This document shows, piece after piece, positions 1 through 64,000 of a stretch of 64,000 nt of DNA. The stretch comes from Prorocentrum cordatum (taxonomy: Eukaryota; Sar; Dinophyceae; Prorocentrales; Prorocentraceae): NCBI GenBank assembly GCA_963575745.1, contig CAUYUJ010015706.1:108501-172500 (forward strand), in the 5' to 3' direction. Position 1 is the first letter of the stretch, and the number at the start of each line of letters is the position of its first letter. Below the pieces are notes generated by a model. It saw nothing but the letters and a program-made list of their open reading frames with translations, made no database searches and was not told the origin of the DNA. The translations under genes and the position numbers were made by a program.

Positions 1-567
1 CCGACCGTAACGCACCAAACGTCCTCGGGCTCCCCATCCCCCCTGGGGGGACTCTCTTCTTTATTTTGGGGGGGGGATGGCAAAGTGGAAGCGGTAAAGC
101 AACCACCGAAACCACATGCTGTCTCTGCAAGATCCTGATGGCCCACATGGCCATACGGATCGAGATTGGCGCACATTGAAGCCAACAGATCAGCTGTGCG
201 GCGCGAGGCTCTTCACAGTCAACGTGGGAACCAACGTCTGAAAGCGCTAGAAGCTTCAAGTCCTGCGCGGCTCGAATTAGGTGAGCCATGCAGTCATGCA
301 GCTCGAGTCCCGAAGAAGGCCAGGGTATGGAAGGCGGGGACACGGGGAGGGCTAAGAAGATACAGATCCGCAACAAAAACAACCTCCACCAAAACGAGCG
401 CCGAAAAGAATGAGAGCCCCACAGAGGCCGCGCGCTGAGTCCTGCAAGATTCCACCAGCCCAGGGGGCAAAAGTGGTCGAGATTGTCCCGCATTGGGGTC
501 AACAGGGCGGCAGCTGCGGGCCTCGAGGCTCGTCGCGCTTTGCAGGACTATGTCACGCGAGATGCAC
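1..567. other. Unassigned sequence downstream of the carbonic anhydrase gene
   Basis: This stretch holds the 3' flank of the minus-strand carbonic anhydrase gene and the window edge. Short open frames on both strands show no recognisable domain and look like chance frames in GC-rich DNA. No polyadenylation signal or RNA gene is apparent. Confidence 0.5.
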
Positions 568-1869
568 CTACAAACGCTGCAGGTTGTCGGCCGCCAACTC
601 GTCACTGACGAGCTCGCGGGCCCCGTGCGCATGGAGATCATCGCTCATGTCGTCCTTCTGCTGCAGCATGTCTGCACACATCTTGTCGAAGGATGAAGCA
701 GAGATGAGGTGGCATTTGCGGTCGACCTGCCAAGTGATGGGGCTGTACGCAGAACACATCTCGTTGTCGCGGCTCGTGCCTGTGGTCGAGCCCGTGTAGT
801 AGGCGATGTCTGCGCCGAATCCTTGGGCGCCGAGCGGGTCCATGATCATGCCTCTCATCAGGTCGGGGTAGAAGTAGTCCTCGTCGTTGACGATGACGAA
901 CACTTGCGCCTGCACCCCGACCTTGTGCTGAAGCTCTCCGGCAAGATAGGTCCCCCCCCTGCAGAAGACTCCATCGTAGAAGGGCGTCTGGTACTGAAAC
1001 GGGGTGCCGCAGGCGCCGGCGGCCGAGTGCGGCCAGTGCACCTCGTAGGTCTCGCCGACGTGCATGCCGACGCAGTACGCCCACTCGTACTCGGTTGTGA
1101 ACTTGGGGTCGGCCTCGTCGAAGTGGTGGCACTGGAAGCCGAGGCGGGCTACGGCCAGGCGCCGCGTCAGGTCCTCTCCGCCATCATCCTCCTCGGAAAA
1201 ATTCCTGCCGGTGCCGTCCTCGTCGAACTGGCCCACGGAAAGGTGCTCGGCTCCGTAGTGCCAGTGCACGTTGACCGGGCAGAGGCCCCCCTCGAGGTAC
1301 GTCAGGTTCCAAGGTGTGGCATCGACGGCCATGCCGCCCATGTAGCCCTCGGTGACATTGGCGCCGGCCTGCTCGACGGCACCAACGATTGCGTCGGCGC
1401 AAGGGAAATTGTCGAAGCCGGAGGCCGTCGGCTTCGTGCCTTCGCATGGGTTGGCCGTGGTGATGACGCTCGTGTCTGGCGCCGGGATGATCTGGTAGTT
1501 GGCGACGTCGAAGGTTGCATCCGGCTGGCCGCAGCACCCCGCATCCTTGTACATGTCCTTCACAGCCCCGCACGTGTAGCCAGCGGGGCTATCGGCGCCG
1601 ACGGCCATCGGCACCGAGCCAAGCGCCGCGAGCCACCCCAGTGCGGCCGCGGACTGGTGCTTGTGGCCGGACAGCGCGAGCGCGAGCGAGAGAACCAGCG
1701 GGGCGGACCTCGACGCGCCGCTCGTGGGCAGCTCCTCGTCGGGGTCCGTCGTGGTTGCGTCGCACAGGTCTGAGTCGGCGTCGTCTGGGCAGACAGTGCC
1801 GAGCGCGGGCCACATGAACACCCCGAGCAGGACCGCCGCCGCCAGGGGGGACTTGCGTGCCGAACCCAT
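568..1869 (-). CDS. Delta-class carbonic anhydrase, secreted or organelle-targeted
   Basis: Predicted zinc enzyme of 433 residues that interconverts CO2 and bicarbonate, of the delta class known from diatoms (TWCA1) and dinoflagellates. Residues 197-209 read CPVNVHWHYGAEH, the diagnostic His-rich delta-CA motif. FQCHHF at 245-250 and GETYEVHWPH at 272-281 supply further His and Cys positions that fit zinc binding and disulphides. Residues 1-24 (MGSARKSPLAAAVLLGVFMW, then PALG) look like a signal peptide, and a second hydrophobic stretch lies at about 57-92, so the protein probably enters the secretory pathway. The frame stays open 44 codons further upstream to 2001, but the ATG at 1869 is preferred because it starts the signal peptide and lies just after a spliced-leader relict. 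No intron is visible. Class assignment is confident; location and activity are inferred. Confidence 0.88.
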   Translation of the reverse strand: MGSARKSPLAAAVLLGVFMWPALGTVCPDDADSDLCDATTTDPDEELPTSGASRSAPLVLSLALALSGHKHQSAAALGWLAALGSVPMAVGADSPAGYTCGAVKDMYKDAGCCGQPDATFDVANYQIIPAPDTSVITTANPCEGTKPTASGFDNFPCADAIVGAVEQAGANVTEGYMGGMAVDATPWNLTYLEGGLCPVNVHWHYGAEHLSVGQFDEDGTGRNFSEEDDGGEDLTRRLAVARLGFQCHHFDEADPKFTTEYEWAYCVGMHVGETYEVHWPHSAAGACGTPFQYQTPFYDGVFCRGGTYLAGELQHKVGVQAQVFVIVNDEDYFYPDLMRGMIMDPLGAQGFGADIAYYTGSTTGTSRDNEMCSAYSPITWQVDRKCHLISASSFDKMCADMLQQKDDMSDDLHAHGARELVSDELAADNLQRL

Positions 1870-1922
1870 ATGGGCGCTCTGGTGCGCTGGGATCCTCTCT
1901 CGCGCACTCTTGCCAGAAACAG

Positions 1923-1932
1923 CTTGAGCCAA
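1923..1932 (-). promoter_or_regulatory. Relict dinoflagellate spliced leader in the 5' UTR of the carbonic anhydrase gene
   Basis: The minus strand reads TTGGCTCAAG, identical to the last 10 nt of the dinoflagellate spliced leader, 53 nt before the start ATG. Relict leaders in genomic DNA mark mRNAs that were trans-spliced, reverse-transcribed and reinserted. Only 10 nt match, so chance is possible, but the position directly before a complete intron-free reading frame is what a retroposed gene predicts. Confidence 0.6.
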
Positions 1933-2067
1933 CCCCCGGGGGGGACTCTTATGTTGCCCTGTTACCTCGACAGGCCTCGGAAAAAAATAGCGAACACTCA
2001 TGCCACGTTAATCTGTCAACGCTTCCCCTTCCCCCCAATGTTCAAAGTTGGCGGTGGGTCTGATGAG

Positions 2068-4319
2068 TCCCACCAGCCCTTTGGGCGTGAGTGGTTTAGG
2101 GAGCTCTCTCTGTCCTCAACCCCCCTTCTTCCCCTTCGGGGAGGGGTTTACCCCTCCCCCTACCCCCTCCCCCTGGACCTGGAGAGGGAGTTCCGAGCGT
2201 CGTCAGGGGGGTCTTTTTCGACGCCTGGGAGGGCCAAAAAACGACGACCCTCACGAGGATTCTGGCCCCGAGGGGGGGGGGGAGTTTGGTGCCTCAGCTC
2301 GTCTTTGAAGCAAAAATCATTGATTTTACTACGGTGTTGGCCTCATGTTGGCCTTCTGAGGGGGCCGCGTTCCCTTTCCTTCATAGCAAAATCATTGATT
2401 TTACGAAGGTTTTGGGCTCATTTTGGTCAAATCAGGGGGCAGCGCTCATTTGCGCTTCTGAGGAGGTCGCAAGAGGCTCCAAGATGGACCCAAGAGGCCC
2501 CCAGGAGGCTCCCAAGAGGCCTCCAGGAGGCCCCCAAGAGGCCCCCAAGAGGCCCCAAGAGGTCCCCAAGAGGCTCCCTAGAGGCCCCCCAGAGGCCCCA
2601 AGAGGCTCCAAGAGGCCCCCAAGACGCCCCCAAGAGGCCCCCAAGAGGCCCCCAAGACGCCCCAAGAGGCTCCAAGAGGCCCCCAACAGGCCCCACGAGG
2701 AGCTCGAACGACTCACACCAGGACGAGAGACCCCAACGACTCACACCACGAGGAGCCCGAACGACTCACACCACAAGGAAGGGCCCGAACGACTCACACC
2801 AGGACGAGGCGCCCGAACGACTCACACCACGAGGAGCCCGAACGACTCACACCACGACGCGGGCCCCGAACGACTCACACCACGAGGAGCCCGAACGAGT
2901 TACACCAGGAGGAGGGGACCGAACGACTCACACACAAGGACGGGACTCACACCACGAGGAGCCCGAACGACTTACACACAATGAGGGGCCCGAAGGAGTC
3001 ACACAAGGAAGGACGAGGGGCCCCAACGACTCATACCACGAAGAGCTGGAACGACTCACATATCTGCAACGCACACAGACGCGAACTCTCGCTACGAGGA
3101 ACCCGAACGACTCACACTACGAGGAACCCGAACGACTCACACACAATGAGGGGCCCGAGGCACCCACACAAGGAAGGACGAGGCCCCCAAGAGGTCCCCA
3201 AGAGGCCCCAAGAGGCCCATCTGAGGCCCCCAAGAGGCTTCCAAGAAGCCCCAAGACGCCCCTCGTGGCCCCCAAAAGGCGCCCAAGAGACCACAAAGAG
3301 GCCCCCACGGGGCCCCGAGAGCTTCCAAGAGGCCCCCAAGACGCCCACGAGGAGGCCGAACGACTCACCCCAGGACGAGGGGCCCCAACGACTCACACCG
3401 CGAGGACCCCGAACAACTCACACACAAGGAGGGGCCCGAGCGACGTACACCAGGACGAGCGGTCCGAACGACTCACACCAGGATGAGGGGCCCGAACGAC
3501 TCACACCATGAGGAGCCCGAACGACTCGCACACAAGGAGGGGCCCGAACGACGCACACCAGGACCAGGGGCCCGAACGACTCACACTACGAGGAACCCGA
3601 ACGACTCACACACAATGAGGGGCCCGAGGCACTCACACAAGAAAGGACGAGGCCCCTCAGAGGCCCCCAAGACGCCCCCAGAGGCTCCCAAAAGCCCCCC
3701 AAGAGGCCCCCAAAAAGCCCCAAGACGCCGCAAGAGGCCCCCAAGAGGACCCCAAGAGACGTCCAAGAGGCCCCCAAGAGGCCTCGAGAGCCTCCACGAC
3801 GCCCCCAAGAGGCCCCACGAGGAGACCGAACGACTCAACCCAGGACGAGGCGCCCGAACGACTCACACCACGAGGAGCCCGAACGACTCACACCAGGACG
3901 AGGGCCCCGAACGACTCACACCACGAGGAGCCCGAACGACTCACACCAGGAGGAGGGGCCCGAACGACTCACACCAGGACGAGGGGCCCGAACAACTCAC
4001 ACCACGAGAAGCCCGAACGACTCACACCAGGACGAAGAGCCCGAACGACTCACACCACGAAGAGCCCGAACGACTCACACCAGGAAGAAGGGCCCGAAGG
4101 ACTCACACCAGCACGAGAGCTTTCTCTCCCTCCTCCTTCGCCTCGACCATCTCCCGCTCCCCCCACAAGGAAATTGTACAAGGAGGCGGGAGGAAGGAGG
4201 AACAGGGGAGATATGCGGGGGCAAGCGGACACACGCCTGAAAAACACGACTGTCGGCATGCTTCGCAAGAGTTGCTGTTGTGAGATGGGCTGGTGGGGAT
4301 ACGCGAAGCGTAAAGAATT
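2068..4319. repeat. Composite minisatellite element, copy A
   Basis: A 2.25 kb dispersed repeat whose second copy lies at 34516-35884. Both copies start TCCCACCAGCCCTTTGGGCG and end at GCGTAAAGAATT. Inside, in order: a pyrimidine-rich 5' part; two tandem copies of a segment containing AAAATCATTGATTTTAC; arrays of AGGCCCCCAAG-type units (about 2466-2700, 3180-3350, 3650-3810); and arrays of 25-30 bp units built on CGAACGACTCACACCA (about 2705-3180, 3360-3650, 3830-4115). Near the right end GGGCTGGTGGGGA (4287-4299) is an imperfect inverted copy of the left end. Long frames through it (1870-3486, 3483-4283) encode only monotonous THTTR.PNDSH or PRGPQEAPKR repeats, so it is treated as non-coding. 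Confidence 0.85.
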
Positions 4320-6400
4320 GTACTTCGACTGCAGTCTCCTCCGCGGGTGCCAACTTTGAATTTGGGGAAAAGGGGGGAGTGTCCATGAGTTGTTCCCCTC
4401 TAGCGAAGCGCTATTGGGAAAAAATGAGGCTCTCAGGACGGGGCCCCGAGGACGAGGGGCCTCCATCAGTGTAAATTCGACCTTGGATCCCTTCCTGGCC
4501 CCAGCGCCCCATCCATGGAGGCAGTGGATCGGGTCGGAGGATCGCGCAGCATCGCCAATGCATCGCCGATGCATCGCCCATGCACCGGCGACGTTGGCGA
4601 TGCACCAGCGCAATCGGGGCGGAGAATACCAGCTCCGCATCGAGCCGCATCAGCGATGCGGCGCGATCCTCCAACTCCACCCACTCGGACCCCAGTGGGG
4701 AGGCCTGGAATCCCTCGGCGATGCAAAGATGGGGCCGTCAGGGATGGGGCCGTGTGGACGAGGGGCCTCAGACAGTGTGAATTCAACCTGGAATCCCTTC
4801 CCATCTTCAGGGCCCCTCTCCTCAGCCGCCTGCTCGCAGGAGTGACCCTAGGCAAGAGTGGCCCTTGGTGCGCGGCTGTCGGGGGGCGCGGGGCGGCCAG
4901 GCCCAAGCGCGCAGGCCGCTGCCACCGCATCGCATTCGGCGATCTGGAGAACCCAATAGGCTCGCACAAAGGTCACCCTGGCGAAGGGTCACTCTTACAA
5001 GTAGCCGCCAACCCAGACATGCGATGCCCTGTCTTCTTCTCAAGACCCAAGACGGGGTCCGCGGAAGCCCCGACCCTTTCCCGAGGGCCAGCGTGTCGTC
5101 CCGGGTCCTTTCCTGACGGCCTGCGGGGCTCGGCGAGGACGCCCCCGAAGGCCAACAGCAGCCAAACACCTTCCGTCGTGATATTGTTCACGACGCGAGC
5201 GTTGTCTGGAAATCCCTCTGGGAACCATCTCTGAACCGCCGACGGCCGCCTGGCCCGGCCGGGCGGCCAGCGCCTGGGCGATCACCGTGCGCGACTGCTC
5301 CCGCGGGCCCTTCCTCGCGGGCGGCGCCACAGGGCCCGAGTCCGCGCCAGCGCCACCCGCCGTGGGGTTGAAGAAGGCTGGGGCGGCCATGGCCTGGCGG
5401 GCGCGTGCGGGCTCGCGCTCGGCCAGGCGCGGACATCCTAACGTCTCGAGCACCTCGGGGCAGAGGCTTCTCGCAGCTTTCGGCCTCTGGATGGCCCTCG
5501 CCGGGCCCCGGGACCGTTCCGAGACGACTCGGGACAAAGAGCTGGCCCTGGGGAACAGGTGCGGGCCTCGAGGGGCCCCGTGCTGAGAAACTCAAGACAT
5601 CGGATGCCTGGGAACGGCGCGGCTGCGGGGGCCGCCTGCTCCGGTCGAGGGCATATCGTACCCCTCCCCCTCGTGCCTCCTGCATACTCCCTGGGACGGC
5701 GCCAACTGCTATCTGCACCGATCCTGGCCAGGCCCATCCTGGGCCCAGGATCGGTCCGTTCGCCCCCCTGGCTCGGCCAGGAATCGGATAGGGGATCGAC
5801 TACACAAATGATATACTCCAAGATTGGCTTTCCCCCCGAATATGCAAGAAACGCGTAGAGAATGTCCGTAGAACCGCAGGGCCTTATGCGCACTTTTCGC
5901 AGATTCGGCGGGAAAAAACAATTTTGGGATAAATCAATTCTGCAATCGATCCCCCACTCGGCCAGGAAGGCGTATGCACCGCTCCATGGGGCCCCCGCTC
6001 CACCTGGCCAGGATCGGCGTAAGCGGGTGTACATGTGACGCCGCCACGTCCGCCCCATGCACCTCCAGCCCTGCTGCATCGGGCAGCTGCCGCTCCTGCT
6101 GATGCTGCCTCCTCGTTCTCGCCCTCGCCACTGCAGGAGGCACTGCCGCTGCCGTCGTCGGTGCCGCTGTTGCCCCCCTATCACCCCATGTGAGCGGCGA
6201 TCGCAGCCGGGTCTTACGCTAGGTAACATAGGAACCTTACGCCGCGGCTTACGCGGGCCGCCAGCGCGGCACGCCACATTGGAGACGAGGGCGCTTACGC
6301 GTGACCTTACGCGGGCAGTTTACGCGCCAGTGTCGGCGCAAACGACCCCGTTCTCTTTCTTCGCCAATGTGGTGATGCTACGTGCTCGACCGTGGACCCC
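4320..6400. other. GC-rich unassigned region with short internal duplications
   Basis: No recognisable gene. Two related segments around 4440-4500 and 4745-4815 share an ACGAGGGGCCTC core followed by a GAATTC or AAATTC-like stretch and a TCCCTTCC end. At 4550-4605 the motif GATGCATCGCC and variants repeats several times. At 6214-6321 the hexamer TTACGC occurs six times. Open frames on both strands have the composition of random GC-rich DNA. Confidence 0.45.
4853..5005. repeat. Foldback-type repeat, copy 1
   Basis: The left end AGAGTGGCCCTTGGTGCG is imperfectly inverted at the right end (CGCACAAAGGTCACCCT and following GTCACTCTT). A related segment at 7910-8010 has the same layout, which suggests a small inverted-repeat transposable element. 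Boundaries are approximate. Confidence 0.4.
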
Positions 6401-8408
6401 TTGGCTACCCGTCGGCCTTGAGCAGTCTTCGGCGGTGCTTGCTGGTCTATTGGCGACCTTCGGCGGTCTCCGGCGGTTTTCGGCGGCTGCCGGCGGCCAT
6501 GTGATAGCTGGAGAGCTCCGTGCGCAGGCGACTCCGATCGCGAGAGCATCTAAAACACTGGGCACCAGCCTTGGATACACGTGAAATACGAGGAGACATG
6601 CAGCGCCACCCTTCCTCTGATCGGGAGATCGTCACCGTACGCGTACCAAGCGAATTGAAGGACTTGGAAATGCGCGCGCCAGAACGAACTGGAAACCAAA
6701 GTTCGCCTGTGCCTTAAGACCAGTACTGGAATCGCCTCTGAAATATAAGCAGCAACAACATCGAAATCGCGACGAGGCGCGACCACCAAATCCCGGGAAG
6801 GAGGGGGAGGAAGGAGCAGTAAGGAACCAAGAGCGAGGAGGGAAGATCGAGAACCATGCCTTCCACCGTTGGTTTTCTTCGTCGCGAACGACCCTGGGAG
6901 TCGCGAGAGAGCCAGGCCACAACAGGGGGAGCCCACGCCCGCCGATCAGACAGCGCATGCGCCGACTGTTGGCGGGGCAATGAAGGAACGCCAAGAGGCA
7001 AGAGGCCCGAGCACTGCTCAGCCTGGGAGCCCGCCGGGGGAGCCCACAGGAAGACTGCCGCCCATGCCTGGTGGTGGGTTCCCTGAATTGTGCTTGTGTG
7101 TCGCGCGCCCGCACAGCAGCTGGTCACCACGCACAGAAGTTGAATAGAACAGAATAGCCTTCCGCCAGTGGTGATGCTGCCATGCGTCTTTCATCATCCG
7201 AACTATGCGCGGAAAGATAATACTGGAAGATGGAGGTGACGAAAAGCACGACAGTTAACGGAAAAAAGAAGGGAGGCGTCTCGGGGAAGACTTCATCCCT
7301 TGTCAAGCGAAAGAAGACCACGATGTTTGGCAGCGACTGCGGAGAAAGATCCTGCTCCGCTGCTGGGAAAATCAAAAGTCACAGAGACCTGAACGAAGAG
7401 AAAGGTAATGATGATATCAACGATGACGAGGAGAAGCGGGGCCAGAGACACAAGAATGCGGCAAATCCCAGAACCCCGGGAGATGGGGAAGGAACAGGAA
7501 GAGAAGTCCACTGGGACTGCTCAAAGCCCTCTCGAAACCTCCCAGGACCCTCCTCCCAATGGACCCTGGACGTTCCTGGAGGTCCCCCAGGGCCTGCCTC
7601 ACGGAAGACCAGTGGGCGAGCAAGGTGAAACAAGGCGCCGATGCGTCGAATCTCAGCACGGCGAGACTCGAATCGGCGGTCGATGTTCCCACCGACTCCT
7701 ACGATGCTGCCGATCCACCAGCGCGGCAGCAGTTTGCCGACAGGGCCTCGGAGCAAGCGGAGCTGCTTGCTCCCACCACCGTGGGCGCGCCGATCCCGCT
7801 GGCGCGCCCCAGCGCAGGCCGAAACGGGCTCGGCCCAACCAGCGTGCACGGCGAAACCCTGCGCTTTGCCCACTCTCCGTCCCTCGGATGCACACACCGG
7901 AGACCGTAGGCAACAGTGGCCTTTGGTGCGAGGTTTTGCGGCGGCAGGTCTAAGCGCACGAGGGGGGAACCCTTGCTGGCCCGCACCAAAGTTCACTCTG
8001 GCCAAGGGCGGCCCCTTCGCGTAGCCGATCCCACGCTAAAGACCCCAAGTCCTGTGCCTTGGGTGGGTTTACATGCGTTCTTGAATTCCCTAGGGCCCAG
8101 AGAACTCGGGCTGCAAGGCGCAAGGCCGAAAAGAACCTCCAGAGACCAAAACGATGGTCTGGGCCTGTGGAGTTTTGTTTGTTAGCCTTGCGCGCTCGGG
8201 TTTGGGACTTGCGCGTGAGGATGTTGGCCTTGCACGTCGGTTGTGTTGGCCTTGCGCGTCGGTTGTTTGGGTCTTGCGCGTGGGGGCCTTGGCGTTGCTG
8301 CGCGCACGGGCGCAGGCCTCGCCAACGAGGCCTCGAGGTCCCCAAAAGAGCCCCACGACGACCACGGCGGACCACGACGAACGAGAACGACGACGAGACG
8401 AGATGACG
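6401..8408. other. Unassigned region
   Basis: No protein family, RNA gene or large repeat was recognised. The 7910-8010 segment is a foldback repeat (listed separately), and 8218-8300 contains three or four imperfect ~21-bp tandem units built on TTGGCCTTGCGCGTCGG. Open frames of 90-210 codons occur on both strands but overlap each other and carry no motif. Confidence 0.4.
7910..8010. repeat. Foldback-type repeat, copy 2
   Basis: ACAGTGGCCTTTGGTGCG at the left and its inverted counterpart CGCACCAAAGTTCACTCT at the right enclose a short GC-rich loop. It matches the layout of 4853-5005. It has no coding capacity and could be a non-autonomous element. Confidence 0.45.
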
Positions 8409-8460
8409 CAGACTTAACACTGGTTTAAATTTCGCAGACTTAACACTGGTTTAAATTTCG
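8409..8460. repeat. Perfect 26-bp tandem duplication
   Basis: Two adjacent identical copies (8409-8434 and 8435-8460) of an AT-rich unit containing CTTAACACTGGTTTAAATTT. It stands out against GC-rich surroundings. The identity suggests recent duplication. Confidence 0.9.
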
Positions 8461-9019
8461 AGGGCCCGAGAGGTCCTCGACGTTGCCCGACGTACTGCGT
8501 GATGGATTACGTGCCGCGGCTGGTCACAAGTGGTACCCTGGGACCGAAACGGCCCCTCTGAGGACAATCAACCTTGAGCGCCCGCGCCGACAACACCACA
8601 ATGCCGAGGCGGCCCCAACCCATCGTCGGCGACGCCAGCGTGTCCGCCGCGGCCAGCACAACGGCGGCGTCTAGGTGGGCGCTCATGTCTTCAACCTTTC
8701 TGCGCTCCTCCTCCACCTCCTTCCTAGCCGCCGTCCCGGTTCGAGGGGCCTGGGTGCTCCCAGGTAGCGGCCCCTCACATGGAGGACAGCCGCAACGCGC
8801 CGCACGCCAACAGCCCGCCATAGTGCTGCTTCGCGGCTGCGTTGGCCCCCGCCACGCGGGCAGGGCTCGCAAGCCTGCTTTGCATCGACGGACCAGAGCG
8901 GACCGTGCCCGCGCTCGCGTCCTCCTCCACGTGGAGGCGGCTCGACGATTGCTACAACAGCATCACAGTCGACAGCCACGAGTGCGACCAGAGATTCACA
9001 TCCAAGTCCGCCGTCTCGT

Positions 9020-10383
9020 GGGCTCCTGCTGGGCCGCCGTGGCCCTGTGGAGTCTGCTCTTGCAAGAAATGGCACGACTGCGTGGACTGCCGCCAGTGTG
9101 GCTCGCCCAAGCAAGATCTCCCTCCCTGGCGCAAACCTCCTCGACGTCCTGGTAGTGCACCTCCGTCGCAGGATGGCGTCCGTGGCAAGGGCAAGAGCAA
9201 GGACTAGGCAGCTGGCAAGGAGAAAGCTACACTGGCCCTACGAGATGCGTCTACGTCTGGAAGCTCACAAGCCAAGGACCCGGCGAAGGAGGCGTCCGAA
9301 CGGACGATGATGCCCGTTGGCGACGAGCACCGCTCGGCCAAGGACTTGCTCCACATTCGTCGTGCTCTTCCACAGGTTGCTCGCGTGCGTCCCCGGCGGA
9401 GGGCGCCTCTTGGGACCCAGGCATCCGAGGCGGAGCTAGAGACCTACGGTACAAGGAGCAGGTCTCGGCACGCTTGGAAGCCTTGAATACGATTATCCTC
9501 GACAGATACGACGCTGGCGAGAGCTACGACCATGCCGTGTTGGAGTTTGCTCCGACGCTGCCCATGCTGTTCAGCGCGAGGGGTCTGAAGGCCCAGCTCG
9601 GCAAGCAGGAGGAGGCCCGCGAGATGGCCGAGCGCCGCCTCCAAAGGCGCAAGAGGTGAAGGTTGACCTGCAGACAAAGGCGAAGCAGGCGATCCTCGAC
9701 GTCGAGCTGGCCCAGCGCGACCTCGAGCACATGAACAAGACGATCGTGGAGCTGAAGGCCGAGACGGAGGCCGCCAAGAAGCCTCCAAAGAGGGCGGTTG
9801 CTGCTGCTGTGCCTGCGGGCTGGGCGCCTGGCGCCCGGGCTGCTGCCGCGGGGGCAGCGGGAGGTGTCCTGCCTATGTCGGCCCCCCTGGCAGCGCACCA
9901 GGCCCAGATCGCCGCCATGATGGCGCAGCTGCAGGGCTTCCAGGGCGTCATCCACCAGCTGCAGATGCAGGCTGGGGGTGGGGTCGAGGTCCCCGTGCCG
10001 CAGCCCCGCGCGGCGATCGCGGAGCAGCCTGCCCAGGCGGCAGCGCCAGCCCCAGCGGTGGCCACAGGAGGCAACCCAGCAGTTGCTGCTGCCACGACGG
10101 CCCAGGCTGCAGCACGAGCCGAAGTGGCTCATGGCAGTCCAGCGGCTGCCGCTGCAGGTGGCGCCGAGGCCGAAGCCCGTGGACGTGCTGTGGGGGACAA
10201 CGCAAGTCGCTCGCGCAGGCGCGAGTCCAGACGTGCTGCGAGCCAACAGCGCCGAGAGCCCAGTCAGCCCCCACGTGGACGAAGATCGCTATCACGGAGC
10301 GCGCCCCGAGCAGCCGAATCGGGAAACATCTGGCGGCCGCTGCGCGTCGTGAGGGTCCGGCAGATCTACGTGACTCTGAAGTG
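9020..10383 (+). pseudogene. LINE remnant B, ORF1 (Zn-finger and coiled-coil protein), frameshifted
   Basis: Remains of an ORF1-type nucleic-acid-binding protein. Frame 8842-9207 contains PWPCGVCSCKKWHDC and then VDCRQCGSP, a cluster of closely spaced Cys resembling the zinc fingers at the start of many dinoflagellate LINE ORF1 proteins. After frameshifts the product continues in 9474-9659 and 9656-10384, with a probable coiled coil (LQTKAKQAILDVELAQRDLE), an Ala/Pro-rich middle and an Arg/Ser-rich basic tail (SRSRRRESRRAASQQRR). At least two frame changes are needed, so the copy is dead. The link to the endonuclease remnant downstream is inferred from order and strand. Confidence 0.5.
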
Positions 10384-10399
10384 ACCCCCTCTGACCAGC

Positions 10400-11160
10400 G
10401 GCCGCTTGCCGACATGCGTGACTTTAGCGCCTTTCCTGTTCATGGAGCTGTCGAGCACATTCGGTAACAACGGCCTTTTCAAGTTGATCAGTTGTGTGAA
10501 GGTGCTCTTGCTAAGTACTTCCACCCAGCTACCTCCGAGTTGCTGCAGCAGCACAGCATGTACCATACCTCGTCCTCCTTCTTCCCACTTGCATTCTGGT
10601 CTATAGTGATGGAGAACTGGTGGGGCTGAACACACTCACAGTTCGTTCGCGCCTGCATATGTGCTCGTAACTGCTTCTAAATACTTCAATGGCTCTCGTG
10701 ATTCAAGATGAGAGGACTCATATCTGATGTGGTCACTGAAGAAATGAAGGGTCTCTTCCCCTCCTCCTAAAGCTCTGACGAGCCGAGATTCTCGCTGCTG
10801 ACTGGTACCATCATTGTTGTGCTGCGCCTTCACTCTATGAAGACTCCAAGGGTCTTGATGGGGTCTCAGAACTTTGAGGTTACTAACTCAGGGTGTATGA
10901 TTATCCGGTCCAAGATCAAGCTTTTATTTGCTACTTGTACTAATGAGGGTGGCATGCCCGCAGCCACCAAGGAAAGGATATAATGAGTTGGCTGACAGCA
11001 TTGCTCGTTTGACTGGCACGGGCTTGATGCCCAGCATCGAGTACATGCCCTCTGCTGCTCTGCTATTTGATTCCTCGGCTCTAGCGCGGGCGTGGCTGTA
11101 TGCGGAGCGTTCCGAGGGCCTGCCGTGCATCACAAAGGCTAACGCCTTAAGGATCAAAAG
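10400..11160 (+). pseudogene. LINE remnant B, degraded RNase H tail
   Basis: Around 10975-11160 a + frame reads YNELADSIARLTGTG and continues open through FDSSALARAWLYAERSEG. NELAD fits the last catalytic Asp region of an RNase H domain. The upstream part of the domain is not readable in one frame. It lies before the endonuclease remnant, an order I recall from other dinoflagellate LINE polyproteins. Assignment rests on a short motif and its context. Confidence 0.4.
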
Positions 11161-11209
11161 GGGGGTTGTCGGAGGGTTACCAAGTCCAGGAGGTTATCTG
11201 GGTCCAGAA

Positions 11210-12060
11210 CATCGCGAATGTTGCCCATTCCAAAAACATCAACAAGAAGTTTGGCGTGGTCCATGTTCTTACTCTCCAGAGGGCTAGCAAGTGTAAGAAG
11301 GGCTCCAAAGGTTCCCGTAACTCGGCCAGGTTCCTCAAGGTTATTGGCTTCAATGCCCTGGGGTGCATCACCCTTCTTGCAAAGCAGTTTTCGGCCTCTC
11401 GGTCTCACTTCCTGGGGGTCCTGGAAACGAGGCTCCAATCGGCCATGCCCAGGAAGGTCGGGAACCACATGATGCGTACTCTGAATGTGTTGAGAATGGA
11501 TCAGATGGCGTGGCCATCTGGATCAACACGCAATTGCCTGTCAAGGGTGTGAAGCCTGGCAAGCATCATATCTCTCAGCTCTGTGCCGATACGAGTCGGC
11601 CGGTGCTTCGCTTCCATGTGCGAAGGCCCCATCTAGTGCTAGTTGCTGTCCATGCTCCTCACTCTGTTCGTAAGGGACCTCTTGCCGAGTGGAAGACGGT
11701 GGGTAGATGTTCAGAACACTGTTCATTGATTCGGCTCCTGGAGTACATCCAGTGTTCATGTTTGATGCTGGCGCGGGGGTGGGGTCCATTTGTTCACAGC
11801 AGATCGGGGACATCGAAACTGTGAGGGAGCATTTCTCTAGCGCTCTCAGGTTGCGGCACCGTCCACCTTTCATCCCTGCCCCGATAGGTGATACAAACCA
11901 CACCCACGCACATACAGATGGGAAGACACGGAAGAGGCTCGACTACGGTCTTGTTGTTCAGGGTTGGTCAAGCTCGGTCTCTTGTGCGCAAGTTTGTCGC
12001 GTCGTGGATCTCGCGAACGCTGTCGAGGACCACAGCCCTACCTTTGTCTCCACGGGGGGG
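11210..12060 (+). pseudogene. LINE remnant B, APE-type endonuclease, frameshifted
   Basis: Pieces of an apurinic-endonuclease-like domain are spread over three + frames. VIGFNALGCITLLAKQF then HFLGVLETR (11334-11430) correspond to the N-terminal strand and the LQET-like motif. GVAIWIN and VLVAVHAPHSVRKGPL (11500-11690) fit the middle. FIDSAPGVHPVFMFDAGAGV is followed by RKRLDYGLVVQGW and VEDHSPTFV (11725-12050), which fit the GDFNA-like, IDY and SDH segments. At least three frameshifts are needed. No reverse transcriptase follows, so the element is 3'-truncated or rearranged. Confidence 0.6.
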
Positions 12061-13075
12061 CCCTCCAGGTATCCTGATGATTACCACGTTCTTTGTGGGA
12101 AAAGCGAAGCATTCGAATCCCCACCGACGGACCAGCGCAACCACCAGACGATGATCTGATACTGCCGAGTCTGCTACCTAATCGGTGCCGGCAATGGAGC
12201 CTACATCAAGACTGGACGAAAGCATTGCGTGCGCAACCCCGACGGCCTCCAACCGTCTATAGAAGACACATTGAGGAGCAAATCGAAAAACCGAGCGCAT
12301 CGCTCCGGACACGGGCCAGGAGAAGGAGGAAAGCACACGGAGGGGGTAAAGAGCAGGAGGACGAGAGAACGAAGGGAAAACACGAGGGCAGGTATTAGGC
12401 TGCGCGCCAGATTCACCCCACTATGGCCCCAATGATTCAGCAAACCCCAATAATCGGAAATCCGACCGAATGCAATTCCAAGCGGAGCGAGTCAAGCAAA
12501 CGGTCACAATGACGGAAGGAAGGAAGGCGGCAGCGGCAGCGGCATGGAGAAGAGGAAGGACACAGTGCCGAGACGCCCAAGTAACACCGGCCACCCAACC
12601 ACTGGACAGGCAGCCCCGTGAATCGGAAGAAAAACAAGAAACTGGAGAAGAGCGGAAAAAACGGAAGAACAACACTTGGGTGCGGCGTGGCGAACTTCAC
12701 CAATTGTCGAGCTCTGGAGCTAAACCATCCGCAGGGGGGCGAGGACGAGACACGAAGAGGAGGCGGAGAGCAGGCCACTCCCAGCAGGACTACCCGGCGC
12801 TCCGCCTCCGGGAGGCGAAAGGGGGAGGACAGAGATGAGGGGGAGAGGAACTCCAATCAGCGGGCGGGCGCGACTTGCTTTGCATAGGCCATTGGTCACG
12901 CGGCTGGGACAGACATGCGAGCTTTCACCGAGCCAGCTCCGATTCGCGCGAGCCACCTTCACGGCCGCACCGCAACGGTCTGGACAGTCTGCTGGCCATG
13001 TTAGCGAAAAAAACAACGCACTGAAAACGGTCCCTCCAGGTCTACTTGCGGACAACGACGGGGCGCAGCCGCGGG
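12061..13075. other. Unassigned region after LINE remnant B
   Basis: Purine-rich on the + strand with several short overlapping frames and no domain recognised. No reverse transcriptase motifs were found, so it is not an obvious continuation of remnant B. Confidence 0.4.
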
Positions 13076-13077
13076 GA

Positions 13078-13140
13078 AGAGGAGGAGGAGGAGGAGGAGG
13101 AGGAGGAGGAGTAAGAGGAGGGGAGGAGGAGGAGGAGGCG
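13078..13140 (+). repeat. (AGG)n microsatellite
   Basis: An uninterrupted run of GGAGGAGGAGG gives way to slightly degenerate GAGGAGG repeats. It produces poly-Gly, poly-Glu or poly-Pro translations in different frames. No gene is implied. Confidence 0.85.
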
Positions 13141-13235
13141 ACAAGCGACGGGCCAAGCACGCTTTAGCTGACGGCGGCACGGGCGCGCATGAATAGCGCG
13201 GCGCTGCGGCGCGAGCAGGGGCCCGGGCGGCTGAC

Positions 13236-13568
13236 TCACGAACGCAAGTTCCACGTCGACAGCGGCGGAGTGCCCTCAGTCACAGGCCCCGCGTTCATGC
13301 AATGGCGGGACCTGCAATGCACTCTACAGACCGCCGCTGTCCGCACCGCGGATCGCACGAGGAAATCCGCGGAAATGTTCATCAGCGCGCGGTCGAGCAG
13401 CGCGAAATCAGCGAGGCTGTCCGCCGCGGGTGGGAGCGCCAACCGGCGCCACGCGACATCGCGAACGATGGGGCAGGACGCGCAGTGCTCGATCAAGTCC
13501 TCCTGGGCGCACCCGAAGATGCACGCCCGCTGCCGCTGGAAGCGGCAGGCACCATGTGCACAACCCAT
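13236..13568 (-). pseudogene. LINE remnant C, C-terminal CCHC zinc-knuckle segment
   Basis: This minus frame reads RFQRQRACIFGCAQEDLIEH followed by CASCPIVRDVAW, a C-x3-C-x7-H-x3-C arrangement typical of the region after the reverse transcriptase in R2-like and dinoflagellate LINE polyproteins. It lies downstream of the RT frame at 13972-15123 on the same strand, separated by frame changes in 13570-13970. It marks the 3' coding end of remnant C. Confidence 0.55.
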
Positions 13569-13971
13569 CGAATCAAGTCCTCAGCAGCGCGGCGCGCACG
13601 CAAGAAGGAGTCGCAGTCCGCGTCCGCTGCTCGGCGATGACCTCATTCGCCCTGTCGACCCGGCGGTTCGGGAAAAGGCGCAATGGCCAGCGGGCCAGCG
13701 GGCCAGCCGGCGCCTCCAAAAATGCCCAGCTGCCTCCGCTGAAAGCGCCTGCGCGATTTCAAGGCAAGCGCGCTGCCAGCGGGCCTGGCAACGGTCTTCC
13801 GGCCCCCCTGCGCCCACATCCCCCCACGGCGCCAAAGACGCGGGCTCGGACGCGGGCGGCGACCCAACCAAGATGCCGGGAATGACAAGCAGCGGAGTCC
13901 AGGCGCACAAACGGCCGCGCTTTGAAACCAGGAGCCCCACACTGCCCTCCTGCAAAAGAACTCCAGCGCAG

Positions 13972-15123
13972 TCATGTCTTCGCGCGAAGCGCGGGCGCGA
14001 CGCGTCGCGCGCAAGCCGCCGCGGCGACGAGCCTACGGACTACCGCGCGAAATCGCGCAGCCACAGAGAGCTGGTCGATGTCTGCGACGCCGCCGCCAAA
14101 AGCCATGGCCCGCGGGTCCGCTAGGAGCGCCGGCGAGAGGCATCTGCGCGGCCCAGGGAGGAGGCGCGCGAGCGCTCCGAGCTCGATCTCCACCCAGTTG
14201 CCCGGCGGAGGGAACAGCTGCGCCACGAAGCCCAGGCTGGAGACCAGGTACACGCGCGCCGCGAGGAACGTCGTTTGAAAGCCGCACCCCACCCTGCCTC
14301 CAGCGGCACCTGTCGGAGGGGCCGTTTCGCCCCAATTGAGACCCAGCCGGGAAATATGCTCGCGCTCGTGAAAAAGCCTGTCGAGTATCGAAAATTTCTC
14401 ATGGAGATACTTTGACACAGGAGCCAAGTCGCCCGCGCACGCCCGGGGGACGGTTGCAGCACGGAAACGTTGAAGGCGCCGGAGGTGTAGGTCCGCGACG
14501 ACGGCATGAAGGAAAGGTGAAAGGAAGCACCCTTGCCGGACTCCCGCTGAGAAGGCAAATCCTTCAACTCGCGGGCTGGCCACAACAATCTGGCAGACGT
14601 CGTCGCGGTAGAGGTGGGCCACGAGGCGGAGAAGGTGCGCCGGGGGGCCGATCCACTGCAGGAGCCCCAGCATGAAACCTTGGTCGATGGATGGGAACAC
14701 CGCCCTGAAATCGAACACCACGCATGCCCCGCCCTCCTGGCAGAGCGCGACCACGCGCATTTCCGCGTCGATGTCGACGACGTTGGCAAAGAGGGGCCAG
14801 CCACCGACGAAGCCCCGTTGAACTTCAGATATCCTCTCAGAACAAATGTCCTCCAGGCAGAAGCGGACAGCTCTCAATAAAATGACGTTGTCGAGATTCG
14901 AGACGCTGATGGGTCCGAACTTATCCGCGACCTTGAAATGACCGACGCTTTCATCGAAGCTCGACCCCATCTTCGCTAGGCGGTGTAGGAGGGAGTAGTT
15001 TGGAGTTAGGGAGGTGCTGGCGCTGCAGCCCCCCCCCGTCCGGGCTCGCCAGATCGGCGAAAGCCTCGGCGAGGGCGTCGATGGCCAAGACCCCCAGATG
15101 CCAGCACGCCTCCGCCGAGACAC
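13972..15123 (-). pseudogene. LINE remnant C, reverse transcriptase with damaged catalytic motif
   Basis: A 383-codon minus frame carries most of a non-LTR reverse transcriptase. Motif A is VVFDFRAVFPSIDQGF and motif B is AGVRQGCFLSPF. At motif C, where RAFADDLA is expected, it reads RACAGDLA, so the first of the two Asp is Gly. LGLNWGET follows as motif D. The N-terminal RT segment (EDIQKAMQSSGAPGPDGVSA) lies in another frame at 14951-15514, so at least one frameshift separates them. The loss of a metal-binding Asp and the frameshift make it inactive. Confidence 0.75.
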
Positions 15124-15514
15124 CGTCGGGGCCAGGGGCGCCCGACGACTGCATCGCCTTCTGGATGTCTTCGCGGCGCATCTGCCACCGGGGCGAATGC
15201 GCCAGAGGCGGAGCGGCAGCGGCGCCCGCGGGGAGGTCCTCCTCGAACCACCGCCGACGCAAGGCGGAGTCCGCGGAAGTCCGCGGCCATCTCGCCGGGG
15301 CGGGTCTGCAAATTACTGCGGGCGTCCGTCGTGACCTGCGCGAATCTGCCTCGACCCAGCGAGTGCCGAGAGAGCAATCGGAGGTTCGACGCGCGCCCGC
15401 GCTGCTTCTCGATCTCCCGCACGCGGGCCTATCCCTCGTGCAAGCGCGTGAATTGGTCAACCGCGCGGGGCCGCGCCGGCTCCACAGCGCGGTCGCGAAC
15501 TTGAAGGAGACCAC
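14951..15514 (-). pseudogene. LINE remnant C, N-terminal part of the reverse transcriptase
   Basis: The minus frame contains REDIQKAMQSSGAPGPDGVS and then WHLGVLAIDALAEAFADL, the segment that precedes RT motif 1 in non-LTR elements (GPDG signature). It overlaps the main RT frame by about 170 bp in a different frame, showing a frameshift near 15050. Confidence 0.6.
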
Positions 15515-17390
15515 GACCAGCGGCCATCGTCGTGACGCGAGGGTTCAGGACCAGGAAGCACAGGTGCGGATACCGCTCGATCGCCGGCGATAGCGGACGT
15601 AGAATGGGCCTCGACGGCTCAGACGAAGGACATGGTGCATGCAAGCTGATCGTCGGGGGAATTGGCGAGCTGAACGTCGGCGCGGACGCCCGCAGGCTTG
15701 GCGGCCTCACGGATGGCCTGCCGCGGGAGCGCAGGGCGAAGGACAGCGCCCAAGGCCTGCATTTCTTCGCAAAGGGGATGAAAACGGAGAGCCGCATCTT
15801 GCGACCATCCAGGTCGTCGCACAGAGGCAGCTAGGCCTGGCCGAGGACGAATTGGGAGGAGGGGCGCGGCGGCCGAAGAAGACGGATCGGTGGTTGGAGG
15901 TGCTGAAGTCCCACTCGCCCACTCAAATCGTGACCTGGCGGCCCAGCAGGTCAGGGGGCTCTACGCAAACGCAGAACGGGTCGAGGCGGGAACGCGAATT
16001 AGCCGAGCTGCGCGCCCTGCTGGTGGACCTCAGCCAAGCCGGATAATAGCCAGGTTCTATATGCTTCCTCTGCTCGATCGCGGCCCCTCGCGCAGGTGCC
16101 AGTGGCCTTGCGGATGCGGCCCCTGTCATCCGCGACTCACTTAAAGTCTCCTGCGATACATGTCGCTGCCTCGTGGGCAAGTCTGGCACTCTGGGCCGCA
16201 GTAGAACGGAGGCGAGCCCGTTGCCGCGGGACGGGGATCAGGTCGTGGCCGCGTTCCTCCAATCGTCGTTGTCGTGGTCGCGGTCGTCGGGCGCGGTCGC
16301 AGAGGCCGCGATCGCGGTCGCGGGGCGTGCTCATGGTCGCGGTCGCGGTCGCGGTCGCGACCGCGGGGCGCGGTCGCGGGGCGCGCACGCGGTCGCGGTC
16401 GCGGTCGCGGGGCGCGCTGGAATCCTCAGCCGTGCCTGCGCGGAAGTAAACGACCGTCAAGTCAGGAGAACCGCGCGGGCCGTCCTGGCGGAGCACCGCA
16501 GCTCATGGCCCAGAGCGGCGGGAGCAGCGGGCCACCAACTCATCCATGACCACCACGCCGACGCCACCGAGTCGGAAGCCCCTGGGCCCACAAGGCCTGA
16601 GCGCCGCGCGGGGCCTGCCTCTGCGGCACCATACCATGAGTCTCCGTGACCAAGACGGCGTCGAGATGGCGCAGAAGGCGGCGCAAAGTATGCAATTTGC
16701 GACCGCGACGATCAGCGCCATCGGCGAAGAAAGCCTGCGCGTTCCAAGTACATACTTAGAGATCGCCCTGGTAGGGATGATCGGCCAGGGCGATTCCTGG
16801 GCGGGGAGGCCGGCGAGGAGGAGCGGCATCCATCCGCTGGTGCGGGCCCGCGCGCAGTAGGAAGAACGCCCAAGGCACGGCGGACAAGCGCTTTCTGGCG
16901 CACGCAGACAGGGGCGTCGCGGATGAGGGCCGTCTGCAACACTTGCTCGCCACAGGGAGCCGGGGGGAAGGCCGGGGGGGGGGCGACGGCAGCGGCACAA
17001 AAAAAACAAATCAGCAACGCCAGCGACGTTGGCTGGCGGACAGGCAACCGTCCAGCAGGCGCAACACGACGTCGAACATGTAGGTCATGCAGCCAGAGCC
17101 TGCGATGTCCCAGGCGATCGCTGGCGCGGTGGATAGTCAACGGGAGGCGGCAGCGCCCGACACCCGTCGTTGAACACCTGCACGCGGAGAATGTCTCTAC
17201 CCACCTTCACCGCCTCGTCATGAAAGGTGCCCCGAAACCTGGCCACCTCACCCAAGTTCTTCGAGTGCAAGCGGAGACGGCCAGGCGGTGCGGAGAGGTC
17301 ATCGGCGGCCAGCCATTGCCACTTGCTGCCCGGCTGCCACATGCCACTCTTGGTAACTACCAGTATCGATGGCGTCAGCTGCGCGCGCAA
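15429..17390 (-). pseudogene. LINE remnant C, upstream region with poorly preserved domains
   Basis: Upstream of the RT on the minus strand several frames look like remnants of the element's 5' part. One (17085-17390) reads KWQWLAADDLSAPPGRLR and ARFRGTFHDEAVKVGRD, which resembles a segment I associate with dinoflagellate LINE proteins. Another (15707-15922) reads MGEWDFSTSNHRSVFFGRRA. No complete endonuclease can be assembled without many frame changes. The 5' boundary is uncertain. Confidence 0.35.
16270..16415. repeat. (GGTCGC)n-rich low-complexity tract
   Basis: Alternating GGTCGCGG, GGTCGC and GGGGCGC units form an imperfect hexamer array. Both strands are open in several frames because of the period. 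It lies inside the degraded 5' part of LINE remnant C. Confidence 0.75.
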
Positions 17391-17729
17391 GCTGAGCGGC
17401 TACGCGATCCTGCATGCGGCATCTTTCCAGGAGCCGGATTAGACCGAGCTGGCCACGGCTACCTGCGCGCGACGTCGGTGCTCACCTGGCTGCCTTTGCT
17501 CGTGGGCACATCATTCCTGAGGGCCCCAGCCGCCCGGATTGGGCGGGTGATAGGACGCTCGACATCCTGGAACGCGGTAAGCATCTTCGATCTTTGCATC
17601 GCGACTAGACTGCGAAAGCTCCTCGAGGCAGTCTGAAAATGTATTTCAGTTTTCGGCGTCTCTGGGTGACAAGGAGCATGTAGGAGCCAGGTGACGGCTT
17701 CGGATCGATATCTCAAGACTCTTGGCCTC

Positions 17730-18640
17730 GCTATCGCCAGGGCCACTGCCCATCATGGCGTTCCACTTCCCCCCCTCGGCAACAGTTGACTCTGTTCTGC
17801 AGGTGGCAAGGCCCCATGAAAACGATGTCTAACAATATGACGCGTCTGACCCCTCGCCTGCTTAGTTGGTCGCGCGAGTTGGATAAGGCTGCCAAGGTGG
17901 GGCACAACTCCGAGGATGTCTCGAGTGCTTTTCTTCCGAAGAAATTCAGGCATGCGCGTGGGCAATTTCGCTCGCTGGGAGTCCAGTCTGCAAGCACAAC
18001 GCCCCGCCTGCCAGTCTGCCCAGGTGCTTTCGAAGCGTGGCACGCCAGTTTTGACGCCATCTGCGCGCCGAAAGCGGTGGCTGGAACACTTCGCGGATCA
18101 GAAGCTGCGATTCGAGTGCCAAACCCCAGACTACCACAGGAGATCGGCGAGTCCAGATGCGCTCTGGCCTCCATCGACGCCTCTCAGCCCCGGAGGCTGC
18201 CCACACTTGCTATGATCGAGCAGCAGATGCTCAAGACCTCATGCAGGAGCTCTCCCACATTCGACCCGAGTCGATGTCGACCATTTTCGTGGATCCCGAG
18301 GCTGCTTTTCACCGTGTTATCCGGGATGTCACTATCCGATTCGACAGATCAAAGATGAACATATTGCGCAGCTGCTGCAAGCACCTAGCTTGCAGCCCTC
18401 ATGCACGGTCTTGCTGGCTGCCGAGCACTCGCTTGCAACAATGGAACTGGAAGCCCCCGCGCACTCGCAGCGGGTCTTGGCAGAGACCCAGTTTGCCACG
18501 TGGGCCACTACTCCGGGCACAGGACACGTAGAAATTGACGACCATGACCAGACCAGGGAATACACTTGCTGCTCAGCTATTTATCCCCATCGTCTCTCGG
18601 CGCGGCCAGGAGACCAGGGACCGCCTCGCTGATATTGGCA
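17730..18640 (+). pseudogene. Retroelement remnant D, reverse transcriptase fragments
   Basis: Scattered + frames carry pieces of another RT family. STIFVDPEAAFHRVIRD (about 18276-18330) fits motif A with its catalytic Asp. Further on, EIDDH followed in another frame by TRPGNTLAAQLFIPIVSR (about 18530-18605) fits motif B (TRPGDPLAD in intact relatives, from memory). RRKRWLEHFADQ upstream (about 18070) fits the linker before the RT. Motif C was not found and several frameshifts intervene. The motif A and B wording differs from LINE remnants C and E, so this is a separate family. Confidence 0.5.
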
Positions 18641-18799
18641 TACACCAAGAGATGGATATCCCCTCGAGCAGGGCCCTGGACCCGCTGGCTAATTGTGATA
18701 TTAAAAATATGTACAAATAACATAGATCATGGCGTTGAAACCCACTTGAATATTTGGGGCTCGACTCTTTATAATACCCTGCACACGCGCACCCTACAG

Positions 18800-20760
18800 A
18801 AAGTCAGGCAAGCTGGCACGACTTGGAAATTCGGCCCGAAGTTTCACACCGAACGGAGGAACCAGGACTGTCGGCCCAGCCACACTAGGGGGCGCAATCA
18901 GCCTGGGGAACACGGGTCTGGCGGCAGGTCGCGGGCGACGGGCGCTGCGCGGGGCGCCGCGTCGGGCGCGTCAGCGTCGCATCGGGCGACGGATCCGGGC
19001 ACGGATCCGCTTTGGACCCTATGCGGATCCGAAGATTATTGAGCGGATCCTGTGCAAAGTCGCTGGGTCTTGGACGGGTCCGAGCAGCGAATAAGTCACG
19101 TGTCCGAACGGATCCTATCTGACCGCTGCACCCTTGCAAAACTAAACTGCTCCTTTGGGTCACGACGTTTGGACCGTCGCGCGTTCTGATCGCTGAACCT
19201 TGCCGTCGCCGGCGTCGTCGTCGTCCTCGCCGCCGCAACCGCCATCGCAGTCGCCGTCGCCGACGTCGCAAAAGTCGCCGTCGTCGCCTTCGCCGCCGCC
19301 GCCCCGCTCGCGGTCTGGCGCGGCCGCCGCCGCCGCCGTCGCCGCCTTCACATTTGCCGAGCCTGCGGGAGCTCCAGAGCGCACATGGGCGCGCTCGCGC
19401 CAGCGCGCCGTCTGGAGGTTCAGTCACGCGACAACCCAGGCAAAGCGCACCAACTTTACATGACTGTCTGTTACAGCTAGTCAAGTAAGTTGGCACGATT
19501 GGAGAACTCGGCCCGAAGAGTCAAATCGCACGAAGAAACCAGACTGTTGGCCCAGCCAGGCCAGAACCGTCGGCGCAGCCAGCCCAGGGAGAAAAGGTTC
19601 GCCCGCAGGTCGCGGGCGACGGACGCAGCGCGGGGCGCCGGAAAACGCACGCTGAAGGCTCCCGCAGACGGAGACGAGGGCCCCTTTTCGGGCGCGTCAG
19701 AGTCGCCTCGGGCGTCCGATCCGGGCACAACCCGAGCGCGGACCCGCGGCGGATCCTATGCAGATCCGAAGCGTATTGGACGGATCATGTGCGAATTCGT
19801 TGGGTCCAGGACAGGTCCGATTGGCGGGGGGGCCACGCGTTTCGCACGGATCCTGTCTGACCACTGCACCCTTGCATGATATCATGGAGGGCCACCGTAG
19901 AATCCGAGGACGACATGCCCAGAGCACAGAGCTAGGCGCCTTCTAGAATTTGAATGAGGCTCTCCTGCTAGGACTTTCCTTCGACGACTCCTTCCAAAAT
20001 TATACTGAGCTGCTCCTCTGGGTTCCGACGGTTGGGCCGTCGCGCGTTCTGATCACTGGACCTCGTGGGCCGTCGCCGGCGTCGTCGTCGTCGTCGCCGC
20101 CGCAAACGCCGTCGCCGTCGCCGTCGCCGACGTCGCCGTCGTCGTCATGCGCCTCCGCCGCCGCCGCCCCGCTCGCAGTCTGTCGCGGCCGCCGCCGCCG
20201 TCGTCGTCGCCTTCCCCCTCCAGGAGCTCCAGAGCGCACCTGGGCGCGCTCGCGCCCGCGCGCCGTCCGACGGTTCAGTCCGGCGGCCACCCCAAGCAAA
20301 TCGCGCCAATTTTACCATATTTTCTGTCACAACCAGTCAGATAAGTTGGCACGATTCGAGAATTCGGCCCGAATGCATATTTCAAATCGCCCGAAAGCAC
20401 CACACTGCCAGCCCAGCCAGGCCAGGATCCATCGGCGCAGCCAGCCCGGGGAAAAAAGGGCCGGCGGCAGGTCGCGGTTGACGGGCGCAGCGCAGGGCGC
20501 TAGGAAACGCGCGCAGGGGCCCCCGCAGACGGTGTCAGCGCTGCGTCGGGCTTCGGATCCGGGAACGGACACGCTACGGATCCCATGAGGATGCGATGCG
20601 TCTTGGACGGATCCTGCACGAATTCGCTCGGTGTTGGCCGGGCCCGAGTGGTTGGAAAATCATGCGTTTCGCCCAAATCCTGTCTGACCGCTGACCCTTG
20701 CAAAATATAACTACGGCAGCCATAGAATCCATGGACGACTTGCCCAGGGCACGGGGCTAG
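18800..20760. repeat. Three diverged tandem copies of a 0.7-0.86 kb repeat
   Basis: The landmark AAGYTGGCACGA, followed by GGAAATTCGGCCCGAA or a variant, recurs near 18808, 19487 and 20343. Each copy continues with CCAGCCAGGCC-like and GCAGGTCGCGG segments and GGATCC-rich DNA, and the later copies end near TTCTAGAATTTGAATGAGGC. The first two intervals contain GTCGTCGCC-rich simple sequence (19200-19350, 20070-20215). No coding function is evident, although trinucleotide tracts open several frames. Confidence 0.75.
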
Positions 20761-20764
20761 GCGC

Positions 20765-21560
20765 CTTCTAGAATTTGAATGAGGCTATCCTGCTAGAAGT
20801 TCCCTCAGGCGCTCCGTACATCACAAAATGCAAACACAGATGAACTGATTATGTCCGGCAGGCTTTACAATGCGGCAAAGTGGCCGCAACCATCCTCGGC
20901 GCAGTGTAAAAGATATCGGTCTGGATGGTTCGCATTTATCGTTCTGCGCTGGGCAGGCAAGTTTTGAACGTGAGGGTGGAGTCTGATTGAGCTATTATTG
21001 TTGCTGCTCACAAGGCGACGTGAACATTATGTTGCGCCGGCAAAGCTCGCGCTACCTCAGCCGTCTGTATCGCAATGCTCCCCCGGCTCTCTTTGGACTG
21101 ATCAAGGCCACTGCAGCGCCTGGGCAGTCTTGGTTCAATACTAGTGGATGATCTTCCACGGTTTCGGAAATGGGTCTCCAGGCTTCGGGAGTTCCCCAAT
21201 CCCCACTCGGAGTTCGGAACACTGGGCGAACATGGTGTGCTCTGGGGTGGCAGCGCACATTCGGTGGTCTATCCGTGTAGAGGATGCAAGACAACGAACA
21301 CAAGCCGTTTCTCAGCGTGCTCCGCATATTGGTGTGCCACCAGATCTTTCTCTGAAGCCGGCACCTCTACCTGTGTCCGCTTGCGTCGCTTGCGCCGCCT
21401 AAGTGTGCCGCCGTTAAGCAGCACGTTGCCCGTCTTCATCACCAACAGCGCTCTTGGGCGACTACATGTATACCCAAAGCAGCACGTGGCCGATATGTCT
21501 GATCTGGTTCAGCTCGGTGGAACTCAGTATTGAACATCTTCCTTATGGGAGCCCTGACTG
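20765..21560. other. Unassigned region before LINE E
   Basis: GC content is lower than in the preceding tandem repeat. A 130-codon + frame (21144-21533) has no recognisable motif. A pyrimidine-rich stretch ending in TTTTTCAG at 21565-21574 lies directly before the spliced-leader relicts and looks like a splice acceptor. Confidence 0.4.
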
Positions 21561-21581
21561 CTGTTATTTTTCAGCCTTATG

Positions 21582-21626
21582 GGCCCTTGGCTCAAGCCAT
21601 TTTGGCTCAAGTCAATTTGGCTCAAG
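21582..21626 (+). promoter_or_regulatory. Three tandem relict spliced leaders at the 5' side of LINE E
   Basis: Three 15-nt units lie head to tail. The middle one, 21597-21611, is CCATTTTGGCTCAAG, identical to the last 15 nt of the dinoflagellate spliced leader. The third, 21612-21626, matches at 13 of 15. The first, 21582-21596, matches at 10 of 15, with the last 10 nt identical. The 15-nt spacing is what arises when the AG inside the leader (CCGTAG) acts as acceptor in the next round of trans-splicing after retroposition. A polypyrimidine tract and CAG at 21565-21574 lie just upstream. Confidence 0.88.
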
Positions 21627-21821
21627 GAGCTCCATATCCCCATATCTGAATTGTCACTCTGATACACTCTCCTATCTTCCCTGCGTTCGACACCACATCG
21701 ATGTCTTCTTCGGGCGACTCTCGTATGCCAGGTACCCCGGTCGGGCACTTACAAGGACTCTCCTTCGACACCGCCTACAGGGAGAGCAAAGCAGCACAAG
21801 ATCCACAGCCCGCTTCACGAG

Positions 21822-22803
21822 ATGGATGGCGACGACACTCTTGACAAAAATCGGTCAGATAAATTGGGACTTTTCACAGCCCCTCCACCTTCGTCTTTTG
21901 GTCATGATAATCGCCATGCCTATGCCCAAGCACTTACTACAGACATGTTCCAGAAGATCTTGAATGAACAAGTGGACCCGATCTGGAAAGATATAACCAC
22001 TCTTAAACAACATGGTGTCTCACAGCATGACCTCCAGACGGCCATCAAGCCGCTGAAACACGAGGTGGAGGACTTGACCAAGAGGATTGGCCTGCTGAAG
22101 TCAAACTACGCTTCACGTCCAGCCTCAGCGAGGACCTCCGAAGCATCCATGGGCACAGTGGCGCAGGCAAAGATTCAAAGCTTGGAAACTGAGTTTGCTT
22201 TACTGAAAGAACAATATGCCTCCAGGGGGGCACGTCCAAACCTTGGAACTACCGACGTGGATGGGAAACGAGAGGTAACTGGAGTCTTTGGCAATTTAGA
22301 CGGTTTCAGCTTATTGAACACAGCATCCGCATGGCTCCAAGATCAATTATCATCGCTTTCTGGTCCTCTCCCAAACAACTTGTACATCAAAGGCGATACT
22401 ACTACAACACTGTACGGTGAATTTAGTAGTACACTTGACAGAGACCGCTGTGGCCTTGATCAGGAGCGCGAAAATAAGCCGGAATGGGAATACTGTTTGG
22501 GCCACGCCCGACAGGCACATCGTAGAACGTGCCCCGCGGAACTTCTGCTTCGGCTTCAAATACATGTTGAGGTCAACGACACGTTTCCCTATCAGGTCTA
22601 CGTGGGCGGGGAGCTCGCCCTTACCATCACGACTGCAGCAGGAGGTCTGCAGTGGGAGTGGGCAAAGGAATGGAAAGAATGGAAAGAGCTACAGTAGCAC
22701 CAAAACTGATCGAGCTCACGGAGAAGTACAACAAACTATTGGACAAAGCCGCCAAATGAATGAAGGGGAAAGGCAAGTCCAAAGGCTCGGACGACAAGTA
22801 GGG
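21822..22803 (+). pseudogene. LINE E ORF1, coiled-coil RNA-binding-like protein, frameshifted
   Basis: ORF1 of the + strand LINE starts at ATG 21822, about 195 nt after the spliced-leader relicts. The first 200 codons contain a coiled coil (QDLQTAIKPLKHEVEDLTKR region). The product then changes frame near 22435 to read LIRSAKISRNGNTVWATPDR and RNFCFGFKYMLR, and returns near 22575 to VYVGGELALTITTAAGG and WEWAKEWKEWKEL. It probably ends in a third frame with KLIELTEKYNKLLDKAAK, a stop, and a short basic KGKGKSKGSDDK tail. Three frame changes and a stop show it is inactive. The order coiled coil, RRM-like middle, basic tail is usual for LINE ORF1. Confidence 0.65.
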
Positions 22804-23204
22804 AATACGGCCGGACACCAGAGCCGGCCTAATCATCGACGATGTGATGGGAACCGGCGCCAATACGAAATATCAATTTCCTCATCTACCCGCCTCCCCC
22901 GCCTTATCGATGCTCCTCCTCCGCCTACGGGCCAGCACAATACCAGCCGTCACCTCTTCGACCAGCCGGGCTCGGGCAAAAATACCAATCCCAGGCTTGG
23001 CACTACTGCTCCCCTCTCGGACCAGGGCAAAGAAACCTGTAGCCCGCTTGATGCACCACCTCGTACTCCTACATATTCTTCTGGCCACAGTCGTGCCAAA
23101 GACGTCTGTGTCGACAGTTGCACCACTGACTTTCGTGCAGAACGATGGCAACAGTCAGCACATAGCAAATATGGGTGCCCTCGGCGGCATTGCAAACCTC
23201 TCGG

Positions 23205-24502
23205 AGAACAATTTCTTGGCACATGGAACGTCCAGGGTCTAGGGCAAGACCACAATAAATTGACTGAGATTCAAAACCACATGTAAGCAAAAGTATCGGT
23301 ATAATGTGTATGCAAGAAACACACGTTGCAGATTCAAAGCATTTCTTACGAGATGGATATCTAATCATTTTGTCAGGCTCACTGGTGCCGCACGAAGGGT
23401 ACCTTTATTCGGGCGTCGAATTCATGATAGCCCCAAGCGCGATAAGAACTATCATCATTTTCAAACTACTTGGAGACAGGCTCGCAACGCTGAAAGTAAA
23501 AGTCGAAGGCGGCATTCTGAACATCATGACCGTCTACGCTCCGCAATCTGGAAAGGAATACAAGTTGAGGAAAGATCTGTTCGACAGCGTTGGCAAAGCA
23601 TGGACGCGGCATGGTAATTACAACTGCACTGTCGCACTTGGGGACTTCAATGCGCGATTGGGGGAAAGCTAGCTGGAGAAGGTGACGTAATGGGGGAGCA
23701 CTTGATAAAGACGACGACCAACTCAAACAGGGAGCTCCTTATCGAGACGTGCAGGGAGTCAGAAGCCATCATCGCGAACACCTATTTCGAGCATCCACCA
23801 GAGCATCTCGTCACCTATTACGCGCCTGCCCCGGGAGTCGTCCCGGCCAGCGACATCACAGATAAAGACTTTGCGCGATTAGACTATTACTTGATCGACT
23901 CCAAGGCTCTCTCCATGATTGACGACATTTGGACGGACAGGACAGCGGCATTACCGACGCGGCACTTTCTGATGACAATTTCAATGCACATTCTATTTGG
24001 GAAGCAAACCAAGAAAAACACATCACAACGATGCTGTTTAACCACGTTGCGAAGTTCTCCTGGCATGGGCAGAGCTTATATTGATGCTTTTGAAGATGCT
24101 CTACCAATCAATGCGAAAGCCTTACCTCTCAATGACCACGCTGACGCAGTGGCAAACGCAATGACGACGGCAGCCGAGGTTGCTGTTGCCCCTCCCCGGA
24201 GGCCCCAACAAAAATGGATATTTTTGGGGACGCGCGATCTGTTTAGCCAAAGGGACAACATGCGGCAAAGCGGCGACATGTGCGGCGAGCGCCAGCTAAA
24301 CAAAACCATCAAGAAAGCGATACGACAAGATAAACGGCGATGGTTGGACAATCAGCTTATGGGAGGGTCTTGGGCCGCAGTCAAAGCATCACGCAAAGCA
24401 CCTGGGAAGACGCCGATTGTAATCAAGAACCAATTTGGGGAGCCCGTGGAAAGCGCTCAACGAGCAGACACGTTAGCGGATTATTTCGAGAACATACAAT
24501 GA
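23205..24502 (+). pseudogene. LINE E ORF2, APE-type endonuclease domain and linker
   Basis: The domain begins at LGTWNVQGLGQ (about 23214). It continues with MCMQETHVADSKHF (LQET-like motif, 23304 on), LNIMTVYAPQSGK and VALGDFNARLGES, all signatures of apurinic-endonuclease-like LINE nucleases. After a stop and frame change at about 23672-23690, frame 23690-24502 carries FARLDYYLIDSK (IDY-like) and ALPTRHFLMTI at the expected SDH position, then the linker to the RT (RPQQKWIFLGTRDLFSQRDN). The SDH signature is not intact. Two frame interruptions are visible. Confidence 0.8.
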
Positions 24503-24524
24503 GAGGTCAAATATGCAGACGTAC

Positions 24525-25640
24525 AGGCGGACGGCCTCCTCTAGGGAACCCTCTCCCGATAAATACAAACAGCTTTACGATGGACGAGTTGACGCAAGCA
24601 TTGAAAAACTTAGCAATGGGGAAAGCTGCAGGACATGATGGGGTAGCGCCGGAATTCTGGAGACTGCTACGTATGTCGAGTACAGAATGTGCGAACCTCT
24701 TGGATTTATGTCAACGGTGTTGGGAAAACAAAGATATCCCAGATTCTTGGAGGATTGCCACAGTTGTCTTGCTATACAAAAAAAGGACGCGAGCCTCCCA
24801 GAGAATTACCGCCCGATTTCTCTGTTACCTGCGGGCTACAAGGTACTGGCGTGGATGATCCAAAAACGACTTCAACAAGGAGGAGCCGAAGACAGAATCT
24901 GGCCCACACAATTTGGATTCAGACCACGGCGGAGCACGATAGACGCAATTTCGATCGCGCGCCGCATGTTCGACGCAGCCCAGAGCGCCCCTGAGCATGG
25001 ATTGATAGCTGTATTTTTGGATTGGGCTAAAGCGTTTGATGGAATCAAACATGACGTACTCCTACGAGCTTGGGGGAGGTTTGGGATACCAGAGCCAATG
25101 CTAGCAATAATAGTGGCTATCTATAGGACACGATCTTTCCTTCTGAAAGATCCGGCCGGGGATCCTAGCATCAGGCAACAGAGAGCAAGCATCGCTCAGG
25201 GGTGCCCGCTTTCTCCATACCTGTCCATTATCGTCCAAACCGTCATGTTCTTCGATATCGACCAGGCTTACAAGAACATTGAGACTGATTTTCGTGAGCC
25301 AGGATATGTTGTGTGCAACGACATCTTGTACGCTGACGACACCATGCTTGCGAGTGCGAGCCCGAACAAACTTCAAATGCTTTTGGATTTGACAACCGAT
25401 GATGGAAAGCAATACGGGCTAGATTTGAATTGGGGAAAAACGGTTATGATGAGGATCAAGATAAAGAAGGAGTTGTGCACGACCGTTCCCTCCAACCTGT
25501 CAAACATGTTCAACAAGCTGTATATTTGGGAGGATTGCTACACAGCGGCTCTGCAAGCAAACCCGAAATTACGAGGCGTTTGGGGAAAGCCAAACAGACT
25601 TTCAAAGTACTGGCAAAATGGTGAAATCAAAAAAGCATCA
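24525..25640 (+). pseudogene. LINE E ORF2, reverse transcriptase with intact YADD
   Basis: The RT starts with FTMDELTQALKNLAMGKAAG and HDGVAPEFW, then changes frame near 24800 to PENYRPISLLPAGYKVLAWM. Motif A is AVFLDWAKAFDGI (Asp codon 25020-25022), motif B is ASIAQGCPLSPYL and motif C is DILYADDTMLA (YADD codons 25329-25340). LDLNWGKT follows. The catalytic residues are conserved, but one frameshift lies inside the domain and another follows near 25470. It is a classical YADD-type LINE RT, in contrast to the WADN type found at 50 and 59 kb. Confidence 0.88.
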
Positions 25641-26065
25641 GCAAATTCCGGAAGCTCCGCCTATTCGACGCCATCGTTGTCCCAAAGATTTTGTACACTT
25701 TGGAGTCTTCATGGTGTTATTGCAGGCAGACCGAACACGATTGGACAGCTTCCAAGCGACTTGTTTACGCAAGGTCCTGAAAATACGGCATGCATATGAT
25801 TCCCGCGTGTCGAAAGCAACCGTATTGTCCTTAGCACGGGCAGCGCCTCTCAGCGAGACGTTGCACAAAAGACACATGCAGGCATATGTCAAAATATCCT
25901 AAATGCCAGCCGATAACTTTCTCAAGGATCTTGTTGGCGAGCCCGGTAGGGACATTCCCAGGAAGTGGCGCTCTGTCAGGAAGCGGGGACGTCCAAAATT
26001 GCAGTGGGCAAGTTGCGTATACAAACTACTACAACAAAGCACGGCGAGTTAGATACTTCATGCTT
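25430..26065 (+). pseudogene. LINE E ORF2, C-terminal region
   Basis: After the RT the product shifts frame to read HSGSASKPEITRRLGKAKQT (25430-25624), then LDSFQATCLRKVLKIRHAY (25742 on), and finally WRSVRKRGRPKLQWASCVYK (about 25960-26025). The KRGRP..QW block is the typical end of this class of LINE polyprotein. Several frame changes are needed. The coding end of the element is near 26060; no poly-A tail or target-site duplication was recognised. Confidence 0.65.
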
Positions 26066-26086
26066 TGATGCATTCTGAGGCACATC

Positions 26087-26880
26087 ATGACCATACCAAA
26101 CCAAAGGATGTATGAATCGTTCATCGTCGCCCTGCTCCTCCTCCTCGTCCCCCTGCCCCGGTACGTGTCTGGCGTGAGTGTAAAATTTCATGACTTTGGT
26201 ATGTTGTTGCTCCTCTTCTGCACGCGTTTGGCGTGTCCGCATCACTCTGCCAAGGCGCCGTGCCATAGGCTGGCGCATGGCTTCTGTCCGTCTGTCTATC
26301 CTACTTGGCCCCGGAGGCTCCTGAAGTGCTCGAGGGGAAGCGTGCCATCGAGGTCTCTGTACTACCAGAATGAGAATGTCCCCAAGCCCCTGTTTGAGGT
26401 TCAGGAGGAGGCTCCCCGCTACGAGGACCCCCTAGATGATGAGCACACGTTTGAAGCACTTGCTTATGATGGTAATGCTGCCAAGCGTTGCCCTCGGCCT
26501 CTTCGAGATGCTGCGCTGGCGTTTTTGCATCTGCATTCAGGAGCTAGGCGAGCGGGTGATGTCCAGGAAGAACTCGAGCGGGTGCTTGTGGCTTGCCCCG
26601 TGACCATCATTTTCAGATCTTGCGATGTGACTTGTGACCCTACGAACGCTAATGTGACTCGAGCTGCTATTGTGCAGAAGTGGGACTCGCTCCTGAGATC
26701 AGGTCGCGCTACTGGCCTCATAGGAGGCCCTCCGTGTGAGACGTGGTCTGCTGCGAGATAGCAGATACAACGAGTTGCCGATCGGGTTCGCCCTCCTGCC
26801 CCTCTTCACACTCTCAAGCATCGCTGGGGCCGCCCTGATGTCAGCAATCGACAGCACATGCAGCTACTCATTGGACAACA
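26087..26880 (+). pseudogene. Retroelement-associated fragment with a GGPPCETWSAAR motif
   Basis: A 224-codon + frame ends FRSCDVTCDPTNANVTRAAI, WDSLLRSGRATG and LIGGPPCETWSAAR, then a stop. Past it the same frame resumes with PPAPLHTLKHRWGRPDVSNR, so one nonsense codon interrupts a longer product. I associate GGPPCETW..AR followed by a W-x-RP block with widespread dinoflagellate retroelement proteins. PPC inside GGPPC is also the catalytic motif IV of cytosine-5 DNA methyltransferases, but no SAM-binding motif I was seen. Function is unassigned. Confidence 0.45.
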
Positions 26881-26899
26881 GGGCCCCATCAAATTACGC

Positions 26900-27960
26900 T
26901 TCTGTGAATTCGCTTGGGCTCTATCGTTGAGGAAATCCGGGGCCTGGGAAAAGGGCGTAGATGCGATCATCCCGAAAGTCCCAAGCGCAATAAAAAAACG
27001 CCCCACGCGTACTGCAGACTGCAGAAAGCCTCCCTGACTCCCTGCCTCCCTCCCCATACAAGGAGGCCGGCCACTGCGCATGCGCTTTCACCGACCCTGA
27101 CAGGGCCCGTCCTGGGCCCAGGGGGGGTGCCATGCACACCGATCGTGGCCCAGCGGAGCGTCAGAAAACCCCCGCGGGCGCAAAACTGGTGCATGGGGGA
27201 TGGCCCTGGGCTCCGAGACAAGCTCACGGCAAACCCTGAGATCCAAAGTTGCAGAAAAACATGCAACATCGCGAAAAATCATGACCAGAGCTCTAGACCT
27301 CATCTTTCTGCGGCACTTTACAAGCCAAGTCGATCTGTGGTGGCCCAGGGGCCCAAAACCAGGCGATGCATAACGCCTGCTGTGAAAAAATGCAACGCCC
27401 GAGTCTCAGGGAACCTCTGCGACGACGCCCTCCCGGCCGTGGAGCTCCTCTGCCCTGAGGCGATGCTGGACAAGGCGAGGCGTGCCACTGTGGGCCACGC
27501 CACCCACTCTTTTGACGAGCGGCTGCCGCCGAGCTCGTTTTCGCGCCCTACGCTGCCTGGCAACGCGCCGCGCCTTCTCGCTTCGCGCTGGCGCGCGAAG
27601 ACCGTGGCTGCAGGGCCGGTGTCAATCTCATCAATCCGATTCGATATCGATTCTGATGTTCCTACGATACGATTTCGATCCCAGTCGATCCCATCGATGG
27701 ATCCGACTAGATATCGACCCTGGCCAGCTCGACCCGAGTCGATTCCGACATTCCGACGATCTGGTTTCGTCGTCTGGCCGTGTGCCTCCTCGCCACCCGA
27801 TCCCCTGGCGGGCCTCGCGCGCGAGGGCGGGGGCGCGCCGGCACGGTCGCCGCGCCGCGGCGGCCGCTACGCGGCCCCAAAGAGAGGGCGTCCAAAAACG
27901 GACCGCGGCCGGCGGGCTGCCCCAGAAGGGGGGCCTCCTCGAGCAGTGGGGCGAGAAGGA
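26900..27960. other. Unassigned region
   Basis: GC-rich DNA without a recognised domain. 27630-27780 is enriched in TCGAT and GATCGA-type short repeats. Overlapping frames up to 350 codons on the + strand have biased composition and no motif. Confidence 0.4.
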
Positions 27961-30240
27961 GCAGTGTAAAACCAAGAGTCATCAAGGATGTTGGAATAAA
28001 CCCTCCCTCCAAGCTCCCTCGTCACAGGCCCCTACACCCGTTCATTTCCACTGAGCGGACTGCGTCGTTGAAAGACAACCGCTTCAAGACCTGGAAGCAT
28101 ACCAAAACATGATTCTCGGGCTTCGAACGCCACGGATCAACCAGACTGTTGCGTCTTGACAGTCCTGAATCTTGCCGGAACGCCTTTCCTGGGACTTCAA
28201 CACCACGAACCAACGGAACTGTTGACCCTCAACATCCTGAATCCCTGAATCTTTCCAATTGAAAAAACCCGCCCTCAATCCGTGACAGCCCTGCAATTTC
28301 TTAGAACGAATGTGTGCGGCGCTACGGCGAGAGGCACATTGTGAAAACCGCCCGCACTCCATCAGTAAAACTGTTGCCAATGTTTAAGCTTCAGGGTGGT
28401 ACATGGGGAGGAGGTCTCAAGCAAAAACTTGGCCCGCCCTGAAAACTGGCCTCGGCGTGCGACAGGGAGAATTCATGTATAAGAGAAGGGAATGAAAGAG
28501 GAGCTGGACGAGGAGGAGGAGGAAAACCACCGTAAACCCAAGAGTCTTCAACGATGCTGGGATAAACTCTCTTTGCAAACTCCCTCTTCATAGGCCCCTA
28601 CACCTGTTCATTTCCACTGAGCGGACTGCGTCGTTGGAAAACAACCGTTTGAAGACCCTGAAACATGCCAGAACATTATTCTCGGGATTCCAATGCCACG
28701 GATCAACCTGACATTCCTGGGACTTCAACACCGCGAACCAACGTGGCTGTTGCACCCTCATAATCCTGAATCTTTCCAAAACACCATCTCTGGTACGCTG
28801 ATCATGGGTATCCCTGAAACTCTTGCAAATGTTAAACACGAATGTGCGCGGCGCTGAAGCGAGAGCCACATTTTCAAAAGGAACCGCCCACAATCCGCGA
28901 AAGTCTTGCCCTTTTACGTAAAACGAATGCGTGCAACGTTAAGGCGAGAGCCACATTTTGAAAAAAAGGTCGCCCTCAATATGTGGAACTCTTGTCATTT
29001 CTTAGAACGAATGTGTGCGGCGCTAAGGCGAGAGCCACATTTTGAGAACGACCCGCCCTCCATCTGTAAAACTGTTGCCACTGTGTAGATTTCAGAATCG
29101 GAAATGGTGAGGAGATCTCAAGCAAAACACCCATCCCGTCCTAACAACTGGCCTCGGGGTTCGATAAGAAGAAAAGATGTATCGAGGAAGAAGAATCGAA
29201 GAGGAGGAGGAGGAACTGGACGAGGAAGATATGGAGAAGGACCAGTGCAAACCCAAGACTCATCAACGATGTTACAATAAACCCTCCCTCAGCGTTCCCT
29301 TTTCATACGCCCCAACAAACATTTGTTTTTACTGAATGGTGGGCCCAACTGGAAAGATAACCGTGGAAACCGTGGAGCTTCAACGCCGCTAATCACCGGA
29401 CTGTTGCGTTTTGGCGATCCTGAACCGCGCAAAAACATCGTTTCTGGGACTTCAACACCACGAGTCATCGTAACCGCTGCGCCATGACAGTCGGACATAA
29501 TTCAAAGACCCCCTTGAACCTGCTGTAAACTCTTGGCACCAATTGCGCGCGGCGCTATGGCGAGAGCCACATGTTTGTACTGTGTTTATTTCTGTGTATA
29601 AATACATACATACATACATGCATGCTTGCATACATACATAGATACATACTACATACGACATACATACATACATACATACATACATGCATGCATACATACA
29701 TACGTACATACATACATATATGCATGCATACATACATACATACATACATACATACATACATACATACATACATACATACACGTATACATATATATAACAC
29801 AAATCCGTGAAACTGCTGTTGCCAACTGTTCTGACGAAAGTGCGCGGCGCTAAGGCGAAAGCCACATTTTGAAAACGGCCCGACCTCCATACGCGATATT
29901 GCTGCATTTGTTTAAGGCGGATGTGCGCGGGGCTGGGAAAAGAGCCACATTTTGAACACGATCCGCCCTCCATCCGCAAATATATTCCAAAACGTTAAGA
30001 TGCATGCGCGCGGAGCTAAAGCGAGAGTCACTTTTTAAAAGCGACCCGGCCTCCATCCGTGAAACTGCAACGAAGTCCAACTTAGCTTCAGGATCATAAA
30101 CGGTGAAGAAGTCTCAACCAAAACGCCAGGTCCACCCTTGGCATCGGGCGCGATAGGGAAAAAGTACTCATAAGGAAAAATGGGGGAGGAGGAGGAGGAG
30201 GAGGAGGAAGCGGGAGGAGGAGGCGCAAGGGCCCAGGAGG
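27961..30240. repeat. Higher-order tandem repeat with nested ~80-bp units
   Basis: Three long units begin with AAACCCAAGA-type sequence near 27966, 28535 and 29247, and each ends in a GAGGAGGAGG-rich tract (about 28500-28525, 29190-29215, 30185-30230). Within them an ~80-bp module containing GCGCTAAGGCGAGAGCCACA recurs (for example near 28310, 28850, 28935, 29015, 29555, 29840, 29920, 30010). The third unit also carries a CATA microsatellite. No protein-coding evidence. Confidence 0.7.
29599..29795. repeat. (CATA)n microsatellite
   Basis: A nearly pure CATACATA tetranucleotide array with scattered CATG and CGTA variants. It gives poly-(HTYI) or (MYVC) translations in three frames, which are artefacts. 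Confidence 0.9.
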
Positions 30241-30249
30241 GGAACGCGA

Positions 30250-30490
30250 TAACAATGACGATGATGACGATGATGATGTTGCTGATGGTGACTATGATGG
30301 TAATGACGATGACGAGGCGGATAATGATAATGGCAATGATGATAATAGCAATGCGCATAATATGAATAAAATACTACTCCTAAAAAGAAAGATACTACAA
30401 AAAATAATAATAGTAGGACGGACTCTGAAAAGCACAACAGTGATGATGACGACGATGACAGCGATGATGATGGTGTTGATGATTACGTGA
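30250..30490. repeat. GATGA-rich low-complexity tract
   Basis: Imperfect GATGAT and AATGAT repeats on the + strand. Compositionally related to the much longer tract at 31600-32850. Confidence 0.7.
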
Positions 30491-30599
30491 AAGGAAACTG
30501 AACAGCGGCGACCTGTCATCTACAAAGCTGAACGAGTTAGGATAATTGGAGCCTGTTGCAGCAATCGCGGCCTAAGATTGGCTCACGCGCGGAACGAAA

Positions 30600-31511
30600 A
30601 ACCGAGGAGGTAAAAGACGACACCCCTCAGAAGCAGTTCTGTCTCAGGGACATGAAGTACAACAGTGCAGAACTGCTCGCAGTATGCAGCCGCCCAACTG
30701 AAATACTGGAGCACATGTGAAAGCGGCAGGATTTGACCAACGGGCAAACACAGGAAGAAGCAGACAATTCCTTCTCTGTCCCGTGTAAGGCTGAATCTGG
30801 TTGGCTTTTGACCCGCCGGCATCTTCACCACGGCCAAAGGACGGCTTCCCTGCTGAAGCGCCCTTCGGATCCGCCCGAAATGCTGAAGTATCTGAGGCTG
30901 GCACAGATGACGCTGCAAGAGATCTCCCCAAAGTGCGAGTACTCGCGTTATCTGCTGAATCAACTCGCGGCATGGTGCCCGACATTAAAAACGGAACTGT
31001 CCCTGCGGCGCGCTGATCAGACATTGTACGTCCAGACGGCGAAGACGACGCATCATCTGGACGTAAAGCAGATACCAGAGCGAGCTTTGCAGCAGGACAT
31101 CCCCCGACGTCTGCGCGTAGGCCGGCTGCAACTGCTGGATGTTGTATGGCGTCATCGCGAGGCTGACGGCCATCAGGAAGATGAGGAGGAACCGAACCAT
31201 CATGTGCCGCCTGCATGGCAGCCCTGCGTTTCCCCTTCTTACGTAAACGTTGGGCCCGGCGCACAGCTCGAACTTTGAAGTTTCCCCAACAATTTAACAG
31301 GATCATCGGAGGTTTCAGCGTTGCCCTGTGCATCCTGAGCACGCTCTTTGCGAAGAGTCGCTGGCGCGGAAGGCCGCGCAGCCGCAGACATCACAATGCC
31401 CGCAACCGCAGCAGCCACAGCAGCAACAGTGCGCCTCGGCGCGTGCTCCCGGATCGCCGCCTGCACTGCCGCCGCCAAAAGGGAGGGGGCATCAGCAGCT
31501 ATGGCGCTCAT
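30600..31511 (-). pseudogene. Retroelement ORF1-like gene remnant with a relict leader
   Basis: The minus frame starting at ATG 31511 reads LLAAAVQAAIREHAPRRTVA and AAVAAAVAG, an Ala/Arg-rich N-terminus resembling starts of dinoflagellate retroelement ORF1 proteins, then DDPVKLLGKL. After a frame change near 31300 it continues with RRAQRLRKKGKRRAAMQAAH, a basic segment, and a low-complexity Ser/Ala-rich stretch to about 30650. A relict spliced leader lies 50 nt upstream. An alternative minus frame (30985-31203) begins MMVRFLLIFLMAVSLAMT and could encode a small secreted peptide, but lacks support. Confidence 0.4.
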
Positions 31512-31560
31512 CTATGTCTAGCGAGGGGAGGCCTGGGAGGCAGCTAAACAAATGCAATTG

Positions 31561-31575
31561 CTTGAGCCAATATGT
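31561..31575 (-). promoter_or_regulatory. Relict spliced leader upstream of the 31.5 kb ORF1-like gene
   Basis: The minus strand reads ACATATTGGCTCAAG, matching the last 15 nt of the dinoflagellate spliced leader at 13 positions, with the last 10 identical. It ends 50 nt before the ATG at 31511, the distance expected for a short 5' UTR. Confidence 0.65.
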
Positions 31576-31599
31576 GTTGCTGATAACGTAGCCAAAGAT

Positions 31600-32850
31600 G
31601 AAGATGATCACGATAATGACGGCACGGCAATGACGATGTCCAGGATGTTTATCCAAATATGAAGGTGGTGACCATGATCATGATAATGACGAAGATGATG
31701 ATGGTGATGGTGATGATTGTGATGATGATTAGTGTAATGGTGATGAGAATGGTGACGCTGATGATGGTGATGGCGGCGGTGATGGTGAAAATGATGATGA
31801 TGGTGGTGGTAACGGTGTGATGGTGATGATAGTGATGATGGTGATACTGAGAATGATGGAGAAAGCGGTTTCAGAATCAGGCGGAATGGAGTATAGCGTA
31901 TGGCAGCCCGTCGCAGGATCGGTGACATCACACGTCCAGTGCTCATGTGGTGGGGCGACGCTGGCACGGGCGCGAACGCTGTGATGACAATGATGGCGAT
32001 GGTGATGATGATGGTCATGGTGGTGGTGACGGTGATGGCGATGGCGATGGCGATGGTGATAAAGCGGTGGAGGTGAAAATAATGATCATGATGATAATGA
32101 AGCCGGTGGTAGTGACGATAATGATGGTAGTGGTGGGGATGATGGTTATGGTACTGGTCATGGTGACGGTGGTGATGATGATAATGTAGATGATTGTGAT
32201 AATGATGGTGGTGGCGAAAATAATGCTGATGTGATGGTGCAGAAAACTGAAGATGGTGAAATGATGATGGTGGTGTTAGTGATGATGAAAGGCATGATGG
32301 TGATGATGATGATGGTAGTGACGATAAGGGTAATGCTGATGACGGTGATAATGAGTATGATATTGATGATGCTGGTGAAGATGGCACTGGCGTTGGTGAT
32401 TATGGCGATGGTGATGATGATGACGATGGTGATGATGTTGATGTTGGTGATGGAACTGATGATGGTAATGGTGCTGAAGATGATCATGTATAACGGCGAT
32501 GATGGTGATAATGGTTGTGATGGTGATGATGATACGGATGATGAGAATGAAGATGATGGTGGTGGTGGTCATGATGGTGATGAGGATGACGATGATGATG
32601 ACAGTGACGATGCTGATGATGATGGAAATGACGATTGTGATAATAATGGTGACGGTGAAGGTGATGGTGATGATGACGGATGGTGATGGATGACGATGAT
32701 GATGATGGTGATGATGATGACGATGGTGATGAGCATAACGATGATGATGAGTGGCGAGGGTGGCGGTGACGGCGGTGGCAGTGATGGCGATGGTGATGAT
32801 GATGATGATGGCGGTGATGAAAACAGCGATAGCGAGGCTGATGCTGGTGG
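31600..32850. repeat. Long degenerate GATGGTGAT-type tract
   Basis: About 1.25 kb of imperfect GAT, GGTGAT and GATGATGATGG repeats, interrupted by about 100 bp of ordinary sequence near 31860-31980. Frames through it are runs of Asp/Gly, Met/Val or His/Tyr and are not genes. Confidence 0.85.
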
Positions 32851-32854
32851 TGAT

Positions 32855-34515
32855 TGCGTTGCCTAGCGTTGCTTAGGCGCCCTGCAATAGTGCCACCTGG
32901 GCCCGACGCCGCATACAGACAATTAAGTTACAGCGGCGCCGAGAAACAACTTACAAGATTTCCACCACTCAAGACATGCCCTCTGCCCATCTCTCCAAAA
33001 GAGCCTGCGGAAGGGTTGAAAGGGCCAATCTTCCCCCTGGAACTTGTCGAAATCGCGCCACCAACGCCAGATCCCGACTGGGCGGCGGTGGACTTGGGAG
33101 CCCTGCCATCTGGTCACGGCCGCAATCCACGCTCCATCATGAAATCGCAACACGCGATACGCGACTCGCTCCGTGGAAGACCACACGAGGGCCTGCAGAT
33201 GCCCCCCCCGCCCCCCAGTTCCGAGGGAGGCGTCTACACGTCTGTGGCCAAGGCCCGATGATATATCGCGCGCGAACGTCTGCGACGGCTCACATTGCCG
33301 CCCTCGCGTATTCGGCGGCGGTCTCGCCGCGAGGAGGGCAGATCACGCGTCTAAGCATGGCGCTGTGACACTTGGAGATCCCATGCAGCGCCGATGCTGC
33401 GAGGCGAAAGCTGCCTATACAATACGCGAGGGCGGGCCGTGCACGTCTGTCCAGGGCCCCCCAACACTTCTGGTGCATAACTTTGCGATTGGTCAACAGC
33501 GCGCAGTGGACAGCAAACGCGCGCCACGAACGCTAAATTACGTTACAAACCTCGCGCATGCAACTACGATCGAAAGCAACTCAAGTCCCCGAGACCCATT
33601 AACCCTCGGCCCTCGCTCTACACGGGACGATGGTGCCACGGACGCGAAGCGCGTTGAGGTTGGAAGAATAAACACGGCACCACTCCATGTAATTTACGGA
33701 GACTTTTAGACCACTGCCGCTTCAAATCCTAAGCCAGGCCTCAATCATTTCTGTGGTCATCGAGACCGAACGGGCCAGGATCCGACGTGGCCATCCTCCT
33801 CGCCTGGGGCAGTCAGGCACACGCCCCACCCGTTCTGGCGACAGAGATCCTGAAACTCGAACATGCACTGATCAAGGAAAATGTTGTCAAGCTCAGGCGC
33901 CGCGGGACCCCCTTGGATCAGCAAGTTCTCTCGCCGAATCGGATCCGGGAGGTCGTTCCCAGTCAGACGAACGCGAGCCCGGGATCCGCGGGTCTCCCTA
34001 ATCCAAAAGCCCCTTGCTACACGGGAAACGCCATGGACATCTAGGCGGCGAGCTAGGGCAGCACGATTGACATCATCCTAAAACTTGCGAGTGCCCCCTC
34101 TGACGACAACGAGGGGAGGGCCCCGAGACACCTACGAAACGCCAACTGGTTCTCACTTCGGCAGCTGCTCATGGAGCCTCCCTGGGTCTCCAACGTCATC
34201 ATGCTTAAGGTTTTCTGCGACACTGAGACCGGGGCAATCGGTCGAAACTGACTTCCGAATCAACTGAACCACGCGCCCCCCCCCCCCAGGCCGCGTCGAA
34301 GAGAAGTGGTTTCGCACCCGCGACCGAAGCGCCCCAAATATCTCTTCTAGAATGCCATCATCGAGCCCCTGAAGCATCTCCCCCACAATCACGTCGTTCT
34401 CATCGCACGACTTACGGTTTGTTGTACGCGTTTAATCGTTCGATGCACATTCTGGACATCGGCAGGCTGAGCGGCACCTCCTGCTGCTGCCCCCCCGCCG
34501 ACCACTGGTGGTAAA
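32855..34515. other. Unassigned region, possible degraded minus-strand protein remnant
   Basis: On the minus strand, frames at 34153-34392 (EMLQGLDDGILEEIFGALRS) and about 33760-34060 (LTGNDLPDPIRRENLLIQGG and NIFLDQCMFEFQDLCRQNGW) look more protein-like than chance frames and could belong to one broken gene. No family was recognised. The + frame at 32854-33261 shows no motif. Confidence 0.25.
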
Positions 34516-35884
34516 TCCCACCAGCCCTTTGGGCGTGAGTGGTTTAGCGAGCTCTCTCTGTTCTCAACCCCCCTTCTTCCCCTTCGGGGAGGGGTGCACC
34601 CCTCCCCCTACCCCCTCCCCCTGGGCCTGGAGAGGGCGCCTCGCGGGTCGTCAGGGGAGTCATTTGCGACTCCTGGGAGGGCTAAAAAAAACACCCCTCA
34701 CGAGGATTCTGGCCCCGACGGGGGGAGGCAGAAAAAAAAAAAACCTCTTCTTTGAAGCCAAAATCATTGATTTTACTACGGTTTTGGCCCCATTTTGGCC
34801 TTCTGAGGGGGCAGCGCTAATTAAAGATCCCCTCTTCTTTCAAGCCAAAATCATTGATTGTACGAAGGTTGTGGCCCCATTTTGGCCTTCTGAGGGGACA
34901 GCGCCCATTAAAGCTCCCCTCTTCTTTGATCGATCTCCTCCAAGATGGCCCCAAGAAGCGCCCGGGAGGCACCAAGAGGCCCCAAGATGGCCCCAAGAAG
35001 CCCCCAGGAGGCCCCCAAGAGGCCTCCAAGAGGCCCCCAAGATGCCCCCAAGAGGCCCCCAAGAGGCCCCAAGAGGCTCCCCCGAGGCACCCAAGACGCT
35101 CCTGGAAGCCCCCGGGGCCGCCAAGAGGCCCCCACGACGCCCCAAACGGCCTCCAAGAGGCTCCCAAGAGGGCCGAAGAGGCTCCCCCAAGGCACCGAAG
35201 ACGCTCCTAAAAGCCCCTGGGGCCGCCAAGAGGCCCCCAAGACGGGACGAGGTGCCCGAACGCCTCACGCCACGAGGAGCCCGAACGACTCACGCCAGGA
35301 CGAGGGGCCCGAACGACTCACACCACGAAGAGCCCGAACGACTCACACCAGAAGGAGGGGCCCGAACGACTCACACCAGGACGAGGCGCCCGAACGACTC
35401 ACACCACGAGGAGCCCGAACGACTCACACCACGACGAGGGCCCCGAACGACTCACACCACGAGGAGCCCGAACGAGTCACACCAGGAGGAGGGGCCCGAA
35501 CGACTCACACCAGGACGAGGGGCCCGAACAACTCACACCACGAGAAGCCCGAACGACTCACACCAGGACGAAGAGCCCGAACGACTCACACCACGAAGAG
35601 CCCGAACGACTCACACCAGGAAGAAGGGCCCGAACGACTCACACCAGGACGAGAAACCCCAAACGACTCAAACCACGAGGAGCGTTTTCTCTCCCTCCTC
35701 CTCCGCCTCGTCCTTCTCCCGCTCCCCCCACAAGGAGGATGTACAAGGAGGCGGGAGGAAGGAGTAACAGGGGAGATATGCGGGGCCAAGCGGACACACG
35801 CCTGAAAAACACGACTGTCGGCATGCTTCGCAAGAGTTGCTGTTGCGAGATGGGCTGGTGGGGATACGCGAAGCGTAAAGAATT
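34516..35884. repeat. Composite minisatellite element, copy B
   Basis: Second copy of the element at 2068-4319, sharing both end sequences. It is 0.9 kb shorter because the internal arrays are contracted. The two ~90-bp segments containing AAAATCATTGATT (about 34760 and 34845) are clearer here than in copy A. AGGCCCCCAAG units occupy about 34945-35240 and ACGACTCACACCA units about 35250-35670. GGGCTGGTGGGGA near the right end is again an imperfect inverted copy of the left end. The right boundary abuts LINE remnant F directly. Both copies have the same orientation. Confidence 0.88.
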
Positions 35885-36284
35885 CAATCTGGCAGCTGCC
35901 CGTCGCTTTGCGGGTCTCGAAACAGGTGCGAGTAGAACTTGAAGGCTTCTCCCCTGCGGCTCGCACTGGTCGTAGCCTTCTCTCCGCTCTCGGTGTCTAA
36001 AAAATGCACTGGCTGCCCTGACTCGCACTGATTGACCGCCTCGACCCCCGTCGCATAATATGGTCAGATGTTCGGCCGCACATCTCTCACGCATGGCTCT
36101 CTTCATCTTGCGCACCGCAGGCCCAATCAGATGTCGGATTCTCGGGTCGCCCCGTCGGGCTCTCTGGCGTTCTAACGCCTGAGGCTGCAGCAGCTCATCG
36201 TCGCCCGCTGGAGGCCCCCACCGGCCTCGGCGCGGAACGTGGCCGGCGGCCGCGGCGGCGCTGCAGATCGCGGACGCCAGAGCG

Positions 36285-37090
36285 CTCAGCGAGGAAACTC
36301 CCTCTCGCGAGCAGCTGGCGGTGGCCCTCGGCGGCGCCAGGTGCGCCCCCAGCGCCGCGCTCGCATCCCCCTGCGGGATGGTGGCCCGCCCGCGTGTCCT
36401 GGCAGCGCGGCAGGCGGCGCAGCGCAGCTCGCAGGTGTCACGGAAATCGGCCTCGCCCCACTCGGCCGCGGAATGGGTCGCCTCCAATGGCGAGCAGCGG
36501 AGAGAGCGTCGCTCCCCGCCCTGGCCAGCGCGTCGGCCCGCTCGTTCCCGATGCCCCCGCTGTGGCCCTTGACCCAGCGGATGATCATGTCGAAAAGCTG
36601 CCGGTACTGCGCCCAGCTGCACGGCCAGCACGGCGAGCTCGAAATCCCCCTCGGCTGGAAGACCCCCTGCAGCAAGTTGCGGACGCAGGCGGGGCCTGCG
36701 CTGACCAGCAGGCGCGCGCGCGGTCGCGCGCGAGCGGCGCAGGAAGCCCGCGCTGGCCCAGCAGCCACAGCAGCACCCCCACGATGGCGGACAGCCCCCC
36801 CGCGTTGGAAGACAAGCAGGTGGCGCCCACGAACCTCGGGCCCCGTGGCTCGAAGATAACTTGGTCACACGCTTCCGAAAGCGGCGCGCCCTGGTCGCTG
36901 GGCTCCGCGACGCGGTTGAGAGCGAAGCCCCAGCCAGCAGCCTTGCAGCGGTGCCTCTCAGCTCGTCCTCGACCGCGTCTCGCGGAGCCATATGCGAAGA
37001 TGCCCAAGGCGTTCATCATGTCCCCATCGGTGCACATCTGCGGCACAGGCGGCGTGCTGGTGATCTCCAGGGCTGTGCAGATCTTGGAGT
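36285..37090 (-). pseudogene. LINE remnant F, RNase H domain with substituted catalytic residues
   Basis: Minus-strand RNase H in the normal order. IFAYGSARRGRGR then AAGWGFAL corresponds to the first strand, with AYGS where TDGS is expected. LSSNAGGLSAIVGVLLWL corresponds to the NTAELSAI..ALLWL helix, with Gly in place of Glu. After a frame change IIRWVKGHSGGIGNERADAL keeps the final Asp. Two of four catalytic positions therefore appear lost. The domain follows the endonuclease directly, with no reverse transcriptase between them or after it; the element is cut off at 35885 by repeat copy B. Confidence 0.7.
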
Positions 37091-37850
37091 TGAAGAGCTC
37101 GCGGTCGTCGATATGCCAGGCCACTGGCTTGCGTGGCGAGCGCGCGATCTCCTCGGACGGCCCCAGCTCGAGCGGCCTCTCAATCCTGGCGACGGCCTGA
37201 CCCGCATGGCAGCGCAGCAGCAAGGGCACGCGGTCGCTCTCGGCGGCGTCGGACAAGCGCGCCTGGCAGTGCTCTCGTGGTAGCCAGTCTCTGTGGATCA
37301 GCACGAAGTCGATCTGGCGCGGCTGCTTGCGATTATCAAAGAAGCAGCTTAATCGTCCCCATTGGCCCTTCGCGAAGGTGTTCGCTGCGATTGGATCGAA
37401 CTCCGTCCTCAGGTCAGGAGGCATCGCTCCCCTCCAAGTCATTTCCGAAGTTGAACATGGGGCCGACTGCGTCTCCGTCGGCGGGCCCCACGCCACCCCA
37501 GGCGTCCATACTGACAACGGCATGGCACTGTGGGGGCATCGTACTCAAGCATGATCGTAACTGCTGCATGGTCTCTGCGTACTCACACCTGACGACGCGT
37601 GAAAAAACTTGGCGGTAGTCCGCACTCGGCCCCAGAGCGGCAACTGTAAGTCTACGGCCGCGGTGCGCTCGTGGAACTGAGGCGAGCCGATGACGGGGGG
37701 CATCAACGCGTCGGGCACCGTTATCGCACACCGTTGCCAGGCCCCAACGGAGGCGACACATGACAAACATAGCCGTCGAACTCCTGCTCAGCACCACCAG
37801 CCACGCACCATTCTTGGAAAAAGGGTAGGTTACGGATCCGATTCCGACGC
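37091..37850 (-). pseudogene. LINE remnant F, APE-type endonuclease, frameshifted
   Basis: The downstream half (start of frame 36585-37523) reads FDPIAANTFAKGQWGRLSCF and PRQIDFVLIHRDW followed by ESDRVPLLLRCH, matching the end of APE-like LINE nucleases, with SDR in place of SDH. The upstream half lies in another frame ending at 37414 (CHAVVSMDAWGGVG near the expected GDFN position). At least one frameshift and degraded motifs make it inactive. Confidence 0.6.
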
Positions 37851-37900
37851 AAGCGCATCGAGCGCGCGGCTCCGCTGCCTCGCAGGGGCACCCCTCGAAT

Positions 37901-39114
37901 TTAACCCCTGAACTGCGAGGCCCCTGCTGTCCTTCGCGCACCGGCGGCCACGAAATCGAAATCACGAAGGCGGGGCGGGTCACTGATCTCACCCAGCCGC
38001 CCGCCCAGCCCCACGTCCTCCAGCTCCTGGTCCAAAACAGCCCCAGCGAGCGGATCGGCGCCGAGCTCGAGCTGATCCGACGCGCGCGCCCTGCTGAGGA
38101 TGCGCATCGGCCGCTCCGTCCTGTTCTTGCGGTAGAACACCTGCCCCCGATGACAATCGGCATCGAAAGTGCGCGGCTTCGTCTCCTCCGCGCAGAGGCC
38201 CTTCTGGGCGCCGCACTCCCGTAGAATGCAAACTGCAAAGCTGGCCCGCCTCGCGAGCTCCACCTCGCGCGGCTCCTGATTCGCCTTGTGCCAGAGCTGA
38301 TCGTTGCAAGCGCCAGGGCGCCGGATGCGGCGGCCTTTCCGCCTCTGCATGAATTCCCACATCTTCTGACTGTTGGCGAACACAACCTTCGCCTAGTCAC
38401 ACAACCTGCCCACACCGCAGATCTCTGTGATGCCCTGCTGGTCTAACGGGCTGGGCCTCGTGAGCTCCGTGTCGACCTCCTCCTTGTCCGATGTCCCTGG
38501 GAAGCCCGCCACGAGGACACTATGATCGGTGTTCTTTCCTCCGCGCATCACACGAGCGCTCCCTGGCGGGGCGAGTGGCGGCGCAGCTCCCTGGCACTGG
38601 TGAAGGTACTGAGCCCACGGATCAGCCTGACATGGAGCGCCGATCCCCGCCCGAGATGCCACTGCGTTCGCCGCAGAGGAACGCCCGGTCTCCACGGCGA
38701 CCAGGCGGGCCTCCTGAGCGGACAAGCGCGCCTGAACCGCCGCAATGTCCTTCGCGCTGGACCCCGCGGCGCGTCGCAGCGAGCCGACACTGTGCTCCAT
38801 GGACTCAAGTCTCACGCCCATGGTCTCCTTCAACGAGCCGATGATGTACTTCGCGAGGTTGAGCTGACCCTGGTCCAGATCGGTCGGAGGCTCCCGCGGG
38901 GCGCCGCGCCCGTGGCCCACGGCAACGGCGGCGCCGATACGTGCGGCGACGGCACCCCCATGCAATCGTCCGTCGTGGCGCCCTCCAGAGCCTGGCCGTC
39001 GAGCTCCATTTTGGAGTCCAGCCTGCTGCGCTGGTTGCGCTGCCAGTCCTCACCGTAGGCCAGGCCCGCCGAAGCAACCGCGGCTGCGCGCACTGCAGCT
39101 GCCTCACCCGCCAT
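37901..39114 (-). pseudogene. LINE remnant F, ORF1, interrupted
   Basis: Minus-strand ORF1-type protein with an Ala-rich N-terminus, a predicted coiled coil (LNLAKYIIGSLKETMGVRLE to AAVQARLSAQEARLVAVETG) and an RRM-like part (SVLVAGFPGTSDKEEV). One in-frame stop at 38393-38395 separates this from FANSQKMWEFMQRRKGRRIR and following residues in the same frame to 37901. A further frame change near 38890 joins the Ala-rich start. The endonuclease remnant follows on the same strand, as expected for ORF1 then ORF2. Confidence 0.6.
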
Positions 39115-39357
39115 GTCTGCGTCGTGAGGCCCGCCGAAGCAGCCGCGGCCGCGCGCACTCCAGCAGCCTCCGCCGCTATGTCTGCGTCGCGAACCGCCAC
39201 GTCTGCGTCGTGACCGAAAAACAAGGAAGAGGTGTCCCTGAGGTCTCTGGAGGGGGTCTCGGATGCCAAAAACGAAAACTGAGTCTCAAGGCAAGTTGGA
39301 CAGCCCGACAAGGACGAACGATCCTCCAGTGCTCTCTGGGTGCCGTCTTGAGACAAA
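39115..39357. other. Ala-codon-rich repeats upstream of LINE remnant F
   Basis: Two or three imperfect copies of a CGCCGAAGCAGCCGCGG-type unit occur at about 39065-39215. They may be an expanded N-terminal part of the ORF1 remnant or a local minisatellite. Confidence 0.4.
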
Positions 39358-39652
<295 letters not shown>

Positions 39653-41410
39653 CGCGCCTTAGGAGACGGGTTTCCTGTATATATTGCCGTTCTCAGTCCT
39701 TGGTCAAGGATTTCGCGTCGCATGGCTGTTCACGCCCATCTACTCCATTACATGCCATGCCGCATGCCGTGTGATGTCCCAGCCTCAGGGGAAAGAGGCC
39801 CGAGGGGCCCCAAGAAGGATTGAGGAGGACTGACGATCGAGAAAGATCGAGAAGGATCGAGAAGAATCGAGAAGGATACAGGAGCATCGAGAAGGATCGA
39901 GGAGGATCGAGGATCGAGAAGGATCGAGGACAGAGGAGGCCCTGGAGGCCTCAGGGTAGAGCAGCAGCACGCCAGCGCCACCCAGCCAGCGCGGGCAGGG
40001 GCTTCAACGACCTCCGACGTCGTGCCCTGCACTTTTGTCTCCGGCGCTTTGTCTCCCTGGGCTCGGCAGGCGCGGGGGGCGGCCTTCGGGGCCCGCCAAG
40101 GGGCCGCTTGTCGGGCCCCTGGGCCAACCGGGGTCTGATCGTGGATTCGCGTAGTAGTTCTGCGCGACGGCACCGTCGTTACGACGGGCTTCCAGGGTTT
40201 TACATCATCGAGCTGTTTCTTACCGAGCTGCTGCCAGGAAAAACTGTCTGGATAGAGTGTGGATGCACAGCACCGCCCCTCGGGGAGCGCCCCTGGCGGG
40301 ACGCGCCGCGTGCCGCCGTCCGCCGCCGCCGCCCGCCGTCGCCGCCCACCGTCGCTGTCGCCGCCGCCGTCGCCCGCCGTCGCCGCCGCCGTCCGCCAGC
40401 GATCGGACCAGGAGCTCTGGAGCTGTGCATTTACAAAACTCACATGGTCGGGCGTTCCGGTCCGGGGAGTGGCCCCAAGAGCCAGCGGAGGCAGGAAACG
40501 GATGAGGGTGGGGAACGCATGAGGGGGAGGGGAGGGGGGTGGGAACAACGGGTGAAGAAGTGGGGGAGGCGAAGGGGGAGAGGATCGGGCAAGAGATGAC
40601 AGGAAAGCGAGGGAGGGGGCGAGGCGGAGAAGGAGACACTGACGGAGGCGGAACACAAGATGGGGGTGAACGGGGAGGAAGACGATGAAAGCCAAGTAGG
40701 ACACGACCACGGGCGCGCTTTCCTCGTCTTGTCGCACGGGTGCAGAAGCGGACCACGGCAACAACAAGTGATACCAGTGGTGTTGCTCAAACCGCACTCG
40801 CGCCGTGGTCGCAGCGCACCATGCATTGCAGAATGCATGTCCACCGTCTGCCAGGGCTCTTGCAGGCTTTCTGGGCCGATCCAATCCTACCCGCGGCCAC
40901 CCTCAGAAAATCGCCCCCCAGATGTTGCTTCCCGACGCCCGCTTCGTCGCTCACGCGGCTCGGGCACAGCCCGACATCACCCCGAAACAGTTGCAAAATA
41001 TGTCCACGAAGACAGACGGAAAACGGCCCGCGAGCCGCCCGCACGCTCCAAGCCGGAGGCCAAAGTCAACGAAAACCATAAGAACATCAGTGTGGTGTTG
41101 CTTGCTATGGTTTGCAGCTTCGGTTCGTCCCGGAAAACAACGAGTTCCGTGCAACCTCCCGGACGGCCCTAGAGCGTCCAAAGACGACCCAAAGCCTGCC
41201 CGAGAATCTTCCCAAGACGGCCCAGGCGGGCCAACACGGACCTGGCCATGCGCCGCAAAGACTTCTAAACCGACTTGTTGATGGGGAGAGCTATGTGGAA
41301 CCATCGTACACAAGACAGCCCCGAGACACCCAGCGAGCACCATGCAGGCCCCCAACAGGTCGCCGAGAGATCCTCCAGGGAAGACGGTTCCACCACATGC
41401 AACAAAAAAT
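39653..41410. other. Unassigned region with short purine-rich repeats
   Basis: 39832-39940 contains about ten units built on GAGAAGGATC or GAGGAGGATC. 40300-40400 has a CGCCGTCGCCGCC-type tract. No domain was recognised in the overlapping frames of either strand, including the 378-codon minus frame at 39748-40884, whose product is low-complexity. Confidence 0.4.
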
Positions 41411-41985
41411 GAGCAAGTGCTCAGATATTGGCGGATAGACAGGTTTGAAATCGCACTACGAGTGAGACGGCTATAATGGCACCAACAGTGGGCAAAGCAC
41501 CCACACGAGCATCTGGGACAGCGCAGAGTGACAGGGGAAAGGGGTATTGACCGACTCGAAGAAAAGCCAGCGCGGACGAGACCATGGACTTATATGCCGA
41601 CAGGGAGACTGACGTCTCCTGCCTCACCCCAGGGCATGCGGGCCGACTGCATGGACGGAGGCTGACCCAACCATAAAGGGAAGAGAAAACAAGTCTTGGA
41701 GAAGAGACGGAGTGAAGCCGTATTGGAGCGACTATATATGGACGAAGGATGACGGGGAGGAAGCATGCTGCGGGAAGCGGTTTGTGTCGGCGATGGCCCC
41801 AGCGGCCCACAGGAGGGAGGTACACAACATACGGCCACTGGTGGCCTCTATTGTAATTACAAACCAGTGGCCGTGGTACCTCTCTAATTTCTCTGACCGG
41901 ACAACAGCCGTCGACCATGCAATAATGGCGGCGGAGAGCATGGAAAGACCTCTAAAGGATCAAGTAATTCCTCCTCAACTGGGAA

Positions 41986-43128
41986 GTGCCAGAAAAGAAG
42001 TTGCACTGCGACGTCCGTCAACATTCGGCTCAAGAACTCTCAGAATTTCAACTGCACGTGAGATCCCATCACAAAAGACCCGAGACTGTAGCGCGTCCTA
42101 ATAGTGAAGGGGCTCATTCTATGCCAAATGGGACCGTCGTGGAGACTCCAACCGCAAAAAGGAAAAGGCGACAGAGACGATGGAGGCGCCAGCGAGAAGC
42201 ACGCCACGGGAGGCCGAGGAAGACGCCACCTGGAGGAGGAGATGGCGGCAGCACAGAGAACATGGAGGACGCGGTCAAGAGCATGCAGAAGCTAAACGCT
42301 GAACAACACGCCGCAGATACGAGAGCTGATTCACGCCACCCAGGAGTTTTACCTGATGGACCCGAAGAAAGAAGTGTTCCAAGAAGCCATGGGGGCGGCG
42401 AAGGACTACGGAGCTACGTGGCAATGGTGGTAATGGAGCAGGTGAACAAGGTAGTGAAAGTCACAAAAACAACAGAAGTGGACAAGCCCGCGCTGAAAAA
42501 GCCGATTTGACTCATGGAAATCATCAACACGGACTTGGGCCTGACCAACGTGAGCGAGCTGCTCTGCACGTTCAGCATGGCGGATAGTTACAAGGGAAAC
42601 GACGGGAAACGGGACTACAGAGACAAAATCAGCTACGCAGCGAGCATCGTCCAAGACATCACAGCAGTGCTGCCACAGACAAAGGCCGCGCAGTCGATCG
42701 AGGAAAAAGCATACCAGATGGAGGGCAAGGACATCAAGATGATCATTGGACCCATTGTGACTCTGGAGGGGGGACATGAAGAGCACGAGGGGATCGCCAT
42801 AGAAGGGCCTCGAGAGGACGGTCGAGCGCCACCCGAGGGTCAACCGCAGACGGTAGAGCCTAAAACAAACGGCACACAGGATCAGAGAAGTGCAGCCAGC
42901 GCAACAGCAGGAACACAACACATCCAAGGGCCAGGCCAAGCGGGGACCCCTCGCACCCAGTCAGCTGGCAGTGCTGCCACTCCAGCTCGCATCAGTTACC
43001 CGCCAGAAAACAAAAAAGAAATGGTAACCAACGACGAAAATATGGACCCACTCCGATTCGAGACCCTAAAAACACTAACAGCAAAGGGAGGGCGAATGCA
43101 GGAACTCTACAGCCTGGCAGTGAGATAA
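41986..43128 (+). pseudogene. Unrecognised dinoflagellate-type ORF interrupted by a TGA and a probable frameshift
   Basis: Frames 41986-42510 and 42514-43128 are in the same register, separated only by a TGA, so they were probably one gene. The first part has a basic segment (KRKRRQRRWRRQREARHGR). Between about 42300 and 42420 the neighbouring frame reads LNNTPQIRELIHATQEFYLM and DPKKEVFQEAMGAAKDYGAT, which looks more protein-like, suggesting compensating frameshifts. The second part reads SYAASIVQDITAVLPQTKAA and ends with a Thr/Gln-rich tail. It may be the ORF1 of a retroelement, but no family is assigned. Confidence 0.35.
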
Positions 43129-43209
43129 CGATCAAGGAGGAAGACACGAAAGGATCCTAACTATCGGCCACGCACGGTATAGGACGGGGGGAAACAACAA
43201 CAACGCTAA

Positions 43210-43880
43210 TAATAAGTTTACCACAGTCCGCTCTTACTGGCACGCGTGTCTTGCATTCTGTGTACCCCAACCGTCGATACCCGCCCACTTCGTCTTGGAT
43301 TGCACTCCGTTCCGGGGAAAATATATTGCATGTCGGCCACTGACTGAAGTGCGAGGAACTCTCGAATGAGAGCGACATTCCTGAGTTCGGACGCCTCTCT
43401 GGCCAGGGGCCGCAATACAGATGGAGAAATATCGAACAGGAAACCTTGTCGGCGTGTCTGGGCCTCCACCAACTTGCCTGAATTACGAGAGCACCTCGAG
43501 CAAGACGCAAAGGCCTTTGCGAATACATCTTGAGGAACTATCGAACGAGAGCCCTTGCCGTCGTAGTTGGGCCTCGACCACTTTGACCGATCACGAGAAT
43601 GCCTCGAGCGAGAACGCCATTCCTGAGCTCGGGGGCCTTCCTGGCCAGGGGCTCTCGGTGTAAATCGTGAAAAAGTATCGAGCAGAAGCCCTTGTCGTCG
43701 TGGCTGGGCCGCCGCCAACTTGACTGAATTGCGAGGAAGTCTCGAGCGAGAGCGCCGCTCCTGAGTTCGGGGGCCTTCCTGGCCAGGGTGTCTCGGGGTA
43801 AATTGTGAGGAAGTATCGAGCGGGCGCCTTTGTCGTTTGTAGCCGGGCCTACAAGGCCCCACATCTACACTCTCAGCCAA
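43210..43880. repeat. Tandem repeat with 120-170 bp units
   Basis: Four imperfect units contain TCCTGAGTTCGGGGGCCTTC or a variant, then CTGGCCAGGG and a short AT-rich end, each with a CGAGCGAGAGCGC start (near 43350, 43480, 43600, 43730). Related units occur at 45705-46160 in the same orientation, so it is a dispersed minisatellite. Confidence 0.7.
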
Positions 43881-43984
43881 CGCTCGCGCGGGAGCCTCGT
43901 TTTCAGAAAAAAATATCCGGCGTCGAAGCGTAAGCGCGCAAAACCGCTTCCAGAGATCAACACAAAAAATCCTAGAAACTAAAA

Positions 43985-44002
43985 CTCATCAACAACAACA
44001 GC

Positions 44003-44035
<33 letters not shown>

Positions 44036-44280
44036 AACAACAACGACAACAACGACAACAACGACAACAACAACAAAAAAATACCACCACAACAATAACA
44101 ACAGCAACAGCAACAGCAACAACAACAGCAACAACAACAGCAGCAGCAGAAGGAGCAACAGCAACAACAACAAAAACAACAACAATCACAACAACAACGA
44201 CAACAACAACAAAACCAGGAACAACAACAGCAACAGCAACAGCAACAACAACCTCAGCAACAACAGCAATAACAATGGAG

Positions 44281-44311
<31 letters not shown>

Positions 44312-44316
44312 GCAAT
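43985..44316. repeat. (CAA)n-rich microsatellite
   Basis: About 330 bp of CAACAACAACAG-type repeats with occasional CGA and AAA interruptions. Frames through it read poly-Gln/Asn/Thr on one strand and poly-Leu/Val on the other. Confidence 0.92.
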
Positions 44317-44559
44317 CATGTTAAGACTGCTCATTATGATACGCTTGAATGTCCATTAACGCGTACGTCCCAAACCCTCGATACCCGCCCTCTTCGTTTT
44401 CGATCGTACCCCTTTTAGGGTGGTATACCTTTCTTCCCTGCAAGCCAGGACACGGCAAGCGGCGGGCCAGCCGCGGACCGTCGGCCTGGCCAGCGGCAGC
44501 GCAAACGGGCGGCATCCCGACCCCAAGAAGGACGGACAGGGGACCAACTACGACGACGA

Positions 44560-44583
44560 CGGCAACGACGACGACTACGACGA

Positions 44584-44631
<48 letters not shown>

Positions 44632-44640
44632 GCGAGCGAC
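44560..44640. repeat. (GAC)n trinucleotide tract
   Basis: GACGACGACGAC run preceding the larger minisatellite. Poly-Asp in one frame. Confidence 0.85.
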
Positions 44641-45600
44641 GACAGCAGGGCCACGAAGGGCACGAAGTAGGCCACGAAGGGCGACAGCGGGGACACGAAG
44701 GGAACGCGTATGTGGCCACGAAGAGCGCGACCGAGCGCGGGCCACGCAGGGCAGAGAATGCGGGGCCACAGAAGGCAACGACGGGGCCACAGAAGGCAAC
44801 GACGGGGCCGCTGAGGGTAGCAACTGGGGCGCGTAGGACTGCGAGGGAGCGAAAAGGGCGACAGCGGGACAAGGAAGGGCATGCATATGGGGCCACGACT
44901 GGCGCGAACGAGCGGGGGCCACGATGGCATGCGCATATTGGGCCGCGGATTGCAACGGCGGGGCCACCGAAGGCAGCCACGGGACGGGGGCAAACGAGCG
45001 GGGGCCACGAAGGGCATACATATACTGGGCCACGAAGGCAGCGAGGGGGCCACGAAGGGCTGCAACGGGGCCACGTCTGGCAGCGTGGGGGCCACGAAGG
45101 GCTGCAACGGGGCCGCAAAGGGCAGCGAGGGGGTCACAAAAGGCGGCAACGGGGCCACGAAGGGCAGCGAGGGGGCCACGAAGGGCTGCAACGGGGCCAC
45201 GAAGGGCAGCGAGGGGGCCACGAAGGGCTGCAACGGGGCCACGAAGGGCAGCGAAGGGACCACGAAGGGCTGCAACGGGGCCACGAAGGGCAGCGAGGGG
45301 GCCACGAAGGGCTGCAACGGGGCCACGAAGGGCAGCGAGGGGGCCACGAAGGGCTGCAACGGGGCCACGAAGGGCAGCGAGGGGGCCACAAAGGGCTGCA
45401 ACAGGGCCACGAAGGGCAGCGAGGGGGCCACGAAGGGCTGCAACGGGGCCACGTCTGGCAACGAGGGGGCCACGAAGGGCTGCAACGGGGCCACGAAGGG
45501 CAGCGAGGGGGCCACGAAGGGCTGCAATGGGGCCACGTCTGGCAACGAGGGGGCCACGAAGGGCTTCAACGGGGCCACGAAGGGCAGCGAGATCCCAAGC
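44641..45600. repeat. Minisatellite of ~21-bp half-units forming 42-bp units
   Basis: The alternating half-units GGGCAGCGAGGGGGCCACGA and GGGCTGCAACGGGGCCACGA are almost perfect from about 45040 to 45600 and more degenerate upstream. Because 42 is a multiple of three, long frames stay open on both strands (a 14-residue ATKGSEGATKGCNG repeat on +, FVAPSLP or ALRGPVA repeats on -). No start context, domain or non-repetitive extension supports a gene. Confidence 0.88.
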
Positions 45601-45704
45601 GTGAGTGCGACTCCTGGGCGCCTGAATGTCGGGGGCGCGGCGCTTAAAGAAAATTCGGGGGGGGGGGGGGGGTCCAACGCAAGGGCGCGATTCTTGAATA
45701 TCAC

Positions 45705-46160
45705 TTGCAATCAAGTCTCCAGCGAGAGCGCGACTCCAGAGCGCCGAGAAAGCGATTCCTGCAAAAATGCGACGCCTTCCCCAGCGAGAGCGCGACCCCT
45801 GAATGCAATGCGAGGAAGTCTCAGGCGGGAGCGGGGGCCCTGGCTAAATTGCGAGTCGCAAGGAAGCACCGAGCGGGACCCCCTGTGATCGTCGCTCCGC
45901 TTCCACCAACTCAACTGAGACACGATGACGTCTCGAGCGAGAGCACCGCTCCTGAGTTCGGGGCCCTCTCTGGCCAGGGCCTGTGCCTGTCGGAGTAAAT
46001 CGTGACGAAGTAGCGAACGAGAGCCCTTGTCGAGGGCGCCGCCCATGATCTGGGGGCCTTCCTGACCAGGGGCTCTCCGAGGACGTTGCGAGGATGCATC
46101 GAGCGGAGGCCCCCCTCGCCGTGGCCGGGCATCCAAAGGCACGCACTCATTCATGACAAC
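45705..46160. repeat. Second block of the 43.2-kb minisatellite family
   Basis: Units with AGCGAGAGCGCGACTCC, CTGAGTTCGGGGCCCTC and CTGGCCAGGG match the array at 43210-43880. The intervening 44-45.6 kb is filled by other simple repeats, so the two blocks may once have been continuous. Confidence 0.6.
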
Positions 46161-46329
46161 GCCCGCGCTCGAGCGGGAGTCCTGTTGTCAAAGGAATTAC
46201 AGCAGGCGTCGAGGCGAGAGCGCGCGAAACCGTTTCCGGATATCAACCAAAAGATATTCTTTCGAACTGAATATCCGGAAACAACATCAATAAGTTGTAG
46301 ACTGCTCTTCGATCGTGCTTGGAATAATT

Positions 46330-46565
46330 AATGAATATCCTTTCCCCCGCCGGCACCCCCCCACCACGCCTGATACCGACTGTCTCCTGGAGCCACTGGG
46401 CACAAGTTCTTCGGGCCCCCCCACCCATCAGAATACCTCGCCGGCGCCCCCCCGCCACGCCTGACACCGACCTCCTCCTGGAACCACTGGGCATAGTTTC
46501 CAAAGGGCCCCCTACTCTGCAAAAAAACTCGCCACCACCCCTTTCCACCACGCCTGACACCTACT
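46330..46565. repeat. Three ~100-bp tandem units
   Basis: Each unit contains CCACGCCTGAYACCGACY, a CTCCTGGARCCACTGGGC-like segment and a GGGCCCCC end (near 46363, 46459, 46549 for the CACGCCTGA landmark). It lies just left of the intact LINE-P target palindrome. Confidence 0.7.
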
Positions 46566-46662
46566 GCCTCCTCAGATTTACAATTTTCCGCAAAAAAAAC
46601 TCCAGAAGCCTTCTGCGTGTTTCTCGTGCTCTTCCGAGCGTCCGTAGAGCCCTACGAGGTTC

Positions 46663-46695
46663 CCGGCGGTAACCTGGTTGACGGTTTACCGCCGG
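46663..46695. repeat. Unoccupied LINE-P target palindrome
   Basis: A 33-bp near-palindrome with 10-bp perfect arms, CCGGCGGTAA and TTACCGCCGG, and a 13-nt centre CCTGGTTGACGGT that can extend the stem after one mismatch. The left flank contains AGCCCTACGAGGTTC. The same palindrome, split in its centre, flanks LINE-P copies 1 and 3, and the half on the 3' side is present at copy 2. This copy and 61931-61963 are empty sites in opposite orientation. Confidence 0.85.
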
Positions 46696-46699
46696 CGCC

Positions 46700-47547
46700 C
46701 AGTTCCAGCGTCCTGGGGTGGGGGGCTAGTTGACAAAAAATCGACGGAAATGTTGCATAAGTTTGCTCAGTTAAAATTTGATTTCTCAGAACGATTGAGC
46801 TCCCCTTAAAGCGTTAGTGGCGAAGCTAGAAAAGTAATTCCGGCGCGCTGGGGGCTAGTTGGGAAACACATCTCGACATAAGCTTTGTTGTTTGACCTAT
46901 TTAAGTTGAACTTATCGAAATTCAACAAGTCGTTAGAGCTCTAGTTATTCTTTTCTCTTCATATTCGATATTATCCCCGCTCGCCATCTTAATATCAGGT
47001 CGATCGGGTACCTCTTATTGTGAAAGAGCATGTGGGCGGGATCGGCTGTTCGGGTCATCTTGACAGGTGCTGTCGGTTTCTTACGTACATCGAGCTGTAG
47101 GAGAGCTACAGAGCTTGCGTGCATACCTATACCATCTAGACTCATCAGACGCGCTTGTAACAAGTATCTAGATATCTGAACTCGGTCTGCTACCAGAGCT
47201 CGGTCCGCGAAACTATTCGTACTCTGCTAATGTATCAGAAATGCTGATGCGTTTCGACTTAGCTCGAGCTCAGATGAGCTACCGAGCTGTTAGGCACAGC
47301 AATCGCAAGACCATCATCGGGCGCGCTAATCAAAAGTGGTAGCTACCAGAGCTGGCTCCGAAAAACTACACGTATTCCGCAATTTGTTTGAGATGATGGT
47401 GGTTTTCTTGACTAAACTGGAGCTGGAGATGAGCTACAGAGCTGTTCGTCAGAGCAGTCGGAAGGAAATACACAGAACCGGCAGTCTCAAATATCTAGAC
47501 GCCCGAATTTGGTCTGCTACCAGAACTGCGTCGGGGGGGTGGGAAGG

Positions 47548-47621
<74 letters not shown>

Positions 47622-47850
47622 ACGTATTCAGCTAAATTTTGGAGAGATCATGGTAACTTTCTTGAGAGAACTCGAGCTGCAGATGAGCTACGGAGCTGTT
47701 TGGCACATCAATCGGGAGGAAGTCATCAGACGCGCTAGTCTCAAGTATCCAGATGCCCGAACTCGTCGCGCTTCGAGCTGGAACCAGAAAACTATTCGTA
47801 CTCTACTATTTTTGTTCAGAGATGACGACTTTCTGGATCTCCGCTCTGCT
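46700..47850. repeat. Target-associated repeat and satellite array S1
   Basis: The sequence right of the palindrome, with landmarks GGTCGATCGGGTACCT, CATCTTGACAGGTGCTGTCG and GAGCTACAGAGCT, is followed by about four diverged 165-180-bp units built on GATGAGCTAC..AGCTGTT and GAACTCGGTCTGCTACCAGA. The same landmarks recur inverted at 55950-57110 and partly at 61965-62420. An (A)72 run interrupts one unit. Confidence 0.75.
47548..47619 (+). repeat. (A)72 homopolymer inside a satellite unit
   Basis: Seventy-two consecutive A lie where other units have only CCGAAAAACTA. It may be an expansion of a short A-tract, a poly-A from an excised or decayed insertion, or an assembly/sequencing artefact. 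Confidence 0.9.
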
Positions 47851-47950
47851 TGTCCTCCCCTGCTTCTCCTCCCCCTCCGCCTTCTCTTCTTCACCCTGTA
47901 TCTCCTTTCTTCTCACTCCTTCTTCTCCTCCTGTCCTCCTTCACTGGGGG

Positions 47951-47975
47951 CCGGCGGCAAACCGTCAACCTTGGT
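47951..47975. repeat. 3'-side half of the split target palindrome at LINE-P copy 1, including target-site duplication
   Basis: CCGGCGGCAAACCGTCAACC corresponds to one arm and part of the centre of the target palindrome. The duplicated bases are CAACCTTGGT at 47966-47975, paired with CAACCCTGGT at 55804-55813 at the other end of the element. Confidence 0.75.
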
Positions 47976-47997
47976 TTTTTGCTTGCGCAGAGCCACA

Positions 47998-48013
47998 GGC
48001 CTGAGTTCAGGCC
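47998..48013 (-). promoter_or_regulatory. 3'-UTR stem-loop of LINE-P copy 1
   Basis: In element orientation GGCCTG-AACT-CAGGCC forms a perfect 6-bp stem with a 4-nt loop, 22 nt from the element's 3' end. The equivalent place in copy 2 has GCGCTG-ACCT-CAGCGC. Two base pairs differ, and both changes are compensated. It is probably the RNA feature recognised by the element's reverse transcriptase. Confidence 0.6.
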
Positions 48014-48021
48014 CGCTCGAG

Positions 48022-48363
48022 TCACAGCCTAACGCAGAAGGGGCGTAACAGGCCGAGCGCCTGCAGGACCGCCACCACATCTTTCAGTAAGTGCTTTGCA
48101 GCAAGAAGTTCAGCCTGAGTCACTGCACACGAGGGCGGGAGACTAGAGGCTTCTGAGGCGACACCGCACCACCAGAAGCCACTCGGAGAGGCGGAGCCAT
48201 CCAGATGATTAAGATGAAAGGGAAGCGATGGGAGAATGTACAGATCGAGGACCCAACCACCGCCACAACCCTCAGAGGATCGGCCTCCGTCAAAGAAGCC
48301 TCTCACACCGAGCACGCTCGAAGCACTCATTGTAAATAGCCTGTCATCGATTGTCAAGTGGTC
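48022..48363 (-). pseudogene. LINE-P copy 1, N-terminal half of RNase H placed after the C-terminal half
   Basis: Continues in the same frame after the TAG at 48364-48366. It reads LGVRGFFDGGRSSEGCGGGW, the first strand and hairpin of an RNase H fold with catalytic Asp at codon 48289-48291, and later CAVTQAELLAAKHLLKDVVA, the first helix with catalytic Glu at codon 48109-48111. It ends LRPFCVRL at 48022. In an ordinary RNase H this half comes first; here it follows the GDS- and REGN..AD-containing half. Copies 2 and 3 have the same order. Confidence 0.72.
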
Positions 48364-49731
48364 CTAGCCCCTCCGAGCCATCCAGGTCTTTTCATCAGCT
48401 CTCGCGTTCCCTTCCCGATAAGTCCATTTGGCAATATCACGTCCCCGTGAGGGGGCCCGAACGTGCATGGGCATCTCCACAGACATAAAATAAAGCAAAT
48501 CCTGAATAGCACAAAACGTCGTCGAGCACACATCAGTAGTACATCTAAACAAACAATTAATCCAATTACACATCACAAGAGAGCCCCCCGAGATCTCTAG
48601 AGGTAGACCCTTCGACCCAAAGTCCCACCAAGACCGTCTCTGTTCATTCAGTGCGATTCGTTTTGTAGCCTGTTCCTTCTCCGCCTCCTCCTTCCTACGC
48701 CTCTCCTCCACCGTGAGGTCCTCCGCCTCCACCCTGTAGGGCCCCTTGGGATCTCTGAGGACACAATATTGGAGCACATGCGGCAGGTCCCACATACCCA
48801 GCAGTGCATGAACAAAATATCTCCACCCGTCCTCATCCCAAGTCAAGTTAGCGTACCAATGGGCTCCTCCAACCGTCTCGAACGGGAGCGACCATGGATG
48901 GTAGCCCGCAGGGCGTCCGCCCTCACGGTGTCTGGTGAGCTCTCGGGCTTCCTTCGAATTGAGAGCGCGAATGAAGGCATCCCTCTCCTCGGTCCAAGGC
49001 GACACAGCATGCAGCATGCACAAGCGAGAGAGGGAGTGAGGATGGTACGTCTCGGGCCCCAGATCACACCGTACCCGTCGCCGTTTACATGCAGTGTTCT
49101 CGTACGAGCTGTCCAGGGGAACATAGAGGCGCTGTGGAGGCTGTAGCGAGGCCACAGGGGGGTCGACTCGTCGTCGTTTCTGGGCTCTTTCACGCTTCTC
49201 ACGCATCATCTGGCGTCGGCTAAGCGTGACAGGGGTCGCCTGGGACCCATAGTTGAATACCTGGGAATCCGCTGTGACTGATATTGGAGGCGGCACAAGT
49301 TGTGATCCTTGAAACAGCACAGGGTCGGGCAACGGCAGCCACAGCGACGTCCGCTGGGCGGTGGCACGAACATCTTTGGCCCGGCACCACTGTCGATACA
49401 GAAATAGTTGTGGCAAGCTCGACAGACCAGCCGAGTGCAGGGCACGTCTCGCATGAAGATATACACGCTGCGTGAAAATACTCCAATCCTCACCCGCCCC
49501 CTTTCTCCTCCACATCATATTAGCTAAGAGCTTACCCTCACATTTGTGCAGTGCAGTTAAAGTACTCTGATATGACGTCATACCCTGTGCTCCAAAAAGG
49601 ATCTTGGCACGCACTTTACCGTCGTAGCGCCTGATTCGGCGAATAAAGCGGGATGTCCCGACAACAGTAATACCGCTTCTCATGCCGAAAGGCCCGCTCA
49701 CCGCAACTGATACGATGGAGAACGTCGGCAT
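48364..49731 (-). pseudogene. LINE-P copy 1, post-RT region and C-terminal half of RNase H
   Basis: A 455-codon minus frame. The first part (KCEGKLLANMMWRRKGAGED, then WCRAKDVRATAQRT) matches the post-RT segment of copy 2. The last ~90 residues read LPLEISGGSLVMCNWINCL and RDIAKWTYREGNARADEKTW. These correspond to the strand carrying the third catalytic Asp (GDS in copy 2, here GGS, so lost) and the helix carrying the fourth (codon 48394-48396). No FDGG/AEL half exists upstream of it. A TAG separates it from the N-terminal half in the same frame. Confidence 0.72.
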
Positions 49732-49951
49732 GCGTATGCATCGAAGAATCAGTCATCACACCCAAGATGGACATACACTGGACCCGAGGCAACTGGATAG
49801 TGACCGTTGGCGACTGAGAAGTAGGGCGCCTCTTATGACCCAAGGCAGATGGTGGCGCTGATTTCCGGCTTTGATCTGCAGATGGTGGCGTTGATTTCCG
49901 GCTTTGATCAGATGGGGGGCCAGCCACCGTGAAACTCACCACGATGGGCAC
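49616..49951 (-). pseudogene. LINE-P copy 1, segment between RT and thumb, frameshifted
   Basis: This minus frame reads RVQCMSILGVMTDSSMHTHA and GERAFRHEKRYY, which match copy 2 (LPHVQVMDVLGVRIKRFRAH and AEKAFRCNKSYYYDRSLPLS). It bridges the RT frame and the 48364-49731 frame, so two frameshifts lie near 50000 and 49700. It also contains a ~33-bp internal duplication (ADQSRKSAPPS and SDQSRKSTPPS) absent from copy 2. Confidence 0.65.
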
Positions 49952-50007
49952 CTCAGGGGCACACTGAAACCCGCAGAGCTATACTGGAGAGAGCTGGGCT
50001 TCCAGCT

Positions 50008-51483
50008 CTAATACCATCGGGGGTACAACAGTACCGACATCTCACGCACCATCTTTATGAGCTGGTCAGTGGAGGAGGCACCCAGAATAATATTGTCCGC
50101 CCAGATGGCGTGGGAGAAAACCAGAGCGCCTGCTTGATCCGCGAGGGGAATGCCAATGCCAGCACGACGCCAGTTGTGGCACAAGTCGCTCCACATCACA
50201 ATCGTCTCGCATATCCAGCCCATGGGGGCTTCAACTGAGCCTGCCTTCACACATCGGTCCCATGGTACACCCATGACCTCGACGTCCTGAAATTTGAAAT
50301 CTGCAACACAGTGACTCTGTGGTTCTAATATAGCATAGGCCAAGTCGGGGGGGAACGATGACGCATCCATGGACTCCGAGAGGTTGTTCACCGCCAGGTG
50401 GTCGAAAGCACGCAATACATCCAGGGACGCGAAACAGCAAGAGTGAGACTTACCCCACTCCACACCATGTTGAGCTAACCTCTTCACAACCGCTGTGACC
50501 TCGTGTACCCTGCGCTCACCCGCAAACCCGTAGAGCATACACCCAGGTGTAGTCGATCGCAGATGGGACGCAGCGATGATAATCAAACACGAATGGTACC
50601 ACTTTGATATCACACTAAGAAGACTGAGAGCACGAATTTCTGTAAAGTCGGTGGCGCGCTGGTGCTTGGGCATCAGCGCGATGCAAATAGAACGCCACAC
50701 CGAGGGGGTATCGAACTCGCGGCTAAACAGCTTTCGAAAGGGCTTCAAGATGGAGCAGAGAGTGGACCCGGGCACGCATCGGAGCATACTGGCACTGATC
50801 CCATCCTTCCCCACCGCACGTCCCACTTTGAGCTTCGCACAGGCTCTCATGAGGACCCCCATTGGGATACCATCCCGTCCGAGGCAGCCGTGAGGACCAC
50901 CCGATGTATCCTGTAACCGCCTCCTCCTTTCCTCCAGCATTCCTTGAGTAACACTCCTCTCCTCCTCACAACTGTAATGAGTGAAACCGTGTACACGTAA
51001 AGCCTCCTCCCACTTCAGAACGTCACACGTATCCTCCCCATCCTCATGCAATGCATAGAGATGTGTACGGCACTGTGCACCTGGTCGAAACGAGTATTCC
51101 GTGAGGCGTCGCCTGTGGACTCGACGCTCACGTTGCTTCTCACGACGGGCAGCCTTCATCTCCTCCTCCGAACATTCCCCCGCCTTCCACCTCCTACGTA
51201 CTTCAGTCCACCGAAGACGTGCCTGGATGTAATCCTTACTGACCCGTGGGAGAGTGTCCTGGTAGGTAGGGGAGTGCCCGAACTTGGAGGCCTCCTGGAG
51301 GATATGGGTGCCGATCTCAGCCGGTGTCATTTCTGTCGGTCCGTCACACAGAGTACTGTCGATACTACTGCGCAGCTGCTGCAGAGAGTCCTCGGCACAC
51401 CGCCAGTGGGTGTTGTTGCGAGGGCGCTGCCTGGCAGTCCTTGCTGGCCTGAAAGTCTGCAGAAGTACGAGCGACAATCGCAT
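50008..51483 (-). pseudogene. LINE-P copy 1, reverse transcriptase with WADN motif C
   Basis: A 491-codon minus frame with a complete palm. RAVGKDGISASMLR precedes the fingers. Motif A is SCCFASLDVLRAFDHL (Asp 355), motif B is VKAGSVEAPMGW (415-423) instead of the usual QG.PLSP, and motif C is HAIWADNIILGAS (WADN at 461-464, nt 50092-50103) instead of YADD. Copy 2 independently has GSMEAPMLW and MLWADNFFLF, so these are features of the family and not decay. It synthesises cDNA by target-primed reverse transcription if the family is active. The frame overlaps the endonuclease frame and is joined to it by a frame change near 51470. Confidence 0.85.
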
Positions 51484-52330
51484 GGTCGCTCCACCATGTT
51501 TCTAGCTGCATAGTGTCCTCAGCCATGGCCTCTCGGGGCACCGCCCAAGTGACCGAAGTAGAGGGTAGGTCGACGAACCAGTGTCTCGGTACACACAGAT
51601 AGTCATACACATGTTGATACTGTTGTGCCTCAGGGATATATTTTGTTGACCGCCACGTGGGCCTGCGAGGGCCGTCGAAGGTATTCGCCATCAACAGTCC
51701 CAAGACTCCGATAGCGGTAGTAAGGGCCTCGGAGTAGGCCTGGGAGAACTCGCGGGCGTCCTTTTCGAAACCTCCAGAGGTGCTGCGGGGAGCAAGGGAA
51801 GTACCATCCACACAAGGGCCAGTCACAGGCCACTGCTCATGGAAGACCTCACCCTCCACCTCCACCTGCCCGTCCACCCCCAAGACGACGTCCCTGATAC
51901 CAAACTGCGACTTCAATCGTTGGATAGTCAACGCAACCTCCCTCAGGACACGGTGATACTCGCAGATGGCCGGGAAGAAAGCATCACGGCTCTTTCCAAA
52001 CACATAGTTGTGAGGCAAGTAAACGCTGATGGCAATCATACTGCGAAATATCACAGCACACCATCGGTCGCCTCGACCCGAAGAGATACGCTGATTGCAC
52101 CTCCTAGTATTGTACAGTACGCATGCACGCCTACACACAGAATGCTCGGTATGCCATGACGCCCCAAGATCCGTCAAATGCTGAGCCTCCTGGAGTAATG
52201 CAACCCCAACGCCCAATGTTGAATTCTGAAAACTGCCACGCACAACTTCCTGGCAGAAGAGCTTCCCAAACTTCCGACAGTTCGATGTGGCGATAGATAC
52301 CGCCTGGGTGTCGAGCCAGGCGTCGGGGCC
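51440..52330 (-). pseudogene. LINE-P copy 1, APE-like endonuclease
   Basis: A minus frame of 292 codons with APE-like landmarks in order: TLGVGVALLQEAQHL (LQE), SMIAISVYLPHNYVFGKSRD (VY.P-like), IRDVVLGVDGQVEV at the GDFN position (GVDGQ), MANTFDGPRRPTWRS, YQHVYDYLCVPRHWF (IDY-like) and WWSDHAIV (SDH). It should nick target DNA in the palindrome. It is in the same frame as ORF1 but separated from it by a TAG at 52334-52336. The GVDGQ substitution may be a family feature; the equivalent part of copy 2 is missing. Confidence 0.72.
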
Positions 52331-52333
52331 CCG

Positions 52334-53503
52334 CTACTCGGTGGAGTGCAAGGCTGCCTTGAACTCCGCCAGCTTGAATGTCGAATCGATCCGAAGGAGT
52401 GCCGTCTCATCAACCAACCACTGATCAGCACGGTCGGTCCTGAACGATGCAACACCAGCTCCGTCCGTGTACTGGAGGCTAGGATACGCCCAGACGAACG
52501 TCGTCGGAGGGCCATACGACTCGATACGCACACATCCGTCCACCAAGCTGCTGTGCTTGTAGAAGCACGCCTTGAACCTCCCCTCTGCAGCTACATGAGG
52601 CTGCTTCCATGGGGATCATTCCACAAGGATAGACACACGGCACTGCACAATACGTTTGTACTCCCTGACATCCGGGTCCTGTGCAAACATGCGACCGTCC
52701 TGGAGACACTGCAACCAAACCTTCCTACACTCCCACATCACATCCCGACTCACAGTGGATTTGAAGTGCACCCTGATCCGATACAGTCCGCACGGCTTGT
52801 TAGTATTTGCATTGTTGGTCCGAACCTTGTCGATATGTTGGAGACAGCCTGCCTTCTCAAACAAGCACGCCAGGCAGCGCTGAGCCGCCGCCTCATTGAA
52901 CAACACCTCGGAACGCTGTGAGATATCACGATTGGCACCTTTCGCCCAACCCTGAATAGCGATATAAGTCGGAGTGAACGGCGGACGAGGGACACGTATG
53001 AAGTCTTGCGGCCGTGAAGTCTGGTAGGACACACGTGGGGCACCAACGGTACTCGGGGCACCTGTGGAGCTGTTGGAGCCTGCACGATTCTGGATGGCCT
53101 GCTGGAGTTCTTCAATCTGACGTTGTTGTTCTGCTTGAGACTTCCTGATGTCAACAATATCCGCCTGATTCTGCTTCACTGCCTCCTCCAATGGTTTGAG
53201 ACGATCCTTAAGAGAATTGTCGAAGAAGTGCTGCTGTTCTGAGAACTTGGAGTCCAGGAATGCTGCAATGGAAGCCATGGGATCCGCTGGGGCCCCAGGA
53301 ACCTTTCGAGCCCTCTTAGCATCCTCTGAAGCAACACGTTCGGCAACCGCAGCACAACCCTCCAACTGACTAACTGTGAGTCTGACATTCCCAGGTGCAG
53401 GGGCAGCCAGCGCTCTCTCGAACTCATCTCGCTCCTCCTCTCCGTCCTCACCTCCCATCGGCATATCCTGTGCACCCGTCGGAGTACCCAACACAGCCGT
53501 CAT
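52334..53503 (-). pseudogene. LINE-P copy 1, ORF1 coiled-coil protein with one in-frame stop
   Basis: Start at ATG 53503 (MTAVLGTPTGAQDMPMGG). An acidic N-terminus is followed by a long coiled coil (FFDNSLKDRLKPLEEAVKQN and KSQAEQQRQIEELQQAIQNR), then TPTYIAIQGWAKGANRDISQ and YRIRVHFKSTVSRDVMWECR, an RRM-like arrangement typical of LINE ORF1. A TGA at 52616-52618 interrupts ILVE and SPWKQPHV; otherwise the frame runs to the TAG at 52334. Predicted to bind element RNA and form trimers or higher oligomers. An upstream open extension to 53809 lacks a reason to be coding. Confidence 0.7.
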
Positions 53504-54255
53504 CTGTGGACGTCGACGCTTGGTGTACCGTGTAAGATTGGCAAGAAAGTTGAACTCCGCAACACTCGTCGTGGTGAGCAAGTCGCAAGCACACGTGCAA
53601 TGGAGCAGAAAACTGTAATTCGGGCTCGATCCAACGATACTGCAACCACAACAAAGAGAGAGCACCTGCTGACCTGGAAGAGCACGCCGATGGAACACTT
53701 GTCGCAGCTGAACGACAGATGGCCCCCGCGCGCCCCGCGGATACAGTACGATACACGAGTGTGTAAGCACCTGACCGCACGATGCGGCTCGAGGGGTCCC
53801 CGACGGCAACCTTGGTTTTTGAGTTTGAGTCAGGGCGCGGACAGCTGTGACAGCTGAGCCCTAAGACTCCCAAACGGAGCACAGGGTAGCTAGAGAAGGC
53901 ACCTCTTATCATCACACTGCCGAGCCACTGAGGCATAGGCACCGGAATAGGATGCAGGAACAAGGAAAAGGATGCAACACAACATGTGAGAATGCAAAGG
54001 TGCTGGAACAAGTTAAAGAATGGTGTAAGAGCTGGTTGAAACGCTACCCAAAACGTGTTCCACGGCCATACAATGCCGTTTTACTGCATTGATCAAAGCA
54101 ACAGCCGATCAGCAGCATATGCTTCCACAGACCGCCCTCCAACGAAGAAACCGTGGAGGCCGACTAGTTCATGTTTACGTTGTATATCACAGGCGAAGCA
54201 GAATGAAAGTTAAGTTGATGTCTTGAACAGCGCCAGGCGCCAGTTAAGGCCACAG
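53504..54255 (-). other. Region between ORF0 and ORF1 of LINE-P copy 1
   Basis: No conserved protein segment was recognised in the 750 bp between the two ORFs. It may be an internal untranslated spacer, or the degraded link of an ORF0-ORF1 fusion. Confidence 0.4.
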
Positions 54256-55704
54256 TTAAGGCCAAAAGGTTACACAAAGGTTCCTAATGTGGCTCTGCAA
54301 GCGTTGTTCCATCAACCGTTGAGCACCACTTGAGTAGAATGTCAAGCACCGCCAATGTCCGAAGCACCACCCTGCAATACGGTGCATCCTTATCTTGTCC
54401 AACCGACACAGCCCACAGGTTCTCTGGATGTCCACGTCCTCCCCCCCATCACGGCGCAAAGCCTCACAGAAACGGTGCAGAGCAGCCTGCTTCAAGTAAA
54501 AATTTGCCCTCACTCGCTGGGTGGCCATATTATCCCATGCGTGGAAGGCCGCATCCGAATCAGCGTCCTCATCGCACTCTGATTGATAGTTATGCAACTC
54601 ATCCACCTCCGTCTCCTTGTCGCCTTCGGGCAACAAGGGCACAATTGGGGCGGGTAGAGCGGAAGAAACTGAATCGTGAAAAGAGGACGGAGGTTGGGGA
54701 GGATCGCAAGTAGATTGAGGGGCCGACTTTGACATAGAAGAGCCAGTTAGAACTGCCTGAGCCTTCGCCCTTGCCCGCCTCCTGTTTCTGCGGTGCCTCT
54801 GGCCTTTCTCACGGCCAGCATCCTCCTCAGGACTCGGCGCCTCCTCGGGACTCTCAATTCCCATTCGAAGTTTGCATGCGTTGAGCGCCTCGATCCGAGC
54901 CCAAAACTCCTCTTTCGGGAGCCGTTCGAATTCCCGCCAAAGAGCAACTGCGTCATCATTGGCACGCGCCCAGTCCCTGGCAGCTTGACACTCAGATCGA
55001 TTGCTCTGCAACTCATCTGAACAGAGCCGGGAAGAAGATGCACAGTTATCTTTACGACCCGGCGGTAACCAAGACGGCGTCTGGTTACGGGGGCTCGCGG
55101 GGCTTCTTCGTGCCTCCTCATCATGCAAATCCTCTTTCCGAACACCTGGGTCAACAGAAGCCGACAGAGTGTCAGGAAATGGAGCGCGGCAAACTTCAGA
55201 GCTTGAATCCAAGAAAACAATATGCTGAGAATAATGCAACTTCTCATTCGGCACCCCCTCACTCTGCAAATCCTCATCCTGCAACTCCTCGTCCTGCAAC
55301 ACCTCATTCTGAACACCAGGATCAAAAGAAACAGAGCCCAGTCTCGACTGCAGCCCACCATCTGGAGACTGCACCACATCTGGAGAATACGCAACCGAAT
55401 GAGACGAGAAAGCTTCTCCACGATCAGTTGGCCCAGCAGTTGGCACCGATAAGGAACTCAACAATATACTGACCTGCTCCTCCGAGTTCCCCTGAAACGG
55501 GCATGGGTTTCGCGCACAATCATCGAGGTTATCAAACCAGCCAAACGCGGGGAAAGTATTCGGATCAGCCACAAAATATGGATCACGAGCATTAAACTGC
55601 ATAACATCAGATACAGCTTGTCTACAAATCGCCAGTTTGATTATCCTTGTTTTTCTTTTCCAACTGGTCGAAACAGAACTCATCGAACAAAATTGCGCTG
55701 TCAT
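54256..55704 (-). CDS. LINE-P copy 1, ORF0: acidic protein with a C-terminal Cys/His cluster
   Basis: An uninterrupted 482-codon minus frame starting at ATG 55704, about 100 nt inside the 5' end of LINE-P. The N-terminal half is acidic and contains short repeats (EVLQDEELQDEDLQSEGV). A basic patch follows (RHRRNRRRARAKAQAVL). The C-terminus reads TCGLCRLDKIRMHRIAGWCF and GHWRC, a C-x2-C plus His/Cys cluster that may bind zinc and nucleic acid. It resembles no family I recognise. Its position between the mapped 5' boundary and ORF1, on the element's strand, suggests a third protein of the element. It is the only LINE-P ORF here without a visible lesion. The truncated copies 2 and 3 lack it. 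Confidence 0.55.
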   Translation of the reverse strand: MTAQFCSMSSVSTSWKRKTRIIKLAICRQAVSDVMQFNARDPYFVADPNTFPAFGWFDNLDDCARNPCPFQGNSEEQVSILLSSLSVPTAGPTDRGEAFSSHSVAYSPDVVQSPDGGLQSRLGSVSFDPGVQNEVLQDEELQDEDLQSEGVPNEKLHYSQHIVFLDSSSEVCRAPFPDTLSASVDPGVRKEDLHDEEARRSPASPRNQTPSWLPPGRKDNCASSSRLCSDELQSNRSECQAARDWARANDDAVALWREFERLPKEEFWARIEALNACKLRMGIESPEEAPSPEEDAGREKGQRHRRNRRRARAKAQAVLTGSSMSKSAPQSTCDPPQPPSSFHDSVSSALPAPIVPLLPEGDKETEVDELHNYQSECDEDADSDAAFHAWDNMATQRVRANFYLKQAALHRFCEALRRDGGEDVDIQRTCGLCRLDKIRMHRIAGWCFGHWRCLTFYSSGAQRLMEQRLQSHIRNLCVTFWP

Positions 55705-55803
55705 GATGCCGCACAAGGAAGGGGCACGCAAGAACAACTGATCAATTCAATGCCGACAAATCACCCGTTCGGTACTCAGAGATGTACGTTACGTGTGCAT
55801 GCA

Positions 55804-55845
55804 CAACCCTGGTTACCGCCGGGAACTCGTAGAGCTTCCTCCTGC
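55804..55845. repeat. 5'-side half of the split target palindrome at LINE-P copy 1, with target-site duplication
   Basis: CAACCCTGGT (55804-55813) is the duplicate of CAACCTTGGT at the other end. GGTTACCGCCGG (55811-55822) is the other palindrome arm, followed by GAACTCGTAGAGCT, the inverse of the empty-site flank. Confidence 0.8.
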
Positions 55846-55949
55846 AATGCGGGCGCGGCAATCTCGCATTGCGCGCGCGAGGGCGCGGTTTCATGGAGGA
55901 GAAGAAGGAGCGCAGGAAAAGCATCTCTGGAAAAAATATAGACATACCA

Positions 55950-57111
55950 GACCGAGTTCAGTTGTCTAGACACTTTGAGCTAGCGCGCCCGTTGATTTCC
56001 TTCCGATCGCTGCGCCAAACAGCGTAAAGAAAACCATGACCATCTCTACAAAATTAGCAGAGTACGAATAGTTGTTCGGCCCCAGCACTGATAGCAGACC
56101 GAGTTCAGGCGTCTAGATACAGCGCGCCTGATTATTTTCTTCCAATTGCCGCGCCAAAACAGCTGCGTAGCTCATCTGCAGCTCGCGTTAAGTCAAGAAA
56201 ACCCACACATCCCCAAAAAAATCGCAGAGCACGAATAGTTGTTCAGCCCCAGCGCTGATAGCAGACCGAGTTCAGGCGTCTAGATACTTCAGACTATCGC
56301 GCCTGATGGTGTCATTCCCATTGCTGTGCCGAACAGCTCTAGCTCATCTGCAGATCGAGTTAAGTAAAGAAAAGCATCACCGTCTCGAACAAGTTAGCAG
56401 ACTACGAATAGTTGTTCGGCCCCAGCACTGATGGCACACCGAGATCAGGCGTCTAGATACTTTGAACTAGCGCGTCTCATGATTTCCTTCCAATTTCTGT
56501 GCTGAACAGATCTGTAGCTCCAGTTAAGTCGAGGCAACCATCACCATCTCCAAAAAAAAACAGAGTACGAATAGTGTTTCAGCGCCATCGCTGACAGCAG
56601 ACTGATTTCAGGTGTCTAGATACTTTGAACTAGCGCACTTTGAACAGCTATGTATCTCATCTGCAACTCAAGTCAAGAAAACCATCACCATCTCCAAAAA
56701 AAACTAGGAATAGTTGTGCGGCGCCAGCGCTCATCATCTCCAAAAAACTAGAGTACGAATAACTTCGCGGACCTAGCTCGAGTACCAGACCGAGTTCAGA
56801 CACCTGGATACTTTGGACGAACGCGCCGGACGATTCCAGATCGATTAGGTGCGCCTACCAGCTCTGTAGCGAGTTAAGCACAGAAAACCGACAGCACCTG
56901 TCAAGATGACTCGAAACAGCTGATCCCGCCCCAGTGCTTTTTGGCAGAAATAGGTACCCGATCGACCTGAGATTGAGACGGCGAGCGGGAATAAGATCGC
57001 AGATGAAGAGAAAAAATAATAGAGCTCAAACGAATTGTTGACTTTCGAGAAATCGAATTGAGACAAGTCAAAAAACGAAACTTCCGTCGAGATTTTTTTG
57101 CCAGCTGGGAG
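55950..57111. repeat. Satellite array S2, inverted relative to S1
   Basis: About six diverged units of 150-185 bp contain CAGACCGAGTTCAGGCGTCT, GATACTTTGAACTAGCGCG, AGTTAAGTCAAGAAAACCA and ACGAATAGTTGTTCGGCC. The right end (from about 56845) has CGACAGCACCTGTCAAGATG and GGTACCCGATCGACCT, the inverse of landmarks in S1. It lies between LINE-P copies 1 and 2. Short frames inside are not genes. Confidence 0.8.
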
Positions 57112-57131
57112 CCGGCGGTAAACCGTCAACC
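57112..57131. repeat. 3'-side half of the split target palindrome at LINE-P copy 2
   Basis: CCGGCGGTAAACCGTCAACC, the same arm and centre found at 47951-47970 and in the empty site at 61931. Element sequence starts immediately after it. The matching half at the other end of copy 2 was not found. Confidence 0.8.
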
Positions 57132-57163
57132 TTGATGTTTGCGGTTTGCGGTCAGAGCTGGCA

Positions 57164-57179
57164 GCGCTGAGGTCAGCGC
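57164..57179 (-). promoter_or_regulatory. 3'-UTR stem-loop of LINE-P copy 2
   Basis: In element orientation GCGCTG-ACCT-CAGCGC, equivalent to the stem at 47998-48013 of copy 1. Both are preceded by CGAGC and followed by CTCTG. Compensatory changes at two pairs support an RNA stem. Confidence 0.6.
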
Positions 57180-57257
57180 CGCTCGATGTCCTGCCACAAC
57201 TGGCGCATTGCAGATTCGCAATCCCAGGAGCTCCGAGAGGGGGCACTACAGGCACAG

Positions 57258-57522
57258 CTTAACTATGTCCTGTACTCCTCTTAGAAGCTGAGTCGCTGCA
57301 CAGAGTTCAGCGGACGTGATAGAGGCGTGGAGGGGAGGGGAGAATGAGGGAAAAAGCCACATCTTCATACCACTGCTGGGCACAAGATGGGGGAAAAAAA
57401 GAGCCAGGGAGGACACTACTCACGCACACGTCACATACCCATCCTGCACCAACTCCTTCAGTCGATACACCCCCGTCAAAGGCACCTCAAATCCCCGACA
57501 TTGTGATAGTATTCTGTTGACA
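57258..57522 (-). pseudogene. LINE-P copy 2, N-terminal half of RNase H after the C-terminal half
   Basis: Downstream of the stop of the 57523-58464 frame the minus strand reads GAFDGGVSTEGVGAGWVCDV (catalytic Asp codon 57475-57477) and, after a frame change near a T-run at about 57390, ITSAELCAATQLLRGVQDIV (catalytic Glu codon 57306-57308), ending KLCL and a stop. It aligns with the same half in copies 1 and 3. Confidence 0.7.
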
Positions 57523-58464
57523 TTATTTGATAAACCTCCACTCGAAAACTCGCTCCTGTCGTCCTCTCCTCGCATTCCACGTCATCCGATCAGCCCTTGT
57601 GTTGCCTTCTCTGTACACCCATTTCCAGATATCATGGCCTGCGCTCGGTGGAATAATCCCCGATGTCGTTGTAAGAAGATATAGCAAGTTAGATACATCG
57701 GCAACTGCATTCATACAAGTCAGATTGCTAGTAGTATACAAGCCTGTCAGCCAATTTACAACCACTTGAGAGTCCCCACTTAACTCCATAGAAACAAAAC
57801 CTGGAAAAAATTCCCAAGTGGGCTGCCTTTCATATAGTTTTGCCAATCTCCTGGAGGTCTCGATGTTCTTGGGGTGCAAGGGGTCCGTGGACATCTCCTC
57901 GTCCTCCTCCTTCCTCACATGTATGTTGCTGTTTTTAAGCACGGAATACGGGAACATCTGCTCGTAGCGTTCAAGCTCTCGGAGTGCCTGACAGCATAAG
58001 TCTGTCCATCCTTTCTCCGACCACTTAAGATGGCCTCTCCACAAGAACTCACCTCCCACGGATTCGAAGATGCTAGCCCGGGAGTGGAAAGCCAGACGAT
58101 GAGCACCGTTCGAACGACCGCCGCTGCGACTGATCTCACGTGCCTGCTGGGTTCCAAGATACTCGATAAACGTATCCATCTGCTGCGTCCAAGCAACATT
58201 CCCCACGAGCATCAGAGTACGAGCCTGCAGGTGCGCGTTGAGGATGTCCGACTTCTCCGTCCCCAGGGCTCGCGGAGCAGGCTTGTGACCAAGGTTTTCT
58301 TTTAGCCTCTGAGTGCTGCCTGAAAGTTGGGTCCTCGTTTTCTTCTGACTCGCACTTTGGGTTGGGTCCCCCTCATCATGACGTCTGCTTCTGGCGCCTT
58401 GTATTCCCTCCTCCTTCGCCTCCTTCATCATCCTCGTATGTAGTTGTCGCCGATTCTCTGGCAT
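57523..58464 (-). pseudogene. LINE-P copy 2, post-RT region and C-terminal half of RNase H
   Basis: A 313-codon minus frame. The last 90 residues read GFVSMELSGDSQVVVNWLTG (third catalytic Asp, codon 57772-57774) and IWKWVYREGNTRADRMTWNA (fourth Asp, codon 57589-57591). ESVGGEFLWRGHLKWSEKGW upstream aligns with ETVGGAHWYANLTWDEDGW in copy 1, a conserved linker of unknown function. No FDGG half lies upstream of it. Confidence 0.75.
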
Positions 58465-58476
58465 TGGGGCCTCCTC

Positions 58477-58830
58477 CTACATCTCCTCCTGCATGCTGTT
58501 GACGTGTGGGGACGTGGAAGCAGTTGAACGGCAGGGTAAAAGGGGTGGAGGTGGTGGAAGTACATGACATAGGGAATCAGAGATATCCTTCGCCCACTCC
58601 CACTGTTTGCGAAGTACTCTTTGAACGAGACTCTCTCGCCCTGTCCGATGAAGCAACGCTCTCCCTGCTCGGACCCTTTGCGTTAAGAAAAGAAACCAGT
58701 TTTCATCCCGTCGTTTCGACCGCCACAACATTTTGGCCAATAACCCTCCCTCCCTTGCGTGAATGAACTTGAGGCTGTTGGAGACTATCGCGGCCCCTTC
58801 GACACCATAAAGAAAGCACGCTTGCACACA
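58477..58830 (-). pseudogene. LINE-P copy 2, post-RT (thumb-like) segment
   Basis: The minus frame reads IHAREGGLLAKMLWRSKRRD and LQRVLRKQWEWAKDISDS-like residues that match KCEGKLLANMMWRRKGAGED and YRQWCRAKDVRATAQ in copy 1. It connects the RT to the C-terminal region with a frame change on each side. Confidence 0.6.
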
Positions 58831-59177
58831 ATCTTTTTGCTGAGCGGCAGGGACCGATCATAGTAGTAGCTTTTATTACACCGGAATGCTTTCTCAGCTA
58901 GCTCCCACCTGTGATGCATGTCACCATGTGCCCGAAAACGTTTGATCCTGACCCCCAAGACGTCCATGACTTGCACGTGCGGTAATTCAACAGCTGGATC
59001 TATTTTGTCGATAACCAAGCTACCCTCAGCATCTGGCGATATAGTGTTCATAAACATGAGTGACTCCTTTTTCCAATCAAAGCCGTGTCGCCTCAACGCC
59101 GTCGTCATCTCTGTGATCATTATTTCCAGCTGGCCATCGGAAACTGCAAATAAAAAAAAATTGTCAGCCCACAACAT
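58785..59177 (-). pseudogene. LINE-P copy 2, reverse transcriptase palm end with WADN
   Basis: Starts at MLWADNFFLFAVSDGQLEIM (WADN codons at 59160-59171), followed by RRHGFDWKKESLMFMNT and HVQVMDVLGVRIKR. The frame change from 59214-59894 lies just before motif C. It supports the WADN motif independently of copy 1. Confidence 0.8.
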
Positions 59178-59213
59178 GTTTGTAATTTTCCACTCGTTTG
59201 GCGCTCCAACTGT

Positions 59214-59894
59214 TCACAGAGGGTACCCCAGGCCACGCTCAAACCATCCAGTACACACCGGTTCAAAAATCATGATGCTGACGAGGGCCCACAACATTGG
59301 GGCTTCCATCGATCCAGTTCTGATACAATTCTCCCAAGGAATGTTGGACGTCTCGATCTCCTGAAAACGAAGTGTGGCCACGTTATTGGTATATCCTTCG
59401 AGTACTGCATATGCCAAATTAGGGTCGATGTTGGAAAACTTCATAGCCTCTGCCGCACAAGGTATGGTGAAATTGTCGAAGGCTCTGGCGACATCAAGCG
59501 ACGCCCAAAACAGCGAGTACGATTTGCCCCACATGGCCGTGTGCCTCACAAGGTTCTTGAGGCCACTCGTCACCTCATGGGTCCTCCTTCCAGGCATGAA
59601 TCCATATAATTGGCAGTGCTTATGGCCATCAATCGATCTGACATGCCTTTCCAAAAGCTGTGCTAGACAGCTGCTATACCACTTGCTGAATACACTTAGA
59701 AGTACAATGGCTCGTGTTTCTGCGAAACAAAGGGCCCCATTCTTTTTGGGGGGTAACGTTACACAAAGCATTCTCCATTCTTGGGAAGTGACAGAGCTCC
59801 TGGCAAAGAGCTTCTGAAAGGCCTGCAATATCATACATAAGGATGTCCATGGTAAAGCTTTGAGCAGGGATGCACCGACACCGTCCGCTCCCAC
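59214..59894 (-). pseudogene. LINE-P copy 2, reverse transcriptase fingers and palm
   Basis: The minus frame contains MGADGVGASLLKALP, TLPPKKNGALCFAETRAIVL, FMPGRRTHEVTSGLKNLV, motif A FWASLDVARAFDNF and motif B IRTGSMEAPMLW. Each block aligns with copy 1. The frame ends at the point where motif C continues in the next frame. Confidence 0.82.
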
Positions 59895-60890
59895 TGCCCC
59901 CCCCCCCCCATCTTTAATCTAGTCGTCCTGGCCAGAAGCAATAGCCCCATGGTAATCAGATTTCCACAGAGAGATGTAGCCTCGGCCTCCTGGAGTAACT
60001 TCCGAGCACACTCATCATTGGCAATATTCTGGGAGCCGTCCGCATATCGATTTAACCCACGCTGTTGGAGTGCCCTTTCCCAAGCTATCCTATCCTCCGT
60101 CTTGACACCTTCAACCATGACGTGCGTGATGTGCTTACGTGTCTTCTTTCCGTCCCTAAATTCGAACTTGACCTGGCGACTACGAAAAGGTCGTCGCACT
60201 TTGTTCCAAATCCGCCGACTCTGCCGAAACTCCTCAATCGTGATCTCCCCCCTCTTCCACTGTTTGTGTTTTTGATAGTGTTGGTTCCTCACCTCCACCT
60301 CCTCCTTGGTCATCGATGGGGGCCTCAGGGGGTCCTTCAGGAAACGATGATGCTGTTCTCCTGGTAGCCTTTGCCTGGACCCCGACATCGACCTCGTCCT
60401 CAGTGGAAATCACGTCTGCCCCCCCTCCGCCTGCAAACGGGTGAGATGTGGGAGCCGGGGCGTGATCAAGACGCCTTGCCACAACCTTCTCCATCCCTGG
60501 CGGCACTCTCCACTTGGCAAAGGAAGGAATAGCTGGCACCGCCTTTCGAGATCTCATCTTACTCAATTGGGGCACATTCATCTCCAACAACTTGTGATCA
60601 CTCAAGAGCATGACGGGCGTGTCCGATGGCATGTTACATGATAGAATCCAATGTTTAACAACAGCAAGATGCGGCCAACAACGAGGGATGCATAAATATT
60701 CGTACACGTGCCCATATCCATACTGGGAACGCCACGCACATGCACTCACGTCCGCCCGAGATCCCCTTCGATCCCCAAAGGTGTTGGTGAGCTGGAGTCC
60801 CAGGGCGCCCATAGTGGCACACAAAGCGTGCAGACCTGAGCGACTCTGCGAAGGTATTTCTCTTCAGGCTCTGCGACAAAAACCAGGGGA
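59895..60890 (-). pseudogene. LINE-P copy 2, endonuclease tail and EN-RT linker
   Basis: Frame 60234-60824 reads MGALGLQLTNTFGDRRGSRA and GYGHVYEYLCIPRCW, aligned with the end of the endonuclease of copy 1, then LLSDHKLLEMN (SDH). Frame 59831-60388 carries the basic linker (KQWKRGEITIEEFRQSRRIW) that precedes the RT, equivalent to RRRWKAGECSEEEMKAARRE in copy 1. Confidence 0.65.
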
Positions 60891-60899
60891 AGATGAGGT

Positions 60900-61930
60900 G
60901 GCCGAGGACGGACACTAAGATATTGGACGTCTGGCTGGAAAAGGGAGGTGCGGATCGAGAGATTGCTCTGAGAGTTGACTTTCTTGAGGGGCGCACTTCT
61001 GTGAAACGGGTTAAGGCCTGCGGGTGCGTGCAGGCTTTGTTTCCCGCGAGCGTTCAGTGATAGGTCATCATTGACCTGCCTTTTTCCTTGTACGTTGAAT
61101 GGCGCGCAGCTCCAAGAGCCGCTCGCTTGGCCGACTGACCACTTGACTTCCAGCCGCACCTATTGGCCGAACACAGAATAGCAACGTCCATGTAATGTGA
61201 ACGTCGACAACAACTAAGCGTCGGGGTGGTGCATGCCAAAAGCACGAATGTCAATAGCACGTAAACACAGCATCACACACCAACAAAATAACATCAATAT
61301 GACAACATAGCACCAACAGCAAATATCCAACACAGCACACAATCATGAGCATATCAGCGCTCATTGTGTCTCGTCGTCATAGTCATCGTAACTGTTCCGT
61401 TGTGGCTTAATCGCCCTTTCGGGGAGGGGCCTTGGAGGGCTCCTGGGGGGCTTCTGTCGGGGGGCTTCCAGGGGGTCCCCCGAGGTATCTCGGTGTCATC
61501 TCAGGGTTGCTTATTGGGGCCGTCTTGGGGGCCCTCTTGGACCACTCAAGTGGCCTATGGGGGTCGTGATGTGCTGTCTTGAGTCTTGAAGCAATGCTGT
61601 GGGGTCTTAGGGCCATCTAGGGCGGCATAGAAGCAATCTTAAGCCGTTCCGTGGTCCCTTGTCCTTCATGCGTTTTCGGGCATTTGCCTGCGGGTTATAA
61701 GTTTGTCTTGTTCGTCGTGCAACCGTGCATATCCAGTTGTCATCAAGGGTAGCTGAAAACTCGAGAAATACATTTTTCGTTTTCATCGAAAGTCCGTTCC
61801 GCCAAGTGTTTCGATAGTCATACTGCAGCTACGGACCAGAGAATTGCACTGGCAGGCGCGACACAACCCACTACAGGTGCGAAAAATACCGTTTCTTGAA
61901 ACGAATGTTCAAATATCTCACAACTGGGAT
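60900..61930. other. Unassigned region between LINE-P copy 2 and the second empty target
   Basis: No gene recognised. 61410-61580 has GGGGGCTTCCAGGGGGTCCC-like units resembling the inverse of the AGGCCCCCAAG arrays in copies A and B. 61785-61910 resembles 62440-62560 and 63545-63660 (shared TTTTCATCGAAAGT and CACTACAGG landmarks), so it belongs to the dispersed target-associated repeat. Confidence 0.4.
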
Positions 61931-61963
61931 CCGGCGGTAAACCGTCAACCAGGTAACCGCCGG
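61931..61963. repeat. Second unoccupied LINE-P target palindrome, inverted orientation
   Basis: CCGGCGGTAAACCGTCAACC followed by AGGTAACCGCCGG, the reverse complement of 46663-46695 except one base. The right flank AAGCCTCGCAGAGCT is the inverse of the AGCTCTRCGAGG flank seen at other sites. Confidence 0.88.
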
Positions 61964-62560
61964 AAGCCTCGCAGAGCTATGTTTTCGTGCGGAGCTCATC
62001 GGTCGAGTTAAGACTAGAAAACGAGCCTCAAAAACTAGCAGCGTATGACTAGTTGTTATAATGCGAACAGTTTTGCAGACCTAGCTCAAGAAGCAGACCG
62101 AGCTCAGACCTCTCGATGAAACAGACGAACGTGCCTGATCATTCGGTCTCGCTTTTTGTAAGCATCAGCTCTGTAGCTGTCCTGAAACTCCAGTTAAATA
62201 CAGAAAACCGACAGCACCTGTCTAGATGACTCGAAGAATACGACTAGCTTCGCAGATCTAGCTCGAGTAGCAGACCGCGTTCATACCTCTCGATGGAACA
62301 GACGAACGCGCCTGACGATTTTGAATCGGTTTCTGTTAATATCAGCTCTGAAGCTGTCCTAAATCTCGAGTTACGTACAGAAAACTGTCAACGCGTGTCA
62401 AGATGACTCGAAACGGCCGACGGTTCCAGCAAGTGTTTTGATAGATATTTCAGCTACGAACCTGAGATTTTAACTGGCAGACGCGACATAACCCACTACA
62501 GGTGGGAAGAATGCCAGTTCTTGACACGATTTTTCAAATTTTGCAGCAGCATTGAAAAAC
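61964..62560. repeat. Satellite array S3
   Basis: About three units related to S2 (GACCTAGCTCAAGAAGCAGA, ATACAGAAAACCGACAGCAC, CTGTCTAGATGACTCGAA), followed by TTCAGCTACGAACCTGAGAT and CACTACAGG landmarks. Same orientation as S2. Confidence 0.75.
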
Positions 62561-62726
62561 CTACCCCAAGTCATCACATTGCCTCTTAAGGTCGGGTCGG
62601 CCAACTAGCTCCACCCTACGCCCGAATTCCTCCAGCTCATCCTGCCGAAGAGCTCTACGAGGTATGTTTGCCCAACCGCCCAGAGTTCACACATTGTCCG
62701 TCGGGGCCGGGTCGGCCAACTGGGAA

Positions 62727-62747
62727 CCGGTGGTACGCCAACCAGAT
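62727..62747. repeat. 3'-side target half and target-site duplication at LINE-P copy 3
   Basis: ACCGGTGGTACGCCAACCAG and T correspond to a diverged palindrome arm and centre. GCCAACCAGAT at 62737-62747 is repeated exactly at 63431-63441. Confidence 0.82.
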
Positions 62748-63430
62748 TTTTGCGTCTTTGCTGGGACCATCTTGGCCACTGAGGCCAGGTCCAACGAAGT
62801 CTCAGGCGAATCAGAGCCTCTTATACGTCACGCAAGCAGTCAACTCTTATTTCACACCAGCAAAGCTGTTGGAATAAAGAGAATCAAAAGCCAGCAATGA
62901 CACAATCAAACGCAAAGAACACAAATGATAATCGAAGAACAAATAAACAGCGAAGCTGTTAGAATATACAAGAAGACAACATGAGAGATGAAACAATGTG
63001 CGAATTATCGCTGCGAATGATCAAAGAAGGTCTGTACAACCTGTGGGAGCACATCACAGATGCGCTCCGCCGCTGATAACTCCGCATCTGTGACCGCGGC
63101 ACTTGGTGGCAGACACCAAGCCGCAAGATACACACCCTTGAAAGTGATGTCGGTCCGGGAGAAGATATACTTGTTACGCAGACCTTCTGTATCCACACGC
63201 CACAGGCACTTCCGCGGCTACAAACACCCCCATCAAAGCCAGCTCTGATAAGGCAAGGAGTAAAACACTGAGATTCGAAATCGCTGAGGTAAAAGAAATC
63301 GGCGTACATATGGCCCTGACGGGCCTGATGGGTCAGTAAGTCAGCCCTCTGATTCCGTCCCCGAAAAGAATGAGAGAAGAAGTCACGGCCAGCCTCTGGA
63401 GGCCTCACCGAGTAAGCATCCTGTATCTCT
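62748..63430 (-). mobile_element. LINE-P copy 3, 683-bp 5'-truncated insertion with 11-bp duplication
   Basis: Bounded by the exact 11-bp duplication GCCAACCAGAT and by both arms of a diverged target palindrome. It contains only the end of the RNase H region and the 3' UTR. EIQDAYSVRPPEAGRDFF then SHSFRGRNQRADLLTHQARQ (fourth catalytic Asp, codon 63340-63342) is followed without a stop, 36 codons later, by IRAGFDGGVCSRGSACGVWI (first catalytic Asp, codon 63232-63234). After a frame change AAVTDAELSAAERICDVLPQ carries the catalytic Glu (codon 63080-63082). Near the 3' end GGACC..GGCC..GGCC..GGTCC (62763-62795) can fold into a stem. Typical short LINE insertion. Confidence 0.82.
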
Positions 63431-63470
63431 GCCAACCAGATCACCGCCAGGCACCTCGTAGAGCTCTTTG
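63431..63470. repeat. 5'-side target half and target-site duplication at LINE-P copy 3
   Basis: GCCAACCAGAT (63431-63441) is followed by CACCGCCAGGCACCTCGTAG, which aligns with the arm and AGCTCTACGAGG flank of other target sites in inverse orientation. Confidence 0.8.
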
Positions 63471-63710
63471 CTTGCACAGCGCTCCTCGGAACACATGAAG
63501 AAGCTTCTGAAGCGAGAGCGGAAAAATTCGAAAAAATGCGATTTGTTCGGTTTTCATCGAAAGTTCGTTCCTTCAAAAGTTTTGATTGTAATACTGCACC
63601 TAGAGCCATTAAAAATAACCAGCTGATGCGCCATAGCTTACTACAGGGAATGGAAATCTCACTCCTGAAAGAGAACAACCCTCCTTGGTTGGGTATTCGT
63701 TTTGAATAGA
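63471..63710. repeat. Target-associated dispersed repeat flanking LINE-P copy 3
   Basis: The sequence between the target half and the 102-bp array shares TTTTCATCGAAAGTYCGTTC and CTACAGG with 61785-61910, and the element-orientation stretch AATTTTTCCGC..CAGAAGC..TTCT with the left flank of the empty site at 46580-46620. Confidence 0.55.
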
Positions 63711-63761
63711 GCAGTGTGGTCGCGTCCCTTCTCCCGCCCCCCGCCTCTTCCTGTCTTGCCT

Positions 63762-64000
63762 GCGGGGGGCTGCGATCTGTGAAACTGTCGCCACTTTCGA
63801 AGCCTGCTGGGGGGCCCAGCACAGTGAGGGCCACGGGCGGACCCAAATTAAACCTCGCCATCCCTGGGGGGCTGCGATCTGCGAAACTGTCGCCATTTTC
63901 GAGGCCTGCTGGGGGACCCAGCACAGTGAGGGCCACGGGCGGACCCAAATTAGACCTCGCCATCCCTGGGGGGCTGCGATCTGTGAAACTGTCGCCACTT
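63762..64000. repeat. 102-bp tandem repeat running off the window
   Basis: The landmark CTGCGATCT recurs at 63770, 63872 and 63974, giving a 102-bp period with near-identical units. Because 102 is divisible by three, the minus strand reads a 34-residue repeat (GPPVALTVLGPPAGFESGDS and so on). The array continues beyond 64000. Confidence 0.88.

Follow-up and report, generated by a model that had tools for sequence, protein, structure and literature searches.

Can a retrotransposon protein end in an RNase H whose two halves have changed places, or is such an order an accident of decay and of junctions between neighbouring elements? The question is raised by three LINE copies on the minus strand of a 64,000-nucleotide stretch of the Prorocentrum cordatum genome (hereafter the window), in which a motif scan finds RNase H blocks running GDS - REGN.RAD - FDGG - AEL. 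The original prediction read this as a circular permutation. Our analysis leads to the same reading: the ORF2 C-terminus of this LINE family is very probably a type 1 RNase H that has undergone natural circular permutation, with the chain opened between alphaA and beta4.

Block order in the window copies

The features of the three copies are as follows.

Copy 1
52616..53809 (-): ORF1, 397 codons open (ORF list)
52343-53278 (-): ORF1 similarity to the open genome ORF1 P0042 (tblastn, 39% over 316 residues)
51473..52297 (-): N-terminal part of ORF2 (tblastn with P0041, 42% over 283 residues), which we take, by motif, to be an APE-like endonuclease
50008..51483 (-): reverse transcriptase part of ORF2 (Pfam RVT_1, E 0.0012, below cut-off)
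50092-50103 (-): reverse transcriptase motif C, WADN (motif scan)
48364..49731 (-): C-terminal part of ORF2, 455 codons open, stopping between the RNase H halves (ORF list)
48367..48615 (-): RNase H first half, beta4 to alphaE (profile h1, i-Evalue 4e-34)
48364-48366 (-): stop between the RNase H halves
48310..48366 (-): linker between the half-profile matches
48052..48309 (-): RNase H second half, beta1 to alphaA (profile h2, i-Evalue 6.4e-28)
48022..48024 (-): ORF2 stop codon after alphaA; the EukProt relative P0001 ends at the same residue
48574-48588, 48394-48417, 48283-48294 and 48097-48114 (-): motifs GGS, REGNARAD, FDGG and AELLAA

Copy 2
57421..60830 (-): ORF2 remains (tblastn with P0041)
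59160-59171 (-): reverse transcriptase motif WADN (motif scan)
57559..57795 (-): RNase H first half (profile h1, i-Evalue 2.3e-36)
57249..57495 (-): RNase H second half, in two frames (profile h2, 3.7e-17 and 1.7e-6)
57763-57777, 57589-57612, 57469-57480 and 57294-57311 (-): motifs GDS, REGNTRAD, FDGG and AELCAA

Copy 3
63313..63435 (-): RNase H first half, partial (profile positions 42-82 of 83, i-Evalue 1.3e-14)
63023..63255 (-): RNase H second half, in two frames (profile h2, 8.4e-12 and 2.6e-12)
63226-63237 and 63068-63085 (-): motifs FDGG and AELSAA

Profiles of the two half-domains (h1 and h2, built from 12 sequences, 11 from elsewhere plus window copy 1) match both halves in each window copy, with the first half upstream of the FDGG half. 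The eight matching pieces have i-Evalues from 2.3e-36 to 1.7e-6, and the order of the halves is therefore not due to chance. Together with the motifs, found where they had been reported, these matches bear out the swapped order in copies 1, 2 and 3.

All three copies are damaged. Copy 1 has a single stop between its halves and reads GGS where GDS is expected, so that its beta4 acid is lost, and in copies 2 and 3 the frame changes inside the FDGG half. Copy 3 retains its first half only in part, and its RAD and FDGG blocks share one uninterrupted open frame, as had been predicted. About 25-40 residues had been given as the spacing of the halves; in the 26 proteins that allowed both motifs to be measured, among them the genome copy P0041, RAD and FDGG lie 32-40 residues apart. 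Position 48022, where the region had been taken to begin, belongs to the ORF2 stop codon, and P0002 also terminates at the residue where the window ORF2 stops.

Open copies, order control and relatives

We searched the genome assembly (4.13 Gb in 21,875 contigs) with the copy-1 region, which gave 5,256 first-look candidates; 150 were scored, all with E < 1e-43. Six of eight fetched regions hold an open ORF2, of 1,456-1,717 codons in L039-L043 and 1,262 codons in L046 (frames measured stop to stop); immediately upstream, L040 and L041 also have open ORF1s, of 417 and 428 codons, respectively. Each of these six ORF2s carries WADN followed by both RNase H halves in a single frame, confirming that the order is not made by joining frames. 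The last profile match ends 4-5 residues before the ORF2 stop, and no further first half was found behind the open ORF2s in any frame of the fetched stretches. Over 38 loci (L009-L046, where L009 is window copy 1 and several places overlap or duplicate), we counted 43 pairs of first and second half, two FDGG pieces standing alone and zero reversed pairs; 36 of the 43 pairs are free of stops, 30 of them with distinct DNA. Four loci (L010, L030, L043 and L044) each contain, a few kb at most from the first permuted RNase H, another that is divergent, and we conclude from this that different families of the LINE adjoin there.

These loci had all come from a query in native order; as a control, we therefore searched with the halves put into normal order, the second half making up 83 residues of this query. 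No normal-order copy was found among the 150 scored of its 5,767 candidates. One row spans residues 39-168 of the query, and the others cover one half plus at most 16 residues past the join. The spanning row proved to be a 5'-truncated copy with its flank aligned, the stretch before beta4 lying against alphaA of the query, and its own FDGG half follows in permuted order. Most of the FDGG rows cross one TGA, which in the copy examined is the stop right behind alphaA.

Relatives were drawn from 5.8 billion proteins, one search scoring the 7,992 candidates that shared most words, and 39 distinct relatives were retrieved besides P0004. At a half-profile i-Evalue below 0.01, 27 of the 39 show both halves, seven the first only and five the second only. 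The first half precedes the FDGG half in all 27 two-half relatives, 11 of which had helped to build the profiles. These proteins come from unnamed metagenomes, from EukProt entries labelled Pyramimonas sp. AAC.1 and from Prorocentrum cordatum (P0026 and P0036). Every EukProt relative found (P0001, P0003, P0009-P0011 and others) bears the label of this green alga, and their running numbers reach into the millions; the elements may have spread horizontally, or the sample may have contained a second organism.

One might suppose that a second RNase H copy or a downstream element begins with the FDGG half, the order being an accident of decay or of element junctions. This notion draws on the broken state of all three window copies and on the closeness of LINE copies at some loci, but it is refuted to near certainty by the open ORF2s, which are permuted, end at alphaA and have no first half after them in the fetched stretches, and by the recurrence of the order in metagenome and P. 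cordatum proteins.

Likeness to RNase H, catalytic acids and predicted fold

Positions 62-120 of Pfam RVT_3 match residues 14-83 of P0016 above the curated cut-off, and the FDGG block of P0016 begins at 113. Profile matches, this one among them, connect the first half with the C-terminal half of RNase H. When 16 family proteins were scanned as found with the Pfam RNase H families, one passed the RVT_3 cut-off and five more matched below cut-off. Pfam covers at most half of the permuted domain, and domain scans therefore miss the RNase H of these LINEs.

A native-order profile of seven sequences placed RNase H chains at the top of a PDB search (best E 0.0055). With the halves in normal order, a profile of seven sequences reached 0.0005, the match being continuous through the join, and one of ten sequences put five RNase H chains on top (best E 0.00075). 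In the same genome, the RNase H domains of L001-L008 show TDG-AEL-DS-GN.AD blocks in normal order in all eight cases, and profile comparison with eight normal-order domains of this genome went from 6.7e-4 in native order to 4.5e-5 in normal order. Searched alone against PDB sequences, the FDGG half gave unrelated matches only (best E 0.34), and whole ORF2 likewise gave an unrelated best match (E 0.48). The best PDB profile matches were LC11-RNase H1 (3u3g), Sulfolobus tokodaii RNase HI (3aly) and Halobacterium salinarum RNase H1 (4e19). These are single-domain cellular enzymes with normal chain order, whereas the LINE domain is permuted. An affinity to archaeal-like RNase H (aRNH) is only suggested by the PDB hits, with three sources named in their titles.

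The catalytic D-E-D-D acids were presumed to lie in beta1, alphaA, beta4 and alphaE, with positions taken from E. coli RNase HI. In an alignment of 29 proteins (28 from elsewhere plus the window read-through), they are present in 26 of 27 rows with a letter at beta1, 25 of 26 at alphaA, 15 of 17 at beta4 and 25 of 27 at alphaE. The 43 genome domains give 41/43, 41/41, 32/41 and 42/43, respectively. Selection was assessed by simple counting on non-independent copies, which gave a mean dN/mean dS of 0.34 for the copy-1 family (24 copies; halves 0.31 and 0.31) and 0.11 for the long-ORF family (six copies; halves 0.10 and 0.13). Between-family values are saturated or nearly so and were therefore not used. 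With dN/dS below 1, both halves look selected. Overall, the swapped arrangement appears to be real, old and kept in working form, in a LINE family that is very abundant.

It could be that the domain keeps the permuted RNase H fold and no longer cuts, serving instead as a structural or hybrid-binding module. Of the 41 genome domains that can be read at the beta4 position, nine lack the acid. Six residues ahead of N, at what we take to be the H124 position of E. coli RNase HI, about half of the families carry W where H is usual: the 29-protein alignment has 14 H and 13 W, and 35 of 43 genome domains have W. However, the four acids are nearly invariant across families only about 30% identical, the acid-less copies belong to the decayed copy-1 family, and the halves of the long-ORF family have dN/dS values of 0.10-0.13. 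We consider loss of cutting unlikely, and an active, permuted RNase H the better reading.

Structure prediction had been named as a check on whether the halves form one fold. AlphaFold2 places them in a single compact domain with the predicted strand order beta4-beta5-beta1-beta2-beta3. The chain order is beta4-beta5-alphaE-beta1-beta2-beta3-alphaA, against the usual beta1-beta2-beta3-alphaA-beta4-beta5-alphaE of RNase H, and the four acid positions fall on predicted structural elements. If the model is right, the domain is a type 1 RNase H fold in permuted form. The halves of the model superpose, at low Z, on opposite halves of RNase H1 (3u3g 1-69; 4e19 67-133 and 92-199), and in model 1 the beta5 region has pLDDT < 50. 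It is conceivable that the halves pair between two ORF2 molecules, each site being formed from two chains. The linker length could permit such a domain swap, which is also compatible with a single-chain prediction, but the predicted packing brings both halves together within one chain and a swap seems very unlikely.

Foldseek found no PDB structure at E<=0.001 with either model, the entry 3aly reaching E 0.23 at probability 0.80 with model 2; a viral structure library likewise gave none at E<=0.001 and two annotated RNases H at E about 0.1. When structures were searched in chain order, unrelated folds scored Z up to 5.2 versus 3.4-3.8 for RNase H, with CinA, HcgF and PelC ranking above it. These rankings would suit some other alpha/beta fold (CinA-like or HcgF-like) with motifs that resemble RNase H by chance, a reading we find scarcely credible beside a permuted RNase H.

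A conserved amphipathic helix precedes beta4 (residues 100-122 of P0027, and correspondingly in relatives), in the position that alphaA would occupy without the permutation. As a candidate vestige of alphaA it received no support from a register test over families (p=0.32).

Proposed function and known systems

LINE reverse transcriptases synthesise cDNA at a nick in the target, and those elements that encode an RNase H use it to remove the template RNA. The permuted domain sits C-terminal to the reverse transcriptase in ORF2, and we infer that it has RNase H activity. In the mechanism we propose, the chain would be cut between alphaA and beta4, with the linker running from the former C-terminus behind alphaE to the former N-terminus at beta1, and the two-metal D-E-D-D site would be kept. 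During target-primed reverse transcription, the domain would cut the RNA strand of the RNA:cDNA hybrid delivered by the neighbouring reverse transcriptase, and this cleavage may in turn help second-strand synthesis. The permutation could have arisen if an RNase H domain was duplicated in tandem and the outer halves were then lost, and its origin becomes testable through normal-order sisters. We think it likely that a LINE clade of dinoflagellates and other marine sources carries an active permuted RNase H1 with the full catalytic set and the reverse transcriptase motif WADN, fixed before its families diverged to about 30% identity and kept by selection in very many copies.

RNase H is among the best-studied folds, and a natural permutant at this scale shows which chain breaks evolution accepts. 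More practically, the permuted domain can serve to mark a LINE group in genomes of a type for which repeats have been little characterised.

The elements nearest in kind are the aRNH-bearing L1 elements of plants (Ta11) and oomycetes, described with an RNase H at the ORF2 C-terminus and a CCHC motif upstream of it in the accessible text of PMC5348765; a C-terminal ORF2 RNase H in a non-LTR element is common to both. As far as accessible, neither the main text of that paper nor that of the classification of the RNase H-like superfamily (PMC3985635) contains any word beginning with 'permut'. SymbioLINE-Dnmt of Symbiodinium (PMC5890265) likewise represents dinoflagellate LINEs, with a DNMT in ORF1 and, in the portion available, no permuted RNase H. 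The accessible parts of the P. cordatum genome paper (PMC10666404) and of a dinoflagellate genomics review contain no word beginning with 'RNase H'. In a full-text literature search that extended to a minority of subscription journals and not to Repbase, we found no description of a natural circularly permuted RNase H in a retrotransposon, and the phrase 'circularly permuted RNase H' was absent. In the sole text to combine 'circularly permuted', 'RNase H' and 'non-LTR retrotransposon', it is a scaffold that is called circularly permuted.

WADN is a second active-site oddity of this LINE family. It replaces the usual [FY]xDD of the reverse transcriptase in copies 1 and 2, in the six open ORF2s and in the P. 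cordatum protein P0036. In L040 the open ORF2 matches RVT_1 at E 2.4e-6 (27.9 bits versus a cut-off of 29.6); ORF2 contains a reverse transcriptase, as expected of a LINE, with WADN for the usual motif. Upstream of it an APE-like pattern can be recognised by eye, without a Pfam match; in copy 1 the putative endonuclease part (51365-52243) likewise has none.

Elsewhere in the window, another LINE-like reverse transcriptase lies on the plus strand at 24687-25799, with the usual YADD at 25329 and no RNase H match in the neighbouring ORFs scanned. A short GGTTTACCGCCGGCTCCC-like motif occurs at 47946-47964, 57107-57127 and 61926-61945 (-) and at 46681-46700 (+), that is, behind copies 1 and 2 and at two further places, and could be the 3' end that these elements, or short ones related to them, have in common. 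At 47548-47619 (+), 72 consecutive A stand about 400 bases past the 3' motif of copy 1.
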